From the IMG/VR virus record IMGVR_UViG_3300049846_001592, positions 1 to 43,820 of that record: a stretch of 43,820 bases of DNA. One strand, written 5' to 3'. Under the pieces are notes generated by a model, which saw only the letters and a program-made list of their open reading frames with translations, searched no databases and had not been told where the DNA came from. A program made the position numbers and the translations under genes. Within the stretch, counting starts at the first letter, position 1. The number at the start of each line of letters is the position of its first letter. The stretch comes from a virus. Shown piece by piece: positions 1 through 43,820 of the stretch.

Positions 1-253
1 CAGGCTTGCTAGGAGCGACAGGAGAGCGGCTTCCGTCGTCGTGGCTGGCAGCGTGTGAAGCTGGCTCACCATACCGACTTCCTTCGCCGCTCGCTCCTTG
101 CTACGCGTGTAGACGATACTTGGGGGGGTCCTCCCCGACGAGCACAACATCGAGGCCAGGGGCTCGGCCGTGCTTGGCCCGGAACGAGTCCACCCCGCAC
201 CGTATCTCCGACCGCAGACTTTCAGCCAGCTTCCTTCCGTCAAGGACGTTCAT
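1..253 (-). pseudogene. folD: FolD (methylene-THF dehydrogenase/cyclohydrolase), frameshifted N-terminal part
   Basis: FolD interconverts methylene-, methenyl- and formyl-tetrahydrofolate in one-carbon metabolism feeding purine and thymidylate synthesis. From an ATG at 253 the frame reads LDGRKLAESLRSEI near the start and VVLVGEDPP at its end, both typical of the FolD N-terminus. One base out of phase it continues as SIVYTRSKERAAKEVGM and stays open to the window edge; the Tyr and Lys of YTRSK match FolD active-site residues. The two frames meet at a run of seven G (122-128 on +); six would restore a single frame. The gene follows the DUF3037 gene by about 10 bases and seems to close the same operon. 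The rest of the protein is outside the window. Whether the shift is real, phase-variable or a sequencing error cannot be told here. The family call rests on pattern recognition of the N-terminal third only. Confidence 0.8.
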
Positions 254-263
254 CGCGACTGGG

Positions 264-698
264 TTACACCGAACTTATTGACTTCTTGCGAGGTTCGACG
301 AGAGTGTAAAAGAGCTGCGATGCTTCAGACCAAGCGTTCGACACGAGAACGATCGCCTTGGGTTCAGTCACAATGAGGCTTGAAGCCTGACCTCGGACGC
401 AGGCGCGAATCACCTCAGGTGTCACCGGAGAGAGCGCTTGAAGGTTTGCCCTGAGCGCGAGCTTCTCTTTCTCAAGGAGAAGCCCGTTGATCCGGTATTC
501 ATCGTCGAACAGCTTGTACACACGCGCATTCGTCGGCGTTAGAACGACCGCAACCTCGTTCCCGTGGATGTCGAAGACCACAAGTCCGACGTTGACCCCT
601 TCAGCCCTATCCACATCCGGGTGGAATTGGAGGAGGCTGTAGAGCCCCAATCGTCGCCCCAATTTAGGGGGTTCTATGGGCGGTCGATAGCGCATCAC
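264..698 (-). CDS. DUF3037-family protein
   Basis: A 144-residue protein of the DUF3037 type. The diagnostic start is visible: LYSLLQFHPDVDRAEGVNVG followed by LVVFD, matching the family pattern of a Tyr-Ser-Leu strand, an Arg-x-Glu and an Asn-Val-Gly turn. The middle is charged and helical and the last third alternates hydrophobic strands. The biochemical role of this family is not established; members occur in bacteria and some mobile elements. Its ATG overlaps the stop of the Thg1-like gene in an ATGA junction, so the two are probably translationally coupled. The protein ends in a TAA immediately before folD. No membrane segment or signal peptide is visible. Confidence 0.75.
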   Translation of the reverse strand: MMRYRPPIEPPKLGRRLGLYSLLQFHPDVDRAEGVNVGLVVFDIHGNEVAVVLTPTNARVYKLFDDEYRINGLLLEKEKLALRANLQALSPVTPEVIRACVRGQASSLIVTEPKAIVLVSNAWSEASQLFYTLVEPRKKSISSV

Positions 699-1483
699 CC
701 CTGCGGAATCACAAGCGAATCCTCAGCCTCGGAGGCAGCGATCAGTTCACCTAGGAACAGCGCATAGGCGTCACGTTCCAGGAGATCCTTGTCGATTCGA
801 AGCACCCTTCGCAGTTTGGTGCCCACCTCCCCGGTCTTGGAGTTGAGGGCTTGCCTCTCCTCGCGGTCGAAGAACAACCCCACTCCTTTGCGCTGCCATG
901 CGGGTACCTCCGAAAAGCGGATACCACGCTCGGCGAGGAGCGATTCACGTTCGGAGGAGGACGTGTTGTCGAGGAGGCTTTGCGCCTGTCCCGGGCCCTT
1001 CCCTTCCTGACGGAGAGTCCAGTATGACCAACCGTTCAAGGAAGCACGTAGAGCATCTGCCTGGCGCCACCTGAAGTAGTCGAACACGTCGACGGTGCTC
1101 TCGCCCACCCACACACGGGCATCGAACTCGGCGAGCTGGCCGAGCTTCAAGGAGAAGACCCCGGTCGCCCGTCCGGCACTGAGGGAGACGAGCTTCTCCA
1201 CCTCGCGGTTGAACAACGTGCTATTCCGCGGCAAGAGCACGGAGATTTCATCGCTCTCCGTGTACGCATAAACACCTCTCAGCATGAGCAGGAGCGCGCT
1301 CGCGGTCTCGACCATCTTCTCGTGGAACGAGAAGTCGAACGGCTTCACCAGCCCCAACCTCGTGGTCAGTGACGTGAAGGAACGGCCGTCGACACGAACG
1401 ACGCCATAGGAGCCGTCCGGAACTCGGAGGGAGTGGAAACACTCCCTCTTCCGCATCATTGCCTCGAAGTCGTCGTTACGCAT
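695..1483 (-). CDS. Thg1-like 3'-5' RNA polymerase (tRNA-His guanylyltransferase family)
   Basis: A 262-residue Thg1/TLP-family protein. These enzymes add nucleotides to RNA 5' ends in the 3'-to-5' direction: Thg1 adds G-1 to tRNA-His, and the bacterial and phage-type TLPs can repair truncated tRNA 5' ends. The two-metal catalytic residues are visible: Asp in VVRVDGRSF (about residue 32) and Asp-Glu in YTESDEI (78-79). Other family landmarks are FNREVEKLVSL (91-101), EFDARVW (119-125), FDYFRWRQAD (134-143) and the QRKGVG near 197-202. The His-x-Ile-Asn-Asn motif that follows WRQAD in eukaryotic Thg1 is replaced by ALRASLN, which favours a TLP-type activity over strict tRNA-His specificity. 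The C-terminal 60 residues are charged and not recognised. It lies between virion-like genes and the DUF3037 and folD genes. Inference: tRNA repair or maintenance during infection. Confidence 0.85.
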   Translation of the reverse strand: MRNDDFEAMMRKRECFHSLRVPDGSYGVVRVDGRSFTSLTTRLGLVKPFDFSFHEKMVETASALLLMLRGVYAYTESDEISVLLPRNSTLFNREVEKLVSLSAGRATGVFSLKLGQLAEFDARVWVGESTVDVFDYFRWRQADALRASLNGWSYWTLRQEGKGPGQAQSLLDNTSSSERESLLAERGIRFSEVPAWQRKGVGLFFDREERQALNSKTGEVGTKLRRVLRIDKDLLERDAYALFLGELIAASEAEDSLVIPQG

Positions 1484-1502
1484 CGAGGCCGTTCTACACC
1501 GA

Positions 1503-2351
1503 CTACCGCCCCTTGCTCTTCAGCGCTGCATCGGGATCCCGGTACGTTGCCCGAACGTAGTCGTTCATCATCCCGTCCAAGAGCTTGCCCATCTCTTCGA
1601 GGTTCGCGACCATGCCGGCGTAGCGTTCTTCGGCCTTGTCCTCGTAGATCGTCATGTACTGAGCGACGCCACGAACCTTTTTCCAAAGAGAGTTGTAAGC
1701 CTCCATGTTCAAGGTGTCGAACGGTTTGCCGACGTACCAACCTCCCTTGTACCCGCTCGGAATGAGAATCTCCGTGTACTCGATGTGGTGCCAAATCTGG
1801 TACCCCACATCCTTCAAAGCGCCGAAGCGCTCCTGAACTTGATGGTGTTTCTTAGACACCACCGCGAAGCTCTTGTACGCGGCATCGAGTTTCTTGACCG
1901 GCTCGGTCTCCTTTGCCTTGGTAAGGTACGCACGCAGCTTCCTCGGAAGCTCGTAGAGCACCTTCCCGAGATCGCTGAGACCATTGTCGTAACCCAACAT
2001 GGACAACCACTGGTTGCCCTTGAGTTTCGCCAACGCAGCATGCGTAGCGGCAATGAAGGGGGCGGACTTCTTGGCGTCCAGTCCCTGAAGGGCCTCTAGG
2101 AAATTCTCGACTTCCTTCACCCCATCTCGCTGCACTTCTTTGGCATCCGCTTCGAGCGACTTCAAGTCGCTCAAAACCTTCTTCGCCAAGGGGAGGGCTT
2201 TCTTAACGGCCTCCTCACCCTTCTCGATCTCCTCCTCAGGATTGTATGGGCGCCCCCCACGGTTTTCGTCAGGGGCGTAGGGGAGGATAAACGCCCGTTT
2301 CTCACGGGCTGCAATGAACCGTTGGGCGACGCGATGTCCAAGAGTACGCAT
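1503..2351 (-). CDS. Helical virion-associated-like protein with RVAQRF N-terminal motif
   Basis: A 282-residue protein of unknown function. The ATG at 2351 is preferred because it places LGHRVAQRFIAA at the extreme N-terminus, the same basic motif that opens several neighbours; an in-frame TTG lies seven codons upstream at 2372. Residues 30-120 are rich in Lys and Glu and predicted helical or coiled coil. The C-terminal half has Trp/Tyr-rich stretches (GYQIWHHIEYTEI, GYKGGWYVGKPFD) that suggest a compact domain. No catalytic motif is recognised. It ends in TAG, with a second in-frame TAG three codons on, about 20 bases before the Thg1-like gene. A virion or injected-protein role is inferred only from its position and the shared N-terminal motif. 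Confidence 0.65.
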   Translation of the reverse strand: MRTLGHRVAQRFIAAREKRAFILPYAPDENRGGRPYNPEEEIEKGEEAVKKALPLAKKVLSDLKSLEADAKEVQRDGVKEVENFLEALQGLDAKKSAPFIAATHAALAKLKGNQWLSMLGYDNGLSDLGKVLYELPRKLRAYLTKAKETEPVKKLDAAYKSFAVVSKKHHQVQERFGALKDVGYQIWHHIEYTEILIPSGYKGGWYVGKPFDTLNMEAYNSLWKKVRGVAQYMTIYEDKAEERYAGMVANLEEMGKLLDGMMNDYVRATYRDPDAALKSKGR

Positions 2352-2377
2352 GCTATCTACCGCTTTCCCCAAGTGAT

Positions 2378-3895
2378 TTATGTGCGGCCCGTACGCCGCA
2401 CTGAAACGTTACTTCCCAAAGTGTGAAGGGAGACAACAGTAACGGAACTATCAGCCTGAAGCCGAATCTCTTCTTCACCAGGGTACCGGCGCATCGTCGC
2501 CACCGTACCGAATTCATCCACGTCGGACCGTCGAGCGAGGATCTCAATAACCACATCTTCGCCCCGCACTTCTTTGCCGTGTGGGGAATCCGCCTTCAAC
2601 CTATTCGGCGTCCAGAAGACACCCAAATTTCCAAGGTCGATTGCATCTGCGCTTGGAATGCGGACGGCACGGTACAGAGTCATAGGATTCCCCTGTGAAT
2701 CGATCCAAGCGATGATACGAGACTTGGCCTCAGCGAAGTCTGACGCGCGGATAACACGCGGGTTGGCCTCGGGCTTAAGGATCAGCTCCTTCTCATGCCC
2801 GAAAGTACGACCGCTCAAGGGCATTTTGTCTTGAGCCCAGTGGACGAGGACATCGTCCACATCGACCTCGTACGGCGTGTACATGTCAGGGGACAGATAG
2901 ACGGGCTCTTCAGTGGTCAACGACATCCCGCCCATATGCCGCGGGCGTTCCTTGTACCTGTAGGCGATGATCTTGGCGCCGTGTGATCGGGTAAAGGCCG
3001 CCCGAACGTCTGCGTCGTATGCCGCCTTCTCCTTCGGATTGAGCGAGAGATACGCCTCAAACACCCTGCCCTTGCCTGCGGAAGGCCGATGCACCCACTC
3101 CATCACCGGCGGGTACATCTTGTCGACCGCCATATCGAGCCACATGGACGCGGCTTTCACCCGGTCCCGCCATGCTCGGCCATCTCCCGACAAGTCGTCT
3201 TCGGACGCGTGCTCGACCTTCTTGAAGTCCTTCCTGGCTTGGGCAAGAAGAGCTGAGGCCCATCCCTGCCGACGCGTCGAGGGGTCCGTGAAGACATTGG
3301 CGATGACCGCAGTCTTCTTGTCCCGGGAGACGACTTGTAGAGCTGCCACGGCCTTCCCGTCCACGTACGCCACGTAGCGGTAGCTCCCGTGTGGGCTCGT
3401 GAACTTGGCGATACCGTTGCCCGACGGCTTTTTGCCTCGCTCTGGGCCGATGCCAGGCACCTTGCCGGGGTCGTTCAAGTAGACCTCTAGGCCGGCCGTC
3501 CTGAACGTATGACCGAACCTACGAAGCTCGTGGTAACGAGCATCATCCTCTCGGGTGATGGTGACCTCGTCGTCGCCGAACTGGTCTGATGTCCCGTCGT
3601 AGATGACGCCCTCGACGACCACCCACTGATGTTGCCCGTTCTTGCGCTCAATTCGACGACGTGCGGCAAAGGCCGGATCATACGATCGCTCGCCCCACAC
3701 GATGAAAGAGCGTCCGACGGGAGCAAGCCCGGCCCGTCGAGCTTCCGACAGGAACTCGTCGGAAACCAGTTCACAGTCGCCCCACTTGCTACGGACGCCG
3801 CTTACGTTCTCATGGCGCACCCGTACGAGGAGGTCTCGAAGCGCCGAGGCCGTCGCCGTTTTGTATCGGGCGAGAACGCGGGCAGAGGTGCTCAT
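2378..3895 (-). CDS. GNAT acetyltransferase-like protein with two candidate ADP-ribosyltransferase domains
   Basis: A 505-residue multidomain protein starting MSTSARVLARY; its ATG overlaps the stop of the gene before it (ATGA). Residues about 172-229 look like a GNAT acetyltransferase core: beta strands YRYVAYVDGKAVAALQVV, then VFTDPSTRRQGWASALL, where RRQGWA is the acetyl-CoA-binding R/Q-x-x-G-x-A loop. Two later segments each carry the R, S/T and E-x-E order of arginine-type ADP-ribosyltransferases: first AYRYKE (311-316), SLTTE (325-329), GHEKELILK (366-374); second LYRAV (407-411), VFWTP (426-430), EEEIRL (474-479). The GNAT call is fairly firm; the two ART calls are motif inference. ARTs of T4 (Alt, ModA, ModB) modify host RNA polymerase and translation proteins, and Alt is injected with the DNA, so a similar host-takeover role is possible. 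It sits downstream of the capsid genes and shares the RVLARY-type N-terminus with other proteins here. Confidence 0.65.
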   Translation of the reverse strand: MSTSARVLARYKTATASALRDLLVRVRHENVSGVRSKWGDCELVSDEFLSEARRAGLAPVGRSFIVWGERSYDPAFAARRRIERKNGQHQWVVVEGVIYDGTSDQFGDDEVTITREDDARYHELRRFGHTFRTAGLEVYLNDPGKVPGIGPERGKKPSGNGIAKFTSPHGSYRYVAYVDGKAVAALQVVSRDKKTAVIANVFTDPSTRRQGWASALLAQARKDFKKVEHASEDDLSGDGRAWRDRVKAASMWLDMAVDKMYPPVMEWVHRPSAGKGRVFEAYLSLNPKEKAAYDADVRAAFTRSHGAKIIAYRYKERPRHMGGMSLTTEEPVYLSPDMYTPYEVDVDDVLVHWAQDKMPLSGRTFGHEKELILKPEANPRVIRASDFAEAKSRIIAWIDSQGNPMTLYRAVRIPSADAIDLGNLGVFWTPNRLKADSPHGKEVRGEDVVIEILARRSDVDEFGTVATMRRYPGEEEIRLQADSSVTVVSLHTLGSNVSVRRTGRT

Positions 3896-4293
3896 CCCTT
3901 GATCTGCTCCTCGGCGAACTGAACCTTCCACCGCTTTGCGTCCCGATCCCATAGAACGTAGGGGTTCCGCGGTACGAAGTCGAAGTGCACCTGATCGTCC
4001 GCGTCAACCCAAACGTACATAGTCCCGATGCGGATGTCCTTGGCTCGACGAGGATCGCCAACGAGCCAATCCTGTCCGAGTCGGCGAATGAGGTCTCCGA
4101 CCCACCCTCCAAACTCCTGAGAGCCAGGGGCCGGGAAGAAACCGCCGAAGTTCGCCAACTCCGCATAGGAGATGTCAAAGGCTTCGAACTCGGAGACCTT
4201 GGGCGGCTCTGGAAGCAACGGCATAGAGGCAGCCCGGCGCCTGAACCAGTACCGAGCCGCCACACGTTTCGCCAGGGTGCTACCCACGCTCAT
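3892..4293 (-). CDS. Small protein with KRVAARYW N-terminal motif
   Basis: A 133-residue protein of unknown function. It begins with a basic segment, LAKRVAARYWFRRRAAS, then a proline-rich linker (PLLPEPPKVSEFE) and a compact C-terminal region with alternating strands (MYVWVDADDQVHFDFVPRN). The basic N-terminus resembles that of the two following proteins. Its stop overlaps the start of the GNAT/ART gene, so the two are likely co-translated. No enzyme motif is seen. Upstream is a 230-base gap ending at the LAGLIDADG-methyltransferase gene. Virion association is inferred only from context. Confidence 0.6.
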   Translation of the reverse strand: MSVGSTLAKRVAARYWFRRRAASMPLLPEPPKVSEFEAFDISYAELANFGGFFPAPGSQEFGGWVGDLIRRLGQDWLVGDPRRAKDIRIGTMYVWVDADDQVHFDFVPRNPYVLWDRDAKRWKVQFAEEQIKG

Positions 4294-4339
4294 AACGAGC
4301 GCCTGGGATAAGAGAACTAGCCCTTCGACGCTGGAGAGG

Positions 4340-4373
4340 CAACTAGGAAGACACCCCGTGGCTCTCCTAGTTG
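4340..4373. terminator. Inverted repeat downstream of the LAGLIDADG-methyltransferase gene
   Basis: CAACTAGGA (4340-4348) and TCCTAGTTG (4365-4373) form a perfect 9-bp stem that can be extended with one mismatch, leaving a loop of about 16 bases. It lies about 150 bases past the end of the methyltransferase gene. No T-run follows on either strand, so it is a weak terminator candidate and could equally be an operator or a scar. Confidence 0.35.
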
Positions 4374-4374
4374 A

Positions 4375-4521
4375 CCCCCATTAACGGAACTCGTATGGGC
4401 GCGTGTCTTTGGTGTTGCCGAACAAGAGAAGGTCGGCGCAATTGCGAAGAAACAGGACGACGAGCTTGCGTTGATCGTGAATCACCGCAAGGGCGAGATC
4501 GCGGTCGTACGCTTTATATGA
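4375..4521 (+). pseudogene. Possible gene remnant on the plus strand, no start codon
   Basis: Between the homing-endonuclease fusion and the next virion-like gene, the plus strand holds 48 open codons running from just after one TGA to another TGA at 4519-4521. The peptide contains ELVWARVFGVAEQEK and later LALIVNHRKGEIAVVRFI, which read like natural protein (balanced charge, beta-strand pattern) and not antisense noise. There is no ATG, GTG or TTG at a useful place. It may be the 3' end of a gene cut off when the neighbouring element arrived. I do not recognise the family, and chance is not excluded. Confidence 0.25.
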
Positions 4522-4527
4522 TACGCC

Positions 4528-6438
4528 CTACTTTCGAAGTACGAGGATCGGTTCGAATTTCGCTTCCTTTCCGATCCGACCGAGAGGTAACTCAAGAGTT
4601 CTCTCTAAGGTAAACCCAAGCACACGAGCAATCCTGGCGAGTTCGTCGACGATAGGGAACTCCTGTCTGCCAACACGAACGTTTTTTGTGTTCACACAGA
4701 ACACACCGCCTTCTCGAAGCACTTGGAATGACTTACGAGCAAAAGGCGTGAGAAACTCTTCTACCCATGTTGTCCAGGTTTTGTACCTGACCCAACTTTG
4801 TGTTGGGTCATTCGAGTAACGCTCGACAGAGAAGTAGGGTGGGCTCGTTAACACACAGTCAGCCAGGACATCGTCCAGTAGAACGTCCTCAAAAGGTGCG
4901 TTGGTGAAACGTGCGCTTGGATCGCCAAAAGCTTGAAACAGCGCTTGGAAGGAAGATGTCGCAGACGGATGGGGGTCTATCCCGAAGTAACGCCGGCCCG
5001 CCGCAAGTGTCCCAGCCGCCCTACCGCCATACCCGGCACAGGGGTCAAGCACAAGTCCTCCCAAAGGGCAATATGCCTCGACAAGAGCCTTTGCGAAACA
5101 CGGGCGGAAATTCGTCGGCGCACGCACGACAGCTTGGATCGCCCTCATCACACGAGTAGGTGTCACGGGATCACCAACTCGAAGCTGAAATTGAATGGCA
5201 CGACGAAGCAGGGTGGGATCGTACCAGGCTGCACGGAGAGAGGGGTTGTCTCGGTAACAGGCATCCCAGCGGTGAGGGAAAAAACGAAGACACGTAAGTG
5301 CCCCCGCATTGGAAGTCTTGATGATCGTAGTGCCTTCGATCTGAGTTGCCGCACGCTTCAGTCGAAGCACATCCTTGGCCACAGCTTCATCCGTAGCCGC
5401 GACCAATGGGATTTCCGTACGCGAGAGGATTGACACCGCCTCATCGACGTAGGATGAGCGCTTGGGGTCGAGGGACTTCAGCGCCGCACTGGCCTCATCT
5501 GAGGTGAACTCCTTGCGACTGTTTGCCTTAGGTCTACAGGGCGGTTTTTTCGCCAGCCCGAAACGACCCATGGCTCTCAGAACACTCTGCCGGGAGACAT
5601 TGAAGATTTCACCGATCTGTCCGGCAGAGAGACCTCGTTCCACAAGTGGTTGGATCTTTGCTTCGACAAGAATATCGCGCGGTAATGGCCCCGCACGACG
5701 AGGGTTGACCTCTAGCTTGTATGCCATACACGGGGGCATACAAGGAGAGACCTTGTCTACGAATCGAGTGAGGCTCGACCCACCTTGAATGTGAATAGAA
5801 GTATCCCCTGTAGTCTCATACAGAGAAGCTTTTAGACCATGAGTTCTCAAAACACGTAGCAACATGCGTTGGTTCGCCTTGTCCGGGCTGACAGCAAACC
5901 TCACGTAATTTGCAGTTCTTGACCCGTCATCCATGAACCAGACGGCAAGCGCCAGATCATCGACTTGAGTTGGGTCTAAGCCAACGAAGGTCTTGTCTCC
6001 CTTTCCGTCAGGGTAAAACAACCTCCAGTAAGGGAACAACGCTCGGCAACCATGCGTGAGGAGTCTATAGCCAGCATGTGCGCCCTTGTTGGATGGGATG
6101 GTTGACGAGACGAATGAGCCCCATTCCTTAGATTTCCAATCCAGGTAGGCCCTCTGATCAACAGAGTGGTGTTCAACATACCCTGCCGTCTCCGACCCGG
6201 TTCTACGCAAACCCCCGTCACCTAGCATCGAGCCAATGAGTATCGACAGAAGACGCGGGGGTAACGTTTCAGGTAAAGTGCGTCGGTCTGACTTGAGCAA
6301 AGTCGGGATGCCGTGCTCGGCTCTAAGCCGACTGATCTTCACCTGGTAGGTTGAAAACCGTTGTGCGATCTCGCCATCAGTCAGCCCCTCGACAACGTAC
6401 AGTTGATACAGCTCGTCGGATGAAATGTCCAGCTTCAT
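4528..6438 (-). CDS. LAGLIDADG homing endonuclease fused to an N4/N6 DNA methyltransferase
   Basis: A 636-residue fusion. Residues 1-45 form a helix-turn-helix (EGLTDGEIAQRFSTYQVKIS). Residues 60-250 are a LAGLIDADG-type endonuclease with two motif helices, ILIGSMLGDGG (66-76) and LAVWFMDDGS (164-173), both keeping the acidic metal ligand. A second helix-turn-helix follows (AGQIGEIFNVSRQSVLRAM, 272-290). The C-terminal 330 residues are an amino-methyltransferase of the N6-adenine/N4-cytosine class: AdoMet motif I LDPCAGYGGRAAG (464-476) precedes the catalytic motif IV TSPPYFS (531-537). It sits between the major capsid gene's terminator and the next virion-like gene, so it looks like an inserted selfish cassette, and the upstream terminator implies its own promoter. 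Inference: methylation could protect the site the nuclease cuts. Each domain call is firm; the linkage is unusual. Confidence 0.85.
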   Translation of the reverse strand: MKLDISSDELYQLYVVEGLTDGEIAQRFSTYQVKISRLRAEHGIPTLLKSDRRTLPETLPPRLLSILIGSMLGDGGLRRTGSETAGYVEHHSVDQRAYLDWKSKEWGSFVSSTIPSNKGAHAGYRLLTHGCRALFPYWRLFYPDGKGDKTFVGLDPTQVDDLALAVWFMDDGSRTANYVRFAVSPDKANQRMLLRVLRTHGLKASLYETTGDTSIHIQGGSSLTRFVDKVSPCMPPCMAYKLEVNPRRAGPLPRDILVEAKIQPLVERGLSAGQIGEIFNVSRQSVLRAMGRFGLAKKPPCRPKANSRKEFTSDEASAALKSLDPKRSSYVDEAVSILSRTEIPLVAATDEAVAKDVLRLKRAATQIEGTTIIKTSNAGALTCLRFFPHRWDACYRDNPSLRAAWYDPTLLRRAIQFQLRVGDPVTPTRVMRAIQAVVRAPTNFRPCFAKALVEAYCPLGGLVLDPCAGYGGRAAGTLAAGRRYFGIDPHPSATSSFQALFQAFGDPSARFTNAPFEDVLLDDVLADCVLTSPPYFSVERYSNDPTQSWVRYKTWTTWVEEFLTPFARKSFQVLREGGVFCVNTKNVRVGRQEFPIVDELARIARVLGFTLERTLELPLGRIGKEAKFEPILVLRK

Positions 6439-6450
6439 TCCAGTAGCACA

Positions 6451-6479
6451 AGCATAAACTAATCACAGGGCAACAGCAA
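6451..6479 (-). promoter_or_regulatory. Candidate sigma70-like promoter for the LAGLIDADG-methyltransferase gene
   Basis: On the minus strand TTGCTG (6479-6474) and TATGCT (6456-6451) are separated by 17 bases, placing a start site near 6444, just before the ATG at 6438. The match to TTGACA/TATAAT is partial (3/6 and 4/6). A promoter is expected here because a strong terminator lies just upstream. A near-palindrome, GCACATGT-ttac-arm at 6480-6499, abuts the -35 and could be an operator. Confidence 0.3.
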
Positions 6480-6526
6480 GCACATGTTTACACGTGTGCA
6501 ACATTCGCCTTCTTGGACCAAAAATG

Positions 6527-6564
6527 AACAAGGCCCGATTGGCGGAAACCAACCGGGCCTTGTT
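6527..6564 (-). terminator. Rho-independent terminator after the major capsid gene
   Basis: On the minus strand AACAAGGCCCG pairs perfectly with CGGGCCTTGTT. After one mismatch, four more pairs (TTGG/CCAA) close a short loop. The stem is followed by CATTTTTGG, giving the U-run of an intrinsic terminator. It starts about 20 bases past the capsid stop codon. This is the clearest terminator in the window and marks the end of the main late transcript. Confidence 0.85.
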
Positions 6565-6585
6565 GGCTATCTAGCCTATTTAGGC

Positions 6586-7470
6586 TCAGAAGCGCTGGAC
6601 AACGAGACGCGTCAGACCACGGGGGTTGAACGCTCCGATACCCACGTTCTCGAACACGCTGAAGCCGATCGTGCGGGCCTTGGGGTCATCGGCGCTGAGC
6701 ACCGTAAGCTCCGTGCGAACGGGGAAGCGTCCGAAGTTCTCCGGCTCCGCGCAGACGTAACAGAAGCCGACCGGGACGAGGCGGCTCGTGATGATCTGCG
6801 CGCCCCAGAGGACGGCCTGGAGGCCCGTCTTGAGGAGGGTTGCCTGGCTCTCGATGTCCAGGATGTCGCGGCCGAACTTGCGGATGTCCGCGTAGTCGAC
6901 AGCGTTCATGTAGATGCGCGCGACCCGGAGGTCGTGACGTTCGATCTCCGCGAACGCATCCGCGAGGACCGACGGCGAGATCGGTGCCACGACGGCAACG
7001 TCGGGGTTCGTCTGGCCGGGGAGCGTGTCGAAGCCCGAGACAGCGATGCTGTCCAGAACCGCGAAGACGCGCTCGTCCTCCGCTGCCTGAATCTGCGCCT
7101 TGGCGAGATCCTGACTGCGCTCGATGAGGTCGAAGCGACGCTCCTTGATCTGCGTGAGCGGGATCTCCGGGTTCGAGGCGATCTCGAACAGCGGGAAGAT
7201 CACGCGGCGAGGCTTCTGAATCGCCAGGATGTTCTGGCCTTCCTCGCCGACCACGAACGCCGTAACGTCCGGGTCCTTGTCGTAGATCGGGAGCGCACCG
7301 TCGGGGAGCGCCTCCACGAGGAACGTCTTGCGGCCAACGGCCGTGTAGTCACGGCGGAGGCGGAGGGGTTGGATCATCGAGGCGGCGAGCTTCGTACGGC
7401 CTGCGGCCGTCTTGATGTACTCGCTGATGATCTGCTGCTTGACATCGTTGGACACTTGTTGGGTTATCAT
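6586..7470 (-). CDS. Major capsid protein (HK97 fold)
   Basis: A 294-residue protein with the layout of short HK97-fold capsid proteins that lack a delta domain. An N-terminal helical arm (VKQQIISEYIKTAAGRTKLA) is followed by an E-loop region with basic residues (RLRRDYTAVGRKTFLVEALP). Next comes the spine-helix region (KERRFDLIERSQDLAKAQIQ), a P-domain helix-strand pattern (PSVLADAFAEIERHDLRVAR), and an A-domain ending in the surface strand IITSRLVPVGFCYVCAEPE. The final residues, FENVGIGAFNPRGLTRLVVQ, are a typical closing beta segment. Its neighbours support the call: decoration-like protein, Q-rich scaffold and protease lie directly upstream in the usual head-gene order, and a strong terminator follows. 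The assignment comes from architecture and context, not from a database match. Confidence 0.85.
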   Translation of the reverse strand: MITQQVSNDVKQQIISEYIKTAAGRTKLAASMIQPLRLRRDYTAVGRKTFLVEALPDGALPIYDKDPDVTAFVVGEEGQNILAIQKPRRVIFPLFEIASNPEIPLTQIKERRFDLIERSQDLAKAQIQAAEDERVFAVLDSIAVSGFDTLPGQTNPDVAVVAPISPSVLADAFAEIERHDLRVARIYMNAVDYADIRKFGRDILDIESQATLLKTGLQAVLWGAQIITSRLVPVGFCYVCAEPENFGRFPVRTELTVLSADDPKARTIGFSVFENVGIGAFNPRGLTRLVVQRF

Positions 7471-7516
7471 GACTCTTTGCCCTTATCCTTTCTGAACTTG
7501 CGGGTTCGGGCCGAGG

Positions 7517-8146
7517 TCAGACCCGGAGGTCCACGACGAGGAGGCCGTTGTTCGCGTCGGGCGCGACCTTCACGACACCCATGAGGGTCACGAACTTGAC
7601 ATCGTTCTGACCCGAGACGTTGTACTCGTACGCGTCAGCAAGGTTGTTCGTGAGCAGACCGTTGACCGAGGCGTAGACTTTGTCACCGGGCTGGTACGTG
7701 ATGGCGTTGCTGTTCGCGATCTGGTTCTTCGTCTCGTAGAGAGACACGCCGAGGGTCGAGCCCGTGCCATGCGCGTACGTGCCGCGTGAGCTGGCGACGC
7801 CAGGGGTGTTCTCGAACGCGTTGCCGTTCGCGTCGTTCAGGAAGATGCCGAGCGGCTTGATGCGAGCATCGTACGCCGACGCCACCTGGACCGGACCGCC
7901 GTGGAACCCGTTCCCGTAGTCGTAGCGCGTGAACGCTACGGTCCCGCCGAGAACGCCGACGCGGGTGATGCCCGCGAGGGTAGTGGACTTGTTGGCCGAG
8001 TTGGTGACGATCGGGGGGTTGGCTTGCGTGAACGCATCCGGCGTCAGAACACCAAAGGTGTTGCGGCTGACGACATAGAAGAGCTGCACGCGACCGCTGG
8101 TCTCCCTGAAGTCACCCGAGCTTTGGCCGCCGAGGGGATTTGCCAT
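7517..8146 (-). CDS. Probable capsid decoration or minor capsid protein
   Basis: A 209-residue Gly, Asn, Ser and Thr-rich protein with alternating beta-strand pattern and no enzyme motif. It starts MANPLGGQSSGDF, with AGGAG nine bases upstream of the ATG. Segments such as GVLGGTVAFTRYDYGNG, PGDKVYASVNGLLTNN and VKFVTLMGVVKVAPD suggest beta-sandwich folding typical of head decoration or fibre proteins. It lies directly before the major capsid gene, where decoration proteins usually sit, and is separated from the scaffold gene by a long hairpin. The decoration role is inferred from position and composition. Confidence 0.6.
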   Translation of the reverse strand: MANPLGGQSSGDFRETSGRVQLFYVVSRNTFGVLTPDAFTQANPPIVTNSANKSTTLAGITRVGVLGGTVAFTRYDYGNGFHGGPVQVASAYDARIKPLGIFLNDANGNAFENTPGVASSRGTYAHGTGSTLGVSLYETKNQIANSNAITYQPGDKVYASVNGLLTNNLADAYEYNVSGQNDVKFVTLMGVVKVAPDANNGLLVVDLRV

Positions 8147-8227
8147 TTTCGTGATCTCCTGCTTGCGTTTGCTGGGGTGGCTAACGATTCAATCTGATTC
8201 AGGCGCCAGTCCAGGCGTTGGTCCGAT

Positions 8228-8276
8228 GAGGGGAGAGGCTAGTGCGGACTTTTCAGTCGGCGATGCCTCTCCCCTC
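8228..8276 (-). terminator. Long hairpin between scaffold-like gene and decoration/capsid genes
   Basis: GAGGGGAGAGGC (8228-8239) and GCCTCTCCCCTC (8265-8276) form a perfect 12-bp stem around a 25-base loop that can itself fold (GCGGACT/AGTCGGC with one mismatch). It starts eight bases past the scaffold-like stop codon. No U-run follows on the minus strand, so it is more likely an attenuator or RNA-processing site than a full terminator. One possible role is setting different amounts of scaffold and capsid mRNA. Confidence 0.5.
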
Positions 8277-8283
8277 TAAATCC

Positions 8284-9495
8284 TCACTTGATTCCGAACG
8301 CGTCCCGGACATCCGGGGCCGAAGTCCAGAGCGAGGCGAGCTTGTCGACATCGCCCGAGGCCGAAGCCCCAACGCCGACGGTGCCGCCGATCTTGCTGAC
8401 GCCCACCGACGGCTTGGTGCCGAGCGTGCGCGTGGAAGCCGTCCGAACCGACGCTTGCTTACCCTGTTGAGCGTCCTGCGCGGCCTGGGCCTCTTCGTTG
8501 GCGAAGAGCGTTTTGAGGACATCGTCCTCGGAACCGAAAACCACCTCACCGACATCCATCGGCGCGGGATCGAGCTGAATGTCCATGTCACCGTCGAGAT
8601 CCGCCGGCATGCCGAGCAGCTCGTCGAGAACCATGTCATCCGCCTGCTGCTGCATCGGTTGCTGAGCGGGTGCCTGCGCCTGCTGCTGCATCGGTTGCTG
8701 TTGCTGTGCCTGCATCGTCTGCTGCATCATCTGAGCGATGGCTGCCTGAAGACCCTGCATGTCGCCCGCCTGCATCGCTTGCTGGAGAGCCTGCACACAC
8801 TGCTGGTTGGCTTGTTTGTCCTGAACCTGCTGCGCGTCCTGTTGGTTCGCGTGCTTGGTCTTGGCCTGCTTGGCCTGCTCCTGGTCCTGGGCCTGCTCCT
8901 GGTCCTGGGCCTGCTTGGCCTGAGCCTGGTCGCCGCCCTCTTCCTTCTTCTTGGCCGCAGCCTCTTCCTTCTTCTTCTCCGCGTTCTCACGGAACTGCGG
9001 AGGCATCTCACCGGCTTGCTTGTCCTGCGCCTGAGCCTGAGCCTGCTCGTCGTTCTGATCTTCCGCGAGGCGCGAGAAAGTCTCGATGAGGGCCTGATCC
9101 GGAACGTACATGAGGGCAAGGGCCTGATCCTCGACACTGGCCTCGGTGGCCTTGCTGCCGAGCATCATGCGGGCGACGCGAACCGTGAGGTCCGCCTTCT
9201 TGATGAGAAGAGCCTCGTCAAGGGTCGCCGTCTTCTCCGGGTGGTTGTAGGTCTCCGGACGCATCTCGGGCATGCCGATCTCGTTCCGGGCAACCTCACC
9301 ACCCTTGTACTCGGTCTCCCAACGGTTCTCCTTGTTCACGTCTTCCGCGAACTCGGAGGGGTCGCCGATCACGTAGTCATCAGCCTTCGGCTGCTGTTTC
9401 ACGTGATCCTGATTCATCAGGTAGGGATCTGCTTGCTTCGGCATCGAAGCCCGCTTGGCGATCTCCGCCTCATTCCAAGTGGTGCGCACGCGCAT
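8284..9495 (-). CDS. Glutamine-rich scaffold-like protein
   Basis: A 403-residue, very hydrophilic protein with long Gln/Ala/Lys/Glu runs in the middle (many AQDQEQ and MQQQ units), as seen in internal scaffolding proteins. The N-terminal quarter is ordinary sequence (RVRTTWNEAEIAKRASM at the start). The C-terminus has an acidic helix (DDMVLDELLGMPADLDGD) and a short conserved-looking end (DVDKLASLWTSAPDVRDAF), which would suit a capsid-binding helix. The ATG at 9495 has GGAAGGGTGA upstream; an in-frame GTG at 9546 overlapping the protease stop (GTGA) is the alternative. Protease upstream and capsid downstream match the protease-scaffold-capsid order of many phages. Function is inferred from composition and context. 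Confidence 0.65.
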   Translation of the reverse strand: MRVRTTWNEAEIAKRASMPKQADPYLMNQDHVKQQPKADDYVIGDPSEFAEDVNKENRWETEYKGGEVARNEIGMPEMRPETYNHPEKTATLDEALLIKKADLTVRVARMMLGSKATEASVEDQALALMYVPDQALIETFSRLAEDQNDEQAQAQAQDKQAGEMPPQFRENAEKKKEEAAAKKKEEGGDQAQAKQAQDQEQAQDQEQAKQAKTKHANQQDAQQVQDKQANQQCVQALQQAMQAGDMQGLQAAIAQMMQQTMQAQQQQPMQQQAQAPAQQPMQQQADDMVLDELLGMPADLDGDMDIQLDPAPMDVGEVVFGSEDDVLKTLFANEEAQAAQDAQQGKQASVRTASTRTLGTKPSVGVSKIGGTVGVGASASGDVDKLASLWTSAPDVRDAFGIK

Positions 9496-9542
9496 GATTA
9501 GGTCACCCTTCCTCGCATTTGGAGTCCATATAGAAAGAACCT

Positions 9543-12368
9543 TCACGATGTCCCGAGAGCATAGAGACGACCCTTTGCGATCAGGGTGGCACCCTCAGAT
9601 TTCGTAAGGTCCCGACCCATTGCCTGGCGGCAGGCGCTGAGATACGCGGCGACGTTACGGAAGTGGCTCAGTCCACCCACTGCAACGACGACCGAGTAAA
9701 TCCGCCCCTCGCCCGCCATCGAGGAACGCCGCGTCGCGAAATCGAGAACGCGGGATACAGCGAGGATCTCCTTCCCAGTGAAGGAGCGCGACGCCTGTAT
9801 CGACTTCCATCCCCCTGACCGATACATGATCAGACCAAGGAGAACCTTCTTTGCGGCTTCCGCATCACCAGTCATCGCAATGACTGAGCGAGCAATCCCG
9901 CGCCAATGCGGGTAGCGGAGCGCCGACTTGATGATAGAGTCGTTCTCGTGGAGTTCGCCCGCAGGCTTGGGCAGTTTTGCTGCCTCGCCCTTGCCGATCT
10001 CACCACGAACCTTCTCCAGCGCACGCTCACGGATCGCATCCGCAATATCGTTGACGACCTTCTCCAACGGATCTGCGTCGTCCTTCTTGTCGGTCCCCTT
10101 GTCCCCACCACCACCTGAATCAGGGGTTCCGAAATCAAAGGGGTCCTGCGCGATCTTGGATCCCTCGGTGTCGATGGATCCACCGAGTTCAAAGCCACGT
10201 ACCTTGAGGAACTGGCCCGATTGCATGAGAGTCGCGACCTTCTGGATCATCCCAGGATCGATGTCCTGGTTGTTTGCGTTCAGCCCATTGGAGAGGATGC
10301 TCGCCATCTTGCGGGCGTCTTCCGCCGAAAGGATGTTCCGGAGGACCGCACCCGTAAAGGCCGGGTTCGCGACCCAAGACGCCTCGATGAACTTGACCGA
10401 GCCAGGATCGCTCTTGTGCCCACACAACTCAGCGATCTTCCGCTCCTTACCGAAGTCGTCGTAGAACTTCGACCCCTTGAAGTAGCGGATGTGCGGACAG
10501 AGCTGGCTTTCGTCTTCGGCGACATTGCCGCAACGGGTGCACTGAGTGAACGTGACCGTGCAGTTATGGACGGCCACACCCTCGACGACGTAGGAGTGGT
10601 CCTCGTCGACTTCCATGTCATGGACCTCACCCTGGTACGACATCGATTCGATGCTTGTGACAGGAAAGACTACTATATCATCCAGAACACGGAGATGTGC
10701 CTCGGTAGCAGCCTGATCCTCAAACGCCTTTCTGCAATGTTCGCCGAGCTTTTTGAGCTGACGTGCACCGATCACGAGATTGAAAGAAGCAAGCTTTCCT
10801 GTCTCGGGGTGTCGAATAGAGACACCGCCATTGACGGCTTCACTAACCTCTACGGTCTGTCCTCCAAATCGACATTCGATTCGAGTGAACACGCCGATGC
10901 GAGTGAGAATGGCGTGCATCTGGCACGCAAGGTTGTAGGAAGTCGTCGCCCCAGACAGATTACGACTGCCCCCTCTTGTTCTAACAGAGCGCCCTCCGTC
11001 CCCATCCAACCAACCCCCAACAAGTTGTCGTTGGATTTCTACAGGCCATGTGAAAGCTTCGAAAGATAGTCGTTTGGTCGAAGCGTACTCACCCCCATGG
11101 CATTTGAACCACTCCGCTACGTCTCGACGGTGTGCGTGGACAGTGCAAGTTGAGCGATCTTCTCGCTCCTGTACCCAAGCGGCTACGTCAAATTCTTGGG
11201 CGAGAAGTTCAACAACTTCTTGAGCAAAGGTGTTTCGTTCTGCCAAAGAAAAGTTGAACTGGACCTCTGTGATCTCGCCTTTGCGCTTAAGGAAAGACCC
11301 CTCTGCGACAAAGAAGCCGAGGAGACGAGCTTTTCCAGGGGATACCTGGTCAATGTACTCGAACTCGTTCCCAATCCTTGGGAAACAGAGGTAGTCGCCG
11401 ATCTTTAGCTCATCGGCACGAACTTCCTCAAGTGTGTAACCACGGATACTGGCTTTACGAGCGAGACGCTCCCGCGCCTCGTCGAGAGAGTAGGTGTTGT
11501 TGGGGTTAAAGACCCTCTTGTCATGCCCTACCTTGTATCGCTTAGAGATACGTCGGAGAGCGGATCGATCATCCTTCTTGAGTTCTTCACCACAACCGCA
11601 AGCGCAGTGTGTCTTTGCACGCAAGACAAAGAAGGGGTGATTTTCCGTCGCCGTAATGCGCGACGGAATACCAACAGCATCAATCTTACGAAGGTTCCAA
11701 CGCCCGATACGAATTTGCTTGTTCAGTACCTCACGGGTACGGCCCTTGTGCGTCAGAACCATATCCCCAGGTGCAACATCTTCGATAGCGACCCTAGTGC
11801 CATCGGCCATCGTGACCTGGGTGCCCGGCAAAAAGCAACCCATGGACAGCGTCTTGAGCTGGCCACTGCTGATAGCGGCAACGAGAGGACGGTACTTTCG
11901 CTGCGTCGCAACGAGGATGTCCACGTAGAGCGAATCACCGATGTCTCGGGCCGCTGCGTCGATGATCTTGCCCTTTGACATCTCCTTGATCTGAAGATGC
12001 TCGACGTAGTTCTCGCCGCCGACGAAGGTCCGGTAACACTGCTGCAAGAGCGGCCGGTCCCACGCATCGTGGTTGTTGTTGACGAATTTGGTCGTCGTGG
12101 GCGTGATGAGATAGTTCGAGAACCGACGGTCAATCTGAAAACCGTCGACAATCGATTTCCCAAGGTTCCCGGGCCCGTCCTCCGTGTCGACCGAAGCAAC
12201 GATGGTGCAGTGGCTTAGAAGCCACTCGTCCGGATCGTAGTCCTTGAAGACCACCTTCGACGCGGTCCGAGCGTTGAACGAAGCCTCCTTCGCACGCACG
12301 TCTTCCCAGCCGTCGAACGTGATGTTCGGCTGCACAACTTTGGAGTGCGCGTACTTGACGAAGGCCAT
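9543..12368 (-). CDS. Prohead maturation protease, interrupted by an intein
   Basis: A 941-codon frame: a 516-residue protein split by a 425-residue intein. The N-extein (1-177) contains FVNNNHDAW, with candidate catalytic His at 100, and LVAAISSGQLKTLSMG, with candidate catalytic Ser at 175, fitting the prohead-protease layout in which Ser lies in an SMG or SIG turn. The C-extein resumes as CTVTFTQCTRCGNVA, a Cys-rich element, then VKFIEASWVANPAFTGAV, the typical close of the protease domain near residue 700. The last 240 residues are a separate hydrophilic and helical region (a DKGTDKKDDADP linker, then helices) that may act in assembly. The protease processes scaffold and head proteins during capsid maturation. 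The start has GAGGTG five bases upstream and overlaps the preceding stop in TGATG. Confidence 0.75.
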   Translation of the reverse strand: MAFVKYAHSKVVQPNITFDGWEDVRAKEASFNARTASKVVFKDYDPDEWLLSHCTIVASVDTEDGPGNLGKSIVDGFQIDRRFSNYLITPTTTKFVNNNHDAWDRPLLQQCYRTFVGGENYVEHLQIKEMSKGKIIDAAARDIGDSLYVDILVATQRKYRPLVAAISSGQLKTLSMGCFLPGTQVTMADGTRVAIEDVAPGDMVLTHKGRTREVLNKQIRIGRWNLRKIDAVGIPSRITATENHPFFVLRAKTHCACGCGEELKKDDRSALRRISKRYKVGHDKRVFNPNNTYSLDEARERLARKASIRGYTLEEVRADELKIGDYLCFPRIGNEFEYIDQVSPGKARLLGFFVAEGSFLKRKGEITEVQFNFSLAERNTFAQEVVELLAQEFDVAAWVQEREDRSTCTVHAHRRDVAEWFKCHGGEYASTKRLSFEAFTWPVEIQRQLVGGWLDGDGGRSVRTRGGSRNLSGATTSYNLACQMHAILTRIGVFTRIECRFGGQTVEVSEAVNGGVSIRHPETGKLASFNLVIGARQLKKLGEHCRKAFEDQAATEAHLRVLDDIVVFPVTSIESMSYQGEVHDMEVDEDHSYVVEGVAVHNCTVTFTQCTRCGNVAEDESQLCPHIRYFKGSKFYDDFGKERKIAELCGHKSDPGSVKFIEASWVANPAFTGAVLRNILSAEDARKMASILSNGLNANNQDIDPGMIQKVATLMQSGQFLKVRGFELGGSIDTEGSKIAQDPFDFGTPDSGGGGDKGTDKKDDADPLEKVVNDIADAIRERALEKVRGEIGKGEAAKLPKPAGELHENDSIIKSALRYPHWRGIARSVIAMTGDAEAAKKVLLGLIMYRSGGWKSIQASRSFTGKEILAVSRVLDFATRRSSMAGEGRIYSVVVAVGGLSHFRNVAAYLSACRQAMGRDLTKSEGATLIAKGRLYALGTS
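10563..11837 (-). mobile_element. LAGLIDADG intein in the prohead protease gene
   Basis: A full-length, apparently active intein of 425 residues. Block A is CFLPGTQVTMADG with Cys1 as nucleophile. Block B is ITATENHPFF with the T-x-x-H pair. The DOD homing-endonuclease motifs are LLGFFVAEGS (172-181) and LVGGWLDGDGG (272-282), both with acidic residues. Blocks F and G are YQGEVHDMEVDEDHSYVV and VAVHN, followed by Cys+1 of the C-extein. An extra Cys-rich patch, HCACGCGEE (77-85), lies between splicing and nuclease domains and may bind zinc. The insertion is two residues after the proposed catalytic Ser, in line with inteins choosing conserved active sites. All residues needed for standard class 1 splicing are present. 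Confidence 0.95.
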
Positions 12369-12577
12369 CAGTTCACCTCTACGAGTGAGGACAGAGGTAC
12401 CATCACAGGTTGCTCGTCACCGTCGAGGAGTACACTCGCGTTGCTCCCATGGACGGCCGTGACGATCCCCGATCGTCCCGCGGACTCCACACGATCACCA
12501 CGCGAGAACGACTGCTTCCCAAGCGCTGGCTCGAATGTCGTCACGGGCGCGGCGCTGCCAAACTTCATGAATGCCAT
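12368..12577 (-). CDS. Small SH3/KOW-like protein
   Basis: A 69-residue protein. After a start resembling that of the protease (MAFMKFGSAAP), residues 25-66 have the short beta-barrel pattern of an SH3/KOW-type fold: FSRGDRVESAGRSGIVTAV, then HGSNASVLLDG and VMVPLSSLVEV. No catalytic residues are seen. The stop overlaps the protease ATG in TGATG and the gene begins six bases after the preceding gene ends, so it is tightly inside the head operon. A role as an assembly factor or minor virion part is inferred from context only. Confidence 0.65.
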   Translation of the reverse strand: MAFMKFGSAAPVTTFEPALGKQSFSRGDRVESAGRSGIVTAVHGSNASVLLDGDEQPVMVPLSSLVEVN

Positions 12578-12583
12578 GGCGCC

Positions 12584-13303
12584 TCACCACACAACCGGCG
12601 AACCTGTCGGCCCAAGAAGGTGCTCCTCCTTGATCAGGAAGAGATCCTTGGGACACGCGAACAGACGCACGCGGTTGCCTTCATGCATCTTGTAGGTCGC
12701 CCGTCGCATCCCCGTGCCGCAGCGGGGGCATGCGGGCTTGCGAGAAGCTGCCTCTTGTTGCGAAACTCGGTACTGGCGGTTCTGAGCAACCCAGTAAGCA
12801 GCCGCCTTCGTGTTGAGAGCTGACTGGATCCGAAGCTCCACGAGATTGCGTGCAACCCGGTAGAACTTCAGCACCTCATCTCGAAGCACTTCGTCGGAGT
12901 ACATCGAAGCGTGTCGCTTCCAAACCTCGTCGTAAGCCTGGACCTCGTTGAGGCCCTTGCTCCAGAGGTAGGCAACCTCACGGTGGAAGCTCGGGGGAAC
13001 CTCCACCGTGCGCCAGATGCCTTGGACCGCCGCCTTGCGTGCCTTCATAACCTCGATCGTCTGGAATGACGTATCGAGGGACGACGGTAGGTACCGCACG
13101 AGTTCAGGGTTGGTGCGGACCAGCTCGTCAGACGAAACACGCTCGTTGCCGTGGGGCCACTGAACATCACAGAACCCCGTGCCGCGGTGAACCGCAGTGA
13201 CACGGCCCACGAAAGGAGACATCGCCACGTACGCGGGGAAATACCGCTGGACGATGTCCCCCTCCTTGAAGTCCTTCGTGATCTGTTGATAGTCGATTCC
13301 CAC
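12584..13303 (-). CDS. KOW-like and zinc-ribbon protein of the head cluster
   Basis: A 239-residue protein. Residues 10-60 resemble an SH3/KOW barrel (FKEGDIVQRYFPAYVAMS, then FVGRVTAVHRGTGFCDVQW), like the 69-residue neighbour. The middle (100-180) is helical and charged. The C-terminus has a zinc-ribbon-type CPRCGTGMRR with a further Cys in FACPKDLF. No enzymatic motif is recognised. It lies just upstream of the small KOW-like gene, and both could be structural or assembly proteins of the head. A DNA- or RNA-binding role for the zinc ribbon is possible but not shown. Confidence 0.65.
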   Translation of the reverse strand: MGIDYQQITKDFKEGDIVQRYFPAYVAMSPFVGRVTAVHRGTGFCDVQWPHGNERVSSDELVRTNPELVRYLPSSLDTSFQTIEVMKARKAAVQGIWRTVEVPPSFHREVAYLWSKGLNEVQAYDEVWKRHASMYSDEVLRDEVLKFYRVARNLVELRIQSALNTKAAAYWVAQNRQYRVSQQEAASRKPACPRCGTGMRRATYKMHEGNRVRLFACPKDLFLIKEEHLLGPTGSPVVW

Positions 13304-13368
13304 GGCCGCCCTCCATCACCAAGGATTGACGTGAACCGGACCGCCGCCGAAACGACGATCCGACTCCG

Positions 13369-13764
13369 TCAGGGCGCGAGGGGCTTGCCAGTCGTGCTCT
13401 TGCCCGACTGAACCGCCGAGGACTGATCGTCGCCGTACGCCTTCATGTACTTCTCGTCACCCTCGGTCTGAACCGGAGCCATCGGGTTCGCGAAGGTTTT
13501 CATGTACTTCTCGTCGGCGTCCTGCTGAACGACCTTGGCCGTCTTCGACGTGACGAGTTCAGCCTGGCGAGCCTGGAACGAGTCGTCGCCGAAAGCGACC
13601 TTCTCGATGTCGTCCGCCGTTGCGTCCACGGCGTTGACGATTGCCTTGGCAGCATCGAAGGGCATCCCCCACGACTGGTAGTTGCTCTGGATGGTCTCGG
13701 CGACCTTGTCGAGGCGCTCCAGCACCTTGTTGGCGTCCTCGGCTGCAAACTTGGGCATTCTCAT
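13369..13764 (-). CDS. Small hydrophilic head-cluster protein with DEKYMK repeats
   Basis: A 131-residue protein of unknown function. The N-terminal half is helical (DANKVLERLDKVAETIQSNY), while the C-terminal half is low-complexity and contains two copies of a DEKYMK unit about 20 residues apart. The ATG at 13764 has AGGAG five bases upstream, and a second ATG follows two codons later. Its composition resembles internal head or scaffold-type proteins, and it lies between the large low-complexity protein and the head genes. No domain is recognised. Confidence 0.6.
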   Translation of the reverse strand: MRMPKFAAEDANKVLERLDKVAETIQSNYQSWGMPFDAAKAIVNAVDATADDIEKVAFGDDSFQARQAELVTSKTAKVVQQDADEKYMKTFANPMAPVQTEGDEKYMKAYGDDQSSAVQSGKSTTGKPLAP

Positions 13765-13824
13765 GGTGTCTCCTGTGGCATCAAGGCGACCCTTCGGACG
13801 CCAGTTCCTTGGAACGGGTTGTGG

Positions 13825-16800
13825 TCACCCGACTTGCTTGAGGATCTGAAGAACGGGGAGAAGCGGCGCGCGGAGCTTGGGGTTCTGCGCGACAGCCTGG
13901 ACCAGCGACGCACGAAGGGCGCGGTAAGCCGCCGCCTGTTTCTGCTGGCCATCGCCCTGAGCCTGCCCCTGCTGCTGACCGCTCTGTTCTTGCTGCTGGC
14001 CCTGGTCTTGTGCCTGTTGCTGGCCACCCTGAGCCTGCTCTTGCTGCTGACCGCCCTCTTGCTGCTCATCCGCAGCGAGGCGGGCCGAAAGCTCGACGAG
14101 GTCGTACGCGATCTCCGGGTGCGTAGATGCGATCCGCGTGGCGTACGAGCGAAGTTCAACCGAACCCTTCATGGTGTTCCCCTTGTTCGTGGAATTAGAA
14201 ACCGCATTGCGCGTCATCGCGGTCGTCTCGATTTCGCCAGCCCCATAAGGAGAACTTGCAGAAACAGGCGTGTTTGCCTCACGGACCGTGAGCAACGTGC
14301 CCTTGTCGCCGACGCCCGCAAGCTGTCGAAGGAGGTCGTCGTACACCGTCGGTGCAATCGCACCAGCGTACCGCCCATCCTCACAAGTCCGGATCGCCAA
14401 GTCCAACGCAGCCCGAAGCTGTGTGTCCCGGACCACACCTTCCACGTTCTTGGCGAGCACCGGGGCGCGAAGCCATGCCCTGGCGCTCTTCAGGATGGTC
14501 TTGAAGTCCGCATCACCAAGGTCCCTCGCGTGGGCTTGCGACCAATCGGCATAAACAGCAGGCCCCTTCTCCTTCGAGTAGGGGTCAACTCCGTGGTAGA
14601 GAGCGTGGCGCTGCGTATAGGGGCGACCCATCGATCCGCCGGTGTGATAAGAAGAATACGTATAAGCGAGCTTGCCCGCAGGGATGCCCAACAGACGTAG
14701 CTGTTCTTCCGCCGGCGTCTCCCGATGCTGTGGTGCCTCGTTTTTGCTCGCCGGCGTCCTGTACGGCACATCCGGCGGGGCCATTCGCTCTCGACGGCGC
14801 TCTTCCTCCTCCCGTTCGTAGTCGGCGATCTCCTCCCGGACCTTCGCTCCCTTCTCGGGAGCCAACGTGTCCAGGTAGGAGAGAACGCGGGAACGCACGG
14901 CGGCCCCAACGTTCATCACGCTGTCCGATCCATAGATCCTCTCGTCCTTATCAGCCAAGTTTTGACTGACATCGATCAGGGCACGAGAGATTTCCAAGGG
15001 GTAACTGCGCTCGGATATGTTGTTCTCGTCGAAGAGCTGATCCAGCGCGTCGAGGTAGTCCAAACCCTGAAGGTACCCAACCGCAACCCTCCTCGCCGAC
15101 GGGTGCTTGAGAAGCTTGGACAGCATGTGCTTCGCATCGCTCGGGCTGACCCTCTCGGGCGACTGCTGCGACACCAAGTGGTCGAACAGCTTACCTGCTT
15201 CTCGACGAGCCTCTTCGGGGTCATGCGACCCGGAGAGGAGGTTCTTGGCAAGCGCTTGAGACAGGTCGGGAGGAGCCCCGTCTCTGGTAAGGGCTTTTCC
15301 GAGCCGTGTCGCTGTCGCCAAGCTGAGAGCCACCGTTCGTGCCTGGTGTTTGTTCAAGGCCACGGACTGCACTTCGGGTGACAACTGCGCGAACGGCTTC
15401 TCGACCCCGTCCGAGTCTTTCCACTTTTCGGGCGGAGGAACCTCCGACGGGTCCGTCTGATAGAACTTGCTGCCGTGCGCGACGATGTCGTCCAGAGACG
15501 GGGTCGATGGGTCGTTCTTCAACGCCATGAACGTCGCGAACGCGTCTGGAATGTCGTCCGGGTGAAGGCTTGTGAAGCGACCCAACGCGCGAATGACATC
15601 CGGTGTCCGGTCCGCCTGCGGGAGCTGATCCAACAAGGTCGCTGTGACACGCCCTGGTTCCTTGGGATCGAATTCACGTCGCCCGGGGAATCCACCACGA
15701 GGCTTGTCGCCCTTTGGCTTCTTCGGCTTCTCCTCTTTGGGCTTGTCGCCTTTCGGCTTCTCCCCCTTGGATTGCTCAGTCGGAGTACCCTTACCCTCCT
15801 CAGGAGCCGGAGCAGGTGCATCCTTACCCTCCTCAGGAGCGCCTTTGGCCTCGGGGGCTTCGGCCTTGAACAAGTCCGGGCGTGCTTGGACAGCTCGACG
15901 CAGATCGGCGATCGTGTGCATGCCCTTCGGGAGCTTCCCCTTGAGCTTGGGGAGCAGCTTTTCGATCTGAAGGGCCTCCTCGTCGACCTTTTCTTTCTTG
16001 CGAAGGGTGAGGATCTGCTTTGCCAGATCCGATGTCGACTCGTCGCTGGAAAACGTGTCGGTCAGGTCTTTCACCAAATCAGTCGTGAGGTGGTGAAAGA
16101 GAGCGCCACCGTGAAGGTGTCCTCGCTCCTCTTGGTCGAAACGCTCCATCAGGCGCGCCTGCTCCTTCGGGGGCAGCGCCTCGAACGGTACCATCTTCTT
16201 GGTTTTGGGGTCGTTGAACTTGAGCGACGCACCCTCCCCGCGAGTCGTCGGGAGCTTCTGAGCGAACTCACCAAACTCCTTCTTGTGGGTCCGATACCGC
16301 TCCAACACCTTCTTCGCGATCGCCTTGTCGTCTTTCGGCTTGGGGGCGGAAGGCGGAGTCGTGGAAGGCCCCTTGGAAGAAGGCTTCTTTGAAGACGGGG
16401 GCTTGGACGACGGCGGACTCTTAGTCCCCTCGTTTTCCTTGTCCCATGCCTTGACCGACTTCAGGGAGTTGGCGATTTCACGCGCCTCCCCGTACGTGGT
16501 GGCATCAAACATGCCCTTCCACTCGTCATTCATCTCCAGATCGCCCGCAACGTTGGCGAAGGCATGTTTAGGGTCGGTCAGCATGTCGACCGCTCTCTGG
16601 AGCTTCTTCTTGTCTTTCCCCTTGAGCTTCTTCAGGAAGCCACGTGCCTTTTCGACGATCTCCGGACGAACGTCGGAGGGACCGTTCGCGGGGGCACCAC
16701 CTGAAGTCGCAGGCTCCGATTCTGGGGTTGCACTTTCGGAGGACTCGCTCGAAACCTCGTCACTCTCGGGCTCACTCGGAGGTGTCTGTTCGGGCGTTTC

Positions 16801-17241
16801 AGAGGTGCCGGGGGAGGGTTGGGTCTCCGGCCCTTTGCTCCCCCCGTCCTTATCTTCTGCCGGGGCCTCGGGACGCTTCGTGTCTTCTTCCTTCTCGGGA
16901 AGCTCGTACTTGCCGGGTTCCTCGCGAAGGGTGTCTTCAGACACGTTGACGACACGACCGTCTTCCTTGCGAACCACAGTGACCATCTTGGCGTCCGTGG
17001 CCCGAACGAACCGTTGCAACACGCGCGACGAGACGCTGCCCCCGACGGACTTGAAGTTGAGCGACAAATCCTTGTCGCCCTTGAGATCGGGATCGCCGCT
17101 CGTATCCGGGTCACGCTCCTGAGTGCGCTCCCGACGGCTGTCATGTCGCGGGGGCTTCACCTTCGGGTTGTCGCGAACGAGCCGCTCCGCCTCTTCTTGT
17201 TCGCGCTCGTAGTTGGTCTTTGTCGCGAAACGGTGGTCCAC
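13825..17241 (-). CDS. Large low-complexity protein (1138 aa), probable virion or internal protein
   Basis: An unusually long hydrophilic protein. The GTG at 17241 has no clear ribosome site and is uncertain. Residues about 73-80 carry SRVLQRFV, the basic motif found at the N-terminus of several neighbours. It is followed by VTVVRKEDGRVVNVSEDTL, which resembles the start of the ParB-like protein at 36120-37247. Three Pro/Glu/Lys/Ser-rich linkers (about 105-205, 285-320, 460-540) separate helical blocks. The last 115 residues end in a Gln/Gly-rich run and a helical tail (ALRASLVQAVAQNPKLR). An internal ATG at 14172 (residue 1024) has AAGGGG just upstream, so the C-terminal part may also be made separately, as lambda's scaffold is from its protease gene. 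No catalytic domain is recognised. Injected or internal head protein is an inference. Confidence 0.65.
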   Translation of the reverse strand: MDHRFATKTNYEREQEEAERLVRDNPKVKPPRHDSRRERTQERDPDTSGDPDLKGDKDLSLNFKSVGGSVSSRVLQRFVRATDAKMVTVVRKEDGRVVNVSEDTLREEPGKYELPEKEEDTKRPEAPAEDKDGGSKGPETQPSPGTSETPEQTPPSEPESDEVSSESSESATPESEPATSGGAPANGPSDVRPEIVEKARGFLKKLKGKDKKKLQRAVDMLTDPKHAFANVAGDLEMNDEWKGMFDATTYGEAREIANSLKSVKAWDKENEGTKSPPSSKPPSSKKPSSKGPSTTPPSAPKPKDDKAIAKKVLERYRTHKKEFGEFAQKLPTTRGEGASLKFNDPKTKKMVPFEALPPKEQARLMERFDQEERGHLHGGALFHHLTTDLVKDLTDTFSSDESTSDLAKQILTLRKKEKVDEEALQIEKLLPKLKGKLPKGMHTIADLRRAVQARPDLFKAEAPEAKGAPEEGKDAPAPAPEEGKGTPTEQSKGEKPKGDKPKEEKPKKPKGDKPRGGFPGRREFDPKEPGRVTATLLDQLPQADRTPDVIRALGRFTSLHPDDIPDAFATFMALKNDPSTPSLDDIVAHGSKFYQTDPSEVPPPEKWKDSDGVEKPFAQLSPEVQSVALNKHQARTVALSLATATRLGKALTRDGAPPDLSQALAKNLLSGSHDPEEARREAGKLFDHLVSQQSPERVSPSDAKHMLSKLLKHPSARRVAVGYLQGLDYLDALDQLFDENNISERSYPLEISRALIDVSQNLADKDERIYGSDSVMNVGAAVRSRVLSYLDTLAPEKGAKVREEIADYEREEEERRRERMAPPDVPYRTPASKNEAPQHRETPAEEQLRLLGIPAGKLAYTYSSYHTGGSMGRPYTQRHALYHGVDPYSKEKGPAVYADWSQAHARDLGDADFKTILKSARAWLRAPVLAKNVEGVVRDTQLRAALDLAIRTCEDGRYAGAIAPTVYDDLLRQLAGVGDKGTLLTVREANTPVSASSPYGAGEIETTAMTRNAVSNSTNKGNTMKGSVELRSYATRIASTHPEIAYDLVELSARLAADEQQEGGQQQEQAQGGQQQAQDQGQQQEQSGQQQGQAQGDGQQKQAAAYRALRASLVQAVAQNPKLRAPLLPVLQILKQVG

Positions 17242-17539
17242 GTCATGCCAACGGCATAAGTGAACCTGCGCCGAAGAAAAAACTCAACAACCGGAGCCAA
17301 GAGGGCCATGTGCTTGTTGAGGAGGCGTCATACCCAACACCAGAGACCCGATGTACCGTGCGTTCGCGCTCGTGAAGCTACTCGACGAACTTCCCCCGAA
17401 GTCCAGATCACGAAGTACGGGGGAGCCAGCAATCAACCCAGCGTGTAAAACCCCGGAAGCATTGAGAAAACGGCGGCTGAAGAGGCCGAAAGTGGTCTTC
17501 CCTCGCCGCCCCTTTGAAGTACCACCGTTCCTTCGCGAC
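17242..17539. other. Gene-poor stretch between the large protein and the pyrE remnant
   Basis: About 300 bases without a convincing gene. The plus strand can encode 73 residues from 17351 to 17572 (MYRAFALVKLLDELPPK at its start, PFLRDLTSDPAWWAV at its end), without a clear ribosome site and overlapping the pyrE remnant. The minus strand is also largely open. I see no tRNA, terminator or strong promoter here. It may be a decayed region like the neighbouring pyrE. Confidence 0.3.
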
Positions 17540-18219
17540 CTAACAAGCGATCCTGCTTGGTGGGCAGTGTAGCCCTACGATGAGGAACGAGGCTGGCTGA
17601 CCCTCGCCGAGGAAAAGGATATCGTCCGAGCGCTTTTCCTCGCGAAGAGTGACCAGAGACTCGAAGGGGAGGGCGGCGCGGAGGGCTTCCCCGACGCCCT
17701 CTTCCCGATCCAACACCGCTACGACACCGCTACGACACCGACTACGTCGACCCCGGCGTTCTTAAGCGCCTTGATCGCCTTGAGCGAAGACCCTCCGGAG
17801 GTCACCACATCTTCGAGAAGGACCACCTTGTCCCACGAGCGTAGACGCCCTCCACGAGCTTCCCCGTCCCATGGTTCTTGGGCTCCTTCCAGACGTAGAG
17901 AACGGAGTACGAGGGTGTCGTCATAGGCACTCGACGCTCGTCCAGAGCCCGCACGGATTCCAGAGAAACGGCTGTCGCGAGAGGACAATCTCCGAGGGCC
18001 ACCCCTGCCACGTGACTGATCCCCGCGCCGAACTGCGAAACTCGCGTGTATAGAGCCTGAGCTAGCTAATGCAACCCTCTCGGGTGGAGAGCAGCTCGGC
18101 GGATGTCGATGTAATGCATCGAGGTCTTGCCCGACGCCAAAATGAACAACTCTCCAGGCGGAGCGTGCAGAACGCATTTGTCACGTGCGGAGTGACACGA
18201 GGACGGTATCAGTGGTCAT
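17540..18219 (-). pseudogene. pyrE: Decayed orotate phosphoribosyltransferase
   Basis: PyrE joins orotate and PRPP to make OMP in pyrimidine synthesis. The whole protein can be read by moving between frames. It starts MTTDTVLVSLRT, then GELFILASGKTS and YIDIRRAALHPRG, then an in-frame TAG (18066-18068), then LYTRVSQFGAGISHVAGVAL, GDCPLATAVSLESV and YVWKEPKNHGTGKLVEG. A missing base near 17832-17834 precedes the PRPP-binding loop VVLLEDVVTSGGSS and IKALKNAGVDVVGVVAV. An 11-bp tandem duplication (17713-17734) breaks the frame again before LDREEGVGEALRAALPFE and the TAG end. A further shift lies near 18150-18184. With the lesions removed the length is about 220 codons, normal for PyrE. Four independent lesions, including a stop and a duplication, indicate real decay and not sequencing error. 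Confidence 0.85.
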
Positions 18220-18432
18220 GGCCACTTCGTTACACCGACCGTCGGTGTAACTTGCTTGAGTCACCGCATGTTCCTGCGCTGGAAAACGCGAACACACCCG
18301 CCGCAGAGTCGGCCGACCAGGCTTTGCCCTCATGTGGGAGTGTCTTTTGTCAGCGTGACCCCAATCATATGCATCACCTATCGGGATGAAACGGGCCCGC
18401 GCCAAGACATCCTATGGCGACCGGGAGGGTCA

Positions 18433-18858
18433 ATGCGCAAGTGCTGCCTCGACAACCCCATGGCGCGTGCCGCGTGGTGGGCGGACGTGAGTCAACGGTG
18501 GAAGACGATCCGTGCGGATATAGACCCGGAGATCGCCGCTGTTATCCTATCCCATAGGAAGCGATTTCAGCTCGAAATGGGGGTGATGATTGCCCCTCCG
18601 ACCGCTGAAGAAAAGCGTCACTACCGTCGAATGCTTCGACGCAACATGTCCGTCCACATCCCTTCTTCAGAAGGCATTGTTGTAGACTTCAAGGTGTTGG
18701 GCCTGTCCTGGCCGTTCACCGAGGCACAGCTCAAGAGCGCCTTCCGGGACCGAGTCATCAAGGCACACCCCGATCACGGAGGCGACGATGCAACCTTCAA
18801 AGCACTCATGGACGCGTACGAGGCCGCAAAACGCAAACTAGGGACCCAAGCGGCGTAG
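18433..18858 (+). CDS. J-domain (DnaJ-like) protein
   Basis: The only convincing plus-strand gene. From the ATG at 18433 (GGGAGG four bases upstream) it gives 141 residues; the frame is open to 18256, and a GTG or ATG start further upstream is possible. The C-terminal 60 residues are a J-domain: LGLSWPFTEAQLKSAFRDRV, then IKAHPDHGGDD with the invariant His-Pro-Asp, then FKALMDAYEAAKRKL. J-domains stimulate Hsp70 ATPases through HPD. The N-terminal part is basic and helical (RMLRRNMSVH) and not recognised. Its 3' end overlaps that of the convergent helix-turn-helix gene by about 20 bases. It could recruit the host DnaK. A link with the actin/Hsp70-fold protein at 26839-27846 is only speculation. 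Confidence 0.75.
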   Translation: MRKCCLDNPMARAAWWADVSQRWKTIRADIDPEIAAVILSHRKRFQLEMGVMIAPPTAEEKRHYRRMLRRNMSVHIPSSEGIVVDFKVLGLSWPFTEAQLKSAFRDRVIKAHPDHGGDDATFKALMDAYEAAKRKLGTQAA

Positions 18859-19311
18859 GCCCCACATAGGCAGGACGAACCGAATCGTCCGAGAACGAAA
18901 ATCGGGGATCTGAAGAGCACTTGTGTTGGGGCCGTACTCCCCTGCCAGCCCCCGCATGTGCCCGGCGAGGGCAAACCAGGAATCGCGGGACATCGGCGTA
19001 GTCCCCGATTCCCAGTCAAACACCTCTGGTTCAGACACTCCTAGAAACGTGGCGATTTCAGCGGTCGTCCAGGAAACTGCCTCGCGCATGAATCGAAAGG
19101 TAGCCCCATGAATCAAACCCATGTCCCCTAGATCGGCCGCAGCATGCCACCGGGCGAATTGCGTGTGTTGCGGTTGGAACAGAAGGGTTCCGTTTAGGGC
19201 GACTCTCGCCGGTAGAGCGGCCACGAACACGATACCCGTACCCTCAACGGGCATCGTGTAGTCCGCGATGATCTCAGGCAGCTCTTGCCCGGGAGGGCAG
19301 CCGTCGCTCAT
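18838..19311 (-). CDS. Helix-turn-helix DNA-binding protein
   Basis: A 157-residue protein with an XRE-like helix-turn-helix at about 76-112: MREAVSWTTAEIATFLGVS followed by EPEVFDWESG, the usual recognition helix and Trp-Glu turn. The N-terminal 70 residues (EGTGIVFVAALPARVALNG, then LLFQPQHTQFARWHAAADL) form a separate domain that I cannot name. It is probably a transcription regulator or antitoxin-like protein. Its ATG overlaps the stop of the next gene (19308) in ATGA, and its 3' end overlaps the convergent J-domain gene. Confidence 0.65.
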   Translation of the reverse strand: MSDGCPPGQELPEIIADYTMPVEGTGIVFVAALPARVALNGTLLFQPQHTQFARWHAAADLGDMGLIHGATFRFMREAVSWTTAEIATFLGVSEPEVFDWESGTTPMSRDSWFALAGHMRGLAGEYGPNTSALQIPDFRSRTIRFVLPMWGLRRLGP

Positions 19312-19970
19312 ACGGGCGCCCGTTCGTTGACAAATGCCTCACGGATTCGAGCTTCGATCAACGGGCCAAACATCCTATTCACCAGCTCCGCGAGCGGGAC
19401 CACCCACGACATCCGCATCTCGTATGCGTACCGCATGTCACCGTTCCGGTCTCGCTCCTCGCTTTTCTTGAACTGCATCTGACCACCAAGGACGCGCCCC
19501 ACCATCACCGGCTGCATACCCTCACTCTTGATCGAGCCCCCAACCTTCCCGCCCCACAACCGAAATCGGACGGACAGGATGCCATCCACTAGCTCAGGGT
19601 AAAAAACGATGGGGTCTAAAGAGCCCTGGATCTTCGCAGCCCGAAGTACCTCGGCCATGTGCTTTGAGAGGAGTGGCCTGTCCAGCACGTCCTCAAAACC
19701 TCGCGCCTCCCCCCGGTCATAGAGGGCGACTATTTCAGCACGTGTCTTAGCCCCGGTCCGAGTTGCACTCGCCTGCGGGTCTCCGGCAAGTACAGCCCGG
19801 GCAATGCTGCGCGCGGCGTGCTCGCCCAGTAACCCATCGAGCACGTCTAGCTTCCGTGTCCGCATGAGTTCATCGAAGGCTCGAACGAGAAATGGGCTCA
19901 TCGGCAGCTTCGACGAAACTGCGACCACGTAACGAGTAGCAACCGTCCGAGGAAGGCTCACATCGAGCAT
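19308..19970 (-). CDS. Unknown protein with RTVATRYVV N-terminus
   Basis: A 220-residue protein counted from the ATG at 19970 (MLDVSLPRTVATRYVVAVS). Earlier in-frame codons exist but overlap the preceding gene. The N-terminus carries the basic RxVAxRY motif shared with other proteins here. The body is mixed helical and beta with KTRAEIVALYDRGEARGF and a basic C-terminal part containing VGRVLGGQMQFKKSEERDRN. I recognise no family. It is coupled to the helix-turn-helix gene by an ATGA overlap. A virion-associated role is only suggested by the shared motif. Confidence 0.6.
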   Translation of the reverse strand: MLDVSLPRTVATRYVVAVSSKLPMSPFLVRAFDELMRTRKLDVLDGLLGEHAARSIARAVLAGDPQASATRTGAKTRAEIVALYDRGEARGFEDVLDRPLLSKHMAEVLRAAKIQGSLDPIVFYPELVDGILSVRFRLWGGKVGGSIKSEGMQPVMVGRVLGGQMQFKKSEERDRNGDMRYAYEMRMSWVVPLAELVNRMFGPLIEARIREAFVNERAPV

Positions 19971-19984
19971 GGGCCACAAGAAGG

Positions 19985-20317
19985 CTAGGAAGCCCCCATG
20001 CGAGCGCCGGTCAATCGAAGGCACGCCCCACCCTGCCCCTTCCGCAGCACGATGACCCAAATGGCGCCCCCATGCGTGACAACCGGGTCGGCTTGACTTG
20101 CAGGTTGAAACAACACTGAAGGAAGGCTGTCCCGTATGTGGTGCAGCTCTTCGAGCAATGCTGGCCGAGGATGAACCACGGCACGAACCCCTGCCTCTCG
20201 GCAGTAAAGGATAGCGACGAGATCGTTCGACGCACTTTCCTCGCGCGCCTTACGCCAGGCGTCCCATATGATCTGATGATGAGCGGAGACGAGGACCACC
20301 GCGTACTGCTCCTCCAT
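19985..20317 (-). CDS. Small protein of unknown function
   Basis: A 110-residue protein with a clear alpha/beta rhythm: YAVVLVSAHHQIIWDAW, then LVAILYCREAGVRAVVHP, then AIWVIVLRKGQ. The start at 20317 has GGGGAGGG seven bases upstream. That site lies in a hairpin with the upstream sequence, so translation may be controlled. It ends in TAG, 14 bases before the next ATG. No motif allows a functional call; the His-His and alternating strands could suit a small nucleotide-handling fold, but nothing confirms it. Confidence 0.55.
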   Translation of the reverse strand: MEEQYAVVLVSAHHQIIWDAWRKAREESASNDLVAILYCREAGVRAVVHPRPALLEELHHIRDSLPSVLFQPASQADPVVTHGGAIWVIVLRKGQGGACLRLTGARMGAS

Positions 20318-20321
20318 GAGG

Positions 20322-20346
20322 GAACCCTCCCCTGATTAGGGGGTTC
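20322..20346 (-). promoter_or_regulatory. Hairpin covering the ribosome-binding site of the 110-residue protein
   Basis: GAACCC (20322-20327) pairs with GGGTTC (20341-20346), and CCT (20331-20333) with AGG (20338-20340), around a four-base loop. On the mRNA the GGGGAGGG ribosome site before the ATG at 20317 lies inside the stem. It could act as a translational brake or be a weak terminator of the upstream gene; no U-run is present. Confidence 0.35.
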
Positions 20347-20392
20347 AAATAGATCCCTCGATTTCGTCACACTCAACGCGCAGATCGGCGAG

Positions 20393-20632
20393 CTACGTCC
20401 CTTCGGAACGTACCTTTGACCGGGTCGATCGTATACACACCTCGATAAAAGGGTCTGGGTCTCCCTGAGCACCTCCGGGGTACCAGAGAACCTGCATCAC
20501 TTTGTAGTTGGAGCAGCCCTCTTGGTTGTAGAGAACCACGGTCTCCCCAACTCTCGGAACAGCGCCCAAGCTCTGTTTCTTGATGACGCGACTATCGACC
20601 GTGAATCGTACTTCGATCACGTAGAGCCTCAC
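20393..20632 (-). CDS. Small beta-rich protein downstream of the tail sheath
   Basis: A 79-residue protein read from a GTG at 20632 (MRLYVIEVRFTVDSRVIKK). The same frame is open upstream into the sheath gene, but that part is antisense-like noise. The body, LGAVPRVGETVVLYNQEG then YKVMQVLWYPGG, has the pattern of a small beta barrel. It ends in TAG. The gene follows the sheath gene by 80 bases, with a hairpin in between, so it may be made at a different level. Function unknown; a tail-associated role is inferred from position. Confidence 0.55.
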   Translation of the reverse strand: MRLYVIEVRFTVDSRVIKKQSLGAVPRVGETVVLYNQEGCSNYKVMQVLWYPGGAQGDPDPFIEVCIRSTRSKVRSEGT

Positions 20633-20652
20633 GTTAGCGAACCCATGAATGG

Positions 20653-20690
20653 GGAAACGGCGCCGAGGCCGAAGCCACGACGCCGTTTCC
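20653..20690 (-). terminator. Perfect 10-bp hairpin after the tail sheath gene
   Basis: GGAAACGGCG (20653-20662) pairs perfectly with CGCCGTTTCC (20681-20690) around an 18-base loop. It starts about 22 bases past the sheath stop and precedes the GTG at 20632. There is no U-run, so it is a candidate attenuator or mRNA-stabilising end, not a proven terminator. Confidence 0.45.
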
Positions 20691-20711
20691 GGGCGCCACT
20701 TCTGATCTAGA

Positions 20712-23700
20712 TCAGGCGGTGCCGATCTGAGCGCGGAGGTTGAACGTGACCACGATGTAGAGCAGCGGGAAGATCGGCTGGTAAGCCGCCTCGAACTGCA
20801 TGACCGTCTGATCCGACGAGTCGACCGAGGCCGTAACACCCGTGAAGGCGCCGATGATTTCCGCCTGAATGAGCTGCTTGAGCATCGCCGTCATGGCGAC
20901 CTCAACCTCATTCGTGCGGCTGGCGAGGAACTTCGAACCGACGAACGCGTCCAGCGTGGTGCGGGACTGCTGTTGCACGAAGTCTGCGATCTGCGTAACC
21001 GTTGGGAGCCGCGTGAGCGGAGACTCCATACGGGTGGTGAAGCCCTGACGGATACGGATGACCGACTGGAGATCCTCCAGAACGACCACACCGGCAACCG
21101 CCACCTGGTTCGCCTCGACCGGATCGAGCACCCGCGGGATACGCGAGAAGCCGAGGATCCGACGACGCGTGTACGGCGTCGCCACGTCGACAGCGGGCGA
21201 AACAACCGCACCCGAGGCCGCTGCGGCGAAGAACGATCCGTCCACGAGCGTCTCGAAAGTCGTACCCTGCTCGTCCGTGAGCGGGATGACCCCGCTGTCC
21301 GGGTAGAACACGACCATGCGGTTCGAGTTCAGGGACCGAGCAACCGTCTGAGCTGAGGTCGGCGTCGTTCCGGATGCGAACCCAAGGAAGCCCATGCGCT
21401 CCGACTGGAAGCGGATGTTCGACATGGTTTCGCAGTGATTCGTCAGGAATGAGTAGACCGCGGTGCTCGTCGCCAGTGGGGCGATGATGTCCGGCCGGAC
21501 GTTCCCGGGTAGCGGCTTCGACAGGTCAGCGATGGCTTGGTTGAAGGCCGTGTCCGTTGCCTGGTTCGTGTTCGGTGCCTTGAGAACCTGCTTGACCGCA
21601 ACGAGGAGAGCCCCGTTGAGCACTGCCAGGTACGCACCGAGGGTCGCGCGGTTCTCTGCGCTCGTGCGGCCGAAGTTTGCCTCGATCGTCTTGAGCTGCT
21701 GGAAGATGCGCGTATCGAACTCCTGCTTCATGTAGCGGTAGCTCACGAAGTAGGTGTCGCCGTTAGCCGGCTCTAGGCCGCCAGGGTTGAAGGTCTGAAG
21801 CGTCGACACGTCGCCGAGGCCAACACCGAAGGTGTCGGAGACGATCGTTTCGAGGCCCGGGACCGCATACGTTGGGACCGCCGGGTTCACGTCGAAGGTC
21901 TGCGAGACCGACATCGTGAATGACCCGCTGCTCGTGTACGAGCCCGTCGAGGACGGCAGCACCGTGAACCGGAGGCCGGTCTGTGCGTCCGTGTACGTTT
22001 GCCCGGGGGCTCCCTTGCCGGCCGAGCCGTTCGCGTTGGTCGAAGAAACCGTGAAGTTGTCACGGGCGTCCTCGCCCACGTCACCATCAACGCCGGCCGT
22101 GATGTTGACCCCGGTCAGACGGTTGAACGCGCTCTGTGCGCTCGCCGTGAATGCCACGCTCGACCCCGTCGCACCCGTGGTCAACGACTCGATCGTGATG
22201 TACTTCTGGTCGTTGTACGTCGAGACGTACGCCACGCCGTCGTTCGTGAAGTTGGCCGTTGACATAAGGGCATCGACGACCTCTTGTGGGTCGACGAGCG
22301 TCTGCGTGACGAGCTGACCCTGCGTGAAGCCGAACAGAGTGTTCGCCGTGCCATTCCCCATGAGGATCTGGCTCTGAGCGTCGTTCGTCTGGCTCGTGAG
22401 CCGGATCTTGTTGAGGTTGTCGAGGGTGCCCACCGACGCCACACCCGAAAGGCCCGGGGTAGCGTTGATCGTGGTGACGACCGTGCTGGCCGCCACCGAG
22501 GTGCCCGCGATCGAGGTGAGAGACACCGTGTAGTCCACGCCGTTGACGCGGAACTGAAGGGAGTCGTTCACTCCTGCCACGATGTTGAAGGGGCCCGCGA
22601 AGGAACCAATCACCGTCGCCGGCTTGTTGATCGCTTTCGGCGTACCATTAGCGCGCTGGAACGTGGAGTACCCGATGAGGGCCTCTGCCGTTCCCTGACG
22701 AACGCGAACGTAGCTCTTGTGGTCGAAGCCGCCCGGGAGCGACGCCGGCGTCGAGAAGCTGCTGATCACGAAGAACACGTCGCCGCCGCTGATCTGGTAG
22801 GTCGCAGCGAGATTGTTCGGGCCAGGGCTGAAGGGAACGACCGCGTCGATTGCGCCGTTGATCGCCGAGACGATCGCAGCGGGGGTTTTCGTGCCGGTTC
22901 CGAGCGAGACGGCAACGTCAACACCATCAACAGTGATGTTGAAGGCGTTATTCGACGAGGAGAATGTCGTCGCCGACAGACCATCCGAAGAGACGTTACC
23001 ACCGACGAGCTTGACCCGCTTGCTGACGAGGAAGCCCTTGGCCGCCGCATTCAGGTTCGAGGTGTAGTCCGTCCCGTTGAGCTTGGTGACCCAGTTGTTG
23101 GACGACGAGTAGAACGACCAGGGGCCCGCGCCCTTGTTCGTGTACACAGCGTTCGTAGCTGCGTCAGAACCAAAGGTGACGGTCACAGTCTCCGAGACCG
23201 GAGTCCCGGCGCCCGTGTGAAACGCATCCGGGATGGTCTCGACGCCGCGAGGCCACTGGACCGTCTCGGCGAGGCCCGTCTTCGTCCCGAACTTCACCTG
23301 GTAGAGGTTCTCGCCGTGGATCGTCGAGTAGACGTTGTACTGGCCAACACCCACCGCGCCCGGGGTCGAACAGGTCATGAGGTACGTGTCGTCCGCGACC
23401 TTGTTGTAGTAGAAGGTCGCGTACACGTTGTGATCCGGCGGAACCGGATTCTTCAGCGTGATCTTGCGAGCAGGGCCCTCCACCGCCACAACCGCCAGGA
23501 CACCTCGGTTGAGAGCGTCACGGAGCGTGCGACCCGAGTACGCCCTCACGAGGTCAGGGCGGTTGTTGACGAGGTCGACACGGCCGTTCGTGACCGAATT
23601 GTACAGCTCGGTACCGAGAGTCGAGTTGCGTCCGTTACCAGCCGTCGGGACCTCAGGAAGGAGAAACTCCGTGTCCGACGTGCGCGCAGGGATGACCGAG

Positions 23701-24998
23701 GTGTCGACGACTCGGACGCAGTTCGCCAGGAACATCTGCTGATCAATCAGCGTCGGGATGATCTGGCGCTTGTCGAACGGCGTGGCCCCCACGGTCGTGC
23801 GGGTCGGCGACACCGAGAAGCCGGTGCCCCAGTTGATGATCGACACGTCCGGGGTCGGGTTCGAGATGACGAAGTCCTGACCCTGGATGTAGTCTGACCG
23901 CTGTGCCGAGATACCCGCGCGGATGACCGAAGTCACCATCGTGTTCGGCAAGTAGTCGAACGTGTCCTGCCACGTGTTCGAGTAATACTGAATCGTGACG
24001 ACCGACCCAGCCGCAGGCGGCGAAGCCAGCGTCACGAGTCCGTTCGTCCCATCAACAGTGGTCGGAACGACCTGAACATTGTTGACCTTGACGACGCACT
24101 TGCTCGGGTCGGTCGTGATCACGCCGCCAGAGGAACCATCTACCATCGGGCGCTGGTAGACACGGAACACATTGTTCCGGGACGTTTGTGCGCCGTTGGT
24201 GAACCCGAGAGTCCCGTTCGCGTTCCCATCCCCAACGCGGAGGGAGACGGCCGAGTTAAACTGCACCCGGTTGAGGCCGTTGTTGTCGACGAACACCGAG
24301 GTCGTGAGACCCGGGATCAGAACGGCATCGATCTGGCTCTTGAGCTGCGCAGCCGTCGTCCCCGTGTTCGGGGTGAGCGGAATGCTGTACTTCGCACCGT
24401 CGACGAACAGGATGAACTTGTCCGTCGTATTGAACACGATGTTGTAGGGCTCAGCGGCAGGCGTCGTGAGCTGCGCTGTCGCAGTCGAGACCTGGCTCGA
24501 CACGTTGTCTGTGAAGACGGTGTCGCCGCGGTGGAAGTTGTACGTGCAGCGAACTACGTCGGTCGGTTGCGTCGGGACCTGCAAGGTCACGAGACCCTTC
24601 GCACCCTGGACCGAGCTAACCGCCACCGGCAACCCATTGACGGTCACCATCACGTAGCGGATGTCGTTCGCCACACGGCCCGCCTCACCCGTCGTGATCG
24701 GGAAATTCCGGACTCGAAACTGAGTGCGTGTGCCGTCCTGCGCGCCGAGAACGAGGTTCTGAGGGTTCGTCGCGTCGACGACCCAAGCGAGCGAGACATC
24801 CTCCGCCGTGATCTTCTGATCGACGGTGGCACTGGATCCTCGCACCAGCTCTAGGTCGAGCGTTTCGAGTTCCTCCTGCCCCACGCCGATGATGACCGGC
24901 AGGCGAAGCCCGGCCACGACGTTGGAGACATTGGCTTCCGCCAGGGTGCGCACGTAGATGCCGGGCGGCGAGTAGCTGGTGAACGGTCCGAGGGCCAT
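20712..24998 (-). CDS. Tail sheath protein with hook-like insert domains (1428 aa)
   Basis: Contractile-tail sheath subunit, about twice the length of T4 gp18 (659 residues). The N-terminus is sheath-like (SYSPPGIYVRTLAEAN, LPVIIGVGQEE). The C-terminal 330 residues form the sheath core: SFFAAAASGAVVSPAVDVAT, RRRILGFSRIPRVLDP, VAGVVVLEDLQSVIRIRQGF and a closing AAYQPIFPLLYIVVTFNL strand used for subunit meshing. Between them are at least three copies of a beta domain resembling flagellin/hook IN repeats, at about 184-270, 684-780 and 803-895, each with FNI-vdG-v-L, an alpha helix ending in IN or ID, and often an LGF/LFGF end. These probably decorate the tail surface. AGGAG lies seven bases before the ATG. 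The gene proves a myovirus-type tail. Confidence 0.9.
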   Translation of the reverse strand: MALGPFTSYSPPGIYVRTLAEANVSNVVAGLRLPVIIGVGQEELETLDLELVRGSSATVDQKITAEDVSLAWVVDATNPQNLVLGAQDGTRTQFRVRNFPITTGEAGRVANDIRYVMVTVNGLPVAVSSVQGAKGLVTLQVPTQPTDVVRCTYNFHRGDTVFTDNVSSQVSTATAQLTTPAAEPYNIVFNTTDKFILFVDGAKYSIPLTPNTGTTAAQLKSQIDAVLIPGLTTSVFVDNNGLNRVQFNSAVSLRVGDGNANGTLGFTNGAQTSRNNVFRVYQRPMVDGSSGGVITTDPSKCVVKVNNVQVVPTTVDGTNGLVTLASPPAAGSVVTIQYYSNTWQDTFDYLPNTMVTSVIRAGISAQRSDYIQGQDFVISNPTPDVSIINWGTGFSVSPTRTTVGATPFDKRQIIPTLIDQQMFLANCVRVVDTSVIPARTSDTEFLLPEVPTAGNGRNSTLGTELYNSVTNGRVDLVNNRPDLVRAYSGRTLRDALNRGVLAVVAVEGPARKITLKNPVPPDHNVYATFYYNKVADDTYLMTCSTPGAVGVGQYNVYSTIHGENLYQVKFGTKTGLAETVQWPRGVETIPDAFHTGAGTPVSETVTVTFGSDAATNAVYTNKGAGPWSFYSSSNNWVTKLNGTDYTSNLNAAAKGFLVSKRVKLVGGNVSSDGLSATTFSSSNNAFNITVDGVDVAVSLGTGTKTPAAIVSAINGAIDAVVPFSPGPNNLAATYQISGGDVFFVISSFSTPASLPGGFDHKSYVRVRQGTAEALIGYSTFQRANGTPKAINKPATVIGSFAGPFNIVAGVNDSLQFRVNGVDYTVSLTSIAGTSVAASTVVTTINATPGLSGVASVGTLDNLNKIRLTSQTNDAQSQILMGNGTANTLFGFTQGQLVTQTLVDPQEVVDALMSTANFTNDGVAYVSTYNDQKYITIESLTTGATGSSVAFTASAQSAFNRLTGVNITAGVDGDVGEDARDNFTVSSTNANGSAGKGAPGQTYTDAQTGLRFTVLPSSTGSYTSSGSFTMSVSQTFDVNPAVPTYAVPGLETIVSDTFGVGLGDVSTLQTFNPGGLEPANGDTYFVSYRYMKQEFDTRIFQQLKTIEANFGRTSAENRATLGAYLAVLNGALLVAVKQVLKAPNTNQATDTAFNQAIADLSKPLPGNVRPDIIAPLATSTAVYSFLTNHCETMSNIRFQSERMGFLGFASGTTPTSAQTVARSLNSNRMVVFYPDSGVIPLTDEQGTTFETLVDGSFFAAAASGAVVSPAVDVATPYTRRRILGFSRIPRVLDPVEANQVAVAGVVVLEDLQSVIRIRQGFTTRMESPLTRLPTVTQIADFVQQQSRTTLDAFVGSKFLASRTNEVEVAMTAMLKQLIQAEIIGAFTGVTASVDSSDQTVMQFEAAYQPIFPLLYIVVTFNLRAQIGTA

Positions 24999-25007
24999 CC
25001 GAGTCTC

Positions 25008-25160
25008 CTATTGCGGGTCCAAAGGGTGCGATTCGATGCCCAACCATCTCCGCAATGAAGATGGGGTCCCTTGGGTCGTCCGATTCAGGATCTGGGTGCG
25101 ATCTGGGTCTGATTTGGATTCGTATCTGGGGCTCGGTGTGCCGCCGCGCCTACCTGTCAT
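25008..25160 (-). other. Leader region before the tail sheath gene, with a doubtful 50-residue frame
   Basis: The 194 bases between the FmdB-like gene and the sheath ATG hold no firm gene. A 50-codon frame (MTGRRGGTPSPRYESKSD at its start) ends in a TAG that overlaps the sheath ribosome site, but it has no ribosome site of its own. Direct repeats of CCCAGAT occur around 25090-25130. The stretch could be a leader or promoter for the highly expressed sheath; I see no clear -35/-10 pair. Confidence 0.25.
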
Positions 25161-25192
25161 GCGTAAACAAAAGAAGTAGCGAGCAACCTGAG

Positions 25193-25627
25193 CTAACCGC
25201 CTACCGGCCGGCTCTTAGCCTCTCTGACCTTGTTCAGGGCCTCGTGGGCCAATTTTCGACGTGCTTCCCTTCCTTGGGGCGACATCGGCCGGTATTCGAC
25301 GTAGTCCGGGCCGTTAACCCGCATCAGAGCGTGGGTGCCGCCCTGCTTTCTGGCCTCGGCCTTCGCCTTCTCGCGCTCATTATAGTGGTTCCACCGTTCA
25401 TCAGCGCTTCGTCCCACCGCCTTGTCGGCGGTGGGATAATCGTGATCGTGCACGCCGGAGTTTCCGGGTGCCCCTCCGCCCTGAGCAAACGAAAAACTGA
25501 AACCGTCGATCACTTGGGGCGCGTCGTCCCCACATGAGGGACATGCGTGAAGCGTGTTCTCCCCCATCTTGAGGAAACGCTCGAAGCGCACGGTGCAGGT
25601 CTCACATTCAAAAACGTACTTTGGCAT
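25193..25627 (-). CDS. FmdB-type zinc-ribbon protein
   Basis: A 144-residue protein whose first 45 residues are an FmdB-type zinc ribbon: MPKYVFECETC with Cys 8 and 11, then HACPSCGDD with Cys 29 and 32, spaced as in that family of putative regulators. The remainder is basic and helical (ADERWNHYNEREKAKAEARK, then GREARRKLAHEALNKVREAK) and rich in His near residue 60. GGAG lies eight bases before the ATG. Zinc binding is well supported by the four Cys; the role is unknown. In phages such small ribbons occur among late genes and may act in transcription or assembly. Confidence 0.75.
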   Translation of the reverse strand: MPKYVFECETCTVRFERFLKMGENTLHACPSCGDDAPQVIDGFSFSFAQGGGAPGNSGVHDHDYPTADKAVGRSADERWNHYNEREKAKAEARKQGGTHALMRVNGPDYVEYRPMSPQGREARRKLAHEALNKVREAKSRPVGG

Positions 25628-25642
25628 GGGTTCGCTCCGATC

Positions 25643-26815
25643 TTATTTGATCCGCTCGAAGTCATTATTTCGCCCCGCCGCGATAGGCGACGTGGCAAAG
25701 AACAACGACGAGTCAACCGCTTCGATCGACGGTACCTCAGTCCCGTCGAGAGCGAGCTTCGTAGGCGTGACCTTGCTGATCGTGAGCGTCAACGGGATGT
25801 GGACCTCCCAATCAACCTGAAACTGCATCGACATCGAAGCCGTATACACAGGGATGTCCGCCGTCTCATCTTGTGCTTCCTCGGCCTCACCTCCCATCGA
25901 AACGTCGACGAGTTCGATGCCCTCGGAGGAAAGATGGGGACGACGCTCCGACCACATGTACATGGTCGACAGGTCCGCGATTTCCTCTGCTTGGTAAGGG
26001 TCGCCAGCGATCACATCAAGTTCGAAGGAGAGGTCAAAGCGACCACCGTAGGCGTTCGCTGTTGCGACACGATCGGGGTAAACCACGACCGCGACTTTAT
26101 CGCCTTTTTGGGCTCGCTTCCCAAACGCCAGGACAACACCAGGCAACGTCGTCGAGTCCGATGTGTTCCACTGAAACGGAACCGGCCCTATGGATGGGAC
26201 CGCGTAGCGGTAGTCCGCCGTTAGCTCAGTGTCCTCGTTGAACGTAGAAGACAGGGACACTGCCCCACTCTTGTAGTTGACCGAGTAGTCTCGGCCCTCC
26301 GTCAAAAGGTATCGACGGTTCTCCCAAATACGCAGCGTCTTACGGACAGGCACCTGTTGAAGCTGTGCGTCCGCCTCGATGCCCGACTCCAAACGCAGCA
26401 AGGCTTCATCCGAAACCGTGATCAACGGATCGATGACGTAGTAACCCTGTTCGCTTGCGTTGGTAGGGGCGCTGAGAATCTCGATGTAGTAGACGCCCGG
26501 CAATACCGGCATGCGATTGCCGTTACGTTGAACCGCGTCGAGATCCTCACGAACCCATTCCAAGGGGAACACCGCAGGGCCGACCTGAGCCAACATGACG
26601 TGGCTCTCGATCGTCCCCATGAAGTTGTCCGCAGAGAGCTGGACCTTGTTGGTGCTAGAACCCTTGACGACGATCGCGTACTGCGGCCGCTCCTTGAAGA
26701 CGAACCTGTTCTGAATGTTCGGAGCGATCTTGTTGTAGACGGGGTGCCGCGAGAAGCAGTCCTGTAGCTCCAGAACGAGCCGACGCTTCATCGAGTTCAC
26801 AAGGTTGTAGTACAT
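25643..26815 (-). CDS. Virion structural protein (neck or tail type)
   Basis: A 390-residue protein beginning YYNLVNSMKRRLVLELQDC and containing YAIVVKGSSTNKVQLSADNF, GVYYIEILSAPTNASEQGYY, IWENRRYLLTEGRDYSVNY and AVSLSSTFNEDTELTADYRY. The pattern (helical start, then repeated beta segments) resembles a conserved virion protein of large contractile-tailed phages, but I cannot give a firm name. Its C-terminal third is acidic followed by beta strands (MSMQFQVDWEVHIPLTLTIS). It lies between the actin-like gene and the FmdB-like gene, one gene before the sheath, so a connector or tail-tube-adjacent role is plausible. Confidence 0.65.
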   Translation of the reverse strand: MYYNLVNSMKRRLVLELQDCFSRHPVYNKIAPNIQNRFVFKERPQYAIVVKGSSTNKVQLSADNFMGTIESHVMLAQVGPAVFPLEWVREDLDAVQRNGNRMPVLPGVYYIEILSAPTNASEQGYYVIDPLITVSDEALLRLESGIEADAQLQQVPVRKTLRIWENRRYLLTEGRDYSVNYKSGAVSLSSTFNEDTELTADYRYAVPSIGPVPFQWNTSDSTTLPGVVLAFGKRAQKGDKVAVVVYPDRVATANAYGGRFDLSFELDVIAGDPYQAEEIADLSTMYMWSERRPHLSSEGIELVDVSMGGEAEEAQDETADIPVYTASMSMQFQVDWEVHIPLTLTISKVTPTKLALDGTEVPSIEAVDSSLFFATSPIAAGRNNDFERIK

Positions 26816-26838
26816 ATGGCACCCGTCCTATGAACTCG

Positions 26839-27846
26839 TCACTCTTCTTCCTGGGAAGATAGAACGAGAAGACCCTCGGCCACCGCCGTCATCGGATCCG
26901 TCGCGTGCCGCACCTCAGTGATTTCGATCGGGAAGCCACGCTTCTTGCGAGCGACCTCGAACTGCTCCTTGAAGAGGTCGAGAAAACCAGGCGCTCGCGT
27001 GGTACCACCCGAGACGACGAAGGGGATCGGGCCGGGCAGCTCGACGGACGACTGCACCTTCTTGAACTGCAAGGTGATGTTGTCGAGGCAGTAGTCGGCG
27101 AGGGTCCTGATGTAGAGCGCGATCGCCTCTTGCTCTCGGCCAACGGGCTTCAGTAGATCGACGCCCTTCTCCTTGATCGCGCACATGCGCGCGGCCGTGC
27201 TCCCAACGGCTTTCGCCGCGTGATGATCGATCCAGTCACCACCGCGCGCAACCGAGAAGGCCATGCCCTGCACCGTCTGGAACGACAATGCGACGTTGCA
27301 CATACCGCTACCGAAGCTCACGGCGAGACCGGAGAAGCCTTCCTCCGCGCACTGCGAGTAGATGATGGCCATCGCCTCGTTCATCGGATGTGCGGTGTAC
27401 CCATGCTCGGTAATGATCTTGCGGAAGATTTCCGTGTGGTAGACCACGTCTTGCTCCGGGTCATCGATCGGAGCTGCCGGCACGGAGTAGTAGCAGTGCT
27501 CGCCCGGGGCGAGCGGGTCACCGAGCACGTTGTGGACGAGGAGGCTCAGGATCTCTTGCGCATCCAGCTCTGAGGACGAGATCACGCCTCGTGCGAGGGG
27601 GCGGCGAACCTCCCTCTTGAAGAGGTTCGCCATCGTGAGGGCGCTATCACCAATGACAACGAGCTGGTTGCCCTTCTCGACGTAGCTGACCTTGGACATC
27701 TTCAGCGACTTCTTCGCTTCCGGGTCCAGATCCAGGAACGCGTCACGAACGCGCTTCGTCACAACCTTCCCAGCAAGCTGCCTCGCCGAGACGATGTTCA
27801 TGGTGCCCACGTCGAGCCCGACTCCGGGCTGATTCTGCTCTGTCAT
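26839..27846 (-). CDS. Actin/Hsp70-superfamily ATPase
   Basis: A 335-residue protein with the nucleotide-binding motifs of the actin/Hsp70/MreB superfamily in order. Phosphate 1 is VGLDVGTMNIVSA (9-21). The connect-1 helix is MNEAMAIIY (155-163). Phosphate 2 is GLAVSFGSGMCNVALSF (173-189), a GGD turn is SVARGGDWID (198-207), and the adenosine motif is PFVVSGGTTRAPGFLDLF (275-292). The length is right for a lone actin-fold ATPase without an Hsp70 substrate domain. Such proteins polymerise (ParM, MreB, phage Alp proteins) or act as chaperone-like switches. Here the gene is embedded among virion genes, after a Dps-like gene and before a structural gene. A filament that positions DNA or capsids, or an assembly chaperone, are both possible. 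The fold is firmly supported and the role is not. Confidence 0.85.
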   Translation of the reverse strand: MTEQNQPGVGLDVGTMNIVSARQLAGKVVTKRVRDAFLDLDPEAKKSLKMSKVSYVEKGNQLVVIGDSALTMANLFKREVRRPLARGVISSSELDAQEILSLLVHNVLGDPLAPGEHCYYSVPAAPIDDPEQDVVYHTEIFRKIITEHGYTAHPMNEAMAIIYSQCAEEGFSGLAVSFGSGMCNVALSFQTVQGMAFSVARGGDWIDHHAAKAVGSTAARMCAIKEKGVDLLKPVGREQEAIALYIRTLADYCLDNITLQFKKVQSSVELPGPIPFVVSGGTTRAPGFLDLFKEQFEVARKKRGFPIEITEVRHATDPMTAVAEGLLVLSSQEEE

Positions 27847-27869
27847 GTGATCCTCATCCTGTTTTAAAG

Positions 27870-27892
27870 CCGCACGTCACTTCGACGTGCGG
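27870..27892 (-). terminator. Hairpin at the end of the Dps-like gene
   Basis: CCGCACGTC (27870-27878) pairs perfectly with GACGTGCGG (27884-27892) around a five-base loop. The stem includes the Dps-like stop codon and is followed by CTTTAAAAC. It could attenuate transcription before the actin-like gene or protect the mRNA end. The U-run is short, so full termination is doubtful. Confidence 0.45.
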
Positions 27893-28554
27893 CGGTAGTC
27901 GTAGGACTTCGTTGTCGCCGTACGGTTCGCGACCTTCGATCGCTGGCCGAGGAGATACATGAAGCCCTCATGAGTGTCCGCAATCTCCTGGAGGAGGTTG
28001 TCGAGACCCGAAGGAAGCTGACCCGTGGTGGGCTTGTCACCCCCCGCTTGAAGCTGTGAACGGACCGTGTTGAGAAGCTCCAAGAAACGACGCTCCGCCT
28101 GATACGTTGCCTCAATCATCTGCTCCGGACCGCGTGAGGCACCCACGTAGAACGCCCTGACGAACTCACCGATCGCCGCCACCTGGATGGTCCCGTCAAC
28201 CGATCCCTCGGATTCGATGAACACCGCCTTCTCAGCGAGCTTGTCGATCTGCCCGAGAGACTCGTTGTAAAGTCGTTCGAAAAGCTGGTGATCTGCGTAG
28301 AACGACTTCCCACGAGTCTGCCAGTGGTACGTCTGATGGATGAACGCTAGGGCTCGTAGCCCCGCAACCAGCGCCCCGAGCGGGGCCTCAGCAATGGTCC
28401 CCATCGGAGCCTCGCTTCCTTGCTTGGCAGACGCCTCGCGATCGAACGGGAGCCCCGGAAGGTACGGGGGCCCGTGACGGTACGCATTGTACGTCGTCGG
28501 ATCCTGCCAGATGGCGTGGATCGCCTCTGCGCGACGCTGGTCAGAACCGCTCAT
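27877..28554 (-). CDS. Dps-like ferritin with intact ferroxidase ligands
   Basis: A 225-residue ferritin-like protein. The diagnostic segment is LRALAFIHQTYHWQTRGKSF, then YADHQLFERLYNESL and QIDKLAEKAV. The candidate ligands His77, His89, Glu93, Asp104 and Glu108 have exactly the spacing (12, 4, 11, 4) of the Dps ligands His51, His63, Asp67, Asp78 and Glu82, with Glu replacing one Asp. Dps 12-mers oxidise and store iron and bind and shield DNA. The protein is longer than Dps (about 165), having an extra N-terminal 55 residues and a polar basic tail (TKSYDYRRTSK). It overlaps its upstream neighbour by an ATGA junction inside the virion operon. It may protect phage DNA from oxidative damage, or be a virion component. 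Confidence 0.8.
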   Translation of the reverse strand: MSGSDQRRAEAIHAIWQDPTTYNAYRHGPPYLPGLPFDREASAKQGSEAPMGTIAEAPLGALVAGLRALAFIHQTYHWQTRGKSFYADHQLFERLYNESLGQIDKLAEKAVFIESEGSVDGTIQVAAIGEFVRAFYVGASRGPEQMIEATYQAERRFLELLNTVRSQLQAGGDKPTTGQLPSGLDNLLQEIADTHEGFMYLLGQRSKVANRTATTKSYDYRRTSK

Positions 28555-29381
28555 TCACCGTCCTCGTTCTTCCAGTTCTTCGGCTTCGTCTCTGCGGGAT
28601 TCACTGGGAAGTCGACCTTCCAAGCACCCTCAGAAGCAGGCTCTTCGCTCGCCTTCTTCTTGAGGTTGTGCGTGTACTCCAGGCTGCCGACCTCACCCGG
28701 CGTGGTCGTCTTGATCCGATGTGCCAACTCGAAGGGACCCACCCCCTCCTTTTGGAGCTTTTTGGCGTCCTTCGGATCGTAGCCGTGCTTGCTGAGAAGA
28801 CCCTCCATCTCCTTCAGCTCTTCGGCCTCCCAAGGCTTGGCGGCGACCTTGGAGGTTTCCGTGTCCGCCGCTCCCTTGCCCTTCAGCTCCTTGGAGACCT
28901 CGGAGATCGTGCTCCTATCCGGCTTCGCCTGGAACACCTTGCCGGTGTATGGCGAGCGGACGGACATGAGCTTCTTCGGGAGATAAAAGTCCTTTCCGCT
29001 TTCGGGATCCGAGTAGCGGAAGAGGACCGGCGCCCCGGCAGCGGCCAACTTATCCTCGACGGTGACTACCTTGGACGCAAGCTTCCCTTGCTCCGGATGG
29101 AAGGCGGCGGCGCTATCGATCCGTGCTTGTTTCGCCTTTTCCTTGAGGTGCTTGCCCACGTCCGAGAGGGTGCTCTTCTCGGGCTTGGTCGTGAATGTCT
29201 TGCCCGTATAAGGCGAATGAAGCGTCAGTAGCTTCTCGGGCAGGTAGAACTCCCCACCCACAGGATCGACGTATTGCCACAGCCGGGGAGTGCCGCCGGT
29301 CGCCGGCGGGTCATCCGCGGCCGCAACCTTGTTCGTCACGTCTGCGGCATATGTGCTCAGTTGGGCTTGCAGGGGGTGCAT
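28551..29381 (-). CDS. Tandem-repeat protein with SPYTGK motifs
   Basis: A 276-residue protein containing two copies of one domain. At about 33-79 and 119-166 each copy reads W/F-x-Y-x-D-P, an FYLPEKLL or FYLPKKLM segment, SPYTGKTF or SPYTGKVF, KPEKS or KPDRS, and T-L/I-S-D/E-V. The region from 190 on is helical (AEELKEMEGLLSKHGYDP) and the C-terminus polar and proline-rich. No enzyme motif is seen. AGGAG lies six bases before the ATG. It is co-translated with the Dps-like gene through an ATGA overlap. I do not recognise the repeat; a virion role is inferred. Confidence 0.65.
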   Translation of the reverse strand: MHPLQAQLSTYAADVTNKVAAADDPPATGGTPRLWQYVDPVGGEFYLPEKLLTLHSPYTGKTFTTKPEKSTLSDVGKHLKEKAKQARIDSAAAFHPEQGKLASKVVTVEDKLAAAGAPVLFRYSDPESGKDFYLPKKLMSVRSPYTGKVFQAKPDRSTISEVSKELKGKGAADTETSKVAAKPWEAEELKEMEGLLSKHGYDPKDAKKLQKEGVGPFELAHRIKTTTPGEVGSLEYTHNLKKKASEEPASEGAWKVDFPVNPAETKPKNWKNEDGE

Positions 29382-29415
29382 GCAGTTCTCCTATCGGGCG
29401 TCAGCGTCAAAGACT

Positions 29416-30048
29416 TTATTGGGAATCCCCGCCCCCCTGCCGAAGACGGCGAAGGGCAGAAGCGGCACCTGAAACCGAGGAGCCTTCCGAAGCCTCCGTT
29501 TGCACATTCACGTGTGATTCCACGTCCTTCGGCTTGATGGCCGACGGGATGAACACGGGGGCATCGCCGTTGACCACGTCAGGCAAACCAGGGACAGCAC
29601 CGGCGACGTTCGAGGGGGCTGTTGTCGAGACAGGCCGCTCCCGAAGCAATCGAACGGCTTCCGCGAGCTGCTTGCCTTGCTCCGCGAGCTGCCTCTGCTG
29701 CTCTGTAACGAGCGCAAAGAGCACCTCGTCCCGGCGTTCAACAGCAAGGGTGAGGGCCTTGTTGTGTTCCGTCAGAGCGTGCACGAGGGTCTCGGGTGCT
29801 TGATATACCGTCGGCTCCGGGGGTGGTGGGAGTGGCTCCGGAGGTTGGACGGGCATGAGCGCGCCCTTGTGAATCGCCGAAGGGTGGAATTGGAAGAGGG
29901 TGCGCTGTGAGATACCCCGCCAGAGGTCTTTGGACCGAAGCGCCTTCTCAGACGGGATGTGCACGACAACCCCGTGGGGTACGTCGATCCCGATGTCCGA
30001 GATGACGTACGTACCCATACGCACGTTCGTAACGATCACGTCGCTCAT
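29416..30048 (-). CDS. Beta-domain and coiled-coil virion-type protein
   Basis: A 210-residue protein. Residues 1-65 form a small beta domain (VIVTNVRMGTYVISDIGIDV, then VVVHIPSEKALRSKDLW). A proline-rich linker follows (PPEPLPPPPEP), then a helical coiled coil (EVLFALVTEQQRQLAEQGKQ and on) and a polar tail. This head-linker-coil layout fits a structural or adaptor protein. Its ATG overlaps the stop of the preceding gene (ATGA). No specific family is recognised. Confidence 0.6.
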   Translation of the reverse strand: MSDVIVTNVRMGTYVISDIGIDVPHGVVVHIPSEKALRSKDLWRGISQRTLFQFHPSAIHKGALMPVQPPEPLPPPPEPTVYQAPETLVHALTEHNKALTLAVERRDEVLFALVTEQQRQLAEQGKQLAEAVRLLRERPVSTTAPSNVAGAVPGLPDVVNGDAPVFIPSAIKPKDVESHVNVQTEASEGSSVSGAASALRRLRQGGGDSQ

Positions 30049-30554
30049 CGCTTCCGCCTACCCACTTTTGAGAGAGCCTCACGCACTTGGCGTCGAAGCT
30101 CCTCCTCTAGCTGCTCTTTGATGTGTTCCTTCGCCTGCGTCTTCGCCTTCTCCAAGTAGTTCGACGGCTGGCGGCCAGGGTGTACCCACTTACCATCGCG
30201 CATCGACTTCGGCGTGGCGCTACGGAAGATCAACTCCCCCGTCTCGGTGATGATCGGGATCGGGGCCTTGGCTTTGGTCAGCCAAGTCATTTGCATCTTC
30301 CGCTGCCCTTCGACCAAGGGCTTGAATGCCGGGTGGTTCGCGATGATGATCAGGCTCGACGGCCGCAGTTCCACCGTCACAGCCTGTGCCAGTGCCTTCT
30401 TTGCTCGCTCGGAGAACGCCGTCTGAAGGAGGTTGGACTTGATCCTCCGCATGACATCACGACGCAGCTTCTGAAGCACCTTGTCGGGGTCGACATCGGC
30501 AGCCTCGGCGATCGGCGCGAACGGCTTGTAGTAGATAGACCCAATCTTGATCAT
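30045..30554 (-). CDS. Head-tail joining or tail-completion-like protein
   Basis: A 169-residue protein with a helical N-terminus (DPDKVLQKLRRDVMRRIKSN), a beta core (VTVELRPSSLIIIANHP, then IPIITETGELIFRS) and a basic helical C-terminus rich in Glu and Arg. A GKWVHPGRQPSNYLEKAK segment resembles the His-Pro-Gly element of phage neck or tail-completion proteins of the gp10/minor-tail type. It sits among connector-like genes, with only a few bases to its neighbours. The call is based on that pattern and position and is moderate. Confidence 0.55.
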   Translation of the reverse strand: MIKIGSIYYKPFAPIAEAADVDPDKVLQKLRRDVMRRIKSNLLQTAFSERAKKALAQAVTVELRPSSLIIIANHPAFKPLVEGQRKMQMTWLTKAKAPIPIITETGELIFRSATPKSMRDGKWVHPGRQPSNYLEKAKTQAKEHIKEQLEEELRRQVREALSKVGRRKR

Positions 30555-30557
30555 AGT

Positions 30558-31910
30558 TCAGTACTCGATGTCCCCCCAAACCGGCACGCGTCCCCGAAGC
30601 TCACGCTCATCCGGGATGTTCGGATTGTCTGTTGGCAGCGCCTCAGCCGCCTGCTCGGGACCGGCAGGGTTGTATGAGAGAGCCGAGAACCGATTCGGGT
30701 TATCGATCGGGACCTTGTAACGGATATCCACGGAGTCGATCGCCCCGATGTTGAAGTGTTGTTGGAGAAGGTTACCTCGGTTTGAAGGCATCCGAACGGG
30801 ACCTATCGAGTAGCGCTCCCCGTTGATCTTCTGCACGAAGTCTCTCTGTGAAAGGAGAGGTACGGGACCCGTCCAGACTTCGTACTCATGGTTGGCGTAA
30901 CGACCCCTATCGCTCTGTGCGATGCGCTTCTCGGCATCGTCAGGGGCGATCAGAATCGGGTAGGGGCCTTCGTAACCACCGAGGAACCCCGTACCGTAAC
31001 ACTTCAGGCAATCGTTCTGCGGCTGCCCATGAAGCTCGTCCGGTATACACGGGCAAGGGATTCCGGCGTTCTTGCGAAGGAACACCTGGACCCTCTCACC
31101 CCCTTGCTCAAGGATCCAACGGTTCCGGCGGATAGCCTCGCGCCAGATGTAGTCGAGCTTCTCGATCTCGTACGAGTTGGTGGCCGCTGCATTCTCCAGA
31201 GGCGTCTCGGCCGGGATGCGCTCCGACTCAGGGCACTTCGGGTCATTGGACACGCCAACGGTGACGATGCGATAGAACACGCGCTGCACGAGGTTCGTAC
31301 GCAAGTACGAGCGCATCCGACGGTAGACACACATCACACGGCTCGACGGACCCGGAAGCACCGCAGCCGTGAGGCTCTGCGTACCTGCTTCCGGCAACTG
31401 CCTCGGGTCTAGCTCCACCTCACCAGAGAAACCCTGAACACGAAGCACCGTTGCTTCGACACCATCCACGAACACTCGAACATCCCACGGTTGGTCCGCC
31501 GGGATGTTCGAGGAGGCTTCCTTGACGATGGGGGAGTGCTGCGTTCGAAAGACGTACCGAGGTTGTCCCTGACCCGCAGCAACATGGTCTCCGCGGAGAA
31601 TGAACTGCTCCGATACGTCTTCCTCGATGAGTTCGATGTCGGTGTGATCTCGCCAGAAGGTGGCCCCGACAGGCGCTTCAGTGATCCGTTCGTAGGGCCC
31701 AAACTCGGAGTCGAAGGAGCGATAGACGTGGACCCCGAGAATCGTGAAGCGACTGTTGAGCGCCAGTAGACAAGGGTTGTCCCACGTCAGATCGAACCCA
31801 GATGTGCTCGGGTTGCCGGTCAAAAACACGTTGAGCGGGGGCGCCGGCCAAGGCGCCCTTTGGATCTCCAGGATCGGCGTATTCCGGTCACGGTTCGTCG
31901 AGTACGGCAT
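30558..31910 (-). CDS. Large neck/tail protein with a zinc-binding knuckle
   Basis: A 450-residue protein starting MPYSTNRDRNTPILEIQ. The first 120 residues look like a fibronectin/Ig-type beta domain (FDLTWDNPCLLALNSRFT, then HVYRSFDSEFGPYERIT). The middle holds beta strands and YIWREAIRRNRWILEQGG. A Cys-rich element, IPCPCIPD then DCLKCYGTGFLGG, with C-x-C and C-x-x-C, likely binds zinc like the DnaJ-type CxxCxGxG knuckle. The C-terminal part continues with beta segments and an acidic end. It is likely a connector, neck or baseplate component. The zinc knuckle is seen directly; the structural role is inferred from neighbours. Confidence 0.65.
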   Translation of the reverse strand: MPYSTNRDRNTPILEIQRAPWPAPPLNVFLTGNPSTSGFDLTWDNPCLLALNSRFTILGVHVYRSFDSEFGPYERITEAPVGATFWRDHTDIELIEEDVSEQFILRGDHVAAGQGQPRYVFRTQHSPIVKEASSNIPADQPWDVRVFVDGVEATVLRVQGFSGEVELDPRQLPEAGTQSLTAAVLPGPSSRVMCVYRRMRSYLRTNLVQRVFYRIVTVGVSNDPKCPESERIPAETPLENAAATNSYEIEKLDYIWREAIRRNRWILEQGGERVQVFLRKNAGIPCPCIPDELHGQPQNDCLKCYGTGFLGGYEGPYPILIAPDDAEKRIAQSDRGRYANHEYEVWTGPVPLLSQRDFVQKINGERYSIGPVRMPSNRGNLLQQHFNIGAIDSVDIRYKVPIDNPNRFSALSYNPAGPEQAAEALPTDNPNIPDERELRGRVPVWGDIEY

Positions 31911-31946
31911 GGGGCCTCTCTCTAGGCCCTGAAAAGAGAAAGCTCG

Positions 31947-32240
31947 TCAGGGCTCCTGGCCAGGCCGCCGGATCACCGAGAGAGTGCCCGTCTCACGATC
32001 GATTTCCACCGGAGTGGACGGTGCGATCCCACGATCCATCAGGATCTTCTCAAAGAGACGTTGCTTCTCCTCCTCGATACGACGTGCCGAGACCAGGACC
32101 TTGACCTTGTCGTTCTCCAGATCCAGAAGCCGGGCTCCTAGTTCCATGTAGGCGTTATCCAGCTCGGTCATCCGGTTCAACTCGGCCGGGCTGACAGGGG
32201 TGTCGAGGGCGTTGCGCTTGGTGTGGGTCTCTTCAGCCAT
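31947..32240 (-). CDS. Small coiled-coil protein
   Basis: A 97-residue protein from the ATG at 32240 (GGAG six bases upstream; an ATG four codons earlier is less well placed). It is dominated by a helix, MTELDNAYMELGARLLDLEN then KVKVLVSARRIEEEKQRLFE, with a heptad pattern, and ends in a short beta segment (TPVEIDRETGTLSVIRR). It lies just after an 18-bp palindrome. It is probably a small assembly or linker protein; no family is recognised. Confidence 0.6.
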   Translation of the reverse strand: MAEETHTKRNALDTPVSPAELNRMTELDNAYMELGARLLDLENDKVKVLVSARRIEEEKQRLFEKILMDRGIAPSTPVEIDRETGTLSVIRRPGQEP

Positions 32241-32260
32241 TCTGATCTCCATGTGATTCC

Positions 32261-32278
32261 GGGCACGGTACCGTGCCC
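32261..32278. promoter_or_regulatory. Perfect 18-bp palindrome upstream of the coiled-coil gene
   Basis: GGGCACGGTACCGTGCCC is an uninterrupted 18-bp palindrome 21 bases before the ATG at 32240, in the gap after the zinc-finger gene. With no spacer it would make a poor hairpin, so a dimeric-protein binding site is at least as likely as a terminator. An AT-rich ATTATAGG follows on the plus strand. Confidence 0.45.
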
Positions 32279-32305
32279 ATTATAGGCGAACACACAAGCA
32301 AAAGC

Positions 32306-32635
32306 TCAACGCATCGCTGCGATGCATCTAAGAAGCGCCTGAAAGAGACGCAGGGGAATTCCATGCTTCTCAACGAGTTTCTGCCGATCCAGCTCCTCCG
32401 CAGAGAAAGGGCAACTCGCGAGATGTCGGTCTTTTCGCTGCTGGCATTCTTCGCAACGATCCACCGGCGCTTTGTTGTTGAGCTGCAACTCTAGCGTCTT
32501 CTTGACGCGGATGATCTGGACATCTCGCGGGTGGCTGCGGTTCCGCCAAGGCGCGCACGTCTCCCTGTGATACTTCATCGTGCTGTACTTCAGGCACGTG
32601 AAGCCGCAGATACAGGGGTGTACCCTCGGGGCCAT
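32306..32635 (-). CDS. Small zinc-finger protein
   Basis: A 109-residue protein from the ATG at 32635, which overlaps the upstream stop. It has an N-terminal finger, HPCICGFTCLKYSTMKYHRE then TCAPW, and a second Cys-rich unit, DRCEECQQRKDRHLASCPF. The first finger matches one in the homing endonuclease two genes upstream in spacing and residues (C-x-C-G, M-K-x-H-R, C, W). The C-terminus is helical (KLVEKHGIPLRLFQALL). It is probably a nucleic-acid-binding protein. Whether it serves the phage or is a relic of a homing element is unclear. Confidence 0.65.
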   Translation of the reverse strand: MAPRVHPCICGFTCLKYSTMKYHRETCAPWRNRSHPRDVQIIRVKKTLELQLNNKAPVDRCEECQQRKDRHLASCPFSAEELDRQKLVEKHGIPLRLFQALLRCIAAMR

Positions 32636-32958
32636 CACTCGTTGAGCGGTGACTCCACCTGGATGAAGGGGAACACCTTGAGTTGGTTCGACCAACCTAG
32701 GATCGCCTCTTTGACGTGATCCGCGAGTGCCTTCGCTTGGTCAGGGGTCATCCCCTCAGCGAAGCGCACGACGATCGACGGAAAGAACTCCTCGGCCGAA
32801 GCCTTCATTTCGAGCGAAGAAATGCAGCCGATCTGCTGATCGTCCACATAGACTTTGGCCGTGATTTGGGCGTTCGCGCCCGGGATGGCGTGCACGAATT
32901 CGTCGGAGCACTCGACCCGGATCATGAAACTGCGCTTTGGTTTCGTATCTGATTCCAT
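32635..32958 (-). CDS. Small conserved-looking protein of unknown function
   Basis: A 107-residue protein from the ATG at 32958, chosen because AAGGAG lies nine bases upstream. The frame is open further upstream, but that part reads as noise. The sequence is compact alpha/beta: KRSFMIRVECSDEFVHAIPG, then AQITAKVYVDDQQIGCISSL and a helix, TPDQAKALADHVKEAILGW. No motif is recognised. It is coupled to the zinc-finger gene by an overlapping stop/start and lies just downstream of the Vsr-like nuclease gene. Confidence 0.6.
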   Translation of the reverse strand: MESDTKPKRSFMIRVECSDEFVHAIPGANAQITAKVYVDDQQIGCISSLEMKASAEEFFPSIVVRFAEGMTPDQAKALADHVKEAILGWSNQLKVFPFIQVESPLNE

Positions 32959-32986
32959 CTGATTCATCTCCTTGTTACAGGGAGGC

Positions 32987-34576
32987 CTAAAAGTTTCTGA
33001 GGTGCTCAACCACTCTGGCACGAACACCTTCGGGATCCTTCTTGAACTCGGACTCCCAGACGACAAGACATGTCAGGCCAATCTCTGCGTACGATGAGAT
33101 CAACTCCCCCTCGTGTTCAAAATTCGCCTTGCCTGTAAAGAACCTGGAGTGCCAGAAGTCACCAAACACCTCTACAATATGTGTCACCCCACACTTGGGT
33201 TCCTTCGAATCCGGACCCGGCAAGATGAAGTCCGGGTTCTTATGGTGCCCTAGACCGGGTAGCCACCGCCAGAAAGAACCATCCCCCGTGTAGAGAAGCT
33301 CGGGGTTGTGTTTACCAAATCGGCGCTCCAAGAGGTTCGGTCCGGGACGCCGCATTCGTTCAAGATGTGCCAGTGCGTACTCCTGATTCATCATCGGATG
33401 AGGGAAGCCGTACTTATCCGTGTTCGTCGCCCGCGCTTTCTCCTTCACGGACTCCGCTTGAATAGCGTACGGGAAGCCGTACTTATCCGTGTTCGTCGCC
33501 CGCGCTTTCTCCTTCACGGACTCCGCTTGGAAAACACAATCAACCCCATAACCAGCCCGCACCGTGTTCACCAAACGCGCGTAAATCTCTGGGTTTTGAA
33601 GAGGGTTGTCGACACCATACTTCGCCTGACAAGTGTCTCTTCGCTTGTCGAGGAACTCCGCCAACAAGAGAGGGTGCTCGGCTCCATACTTTCGCAGGAA
33701 GGTTGCAACGGCCTTATCCCAGAAGCCGTCAATCCGTGAGGGGTGATCGACACCATACCGTTCGACCAAGCTCGCCTTGACCTTCGTGCGTCCTTCCTCG
33801 GAAGAGAAGTAGTGGCTCCCGTAGTTCTCCACCATCGTTTCAAGCTGGCGCCGGCGAATCTCAGGGTGTTGACTGGTCCACTCCACACCCCATCGCTTCA
33901 GGTTAGTTTGACGCGCACGCTCGACGACCTCCGGCGAACATGAAGGAGCGACACCACCGTACCGTTCCTGGTTGGTGACCATGATCTTCTCACGAATCTC
34001 TGGAGCAGCGAGGCCCTCTTCCACCCCATATCGCTCTAGGTTAGTCGCGAGAGTTTTCGCTCTTATGACCGGACTTTGGTTCGGATTGTCGACCCCATAC
34101 TTCGCTTGAAGCGTGGTGCGAATCTTAGCTTGCACTTCGGGCTTCGAGAACGGGTTCTCCGAGCCATAAAGAGGGCGTGCATTCGCTTTCGAAGCTTCGC
34201 GTACTCGCTCGTACAGCGTCGACCCCTTCGCGAAGACATTCTCTGCGCCGTACTTCTTTAAGAGGGTCTCCTTCCTGGCCTCCTCCGCCTCAAACACATG
34301 ACGAGGGTTGGTCACCCCGTCCCCGTGATTCTTGCGAAGCGTTGTGGCCAAGCGAGCCATCTGCACTTGACCGCGGTCGCGCGACTTCCAGGTGTAGCAG
34401 CCCTGGCGGTGCCGTTTCATCTGCGTGGCGGAAGTGGACTCATGACCGCACAAGCAGGCGAGCGGCTTCTGCTCACCTAACTGGGCCTTCCAGCCTTCAC
34501 ACACAGCCTTGTGCCTGGAGTTGATGCTGTCGGACTTGGGGAAGTGGGCTCCGCAGAACTGACAATTGATGGGCAT
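32987..34576 (-). CDS. Vsr/EDxHD-like homing endonuclease with zinc fingers and KYG repeats
   Basis: A 529-residue free-standing homing-type nuclease, counted from the ATG at 34576 (a GTG at 34591 is possible). The N-terminus has two zinc fingers (Cys5, Cys8, His22, Cys26 and Cys41, Cys43, His56, Cys60). Residues about 80-420 are 13 tandem KYG-type repeats with the pattern N-P-x-x-x-P-E-x-x-x-K-x-R-x-T-x-x-x-K-Y-G-V, a DNA-reading array seen in phage homing proteins. The C-terminal 83 residues are a PD-(D/E)xK/Vsr-like nuclease: NPDFILPG with the metal-binding Asp (about 449), VEVFGDFWHSRF (468-479) and a closing LTCLVVWESEF strand. One repeat pair is identical at the DNA level (33402-33529). 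It is wedged between tail genes and probably targets a homologous locus in related phages. Confidence 0.8.
   Translation of the reverse strand: MPINCQFCGAHFPKSDSINSRHKAVCEGWKAQLGEQKPLACLCGHESTSATQMKRHRQGCYTWKSRDRGQVQMARLATTLRKNHGDGVTNPRHVFEAEEARKETLLKKYGAENVFAKGSTLYERVREASKANARPLYGSENPFSKPEVQAKIRTTLQAKYGVDNPNQSPVIRAKTLATNLERYGVEEGLAAPEIREKIMVTNQERYGGVAPSCSPEVVERARQTNLKRWGVEWTSQHPEIRRRQLETMVENYGSHYFSSEEGRTKVKASLVERYGVDHPSRIDGFWDKAVATFLRKYGAEHPLLLAEFLDKRRDTCQAKYGVDNPLQNPEIYARLVNTVRAGYGVDCVFQAESVKEKARATNTDKYGFPYAIQAESVKEKARATNTDKYGFPHPMMNQEYALAHLERMRRPGPNLLERRFGKHNPELLYTGDGSFWRWLPGLGHHKNPDFILPGPDSKEPKCGVTHIVEVFGDFWHSRFFTGKANFEHEGELISSYAEIGLTCLVVWESEFKKDPEGVRARVVEHLRNF
33402..33529 (-). repeat. 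Exact 59-bp tandem duplication inside the homing endonuclease
   Basis: Positions 33402-33460 and 33471-33529 are identical over 59 bases and separated by 10 bases, a 69-bp period (23 codons). Each unit encodes QAESVKEKARATNTDKYGFP. The other repeats in the protein are diverged at the DNA level, so this copy is recent. The change keeps the reading frame. Confidence 0.95.
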
Positions 34577-34640
34577 CGTCGGTAAAAACACCTTGACAGA
34601 TTCCCTAATGGTTGTCAGTATAAAGAGGAAACCGCCTCCA

Positions 34641-36113
34641 CTAAAAACCCACGAATTTTCTGGGTGACAAAACCCCCGCGCCCACGTACGGCCCGAACGC
34701 GCTTCGAATGCCCGTCCCGTACTTCGGCTGTTGAAGGCCCTTGATGATGTTGACCGTGGCCTTGGTCTTCTCTAGCTGCTTGTCGAACTGCTCGGACGTC
34801 GACTGAAAAGCCGCCTCATACTTCGACGCCTTGTCGATGTCCAAAGACACCCCACCAATCGAGTACGAGTTGTGTGCCAAAAGCCCATTCGAGAGGGCGA
34901 AGTTCTGCGGCCCGGGGACCGACAGATCGTACATGAACTCGCGCTCGGGGAGCACTGCGACCTCGGCAATCTGCCGGTAGCCAACGTGAAGACCACCATC
35001 ACGCTTGAACACACTGACGATGGGATTGGAAGTCTGTAGGTCGCCCGCCTTGACCGGGAAGACCCGCCCCGGGCCGCCGTTCGTTCCGTGTGACGTGACA
35101 CTGTAGAGGCTATGGTCCTCGGTGCAGATCACCGAAACAGAACCCCCCTTGTAGCCCGCGTGAAGGGGGCCGCCGAGGTGCTTGGTGGTGATCTTCAGGA
35201 TCTTCTTCCCCTTGGCGTTGTGCCTCAGGACGTCCCCCACGTAGGCGAGGCAAGCGTCCTTCGTGTCTTCGTAGACAGAACGAACGCGTAGCTTACCCGA
35301 CAAGAGGCAGCGTTGAATCTTCTTCGCCACCGTGTACTTCGGTGTGGCGCCGATGCGAAGGCCGTACAGCTCCTCCATGGAGATGTCGTAGTCGGTCCCA
35401 TCAGGAAGAACGACCCGGACCTCTTGCTCGCCGGCGACCGAGAACTCGTCCGCGATCCAGTTGATCCGGACTGCTTGGAGGGCATGCATCATCGCGCCTG
35501 TCAGGAGAAGAGTGCGCCAGTTGGGTCGTTGCGCGACAAGGGTTTCGACGTTGGCGAAGGGCGTGGCAGGTGGCGCGGAGGAGATCATGTCGAGAGACCG
35601 CTCGATGAACTCCTTTAGCTCCCCGTCTTCCCAAATATACCCGAAGACTCGATTGAACTGCCGAACCGTCTCTTCATGGGCAGGCGGCCGGAAGTGGTAG
35701 TTGCGATCCGGGTTGTTGTCCCGGAGAAGGATGCGCAGACGGCGCATCAGGTCGGCTTCGGTTTGCGTGTAGCCCGGTGCGGCCAGGGTTTGCGAGGTGA
35801 CCTTGTCAATCACCTCGAACTCCATCACGACCTGTTGAATAGGCGCTCCTACGGACTCCCTGAAAGTCCAGCGCAGGCGGTACACACCTAGGTTTGCGTC
35901 AAGGGGGATGAGCAGGCTCGCGTAATACTCACCGACGGCGGGGTTCGCCGGCATGCGGCGAGGGACTCCAACGAGCACCTCTTGGTGCGTCGTGAAATCG
36001 TAGATCGCGTAGCTGATCTCGGCAGCGTTAGTAGGCGTACCGGAAGCGCTCTCTAGGGTGAGGCAGAGATCATCGCGTCCAAGCGCCTGCCCACGGTAAA
36101 ATGCAACACCCAT
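34641..36113 (-). CDS. Neck/tail virion protein interrupted by a mini-intein
   Basis: A 490-codon frame: a 299-residue virion protein split by a 191-residue intein. Residues 1-105 form a beta-sandwich (MGVAFYRGQALGRDDLCLTL, then YYASLLIPLDANLGVYRLRW) resembling the small protein at 39130-39528. The next region is helical (DLMRRLRILLRDNNPDRNYH, then LKEFIERSLDMISSAP), and the N-extein ends ALQAVRINWIADEF. After splicing it would join SYSIGGVSLDIDKASKYEAA, a natural continuation, and end with QPKYGTGIRSAFGPY. Probably a tail or neck component of the contractile tail; the exact homologue is not recognised. It starts directly after the ParB-like gene. Confidence 0.7.
   Translation of the reverse strand: MGVAFYRGQALGRDDLCLTLESASGTPTNAAEISYAIYDFTTHQEVLVGVPRRMPANPAVGEYYASLLIPLDANLGVYRLRWTFRESVGAPIQQVVMEFEVIDKVTSQTLAAPGYTQTEADLMRRLRILLRDNNPDRNYHFRPPAHEETVRQFNRVFGYIWEDGELKEFIERSLDMISSAPPATPFANVETLVAQRPNWRTLLLTGAMMHALQAVRINWIADEFSVAGEQEVRVVLPDGTDYDISMEELYGLRIGATPKYTVAKKIQRCLLSGKLRVRSVYEDTKDACLAYVGDVLRHNAKGKKILKITTKHLGGPLHAGYKGGSVSVICTEDHSLYSVTSHGTNGGPGRVFPVKAGDLQTSNPIVSVFKRDGGLHVGYRQIAEVAVLPEREFMYDLSVPGPQNFALSNGLLAHNSYSIGGVSLDIDKASKYEAAFQSTSEQFDKQLEKTKATVNIIKGLQQPKYGTGIRSAFGPYVGAGVLSPRKFVGF
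34869..35441 (-). mobile_element. Mini-intein with serine nucleophiles (Ser1, Ser+1)
   Basis: A 191-residue intein with no homing-endonuclease domain. Block A reads SVAGEQEVRVVLPDG, matching the usual C-x-x-G-x-x-x-V-x-x-x-x-G layout but with Ser in place of Cys1. A second strand, YVGDVLRHNAKGKKILKITT, leads to block B VICTEDHSLYS with the T-x-x-H pair. Block F is EFMYDLSVPGPQNFALSNG and block G LLAHN, followed by Ser+1. The exteins join smoothly only at these points. About 40 extra residues lie between block A and the strand before block B. All splicing residues are present, so activity is likely. Confidence 0.85.
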
Positions 36114-36119
36114 CGCCCC

Positions 36120-37247
36120 TCACTCCCCAAGCCCGTTGACTTGTGTGTGTCGCAGAGCCGTTGAATATTGGCTCACGAGAGCCGAAGCGGCCATGTAGAG
36201 CGCATGAACGTCGCCGGGGACCGAAGCGAGATCCTCCCGCGAGAGAGCCCTCTTGTTCGCACGCTGGTACACGGTGTTCAGCTCGAAGTGTCGCTCAAAG
36301 ACCGGCCGATACAGCTTCTCCTCAGACTGCCCAAGGGTGTGATACACCGATGACAAGTCGTCGAACATACCGGCGAGCTTGTGTGCCAACGATAACGCCC
36401 GGTCGAGGAACTCGAAGATTTTCTCGCCGAGCTTGTCCTCCGTCACCGCGCGAGCGTCCGGAGGAATCATCTCGATCTCCTCGTAGAACTGCTCCGCTCG
36501 ATCGGCTAGCTTCGAGAGGTTCTCCACCATCCGACGAGCCTGCATAAGCGAACGGCCCTTGAAAAGGTCGTCGATAGCCAGGCTCGTTTTCTCCTTCGCC
36601 TTCGCGAAGCGAACCATGACGTTCCGGACCGTCAGAGCTTGCTGAAACGCTTCGACTTCACTGGCCATTCTCGTCTCCGTGCGATCCATCAGGTTGACAA
36701 GAAGAACCTTTGGTCGGACCCCCAACGCCCTGAAGGTCATGAGGCGCGTATTTCCGCCTACGAGTTGAAGGGACCCGTCCTGGCGTCGGACAACGATCGG
36801 TGCCGCCAGGTTCGCCCCAAGCACCTTCAAGATCGACCGGATGTCCTTGTCGTACAACCAAGCATGGTAGACAGCTTTCTCGATAGAATCGGTCTCCCAC
36901 GAGTCGGTATTGGCCATCGTTGACCAAGAGGTGTCGTCGAGCGTCAGGAGCTTCCCCTCCGTCGCTGCCTTCCAGACGACGTCCAAGGCGGGCATCCCTA
37001 CCATCTTGGCTGTCCGCTCGATTTCGGCGAACTCCTCCCCGAGGTCAGGCGCGCGCCACGTCGTAAGCGGCGCCTTTCGCCGTGCCTCGGCAATCTCCTC
37101 CGGGGTCGGAGCGACGAACTTCTTGTGGATGACATCGTACCGCTCGGGATTCCGCTTCAAGGAGGGGCGGTCGATCTCGAAGACCTTTCCAGTGGCCTTC
37201 TCGCGAACGAGGACATCCTCTGCCGCAGTCCTAATCTGACCAACCAT
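36120..37247 (-). CDS. Protein with a ParB-like segment
   Basis: A 375-residue protein. Residues 1-45 (DVLVREKATGKVFEIDRPSL) resemble a segment of the 1138-residue protein at 13825-17241. At about 148-186, APIVVRRQDGSLQLVGGNTR then LMTFRALGVRPKVLLVNL has the ParB/Srx-like pattern: a strand, a D-G turn, the G-G/H-x-x-R-L loop, a helix and a closing strand. In ParB proteins this fold binds CTP or acts as a nuclease; here only the fold is suggested. The rest is helical and charged (LIDDLF-type and ENLSKLADRAEQFYEEIEMI). It overlaps the preceding gene by 17 bases. Whether it works with the actin-like ATPase as a segregation pair is speculation. Confidence 0.6.
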   Translation of the reverse strand: MVGQIRTAAEDVLVREKATGKVFEIDRPSLKRNPERYDVIHKKFVAPTPEEIAEARRKAPLTTWRAPDLGEEFAEIERTAKMVGMPALDVVWKAATEGKLLTLDDTSWSTMANTDSWETDSIEKAVYHAWLYDKDIRSILKVLGANLAAPIVVRRQDGSLQLVGGNTRLMTFRALGVRPKVLLVNLMDRTETRMASEVEAFQQALTVRNVMVRFAKAKEKTSLAIDDLFKGRSLMQARRMVENLSKLADRAEQFYEEIEMIPPDARAVTEDKLGEKIFEFLDRALSLAHKLAGMFDDLSSVYHTLGQSEEKLYRPVFERHFELNTVYQRANKRALSREDLASVPGDVHALYMAASALVSQYSTALRHTQVNGLGE

Positions 37248-38007
37248 ACTTTTTCACCCTAGGAGTGCAATCCGTTGGCTCATTCGCCATAGCAGCGTCA
37301 TGCACGCTGAAGCACGATCGCATCGTTTGCGTTGCTCCTCCGGCCGTCCGCTGCCACGACCAAACGATGACCCATTCGCCGGGCTGCCCCTCTTGCGCCG
37401 TCCACGGCGCATAGAACTCACCGACCTTGGAGGACGCAGCACATCGGCAGGACGCCCCCACTTGCTGCTCGTAACCGCCCTTCAACCGACGGTACAGCGT
37501 GTAGCAAACGCTATAAGGGGAGATAGGATTTACTCCCTCGCGGAATCGAACCCACAAGTCCCCGGGACCAAGCGTCTGACCCCAACGCATCGTCGCGTTG
37601 TCGTTCGTCTTGCAACGACAAGGAGACGGAGGACAAAGAGGCGCGAGATGCACGACCTCTACGTAGGCGGACACCGTGCCTTGGCCTTGGATGGCCATCG
37701 GAGCGCCAACGATCCCAAGGAACCCCATACCAGCCGAGTAGCCGTAGGCACGCGTCTGAATGATCGGGGTCGGCGGCGGAAGCACAGCCGCGCCGCTCGC
37801 GGTCCCGGCCCCATACTGCACAAAGGGGTCGGCCATCTCACCATGGCCAGCGGCATATCCCGAGAACAGGTAGACGTACGCCTCGGAGGACGAAACGGTC
37901 CCTTGCCCCGCAATTGGGGACCCGTAGAGCCAATGCGTGACCAGGGTCGTCGGTTCTGCAACGGACCCGACCCCGACAGCTACGCCGCCTCCGTAAACCG
38001 CGGGCAT
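37231..38007 (-). CDS. Gly/Ala-rich tail-type protein
   Basis: A 258-residue protein from the ATG at 38007, which overlaps the TGA of the upstream HNH gene (TGATG); codons further upstream belong to that gene. The first 120 residues are repetitive and rich in Gly, Ala, Val and Tyr (YGGGVAVGVGSVAEPTTLVT, then VYLFSGYAAGHGEMADP and YGYSAGMGFLGIVGAPMA), typical of tail fibre or adsorption proteins. The C-terminal half has several Cys (CPPSPCRCKTND, SCRCAASS) and Trp-rich strands (WVIVWSWQRTAGG). No named domain. Probably an exposed tail component. Confidence 0.6.
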   Translation of the reverse strand: MPAVYGGGVAVGVGSVAEPTTLVTHWLYGSPIAGQGTVSSSEAYVYLFSGYAAGHGEMADPFVQYGAGTASGAAVLPPPTPIIQTRAYGYSAGMGFLGIVGAPMAIQGQGTVSAYVEVVHLAPLCPPSPCRCKTNDNATMRWGQTLGPGDLWVRFREGVNPISPYSVCYTLYRRLKGGYEQQVGASCRCAASSKVGEFYAPWTAQEGQPGEWVIVWSWQRTAGGATQTMRSCFSVHDAAMANEPTDCTPRVKKYGWSD

Positions 38008-38694
38008 CACTGATCTCCGGCAATAGGGGTGGGGTGAATACGAGTTGACACACAATCAGCACAGCGATAGCACGTGTGTTTCCCATGAGAACCTACCCGA
38101 AGCTGGAGGTTCTCGATTCGATTGTCCGTTTTGTCGCCGTTGATGTGGTGAACCGTTTCATTAGCCAACAACGGGCGGTCAAGAGACCGAGCCATGACTA
38201 GACGATGCTCAAGGACATATACGTTCACCGTACGCATTGAAGAGTAGCGGTCTTCGGGTACTAAGCGAAGATGAACGTAACCCTCAACACTCACTCTACG
38301 ACCACCTTTCCAATGACCATGGCGATCGCCTCGCGCATTCCTTGCAGTGACTCCCTTGTCTTGTAAGGCACGTCGTACAGGATTCTCCCCGACGTTTAGG
38401 TGAGAGCTGATTTGAGATATGCTCCAACCATCACCCCACAGGATCTACAACTCGCTCCGAGAACGAGGGATCTGTTCGGTATGGGGATGCCGGACCCCTA
38501 GGTCTGCGATTAACGTTGAGCCTACGTAAAGCGGTGCCAACGGCCGACACGGTACACCCGTAGCGCTTCGCTAGTTCCGCTATGGTGACACCCTGTTGGT
38601 ACGCGGACATAAAATCCGCCTCCTCGGACGGTGGGTTTTGCGGCGTGCCGCGTTCGCCTCCTGTCTTGTCGCCATCAACTGATGATAGTGACAA
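38007..38694 (-). pseudogene. Two-helix-turn-helix HNH homing endonuclease, split by a frameshift
   Basis: A free-standing HNH homing-type nuclease in two overlapping frames. The upstream frame gives MSAYQQGVTIAELAKRYGCT and VSAVGTALRRLNVNRRPRG (first helix-turn-helix), ending VVDPVG then TGA at 38433. Removing one C from the CCCC run at 38434-38437 joins it to GWSISQISSHLNVGENPVRR (second helix-turn-helix) and the HNH_3-type core LEHRLVMARSLDRP, ETVHHINGDKTDNRIENLQL. The 5' end is uncertain: an ATG at 38610 starts inside the first helix, so the true start may be further up near 38694. It is inserted between two tail genes and its TGA overlaps the next ATG. The distal frame has a GTG at 38294 that could still make the HNH core alone. 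Confidence 0.75.
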
Positions 38695-38702
38695 GTCAAG
38701 TA

Positions 38703-39086
38703 TTACGATTCGGCGACCGCTAGCTGCCCCACGGGGAAAATCATCTGGTCGTTGACCACGATGCTCCTCGGGGCGGAGAGGTTCGCGAAGTAGAGCATGT
38801 TCCCGGCGGTGGGCTGATCGAACAGCGCAAAGGCCACGACGGTGCCCCAGGACGCGGTAGCCAAGGGGAACGAGATCGCCCCCGTGTTCGTGCACGTCTG
38901 GCTAGCGGGCGATCCGAACGTGACCGTCTGGCGAACGTAGGCTCCGCCCGTGACCTCGGTCCCGCCACCGTTGGCCGTCGGGGCTACGGTGAAGAGCGCC
39001 ACGTAGACTTGCGCTGGCGGTGTCCAGGAGATCGCGCGAAGGGACGAGTTGAGGACGACGTTGTTTAGGTAGTTGCTCTTCGGCAT
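38703..39086 (-). CDS. Phage tail/fibre-associated protein, paralogue 1
   Basis: A 127-residue member of a small phage tail protein family. It contains KSNYLNNVVLNSSLRAISW, QVYVALFTVAPTANGGGTEV, ISFPLATASWGTVVAFALFD and NMLYFANL. The paralogue at 40522-40920 has the same blocks in the same order. The ATG at 39086 is chosen because it aligns with the paralogue start (KSNYL near the N-terminus). The protein is beta-rich without catalytic motifs. In related phages such proteins lie near tail fibre genes. The last codons meet the start of the HNH element. Confidence 0.75.
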   Translation of the reverse strand: MPKSNYLNNVVLNSSLRAISWTPPAQVYVALFTVAPTANGGGTEVTGGAYVRQTVTFGSPASQTCTNTGAISFPLATASWGTVVAFALFDQPTAGNMLYFANLSAPRSIVVNDQMIFPVGQLAVAES

Positions 39087-39129
39087 GGTCCTACCATTGA
39101 GGACCACAAATAGAACCCAAGAGTCTCGC

Positions 39130-39528
39130 TCAACAGGGCTTCACGGTCGATGCCTTCAAACCGCTCTCGCCAGCGACCGGGGCGGCGATGACATCGTAAT
39201 CCTGCGCGGTGATCTGCTGTCCCGGAGCGTAGGTGACGAGAAGCCGCCAGTAGCCAATGGAGTGCGGACGAAACCGAACGCTGTAGCAGCCGGGTTGTCC
39301 AGGGATCTCGTGGAAGTAGACTTTTCCCGACACAACCTGAGAATCGGGCACAGAGGACCCATTCACGAGCGTCCAGGGCTGGGACTGGTTTTCGAAGAAG
39401 AGCTGATGGCTCACGAGCGTGGCGTTCAACCCCATGACGCGCGTGAAGCCATCAGGTTGGAAAAAGTCCGCCTGATCGAGCACGACTTGGTTGGCGTAGA
39501 TTTGCCTTCCTCGGGTTGTAGACGGCAC
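39130..39528 (-). CDS. Ig-like beta-sandwich virion protein
   Basis: A 132-residue protein with a beta-sandwich pattern: IYANQVVLDQADFFQPDGFT, then NATLVSHQLFFENQSQPW, VYFHEIPGQPGCYSVRFRP and YWRLLVTYAPGQQITAQDYD. The strand order resembles the first 105 residues of the intein-containing virion protein at 34641-36113, which also opens with a short stretch and ends in a long WRL/YRLRW strand. No active site. Probably a decoration or fibre-attachment domain; assignment by fold impression only. Confidence 0.55.
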   Translation of the reverse strand: MPSTTRGRQIYANQVVLDQADFFQPDGFTRVMGLNATLVSHQLFFENQSQPWTLVNGSSVPDSQVVSGKVYFHEIPGQPGCYSVRFRPHSIGYWRLLVTYAPGQQITAQDYDVIAAPVAGESGLKASTVKPC

Positions 39529-39531
39529 GGC

Positions 39532-39741
39532 TCACTGACCTCCGCGAACGGGCTGCAAGAACACGACGCCAAGGTTGATCGTCCCCAGCACCGGAGGGCC
39601 GGCGGAACGGATCGGCGGACGACGAGCAGGGAGAGTGGTCGACTGAGCTACGAGGTTCGCGGACAGGCTGAAACGCAGCCCTGCCAATCCCTCACACTCT
39701 GAACCTGCTTCGAGCGTCGCGCTCAAGTCGATCTTTGACAT
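39532..39741 (-). CDS. Small protein of the tail cluster
   Basis: A 69-residue protein from the ATG at 39741, one base after the stop of the upstream gene. It starts MSKIDLSATLEAGSECEGLA and ends with GTINLGVVFLQPVRGG. The first part (DLSATLEAG, LSANLVAQS) resembles the repeats of the protein at 40027-40440. The frame is open further upstream, but that part is shadow. Function unknown; probably a short fibre or linker component. Confidence 0.5.
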   Translation of the reverse strand: MSKIDLSATLEAGSECEGLAGLRFSLSANLVAQSTTLPARRPPIRSAGPPVLGTINLGVVFLQPVRGGQ

Positions 39742-39742
39742 C

Positions 39743-40018
39743 TCAATCCTCGGTGATCTTCTCTTTGATCGGAACACCGATACGATACACCGGCTTGAGC
39801 GTGGGGTCGTACGTCGGAGTCGGGACAAAGGGCGTCTTTTCGAGCTTGACCGTATCAGGGTGACCACCAACTGAGGCGCTCCCGCCCGGCTGGGTGCTCG
39901 TACCAGATGCAGTAAGGGATTCGACGATCGTAGCCGTGTCGACAACGGGAACGGTGATTTCGTCCATGCCACCGTATGGGTCACCCCCAAAATCGTCGAG
40001 GCCAAGTCCCTCACTCAT
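39743..40018 (-). CDS. Small acidic/proline-rich protein
   Basis: A 91-residue protein: an acidic Gly-rich start (GLGLDDFGGDPYGGMDEITV), a Ser/Thr/Gly linker, and an end rich in Pro and Lys (KTPFVPTPTYDPTLKPVYRI). It is likely extended or disordered and fits a linker or virion accessory role. It ends one base before the next gene's ATG and starts eight bases after the preceding stop. No family recognised. Confidence 0.5.
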   Translation of the reverse strand: MSEGLGLDDFGGDPYGGMDEITVPVVDTATIVESLTASGTSTQPGGSASVGGHPDTVKLEKTPFVPTPTYDPTLKPVYRIGVPIKEKITED

Positions 40019-40026
40019 GTTTCACC

Positions 40027-40440
40027 TCACGACCGCCTACGAAGAGGCAGAATTTGGTAGTGGGCGGGCAGAGCCTCGGCTTCACTAGGGGCCGCAGCAA
40101 CCAGAGGGAACTTGCGAGGCGGATTGAGTTTGTTCTGCGCATTGGCCGAAACCGTTGCGTCAGCGGACAACGTCTGCGACAGCGAGAACTTCTGAAGGAG
40201 CGTGAGAGCCGCAGAGGCGTCTCCACTCACGGAAGCGGCCAGCCCGAAGAGGACGGTCGACAGATCCGATTGAGCGGCCGCATCGCCGTTCACAGACGAA
40301 GCAAGAGACAACAGCGCAGTGATGTCAACTCCGGCCCCTGCGTCACCGCCCATGTTTACCGCGAGGGCAAACAGACCAGCAGCGTCGGAGGACGCGTCCG
40401 CCTCACCAGAGGCACTGGCTTCTACATCAACCTGCACCAT
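40027..40440 (-). CDS. Ala-rich repeat protein of the tail cluster
   Basis: A 137-residue protein from the ATG at 40440, with GGAGGGG five bases upstream. Residues 5-100 are about five degenerate repeats of a 22-25-residue unit (FALAVNMGGDAGAGVDIT, LASSVNGDAAAQSDLST, LAASVSGDASAALTLLQ, SLSQTLSADATVSANAQ), each with a hydrophobic strand or helix and a GDA turn. The C-terminus is proline-rich and basic. Such short tandem repeats suit fibres or stacked beta structures. Function unknown. Confidence 0.6.
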   Translation of the reverse strand: MVQVDVEASASGEADASSDAAGLFALAVNMGGDAGAGVDITALLSLASSVNGDAAAQSDLSTVLFGLAASVSGDASAALTLLQKFSLSQTLSADATVSANAQNKLNPPRKFPLVAAAPSEAEALPAHYQILPLRRRS

Positions 40441-40468
40441 CGAACCCCTCCGTCCCATTAAACCCGAT

Positions 40469-40498
40469 TACCCCAAGGCCCGCGAGGGCCACGGGGTA
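40469..40498 (-). terminator. Two-part hairpin after tail paralogue 2
   Basis: TACCCC (40469-40474) pairs with GGGGTA (40493-40498), and GGCCC (40477-40481) with GGGCC (40486-40490), around GCGA, with a two-base internal bulge on each side. It lies 24 bases past the stop of the tail paralogue gene. After it the mRNA reads ATCGGGTTTAATG, only weakly U-rich. A terminator or attenuator is possible. Confidence 0.45.
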
Positions 40499-40521
40499 GC
40501 GTGCACCTCGCTGCGACGCGC

Positions 40522-40920
40522 TCAGGTCTCGGTGATGACGAGAGCGTTGTCGGCAAAGCTCACTTGGTCGCCGGCACCGACAGTCTTCGACGCAGTGAGG
40601 TTTCCGAAGTAGAGCATGTTGCCGGCTGTCGAGGCGTCGAAGATCGCCATCGCGACAATCGTGCCCCAAGAGGTACCGGCAACCGGAAACGTCACGGCAC
40701 CGTTGTTCTGACCCACACCGGCCGTGACTCCGGCCTCGAACGTGACGGCCATGCGTGTATACGCAGAGGGACCCGTCGGAACCTCGGTACCGCCACCCGC
40801 CGCCGTGGGGGCGACGGTGAAAAGAGCAACGTAGACCGTGACCGGCGACGTGAGTGCCGTGTTCCGCAGAACGTGGTCGATGATCGCGCTACGCAGATAG
40901 TTGCTCTTCGCGTTGGCCAT
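40522..40920 (-). CDS. Phage tail/fibre-associated protein, paralogue 2
   Basis: A 132-residue paralogue of the protein at 38703-39086. It shares KSNYL at the start, VTVYVALFTVAPTAAGGGTE, VTFPVAGTSWGTIVAMAIFD and NMLYFGNL. AGAGGG precedes the ATG. The two paralogues are separated by four small tail genes and differ at many positions, so the duplication is old. It is directly downstream of the endonuclease VII-like gene. Probably a tail fibre or adsorption accessory protein; no catalytic residues. Confidence 0.75.
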   Translation of the reverse strand: MANAKSNYLRSAIIDHVLRNTALTSPVTVYVALFTVAPTAAGGGTEVPTGPSAYTRMAVTFEAGVTAGVGQNNGAVTFPVAGTSWGTIVAMAIFDASTAGNMLYFGNLTASKTVGAGDQVSFADNALVITET

Positions 40921-40965
40921 TGGGTCCCTCTTCTCACAGACCTGCCGGTATAAAAGGAAGCGGGG

Positions 40966-41511
40966 TCATGTCGACGTAAGACGCTTCGCAATTCCCCATC
41001 GCTCCAAGTAATCGATCGCAGCCCTGAGGACGGCTACTTGATCTCTGGCGTACCCTAACACGAGGTTACAATTGCGGTGGATCAACCCACGCACGCATTT
41101 GCCGCACGACCTCTTACCCGTACAACAACTCCGGTCGTGATCGACGGTGACGGAATCACCGTCCTTGCCCTCGGACTTCATAGGCAGCCCACAGGCGGCA
41201 CAACACCCAGCCTGCGCTTGCCACACAGCATCGAAGTCGATCCCATATTTTGTGCGTCTAGCACTTGCTCGGAACTCTTCTGGGTGACGAAGCTGCCAGG
41301 CGCGTGAAATCGCGGAGGCCCTGCCGGGGTTGGCTTTTCTCCAGGCGTTCGTACGTGCTGTGTACTTCTCGGGGTTCGCAGAGGCGCGAGCAACGTTCTC
41401 CCTGTTAATACAGGTCTTACATCGTGACCTTGTGCCGCCCGTCCGCGAGTCCTTGTGGAAGTCGGCCTGAGCGTTCTTGGGCTCTCCGCACTTCAGACAT
41501 GTTTTGAGCAT
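40966..41511 (-). CDS. Endonuclease VII-like HNH nuclease (homing type)
   Basis: A 181-residue nuclease of the recombination-endonuclease VII/HNH group. The N-terminus has a zinc-binding pair, KTCLKCGEPKNAQADFHKD then SRCKTC. The middle is basic and helical (RKANPGRASAISRAWQLRHP). The C-terminal core reads CCAACGLPM, VTVDHDRSCCTGKRSCGKCV and RGLIHRNCNLVLGYARD, giving the Asp-His, His and Asn of the active site with four zinc Cys. Such short free-standing enzymes in phages often act as homing endonucleases. It lies alone between two small virion genes that otherwise would be adjacent, which supports an insertion. T4 endonuclease VII resolves DNA branches, so a resolvase role is the alternative. 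Confidence 0.8.
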   Translation of the reverse strand: MLKTCLKCGEPKNAQADFHKDSRTGGTRSRCKTCINRENVARASANPEKYTARTNAWRKANPGRASAISRAWQLRHPEEFRASARRTKYGIDFDAVWQAQAGCCAACGLPMKSEGKDGDSVTVDHDRSCCTGKRSCGKCVRGLIHRNCNLVLGYARDQVAVLRAAIDYLERWGIAKRLTST

Positions 41512-41549
41512 ACAGCACTATGCATGTGGTGTGCTGCCAGATCAAACAT

Positions 41550-41822
41550 TCATTGCATGTGGCAGATCGATTTAAGCGACTTGATCGCGTGTGCGTAAGG
41601 CTGCCCCGCGACCTTCCCTGAGTTGTTAAACCATGCGGCCTTCAACTCCGAGATGTTCGAGATGGTTGCGTCGAAGATGAAGTAGACGCGGCCCTCGAAA
41701 CGCTCGTGCTTGAGAAGCTCGACACCAGCGGTCTGCAAGTACGCCGCGAAGTACAGATCCGGTGTGCTGAACTCTCCCGGACGAAGGGCAGGACCCTTGC
41801 CGTTCCCATTTCCGTTTGCCAT
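41550..41822 (-). CDS. Small protein, DUF5659-like
   Basis: A 90-residue protein. After a Gly/Asn-rich start (MANGNGNGKGPALRPG) the body reads TPDLYFAAYLQTAGVELLKH, then RVYFIFDATISNISELKAAW and YAHAIKSLKSICHM. The D-x-Y-x-A-A-Y-L opening, the FIFD strand and the closing YAHAIKSLK helix resemble the small DUF5659 family of phage and bacterial proteins of unknown role. No motif for activity. It follows the beta-rich 363-residue gene after a strong hairpin. Confidence 0.55.
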   Translation of the reverse strand: MANGNGNGKGPALRPGEFSTPDLYFAAYLQTAGVELLKHERFEGRVYFIFDATISNISELKAAWFNNSGKVAGQPYAHAIKSLKSICHMQ

Positions 41823-41913
41823 CGTCTCATCCTCATCCCGACGCCTACGCGTCGAACATCGAACCTGTCAATCCAATATTCGGGTTTACATCCCACCCCT
41901 GAGAGGGTGAATC

Positions 41914-41939
41914 AGGGGTCCCCTGGAACGGGGACCCCT
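41914..41939 (-). terminator. Perfect 10-bp hairpin after the 363-residue protein gene
   Basis: AGGGGTCCCC (41914-41923) pairs perfectly with GGGGACCCCT (41930-41939) around a six-base loop, eight bases past the stop codon at 41947. The stem is very stable, but on the minus strand it is followed by GATTCACCC, not a U-run. It may stop, slow or process the transcript. Confidence 0.55.
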
Positions 41940-41946
41940 GGATAGG

Positions 41947-43038
41947 TCAGACGAGCGTGAAGACGTTCGAGGCCAGGCTCGTGTAGAGCACCTGGACCTT
42001 GTTGCCCGCCACGATGCCCGTCGTCAGCACCGCAGGGATGACGATGCTCGTGGCCGAGATCGTACCGCCGCCTGCCTCGATTGACGCCTGCTTCACCGTC
42101 TTGATGACGACGCCGGCCGCCGTAGTGAACTTCACCGTGACGAGACCAGGGGCCTCGGAACCGAGACCCGTACCCGTGAGGGTGATCTTGCCCGAGGTCG
42201 GCGTGTTGACTTGAGCGTTCGACAGCGTCGGGAGCGTCGCCGTGAACGTCGTCGAGCCATCATCCGCAAGGACAACAACCGCCGCGCCCGGAGTCAACGC
42301 CGGAAGCCGATTCGGATCCGGGTTGTACGAGGACGACCGAAGCTTGGCGAGGTTGCCCACCTGGAAGCTCTTGATTGCCACGTCCGTTTCGACGAACTGG
42401 GGCGCGATCGCATCCGCGATGCCAGCCACCTGTGCGTCCGTGAGGCCCGAGCCCACGTTCGTACGGATAGTTGCTGCCGACACGTCAACCGGACCACCGA
42501 CGGGGTTAAGCGTCGTGATCACGGTCGCCGCCGTCGGGACAGTGAAGTTCGCACCACCGGCAGCGAGGCCGCCCGGAGTGTTGAACGTTGAACCGTTGCC
42601 CGTCGTGTCGTACGCAACGTACGAACCTGCACCCTTCGCCGTAGAGCGAAGAACGAGGCGCGCAGCGTTTGTCGGGGAGACGACCGCTTCAACACCCGAG
42701 CCCGCAAGGGCCGTCGTCACCGCGGCAGCCAGAGCCGCCACCGTTGCGTAGGTCCCCGTCGCAACGGTGTACGCGGTGAACGATGCAGCCGAGGAGGTCT
42801 TCACTCGGAGCGTCTGGTTGCCCGCATTAATCACCACTGAGAGCGAGATGTTGCCGGTGCCCGTGAGAGTGGCAGGAGCGTACGCCGAAAGTGCCGCGCC
42901 AACGCTGGTGGGCGTGGGGCGGGCGACGTAGCGCGTCTGACCCACAGGCTCGACCGGAACGTCGAGCTGGCTCGTCGGCTCCAGGTCTGCCAGAAAAACG
43001 GGACCAGGGAGGTCCCCTCGAATCACCGCGACGCGCAT
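41947..43038 (-). CDS. Beta-rich tail-type protein with hook-like and Ig/IPT-like domains
   Basis: A 363-residue protein. After a short N-terminal part (MRVAVIRGDLPGPVFLADLE), residues about 63-150 resemble the IN-type domains in the tail sheath (ISLSVVINAGNQTLRVKT, a VAALAAAVTTALAG helix, then LVLRSTAKGAGSYVAYDT). The C-terminal 95 residues are an Ig/IPT-like beta domain (SGKITLTGTGLGSEAPGLVT, TISATSIVIPAVLTTG) also present in the neighbour at 43444-43820. It is rich in Ala, Thr, Val and Gly with no catalytic residue. A tail, baseplate or adsorption role is likely. It overlaps the preceding gene's end by 16 bases. Confidence 0.65.
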   Translation of the reverse strand: MRVAVIRGDLPGPVFLADLEPTSQLDVPVEPVGQTRYVARPTPTSVGAALSAYAPATLTGTGNISLSVVINAGNQTLRVKTSSAASFTAYTVATGTYATVAALAAAVTTALAGSGVEAVVSPTNAARLVLRSTAKGAGSYVAYDTTGNGSTFNTPGGLAAGGANFTVPTAATVITTLNPVGGPVDVSAATIRTNVGSGLTDAQVAGIADAIAPQFVETDVAIKSFQVGNLAKLRSSSYNPDPNRLPALTPGAAVVVLADDGSTTFTATLPTLSNAQVNTPTSGKITLTGTGLGSEAPGLVTVKFTTAAGVVIKTVKQASIEAGGGTISATSIVIPAVLTTGIVAGNKVQVLYTSLASNVFTLV

Positions 43039-43436
43039 TTCAGACTCCCTTCCTCTTGGTTGCTTTCGGCCTCACCCTTTGAATCGAACCGACCCCTCCC
43101 GCTTTCGAGGCGTAGAAGCCGGAGGATGATGCCGTAATCTGTGTAGAAACCCGTGACCGACCGAAGAAACGCGAGCTGATCGATCTTCCAGACGTAGGAG
43201 GCGTGTCGGACGCGAAGCCGCATGCGGAGCATGAGCTTAACGATGAGATCCCCCTGAACAAGCGTCCGAAGCTCGCTGTCGGCTCCCTCAAGCCGACTGA
43301 AACGAATCTGCACATCCCGGAGAAGCGCCCGAGCCTGTGGGATATAGAGGAGGTCCGGAGGCCGCCACCGGAAGTCGATCCGGTGGACAGCGTAGTCCTC
43401 CTCTGCGAGGATCTCGGGCAGAAGCCGGTAGTGCAC
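43023..43436 (-). CDS. Unknown basic alpha/beta protein of the tail cluster
   Basis: A 137-residue protein read from a GTG at 43436 (VHYRLLPEILAEEDYAVHRI); a TTG at 43457 is an alternative, and the open frame further upstream is shadow. It continues RWRPPDLLYIPQARALLRDV, then LIVKLMLRMRLRVRHASYVW and LRSVTGFYTDYGIILRLLRL, with many Arg. The polar C-terminal tail overlaps the next gene. Function is not recognised. The real frame was preferred over an overlapping Ser/Arg-rich one because of its natural residue composition. Confidence 0.55.
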   Translation of the reverse strand: MHYRLLPEILAEEDYAVHRIDFRWRPPDLLYIPQARALLRDVQIRFSRLEGADSELRTLVQGDLIVKLMLRMRLRVRHASYVWKIDQLAFLRSVTGFYTDYGIILRLLRLESGRGRFDSKGEAESNQEEGSLKCASR

Positions 43437-43443
43437 GATCTCA

Positions 43444-43820
43444 TCAGGCCAGGGCAACCGTTCCCGAGTCCTGGTCGTCAGCGCGAACCTTGACCGAAGT
43501 CGTGGCAACAGCGACACCAGGTACGAGAGCTGCCGGGATGACGATGCTCGTGTTGCTGACCGTCCCGCCACCCGTGGTGATTTGGGATTGCGTGAGCGTC
43601 ACCGCACCCGTACCTGTAAACGTCACCGTCGTGACATTCGGCGAGACCGAGAGCATGTTCGTGCCCGTGATCGTCACATCGCCTGCACCGGGCGTGTCGA
43701 GCACCGCGCTCGACACCGTCGGGGCCGACAAATCAGCCGCCGTGAGGCTCACGACCGTAATAAAACCGGCGTCCTTCAGCTTCTTGATCTTGCCCTTGCC
43801 TGCCGACCAGGTCACGCGAT
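43444..43820 (-). CDS. Ig/IPT-like virion protein, C-terminal part (cut by window edge)
   Basis: The frame is open to the window edge, so this is the C-terminal part of a longer protein. It reads VTWSAGKGKIKKLKDAGFIT, then VSLTAADLSAPTVSSAVLDT and DVTITGTNMLSVSPNVTTVT, TVSNTSIVIPAALVPG. The last 90 residues match the C-terminal domain of the 363-residue protein in motif order (xITGTx, TTVxFT, GGTxSxTSIVIPA), so the two share a paralogous beta domain. Probably a tail or fibre structural protein. Confidence 0.6.
   Translation of the reverse strand, partial: RVTWSAGKGKIKKLKDAGFITVVSLTAADLSAPTVSSAVLDTPGAGDVTITGTNMLSVSPNVTTVTFTGTGAVTLTQSQITTGGGTVSNTSIVIPAALVPGVAVATTSVKVRADDQDSGTVALA

What the first reader, a model, noticed from the sequence alone, without database searches (positions are those of the whole stretch)
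2378..3895. GNAT protein with two candidate ADP-ribosyltransferase domains in a virion cluster
After a GNAT-like core (RRQGWA loop), two segments each show the R, S/T, E-x-E order of ARTs: AYRY/SLTT/HEKE and LYRA/FWT/EEEI. Tandem ARTs combined with an acetyltransferase would be a multi-activity host-takeover effector. The N-terminal RVLARY motif shared with presumptive virion proteins suggests injection, as with T4 Alt.
Basis: inference. Interest (0 to 1): 0.8.

Follow-up and report, generated by a model that had tools for sequence, protein, structure and literature searches.

The report
Tagged multi-enzyme protein of huge phage
A huge uncultured phage carries, next to its capsid genes, a 505-residue protein made of a short head-protein-like tag, an acetyltransferase domain and two possible ADP-ribosyltransferase modules, so it is probably packed in the virion and injected to take over the host, but the ADP-ribosyltransferase part is unproven and the overall kind of protein is already known.

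Summary
The gene is real but on the minus strand (3895->2378, 505 aa). The window is a 43.8-kb fragment of a phage-G-like huge phage; the gene lies downstream of the major capsid protein. A GNAT domain is confirmed (Pfam E 4e-7). Two AlphaFold runs gave no usable model (pLDDT 34 and 47), so the ART claim is open: moderately likely for A2 (residues 386-505), weaker for A1 (283-383, unusually short R-to-S spacing). A2 has one relative, a 135-aa stand-alone gene in a sister phage at the same place: tag plus A2 only, 48% identical, with R409, FWT and E474-x-E476 kept. A weak YunG-like segment with C41/H88 precedes the GNAT. The strongest new result concerns the N-terminal RVLARY: R[VI][ALV]xR[YFW] is strongly enriched in relatives (43 seen, 1.4 expected; 22 against 1.35 in a second set), in portal proteins and at the N-termini of unrelated genes including zinc-peptidase-like proteins and a topoisomerase IB. 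It behaves like a capsid-cargo tag analogous to T4's capsid-targeting sequence. GNAT+ART injected proteins are already known as polyvalent proteins.

The parts
2378..3895 (-). the gene: 505-aa tag + YunG-like? + GNAT + A1 + A2 protein (P0001)
   Evidence: open frame, codon use, ATGA overlap and RBS
3863..3880 (-). N-terminal tag RVLARY (residues 6-11)
   Evidence: R[VI][ALV]xR[YFW] 43 vs 1.4 expected and 22 vs 1.35 expected in two sets of related loci
3491..3808 (-). residues ~30-135, weak YunG-like segment with GDC (C41), QHQW (H88), YDGTSDQF
   Evidence: PF24585 YunG E 0.012 (below cut-off), phrog_26734 E 0.006; inference
3086..3433 (-). GNAT acetyltransferase domain (residues ~155-270), acetyl-CoA loop RRQGWA 208-213
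   Evidence: PF00583 E 4.3e-7 and PF13508 E 2.2e-6, both above gathering score
2747..3049 (-). A1, candidate ART-like module 1 (residues ~283-383: R313, SLTT 325-328, HEKE 367-370)
   Evidence: motif only; no homologue found
2381..2740 (-). A2, candidate ART-like module 2 (residues 386-505: R409, FWT 427-429, E474-x-E476)
   Evidence: independent domain: stand-alone tagged gene L004:14256-14663, 48% identity, motif sites invariant
3892..4293 (-). upstream 133-aa gene, also tagged (RVAARY), homologue in L004 at the same place
1503..2372 (-). downstream 289-aa gene, also tagged (RVAQRF)
13825..17241 (-). probable portal protein (1138 aa) carrying the same motif (RVLQRF at residue 73)
   Evidence: weak P22_portal match, position, motif
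6586..7470 (-). major capsid protein, anchor of the cluster
   Evidence: phrog_2522 E 2.5e-52; 38.5% to phage G gp27

Best explanation
A virion-cargo effector of a phage-G-like huge phage. The short N-terminal RVLARY segment directs the protein into the forming head (as T4's capsid-targeting sequence does for Alt); the protein is ejected with the DNA; in the cell the GNAT domain acetylates, and at least the A2 module probably ADP-ribosylates, host proteins or nucleic acids to favour early phage expression or block defence. Shown here: the gene, the GNAT homology, the shared motif and its enrichment, A2 as an independent domain with conserved candidate catalytic sites. Inferred: packaging, injection, ART fold and activity, targets, and a cysteine-peptidase/transglutaminase-like role for the first ~130 residues.
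For: Location: one of three consecutive tagged genes just downstream of the major capsid protein. Tag: 43 vs 1.4 expected and 22 vs 1.35 in two separate sets; per residue 3.7 times denser within 25 kb of the capsid gene than elsewhere in three huge-phage records (P 0.001); found in portal proteins. Tagged proteins are enzyme-rich: 6 of 23 N-tagged proteins have an HExxH zinc-peptidase motif against 38 of 2070 others (P 5e-6), and one is a topoisomerase IB (E 4.5e-24). GNAT. A2: a relative with tag plus A2 only, R409, FWT, E474-x-E476 kept. Parallel: phage G carries another N-terminal tag on 7 of 60 proteins (0.08 expected), one of which, gp53, matches the PARP family at E 2.5e-4, below its cut-off. 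Literature: in polyvalent proteins a GNAT typically has an ART next to it in the same chain (PMC5512222).
Against: No ART family hit for A1 or A2 in any library; no alignment signal with T4 ModA/ModB; structure models too poor to judge. A1 has only 12 residues between R and S, short for an ART. No proteomics: packaging and injection are not observed. The tag is not confined to the head region: 18 of 29 hits in three records lie more than 25 kb from the capsid gene, so it may mark something broader than head cargo.
Confidence: 0.45

Rival explanations
1. Tagged virion cargo with a real GNAT domain, but the C-terminal modules are not ARTs; they are small beta-rich domains of another fold (binding or structural), and the R/ST/ExE strings are coincidence.
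For: No family, PDB-sequence or fold match to ARTs; the loose motif order is common by chance (474 of 877 proteins); A1 and A2 do not align with each other.
Against: Tight motif twice in one chain is rare; candidate sites of A2 are invariant at 48% identity, with the middle residue of E-x-E variable as in ARTs.
Confidence: 0.35
2. An enzyme made late and used inside the producing cell or in head assembly (e.g. modifying virion proteins), not injected; the motif is a docking site for scaffold or portal and the protein leaves before maturation.
For: The motif is in portal proteins themselves, once near the N-terminus and sometimes again about 270 residues before the C-terminus, so it need not mean injection.
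Against: Tagged proteins are sequence-unrelated and enzyme-rich, and differ from phage to phage, as expected of host-directed cargo rather than assembly factors.
Confidence: 0.2

Closest known systems
Polyvalent proteins of phages and conjugative elements (Iyer et al. 2017, PMC5512222)
   Same: Phage-encoded multidomain chain combining GNAT with a candidate ART, near virion genes; ARTs there occur singly or in multiple copies.
   Different: Those ARTs are of the H-Y-D type (Tox-ART-HYD2), here the candidates are R-S/T-E-x-E; this protein is short (505 aa) and starts with a small tag; no similarity was tested against their families beyond Pfam.
T4 Alt (and ModA/ModB)
   Same: R-S-E residue order as in Alt/VIP2-clade ARTs; short N-terminal segment like a capsid-targeting sequence; proposed packaging and ejection.
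   Different: No detectable alignment with ModA or ModB (Alt itself not aligned); the motif differs; cleavage by a prohead protease not known; GNAT fused.
GNAT family (Pfam PF00583/PF13508)
   Same: Pfam scores above gathering threshold and the R/Q-x-x-G-x-G/A loop.
   Different: Embedded in a larger chain; substrate unknown.
YunG family (PF24585)
   Same: H-x-W and D-x-T-x-x-Q-F spacing, upstream GxC (spacing recalled, a lead only).
   Different: Score (16.2) below the family cut-off (27); function of YunG itself is not established here.

Membership tests
GNAT acetyltransferase | profile match above curated cut-off | tested here: met
   PF00583 30.6 bits vs 20.7; PF13508 28.4 vs 27
GNAT acetyltransferase | acetyl-CoA loop [QR]xxGx[GA] | tested here: met
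   RRQGWA 208-213
GNAT acetyltransferase | acetyl-CoA-dependent activity | not testable with these tools
   needs protein
ADP-ribosyltransferase (R-S-E) | R, S/T and E-x-E in order | tested here: met
   A1 R313/SLTT325/HEKE367; A2 R409/FWT427/E474-x-E476; A2 sites kept in L004. Weak criterion on its own
ADP-ribosyltransferase (R-S-E) | match to an ART profile | tested here: inconclusive
   none found with single-sequence queries in Pfam, PHROGs, NCBIfam, PDB; ARTs can diverge beyond such searches
ADP-ribosyltransferase (R-S-E) | ART split beta fold | tested here: inconclusive
   AlphaFold pLDDT 34 (A1+A2) and 47 (A2), no usable match
ADP-ribosyltransferase (R-S-E) | NAD+ use | not testable with these tools
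   needs assay
Polyvalent proteins | two or more effector-type domains in one phage protein | tested here: inconclusive
   GNAT certain; ART and YunG-like parts unproven
Polyvalent proteins | ART of the H-Y-D (HYD2) clade | tested here: not met
   candidate sites are R/ST/E, so it is not filed as a member
T4-type capsid-targeting sequence | short N-terminal segment shared by otherwise unrelated virion proteins | tested here: met
   shared by unrelated genes of the head region incl. the probable portal; presence in virions not tested
T4-type capsid-targeting sequence | sufficient for head incorporation and cleaved by prohead protease | not testable with these tools
   needs virions
YunG | profile match above cut-off | tested here: inconclusive
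   16.2 bits vs 27, E 0.012

The most novel reading that the evidence does not exclude
R[VI][ALV]xR[YF] is a portable head-cargo sorting tag of phage-G-like huge phages, at N- or C-termini and also in the portal, that loads a fast-changing set of enzymes (metallopeptidases, GNAT, ART-like, topoisomerase IB) into the head for injection; phage G has its own version (KRLIKK). The window protein is a fused GNAT plus tandem ART example.
Probability: 0.4. Interest if true: 0.7.

Novelty: new variant of a known kind. Interest (0 to 1): 0.45.

Why it matters
If the tag is a head-loading signal, the injected proteins of uncultivated huge phages could be listed from sequence alone, and the tag could be tested for packing foreign proteins into very large heads, as T4's has been. 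The GNAT plus ART-like protein would be one concrete host-takeover candidate from that list.

Tried and rejected
Relatives of the full protein by peptide-pattern scans of IMG/VR and GTDB genomes and tblastn in phages: none. Relatives of A1 and A2 alone in viral contigs, genome contigs, phages, plasmids, 48 whole huge-phage records, and 2.3 Mb of capsid-anchored loci: only L004 for A2. AlphaFold of residues 275-505 and of A2: too poor; the fold searches listed no ART but the model is not trustworthy. Tandem duplication A1=A2: no alignment signal. Phage G gp38 looked ART-like by eye but has no family support. A GNAT-like hit beside a tagged ART-like gene in G003 turned out to be a likely tail protein. 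The phage G virion mass-spectrometry paper is not held.

Full report
Setting. The window is one whole IMG/VR record of 43,820 bases, a fragment of a huge phage: its major capsid protein (6586-7470, minus) is up to 99% identical to other IMG/VR contigs, some over 400 kb, 83% to a 485-kb uncultured phage and 38.5% to Bacillus phage G gp27. The genes examined run on the minus strand: capsid, a 209-aa protein, a probable scaffold, an intein-bearing probable protease and a probable portal upstream; tail sheath further up.

The gene. It is read from 3895 down to 2378; the plus strand of that stretch has many stops. Codon use fits the minus-strand frame and no other. It overlaps the preceding tagged 133-aa gene by ATGA, with AAGG just upstream.

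Domains. Residues 169-226 match GNAT models above the curated scores, with the acetyl-CoA loop RRQGWA. Residues 85-120 match YunG weakly (E 0.012), with C41 and H88 placed as a papain-like pair might be; this is a lead only. Residues 283-505 match nothing convincing in Pfam, PHROGs, NCBIfam or PDB sequences.

The ART question. The bare order R, S/T, E-x-E is worthless as evidence: it is in 474 of 877 phage proteins. The tighter pattern found twice is rare (1 of 877; 0 of 5000 shuffles), though post hoc. A2 gains support from its only relative, L004:14256-14663, a 135-aa protein consisting of the tag followed at once by A2. The two are 48% identical, and R409, FWT 427-429, E474 and E476 are invariant while residue 475 varies. 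That relative also shows that A2 is a separable module and that tag and module recombine; A2's third-position GC (0.56 against 0.75-0.79 for A1 and GNAT) agrees with a separate history. A1 has no relative, and its R-to-S gap of 12 residues is short. AlphaFold with two sequences gave pLDDT 34 for A1+A2 and 47 for A2 alone; the latter's element order (a strand bearing R, helices, strands, the E-x-E, more strands) is compatible with an ART but not reliable, and fold searches were uninformative. As a judgement I put about 0.55 on A2 and 0.45 on A1 being ART-like.

The tag. In dereplicated capsid-sense ORFs of 80 related loci R[VI][ALV]xR[YFW] occurs 43 times against 1.4 expected after shuffling, 14 against 0.25 within the first 45 residues. 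A second set of 80 loci gives 22 against 1.35, with scrambled-motif controls at 0-5; there only 2 are N-terminal and several are at C-termini. In the window the strict motif is in four genes: the probable portal and the three consecutive genes 1503-2372, 2378-3895 and 3892-4293 (a looser pattern adds one site in the protease/intein ORF). In three huge-phage records read in pieces it is 3.7 times denser near the capsid gene (P 0.001), yet one record (G037) carries many tagged genes far from it. N-tagged proteins are unrelated to one another and rich in zinc-peptidase motifs (6 of 23 against 38 of 2070, P 5e-6); one is a topoisomerase IB. Phage G shows the same habit with another tag (7 of 60 CDS against 0.08 expected), on gp53 among others, which matches PARP at E 2.5e-4, below its cut-off. 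The pattern chosen for phage G was drawn up after reading its N-termini.

Mechanism. In T4, Alt and the internal proteins enter the core through a short N-terminal capsid-targeting sequence and are ejected with the DNA (PMC9026906, PMC5694885). The tag here has the expected anatomy: short, terminal, shared by unrelated proteins, also in the portal. I infer loading into the prohead by binding of the tag to scaffold or portal, ejection, then acetylation and possibly ADP-ribosylation of host targets. Packaging and activity are not shown.

Known or new. GNAT next to ART in one injected phage protein is described for polyvalent proteins (PMC5512222), and jumbo phages are known to carry both (PMC7824862). 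Differences are the R/ST/E type, the short tag and the YunG-like start. Three literature searches found no description of the RVxxRY tag; this is a limited search of open papers only.

Noticed in passing
window 4528-6438 (-): 636-aa protein joining a LAGLIDADG homing endonuclease to a DNA methyltransferase, 54-58% identical in several sister phages beside the capsid gene.
   Followed up: no
window 9543-12368 (-): Probable prohead protease interrupted by an intein with a LAGLIDADG endonuclease; similar long versions in some sister phages.
   Followed up: no
window 695-1483 (-): Thg1-like tRNA-His guanylyltransferase (PF04446 E 1e-25) in a phage.
   Followed up: no
L197:5853-7094 (-), record G037: Topoisomerase IB (PF01028 E 4.5e-24) with the N-terminal RVATRY tag.
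   Followed up: partly
L181:11156-11755 (+), record G003: Tagged 200-aa protein with an ART-like order FYGRR / WSTVERTARWF / EGEVLTLP; no database support.
   Followed up: partly
L088 (phage G) 31896-33029: gp53 begins MKRLVKA and matches the PARP catalytic domain at E 2.5e-4 (below cut-off).
   Followed up: partly
probable portal ORFs in L013, L021, L026, L036, L078: A copy of the motif about 235-275 residues before the C-terminus, perhaps a fused or cleaved cargo-like segment.
   Followed up: no

What the first reader, a model, noticed from the sequence alone, without database searches (positions are those of the whole stretch)
4528..6438. LAGLIDADG homing endonuclease fused to a DNA methyltransferase
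One polypeptide carries a helix-turn-helix, a two-motif LAGLIDADG nuclease (ILIGSMLGDGG, LAVWFMDDGS), a second helix-turn-helix and an N4/N6 amino-methyltransferase (LDPCAGYGG, TSPPY). Homing nucleases normally rely on insertion to destroy their own site. A fused methylase could instead protect the carrier and penalise non-carriers, merging homing with restriction-modification logic. Its position after the capsid terminator, with a candidate own promoter, supports an autonomous cassette.
Basis: partly seen in the sequence, partly recalled or inferred. Interest (0 to 1): 0.85.

Follow-up and report, generated by a model that had tools for sequence, protein, structure and literature searches.

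The report
Capsid-linked homing nuclease–methyltransferase fusion family
In a large group of bacterial viruses, the spot just after the capsid gene is repeatedly invaded by a mobile DNA-cutting enzyme that is often fused to a DNA-methylating enzyme, which suggests that the invader may mark its own carrier's DNA while cutting that of rivals.

Summary
The fusion is real. One 636-aa ORF, complement(4528..6438), holds HTH – I-SceI-like LAGLIDADG (both catalytic Asp) – HTH – a complete SPPY-type amino-methyltransferase. It is not an assembly error: LAGLIDADG–MTase fusions recur in at least 17 other viral records (25–63% identity). All but one (L016) lie directly downstream of the same, extremely conserved major capsid gene or its homologue. 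That slot is a mobile hot spot. In 56 non-redundant relatives it holds LAG–MTase fusions (10), PD-(D/E)xK–MTase fusions (2), a separate clade of MTase-less LAGLIDADG genes (13), or none of these (31). MTases of this family are also joined to HNH and Vsr-like nucleases, and the MTase tree shows that partners were exchanged. Carrier L228 and non-carrier L231 are identical over 909 nt, then differ at 20 synonymous sites in the last 148 nt of the capsid gene, then differ by the insert: a co-conversion-like signature of homing. Best reading: a free-standing homing cassette that carries a DNA methyltransferase. Self-protection by methylation is the leading function for the MTase but is not shown; co-converted sequence immunity and anti-restriction cargo remain live. 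I found no published precedent. New variant of a known kind.

The parts
4528..6438 (-). fused gene, 636 aa: HTH - LAGLIDADG - HTH - amino-methyltransferase
   Evidence: fused relatives
6289..6426 (-). N-terminal helix-turn-helix (residues 5-50)
   Evidence: AF2 helices 7-16, 21-27, 32-41; family HMM hit
5704..6258 (-). two-motif LAGLIDADG nuclease domain (residues 61-245), catalytic Asp in GDG and DDG kept
   Evidence: Pfam PF03161; motif conservation; I-SceI fold match E 9e-10
5563..5664 (-). second helix-turn-helix (residues 259-292)
   Evidence: AF2 helices 259-267, 272-279, 283-292; weak Pfam HTH_7
5521..5541 (-). flexible linker (residues 300-306, pLDDT below 50)
4531..5502 (-). complete SPPY-type amino-methyltransferase (residues 313-636); motif I LDPCAGYGG 464-472, motif IV TSPPY 531-535
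   Evidence: Pfam PF01555; same extent as stand-alone ~340-aa MTases; motifs
6451..6479 (-). weak promoter-like hexamers TTGCTG-17-TATGCT, in the place where relatives carry TTGAC(A/T)-16..18-TA---T
   Evidence: not found by the consensus scan; relatives; position
6486..6493 (-). GTGTAAAC, shared upstream of the -35 region with L002 and L006 (possible operator, a lead only)
   Evidence: 3 of 12 upstream regions, equal to the maximum seen in 200 shuffles
6527..6564 (-). intrinsic terminator between the capsid gene and the fused gene
6586..7470 (-). major capsid protein gene, the fixed left neighbour of the slot
   Evidence: phrog_2522 E 2.5e-52; 90-99% identical in the 80 best of 531 relatives
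6586..6850 (-). 3' end of the capsid gene (last ~265 nt): zone where DNA identity between relatives with different slot contents drops
   Evidence: change points at -264 (window/L158), -150 (L228/L231), -183 (L202/L233)

Best explanation
The gene is a free-standing homing cassette whose nuclease is fused to a complete DNA amino-methyltransferase. Shown by sequence: it is a conserved fusion family with both active sites kept; it sits in a recombination hot spot right after the terminator of a very conserved capsid gene; and in one carrier/non-carrier pair the slot difference coincides with an abrupt allele switch inside the last ~150 nt of the capsid gene. Inferred: in mixed infection the HTH-LAGLIDADG-HTH part cuts the capsid-gene 3' region of a virus without the cassette; double-strand-break repair copies the cassette and the neighbouring capsid 3' end across (intronless homing). 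Inferred with less certainty: the fused MTase methylates DNA of the carrier (amino-methylation, m4C more likely than m6A from the SPPY motif) at or near the nuclease's site, so that the still-intact capsid gene of the carrier is spared while an unmarked rival is cut, which is restriction-modification logic used for homing. My estimates: mobile homing cassette 0.9; both enzymes active 0.8; MTase mainly protects against its own partner nuclease 0.45.
For: Two families in one ORF, both active sites kept; confident two-domain model, nuclease half I-SceI-like. LAG-MTase fusions in L001-L008, L011, L154, L158 (cut at the contig end), L159, L214, L224, L228, L242, L245, L299, plus distant L016. Capsid-linked LAG-MTase fusions start about 75-380 nt after the capsid stop, except L158 where a ZnF-nuclease ORF comes first. 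Slot contents vary at near-constant flank: window and L158 are 91% identical DNA up to exactly the capsid stop, then unrelated; L233 against empty L202 resumes homology at the ORF stop codon; L187 against L189 likewise. L228 (carrier) against L231 (empty): 0 differences in 909 nt, then 20 synonymous differences in 148 nt, then the insert. Fixed association of MTase and nuclease in the slot: fused to LAGLIDADG, fused to ZnF-PD-(D/E)xK-like (L161, L171/L173, L241), or as adjacent genes (L305: LAGLIDADG then MTase; L239: PD-(D/E)xK-like nuclease then MTase). MTase tree: PD-fused L161 nests among LAG-fused MTases (100/99); LAG-, Vsr-like- and HNH-fused MTases share a clade (98/96). Cut sites of free-standing phage homing nucleases lie away from the insertion, so the carrier's site is not destroyed by the insert (PMC2988022). 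GC of the gene is 54%, capsid gene 64%, window 60%.
Against: No cleavage or methylation data. The target site is unknown. The co-converted capsid 3' end could make carriers immune by sequence, so methylation may be unnecessary. A 14-member LAGLIDADG clade in the same slot does without an MTase. Partner exchange argues against a tightly co-evolved nuclease/MTase site pair unless both share a site or a targeting domain. In L233 the MTase domain is missing while nuclease and zinc fingers remain. The direction of the L228/L231 event (gain or loss) is not determined. The hot-spot frequencies come mostly from the 80 loci most like the window's capsid protein.
Confidence: 0.5

Rival explanations
1. 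Homing cassette with cargo: the nuclease spreads the cassette, and the MTase protects the whole phage genome from host restriction (or has another general benefit), offsetting the cost of the nuclease. It has no site-specific link to the nuclease.
For: The same MTase family is common as a stand-alone phage gene (most of the survey), so it works without the nuclease; the MTase is retained while nuclease types change; a similar cargo idea was proposed for antitoxin/homing-nuclease pairs in moraphages (PMC12619734).
Against: In the capsid slot every MTase of this family found so far is joined or adjacent to a nuclease; covalent fusion to one polypeptide is not needed for cargo; the MTase has fused or paired with nucleases repeatedly.
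Confidence: 0.28
2. Ordinary free-standing homing nuclease with sequence-based immunity: carriers are spared because the capsid 3' end copied along with the cassette differs at the target. The MTase half is a passenger or serves DNA binding.
For: 20 synonymous differences in the co-transferred 148 nt of the capsid gene; change points in the last 90-265 nt of the capsid gene in several pairs with different slot contents; an MTase-less clade in the same slot; capsid nt 822 differs between HE-only carriers and the rest (uncorrected p 2e-4 to 5e-4).
Against: MTase catalytic motifs are kept nearly without exception over deep divergence, which argues for use of the activity, not mere DNA binding.
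Confidence: 0.17
3. Single-chain restriction-modification enzyme (type IIG-like) that excludes other phages from the cell, with LAGLIDADG in the place of the usual nuclease; its position after the capsid gene is incidental.
For: Nuclease and MTase in one chain, as in type IIG; MTase also fused to a REase-like PD-(D/E)xK fold (NhoI, PvuII, Eco15I matches).
Against: The same slot after the same capsid gene in many phages, occupancy polymorphism, and the co-conversion-like signature point to homing; LAGLIDADG enzymes recognise long rare sites (general knowledge).
Confidence: 0.08
4. A LAGLIDADG element inserted into a methyltransferase gene (like an intein, or the ShiLan-type element inside a phage methylase).
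For: Such insertions are published (PMC11855218, PMC9957025).
Against: Stand-alone MTases of the family are ~340 aa and match window residues ~313-636 end to end, so the nuclease is joined before a complete MTase, not inside it; no intein splicing family matches the protein; no Rfam intron in the window.
Confidence: 0.02

Closest known systems
Free-standing (intronless) homing endonucleases of T-even phages (seg/mob genes; segD lies between genes 23 and 24)
   Same: Gene in the intergenic space beside a conserved essential gene; homing with co-conversion of flanks; cut site away from the insertion (PMC2988022)
   Different: T4 seg/mob are GIY-YIG or HNH and carry no methyltransferase; here LAGLIDADG (or PD-(D/E)xK) with an MTase in the same chain
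LAGLIDADG_2 homing endonucleases (PF03161), I-SceI-like
   Same: Sequence family and fold of residues 61-245; both catalytic Asp kept
   Different: Flanking HTH domains and a C-terminal MTase; not inside an intron or intein
Type IIG restriction-modification enzymes
   Same: Nuclease and amino-methyltransferase in one polypeptide (family definition from general knowledge)
   Different: LAGLIDADG nuclease; homing context and capsid-slot mobility; no type IIG family model matched
Methylase genes interrupted by homing elements (ShiLan HNH element, PMC11855218; intein and other insertions, PMC9957025)
   Same: Homing nuclease and phage methylase together in one reading unit
   Different: There the mobile element interrupts the methylase; here a complete MTase is joined end to end and appears to be part of the mobile unit
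Homing-nuclease clusters at essential phage genes (PMC10448857)
   Same: Homing nucleases enriched beside terminase, RNR and capsid genes and at exchange boundaries
   Different: No methyltransferase component is mentioned in that paper's main text (term absent)

Membership tests
LAGLIDADG homing endonuclease | Two LAGLIDADG motifs with catalytic Asp, family profile above threshold | tested here: met
   PF03161 55.6 bits, cut-off 25; GDG and DDG kept in nearly all slot copies
LAGLIDADG homing endonuclease | LAGLIDADG fold | tested here: met
   Model pLDDT 89.2; I-SceI TM-score 0.70-0.75 by target length, E 9e-10
LAGLIDADG homing endonuclease | Site-specific cleavage of a long DNA target | not testable with these tools
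   Needs biochemistry
Free-standing homing gene | Occupied and empty alleles of one site in related genomes | tested here: met
   L233/L202, L187/L189, L228/L231
Free-standing homing gene | Co-conversion of flanking sequence with the insert | tested here: met
   L228/L231: 0 differences in 909 nt, then 20 in 148 nt next to the insert; direction of the event not determined
Free-standing homing gene | Not inside an intron or intein | tested here: met
   No Rfam match; no splicing family on the protein; capsid ORF complete
DNA amino-methyltransferase (N6_N4_Mtase) | SAM motif I and catalytic (D/N/S)PPY, family profile above threshold | tested here: met
   PF01555 35.2 bits, cut-off 26.7; DPCxGxGG and TSPPY conserved
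DNA amino-methyltransferase (N6_N4_Mtase) | Methylates DNA, not RNA | tested here: inconclusive
   Profiles and the SPPY motif favour DNA; among MTases the closest PDB folds are tRNA m2G MTases Trm11/TrmN
Type IIG restriction-modification enzyme | Nuclease and MTase act on the same recognition site | not testable with these tools
   Neither specificity is known
Type IIG restriction-modification enzyme | Match to known type IIG models | tested here: not met
   PADLOC gives type II MTase and HEase profiles on separate halves, none across both

The most novel reading that the evidence does not exclude
A 'homing-modification' system: a mobile nuclease cuts the capsid gene of rivals while its fused methyltransferase marks that site on the carrier, so that restriction-modification logic drives homing into a site that the insert does not destroy. 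The methyltransferase is the stable core and takes on different nucleases (LAGLIDADG, PD-(D/E)xK, HNH, Vsr-like).
Probability: 0.4. Interest if true: 0.92.

Novelty: new variant of a known kind. Interest (0 to 1): 0.8.

Why it matters
Homing nucleases and restriction-modification systems are both selfish nuclease systems, yet I found no report of one that protects its carrier by its own methylation. If the MTase does protect the site, homing is freed from the need to insert into or mutate its target, and can sit beside, and repeatedly sweep, an essential gene. It would give phages an epigenetic self/non-self label for competition in mixed infections, a natural modular set of nuclease-methyltransferase fusions for protein engineering, and a testable evolutionary bridge between homing and restriction.

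Tried and rejected
Assembly chimera: rejected, many independent fused relatives of different architecture. LAGLIDADG inserted inside an MTase, or intein/intron: rejected. Own promoter in the window: consensus scan negative; relatives' promoters are better but uneven. Shared operator motif GTGTAAAC: only 3 of 12, not above shuffles. Finding the target by associating capsid nucleotides with slot type: strongest at nt 822 (p 2e-4 to 5e-4, uncorrected, kinship-confounded), not claimed. Synonymous-conserved dyad TTCGAG-N5-CTCGAA at capsid codons 94-100: striking but equally present in empties, so not evidence for a target. L230/L233 read as an empty/occupied pair: the 1351-bp difference is not a multiple of 3 and leaves nuclease-gene remnants, so it is more likely a deletion. 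PD-(D/E)xK catalytic residues in L171/L241 look partly degenerate (SVK/NVK/NVR). Literature: seven full-text searches found no homing nuclease-MTase fusion precedent; subscription papers are not covered.

Full report
What is there. The ORF is on the minus strand, complement(4528..6438), 636 aa, ATG start. It matches two unrelated families above their curated cut-offs: LAGLIDADG_2 (65-221) and N6_N4_Mtase (527-589), with concordant PHROG and PADLOC profiles on the two halves. A 21-sequence AlphaFold2 model has mean pLDDT 89.2 with a single poor stretch at 300-306, between a HTH-LAGLIDADG-HTH half and an MTase half. Foldseek puts I-SceI first for the nuclease half; for the MTase half the best hits are class-I MTases, Trm11/TrmN first, and in the viral library several proteins annotated as N4-cytosine MTases. 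The fold does not decide between DNA and RNA substrates; the TSPPY motif and the Pfam/PHROG profiles favour DNA.

Not an artefact. A scan of IMG/VR returned fused relatives at 33-63% identity (L001-L008, L011) and a distant one, L016 (25%). Later searches added L154 (two LAGLIDADG copies, the first with both catalytic Asp lost), L158 (cut at the contig end), L159, L214, L224, L228, L242, L245 and L299. The catalytic Asp of both LAGLIDADG motifs and the MTase DPCxGxGG and TSPPY motifs are kept almost without exception.

The slot. The left neighbour is a major capsid gene (phrog_2522) that is 90-99% identical at protein level in the 80 best of 531 related contigs, some from genomes of 300-530 kb. 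All capsid-linked fusions lie directly behind this gene or its homologue; in nearly all, the ORF starts about 75-380 nt past the capsid stop, behind its terminator. Among 56 non-redundant loci with at least 1.2 kb downstream: 10 LAG-MTase fusions (including cut ones), 2 PD-(D/E)xK-like-MTase fusions, 13 LAGLIDADG genes without MTase, 31 none of these (some of these loci came in through the nuclease query, so frequencies are indicative). The L161 N-terminus has zinc-finger modules and tandem domains whose low-confidence model matches NhoI, PvuII, Eco15I and the homing enzyme I-Ssp6803I. In L305 the LAGLIDADG gene and the MTase gene are separate neighbours behind the capsid gene, and in L239 a PD-(D/E)xK-like nuclease gene precedes the MTase gene.

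The MTase and its partners. Stand-alone MTases of this family are ~340 aa and match window residues ~313-636, so the fusion is end to end. Away from the capsid slot the same MTase is fused to HNH domains (L235; phrog_374 E 4.5e-106) and to a Vsr/EDxHD-like nuclease (L236, L237; weak phrog_9084 hits and motif reading). In the MTase tree the PD-fused L161 nests within ten LAG-fused members (100/99), and LAG-, Vsr-like- and HNH-fused MTases form one clade (98/96). Nuclease partners have been exchanged. In the LAGLIDADG tree the MTase-less nucleases form one clade (100/99) apart from the fused ones.

Mobility. Window and L158 share 91% DNA identity up to exactly the capsid stop, then nothing. L233 against empty L202, and L187 against empty L189, place the insert between the capsid terminator and the insert's own stop codon. 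The strongest case is L228 (fusion) against L231 (no insert): no difference from -1057 to -149, then 20 differences in the last 148 nt of the capsid gene, all synonymous, then divergent terminators, then the insert, with homology resuming at +2632 against +87. A two-rate scan puts that break at -150 and finds weaker breaks at -90 to -265 in other pairs with different slot contents. The capsid 3' end is less conserved in general, so only L228/L231 is decisive by itself. This is what repair of a break near the capsid 3' end from a carrier template would leave, although loss by recombination in L231 is not excluded. Decay is also seen: L230 lacks 1351 bp of the nuclease ORF present in L233 with otherwise ~100% identical flanks, L009 has an in-frame stop, and L233 lacks the MTase domain.

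How it probably works. Free-standing phage homing nucleases cut hundreds or thousands of bp from their own gene (PMC2988022), so the insert does not destroy the target and the carrier must be spared otherwise. Two ways are open here: the co-transferred capsid 3' end differs at many synonymous sites (sequence immunity), or the fused MTase marks the site (methylation immunity). The MTase-less clade shows that the first, or some other way, can suffice. Long retention of an intact MTase in the fused clade, covalent linkage, adjacency where not fused, and repeated pairing with nucleases of different folds argue that the methylation serves the cassette; I put self-protection at 0.45 and general anti-restriction cargo at 0.28.

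Known and new. The parts are known, and capsid-adjacent free-standing homing genes are known (segD in T4; PMC10448857). Methylases interrupted by homing elements are known (PMC11855218; PMC9957025, abstract) but are the inverse arrangement. I found no description of a homing nuclease fused to a complete MTase, nor of a slot where one MTase family is combined with several nuclease folds; absence in an open-access library is not proof.

Noticed in passing
window 9543-12368 (-): Prohead-protease-like protein (weak phrog_18299) interrupted by a LAGLIDADG-bearing intein (Intein_splicing 7e-12, LAGLIDADG_3 1.7e-8, about residues 179-603): a second homing element in the same structural region.
   Followed up: partly
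window 34641-36113 (-): A 490-aa ORF with a weak intein splicing match (PF14890, E 3.4e-7, 323-415): possibly a second intein.
   Followed up: no
window 7172-7188 (-), capsid codons 94-100: Strongest synonymous conservation in the capsid gene (observed/expected codon entropy 0.44, gene mean 0.84; Ser99 TCG in 96%), overlapping a perfect dyad TTCGAG-N5-CTCGAA; present with or without a nuclease in the slot. Unexplained.
   Followed up: partly
window 695-1483 (-): Thg1-like tRNA-His guanylyltransferase (PF04446, E 1e-25) in a phage fragment.
   Followed up: no
window 26839-27846 (-): Volactin (PF25216, E 1.7e-73), an actin-like protein family, in this phage.
   Followed up: no
L154:3971-7660: 1230-codon ORF of uncultured phage LR745208.1: HTH-LAG(dead: GNG/DRG)-HTH-HTH-LAG(intact)-MTase-zinc fingers.
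   Followed up: partly
L233:6005-7642 against L214, L242: Nuclease-zinc finger protein from which the MTase domain is missing, with remnants of its ends: a natural deletion to compare with intact fusions.
   Followed up: partly
L240, L248, L274, L303: The same MTase family joined to an N-terminal ParB_N-like domain in other phages (for L248 by similarity; its Pfam hit is a weak GmrSD_N).
   Followed up: no
L163, L165 downstream of the capsid gene: The ORF after the capsid gene resembles the capsid N-terminus: a possible capsid paralogue in the slot.
   Followed up: no
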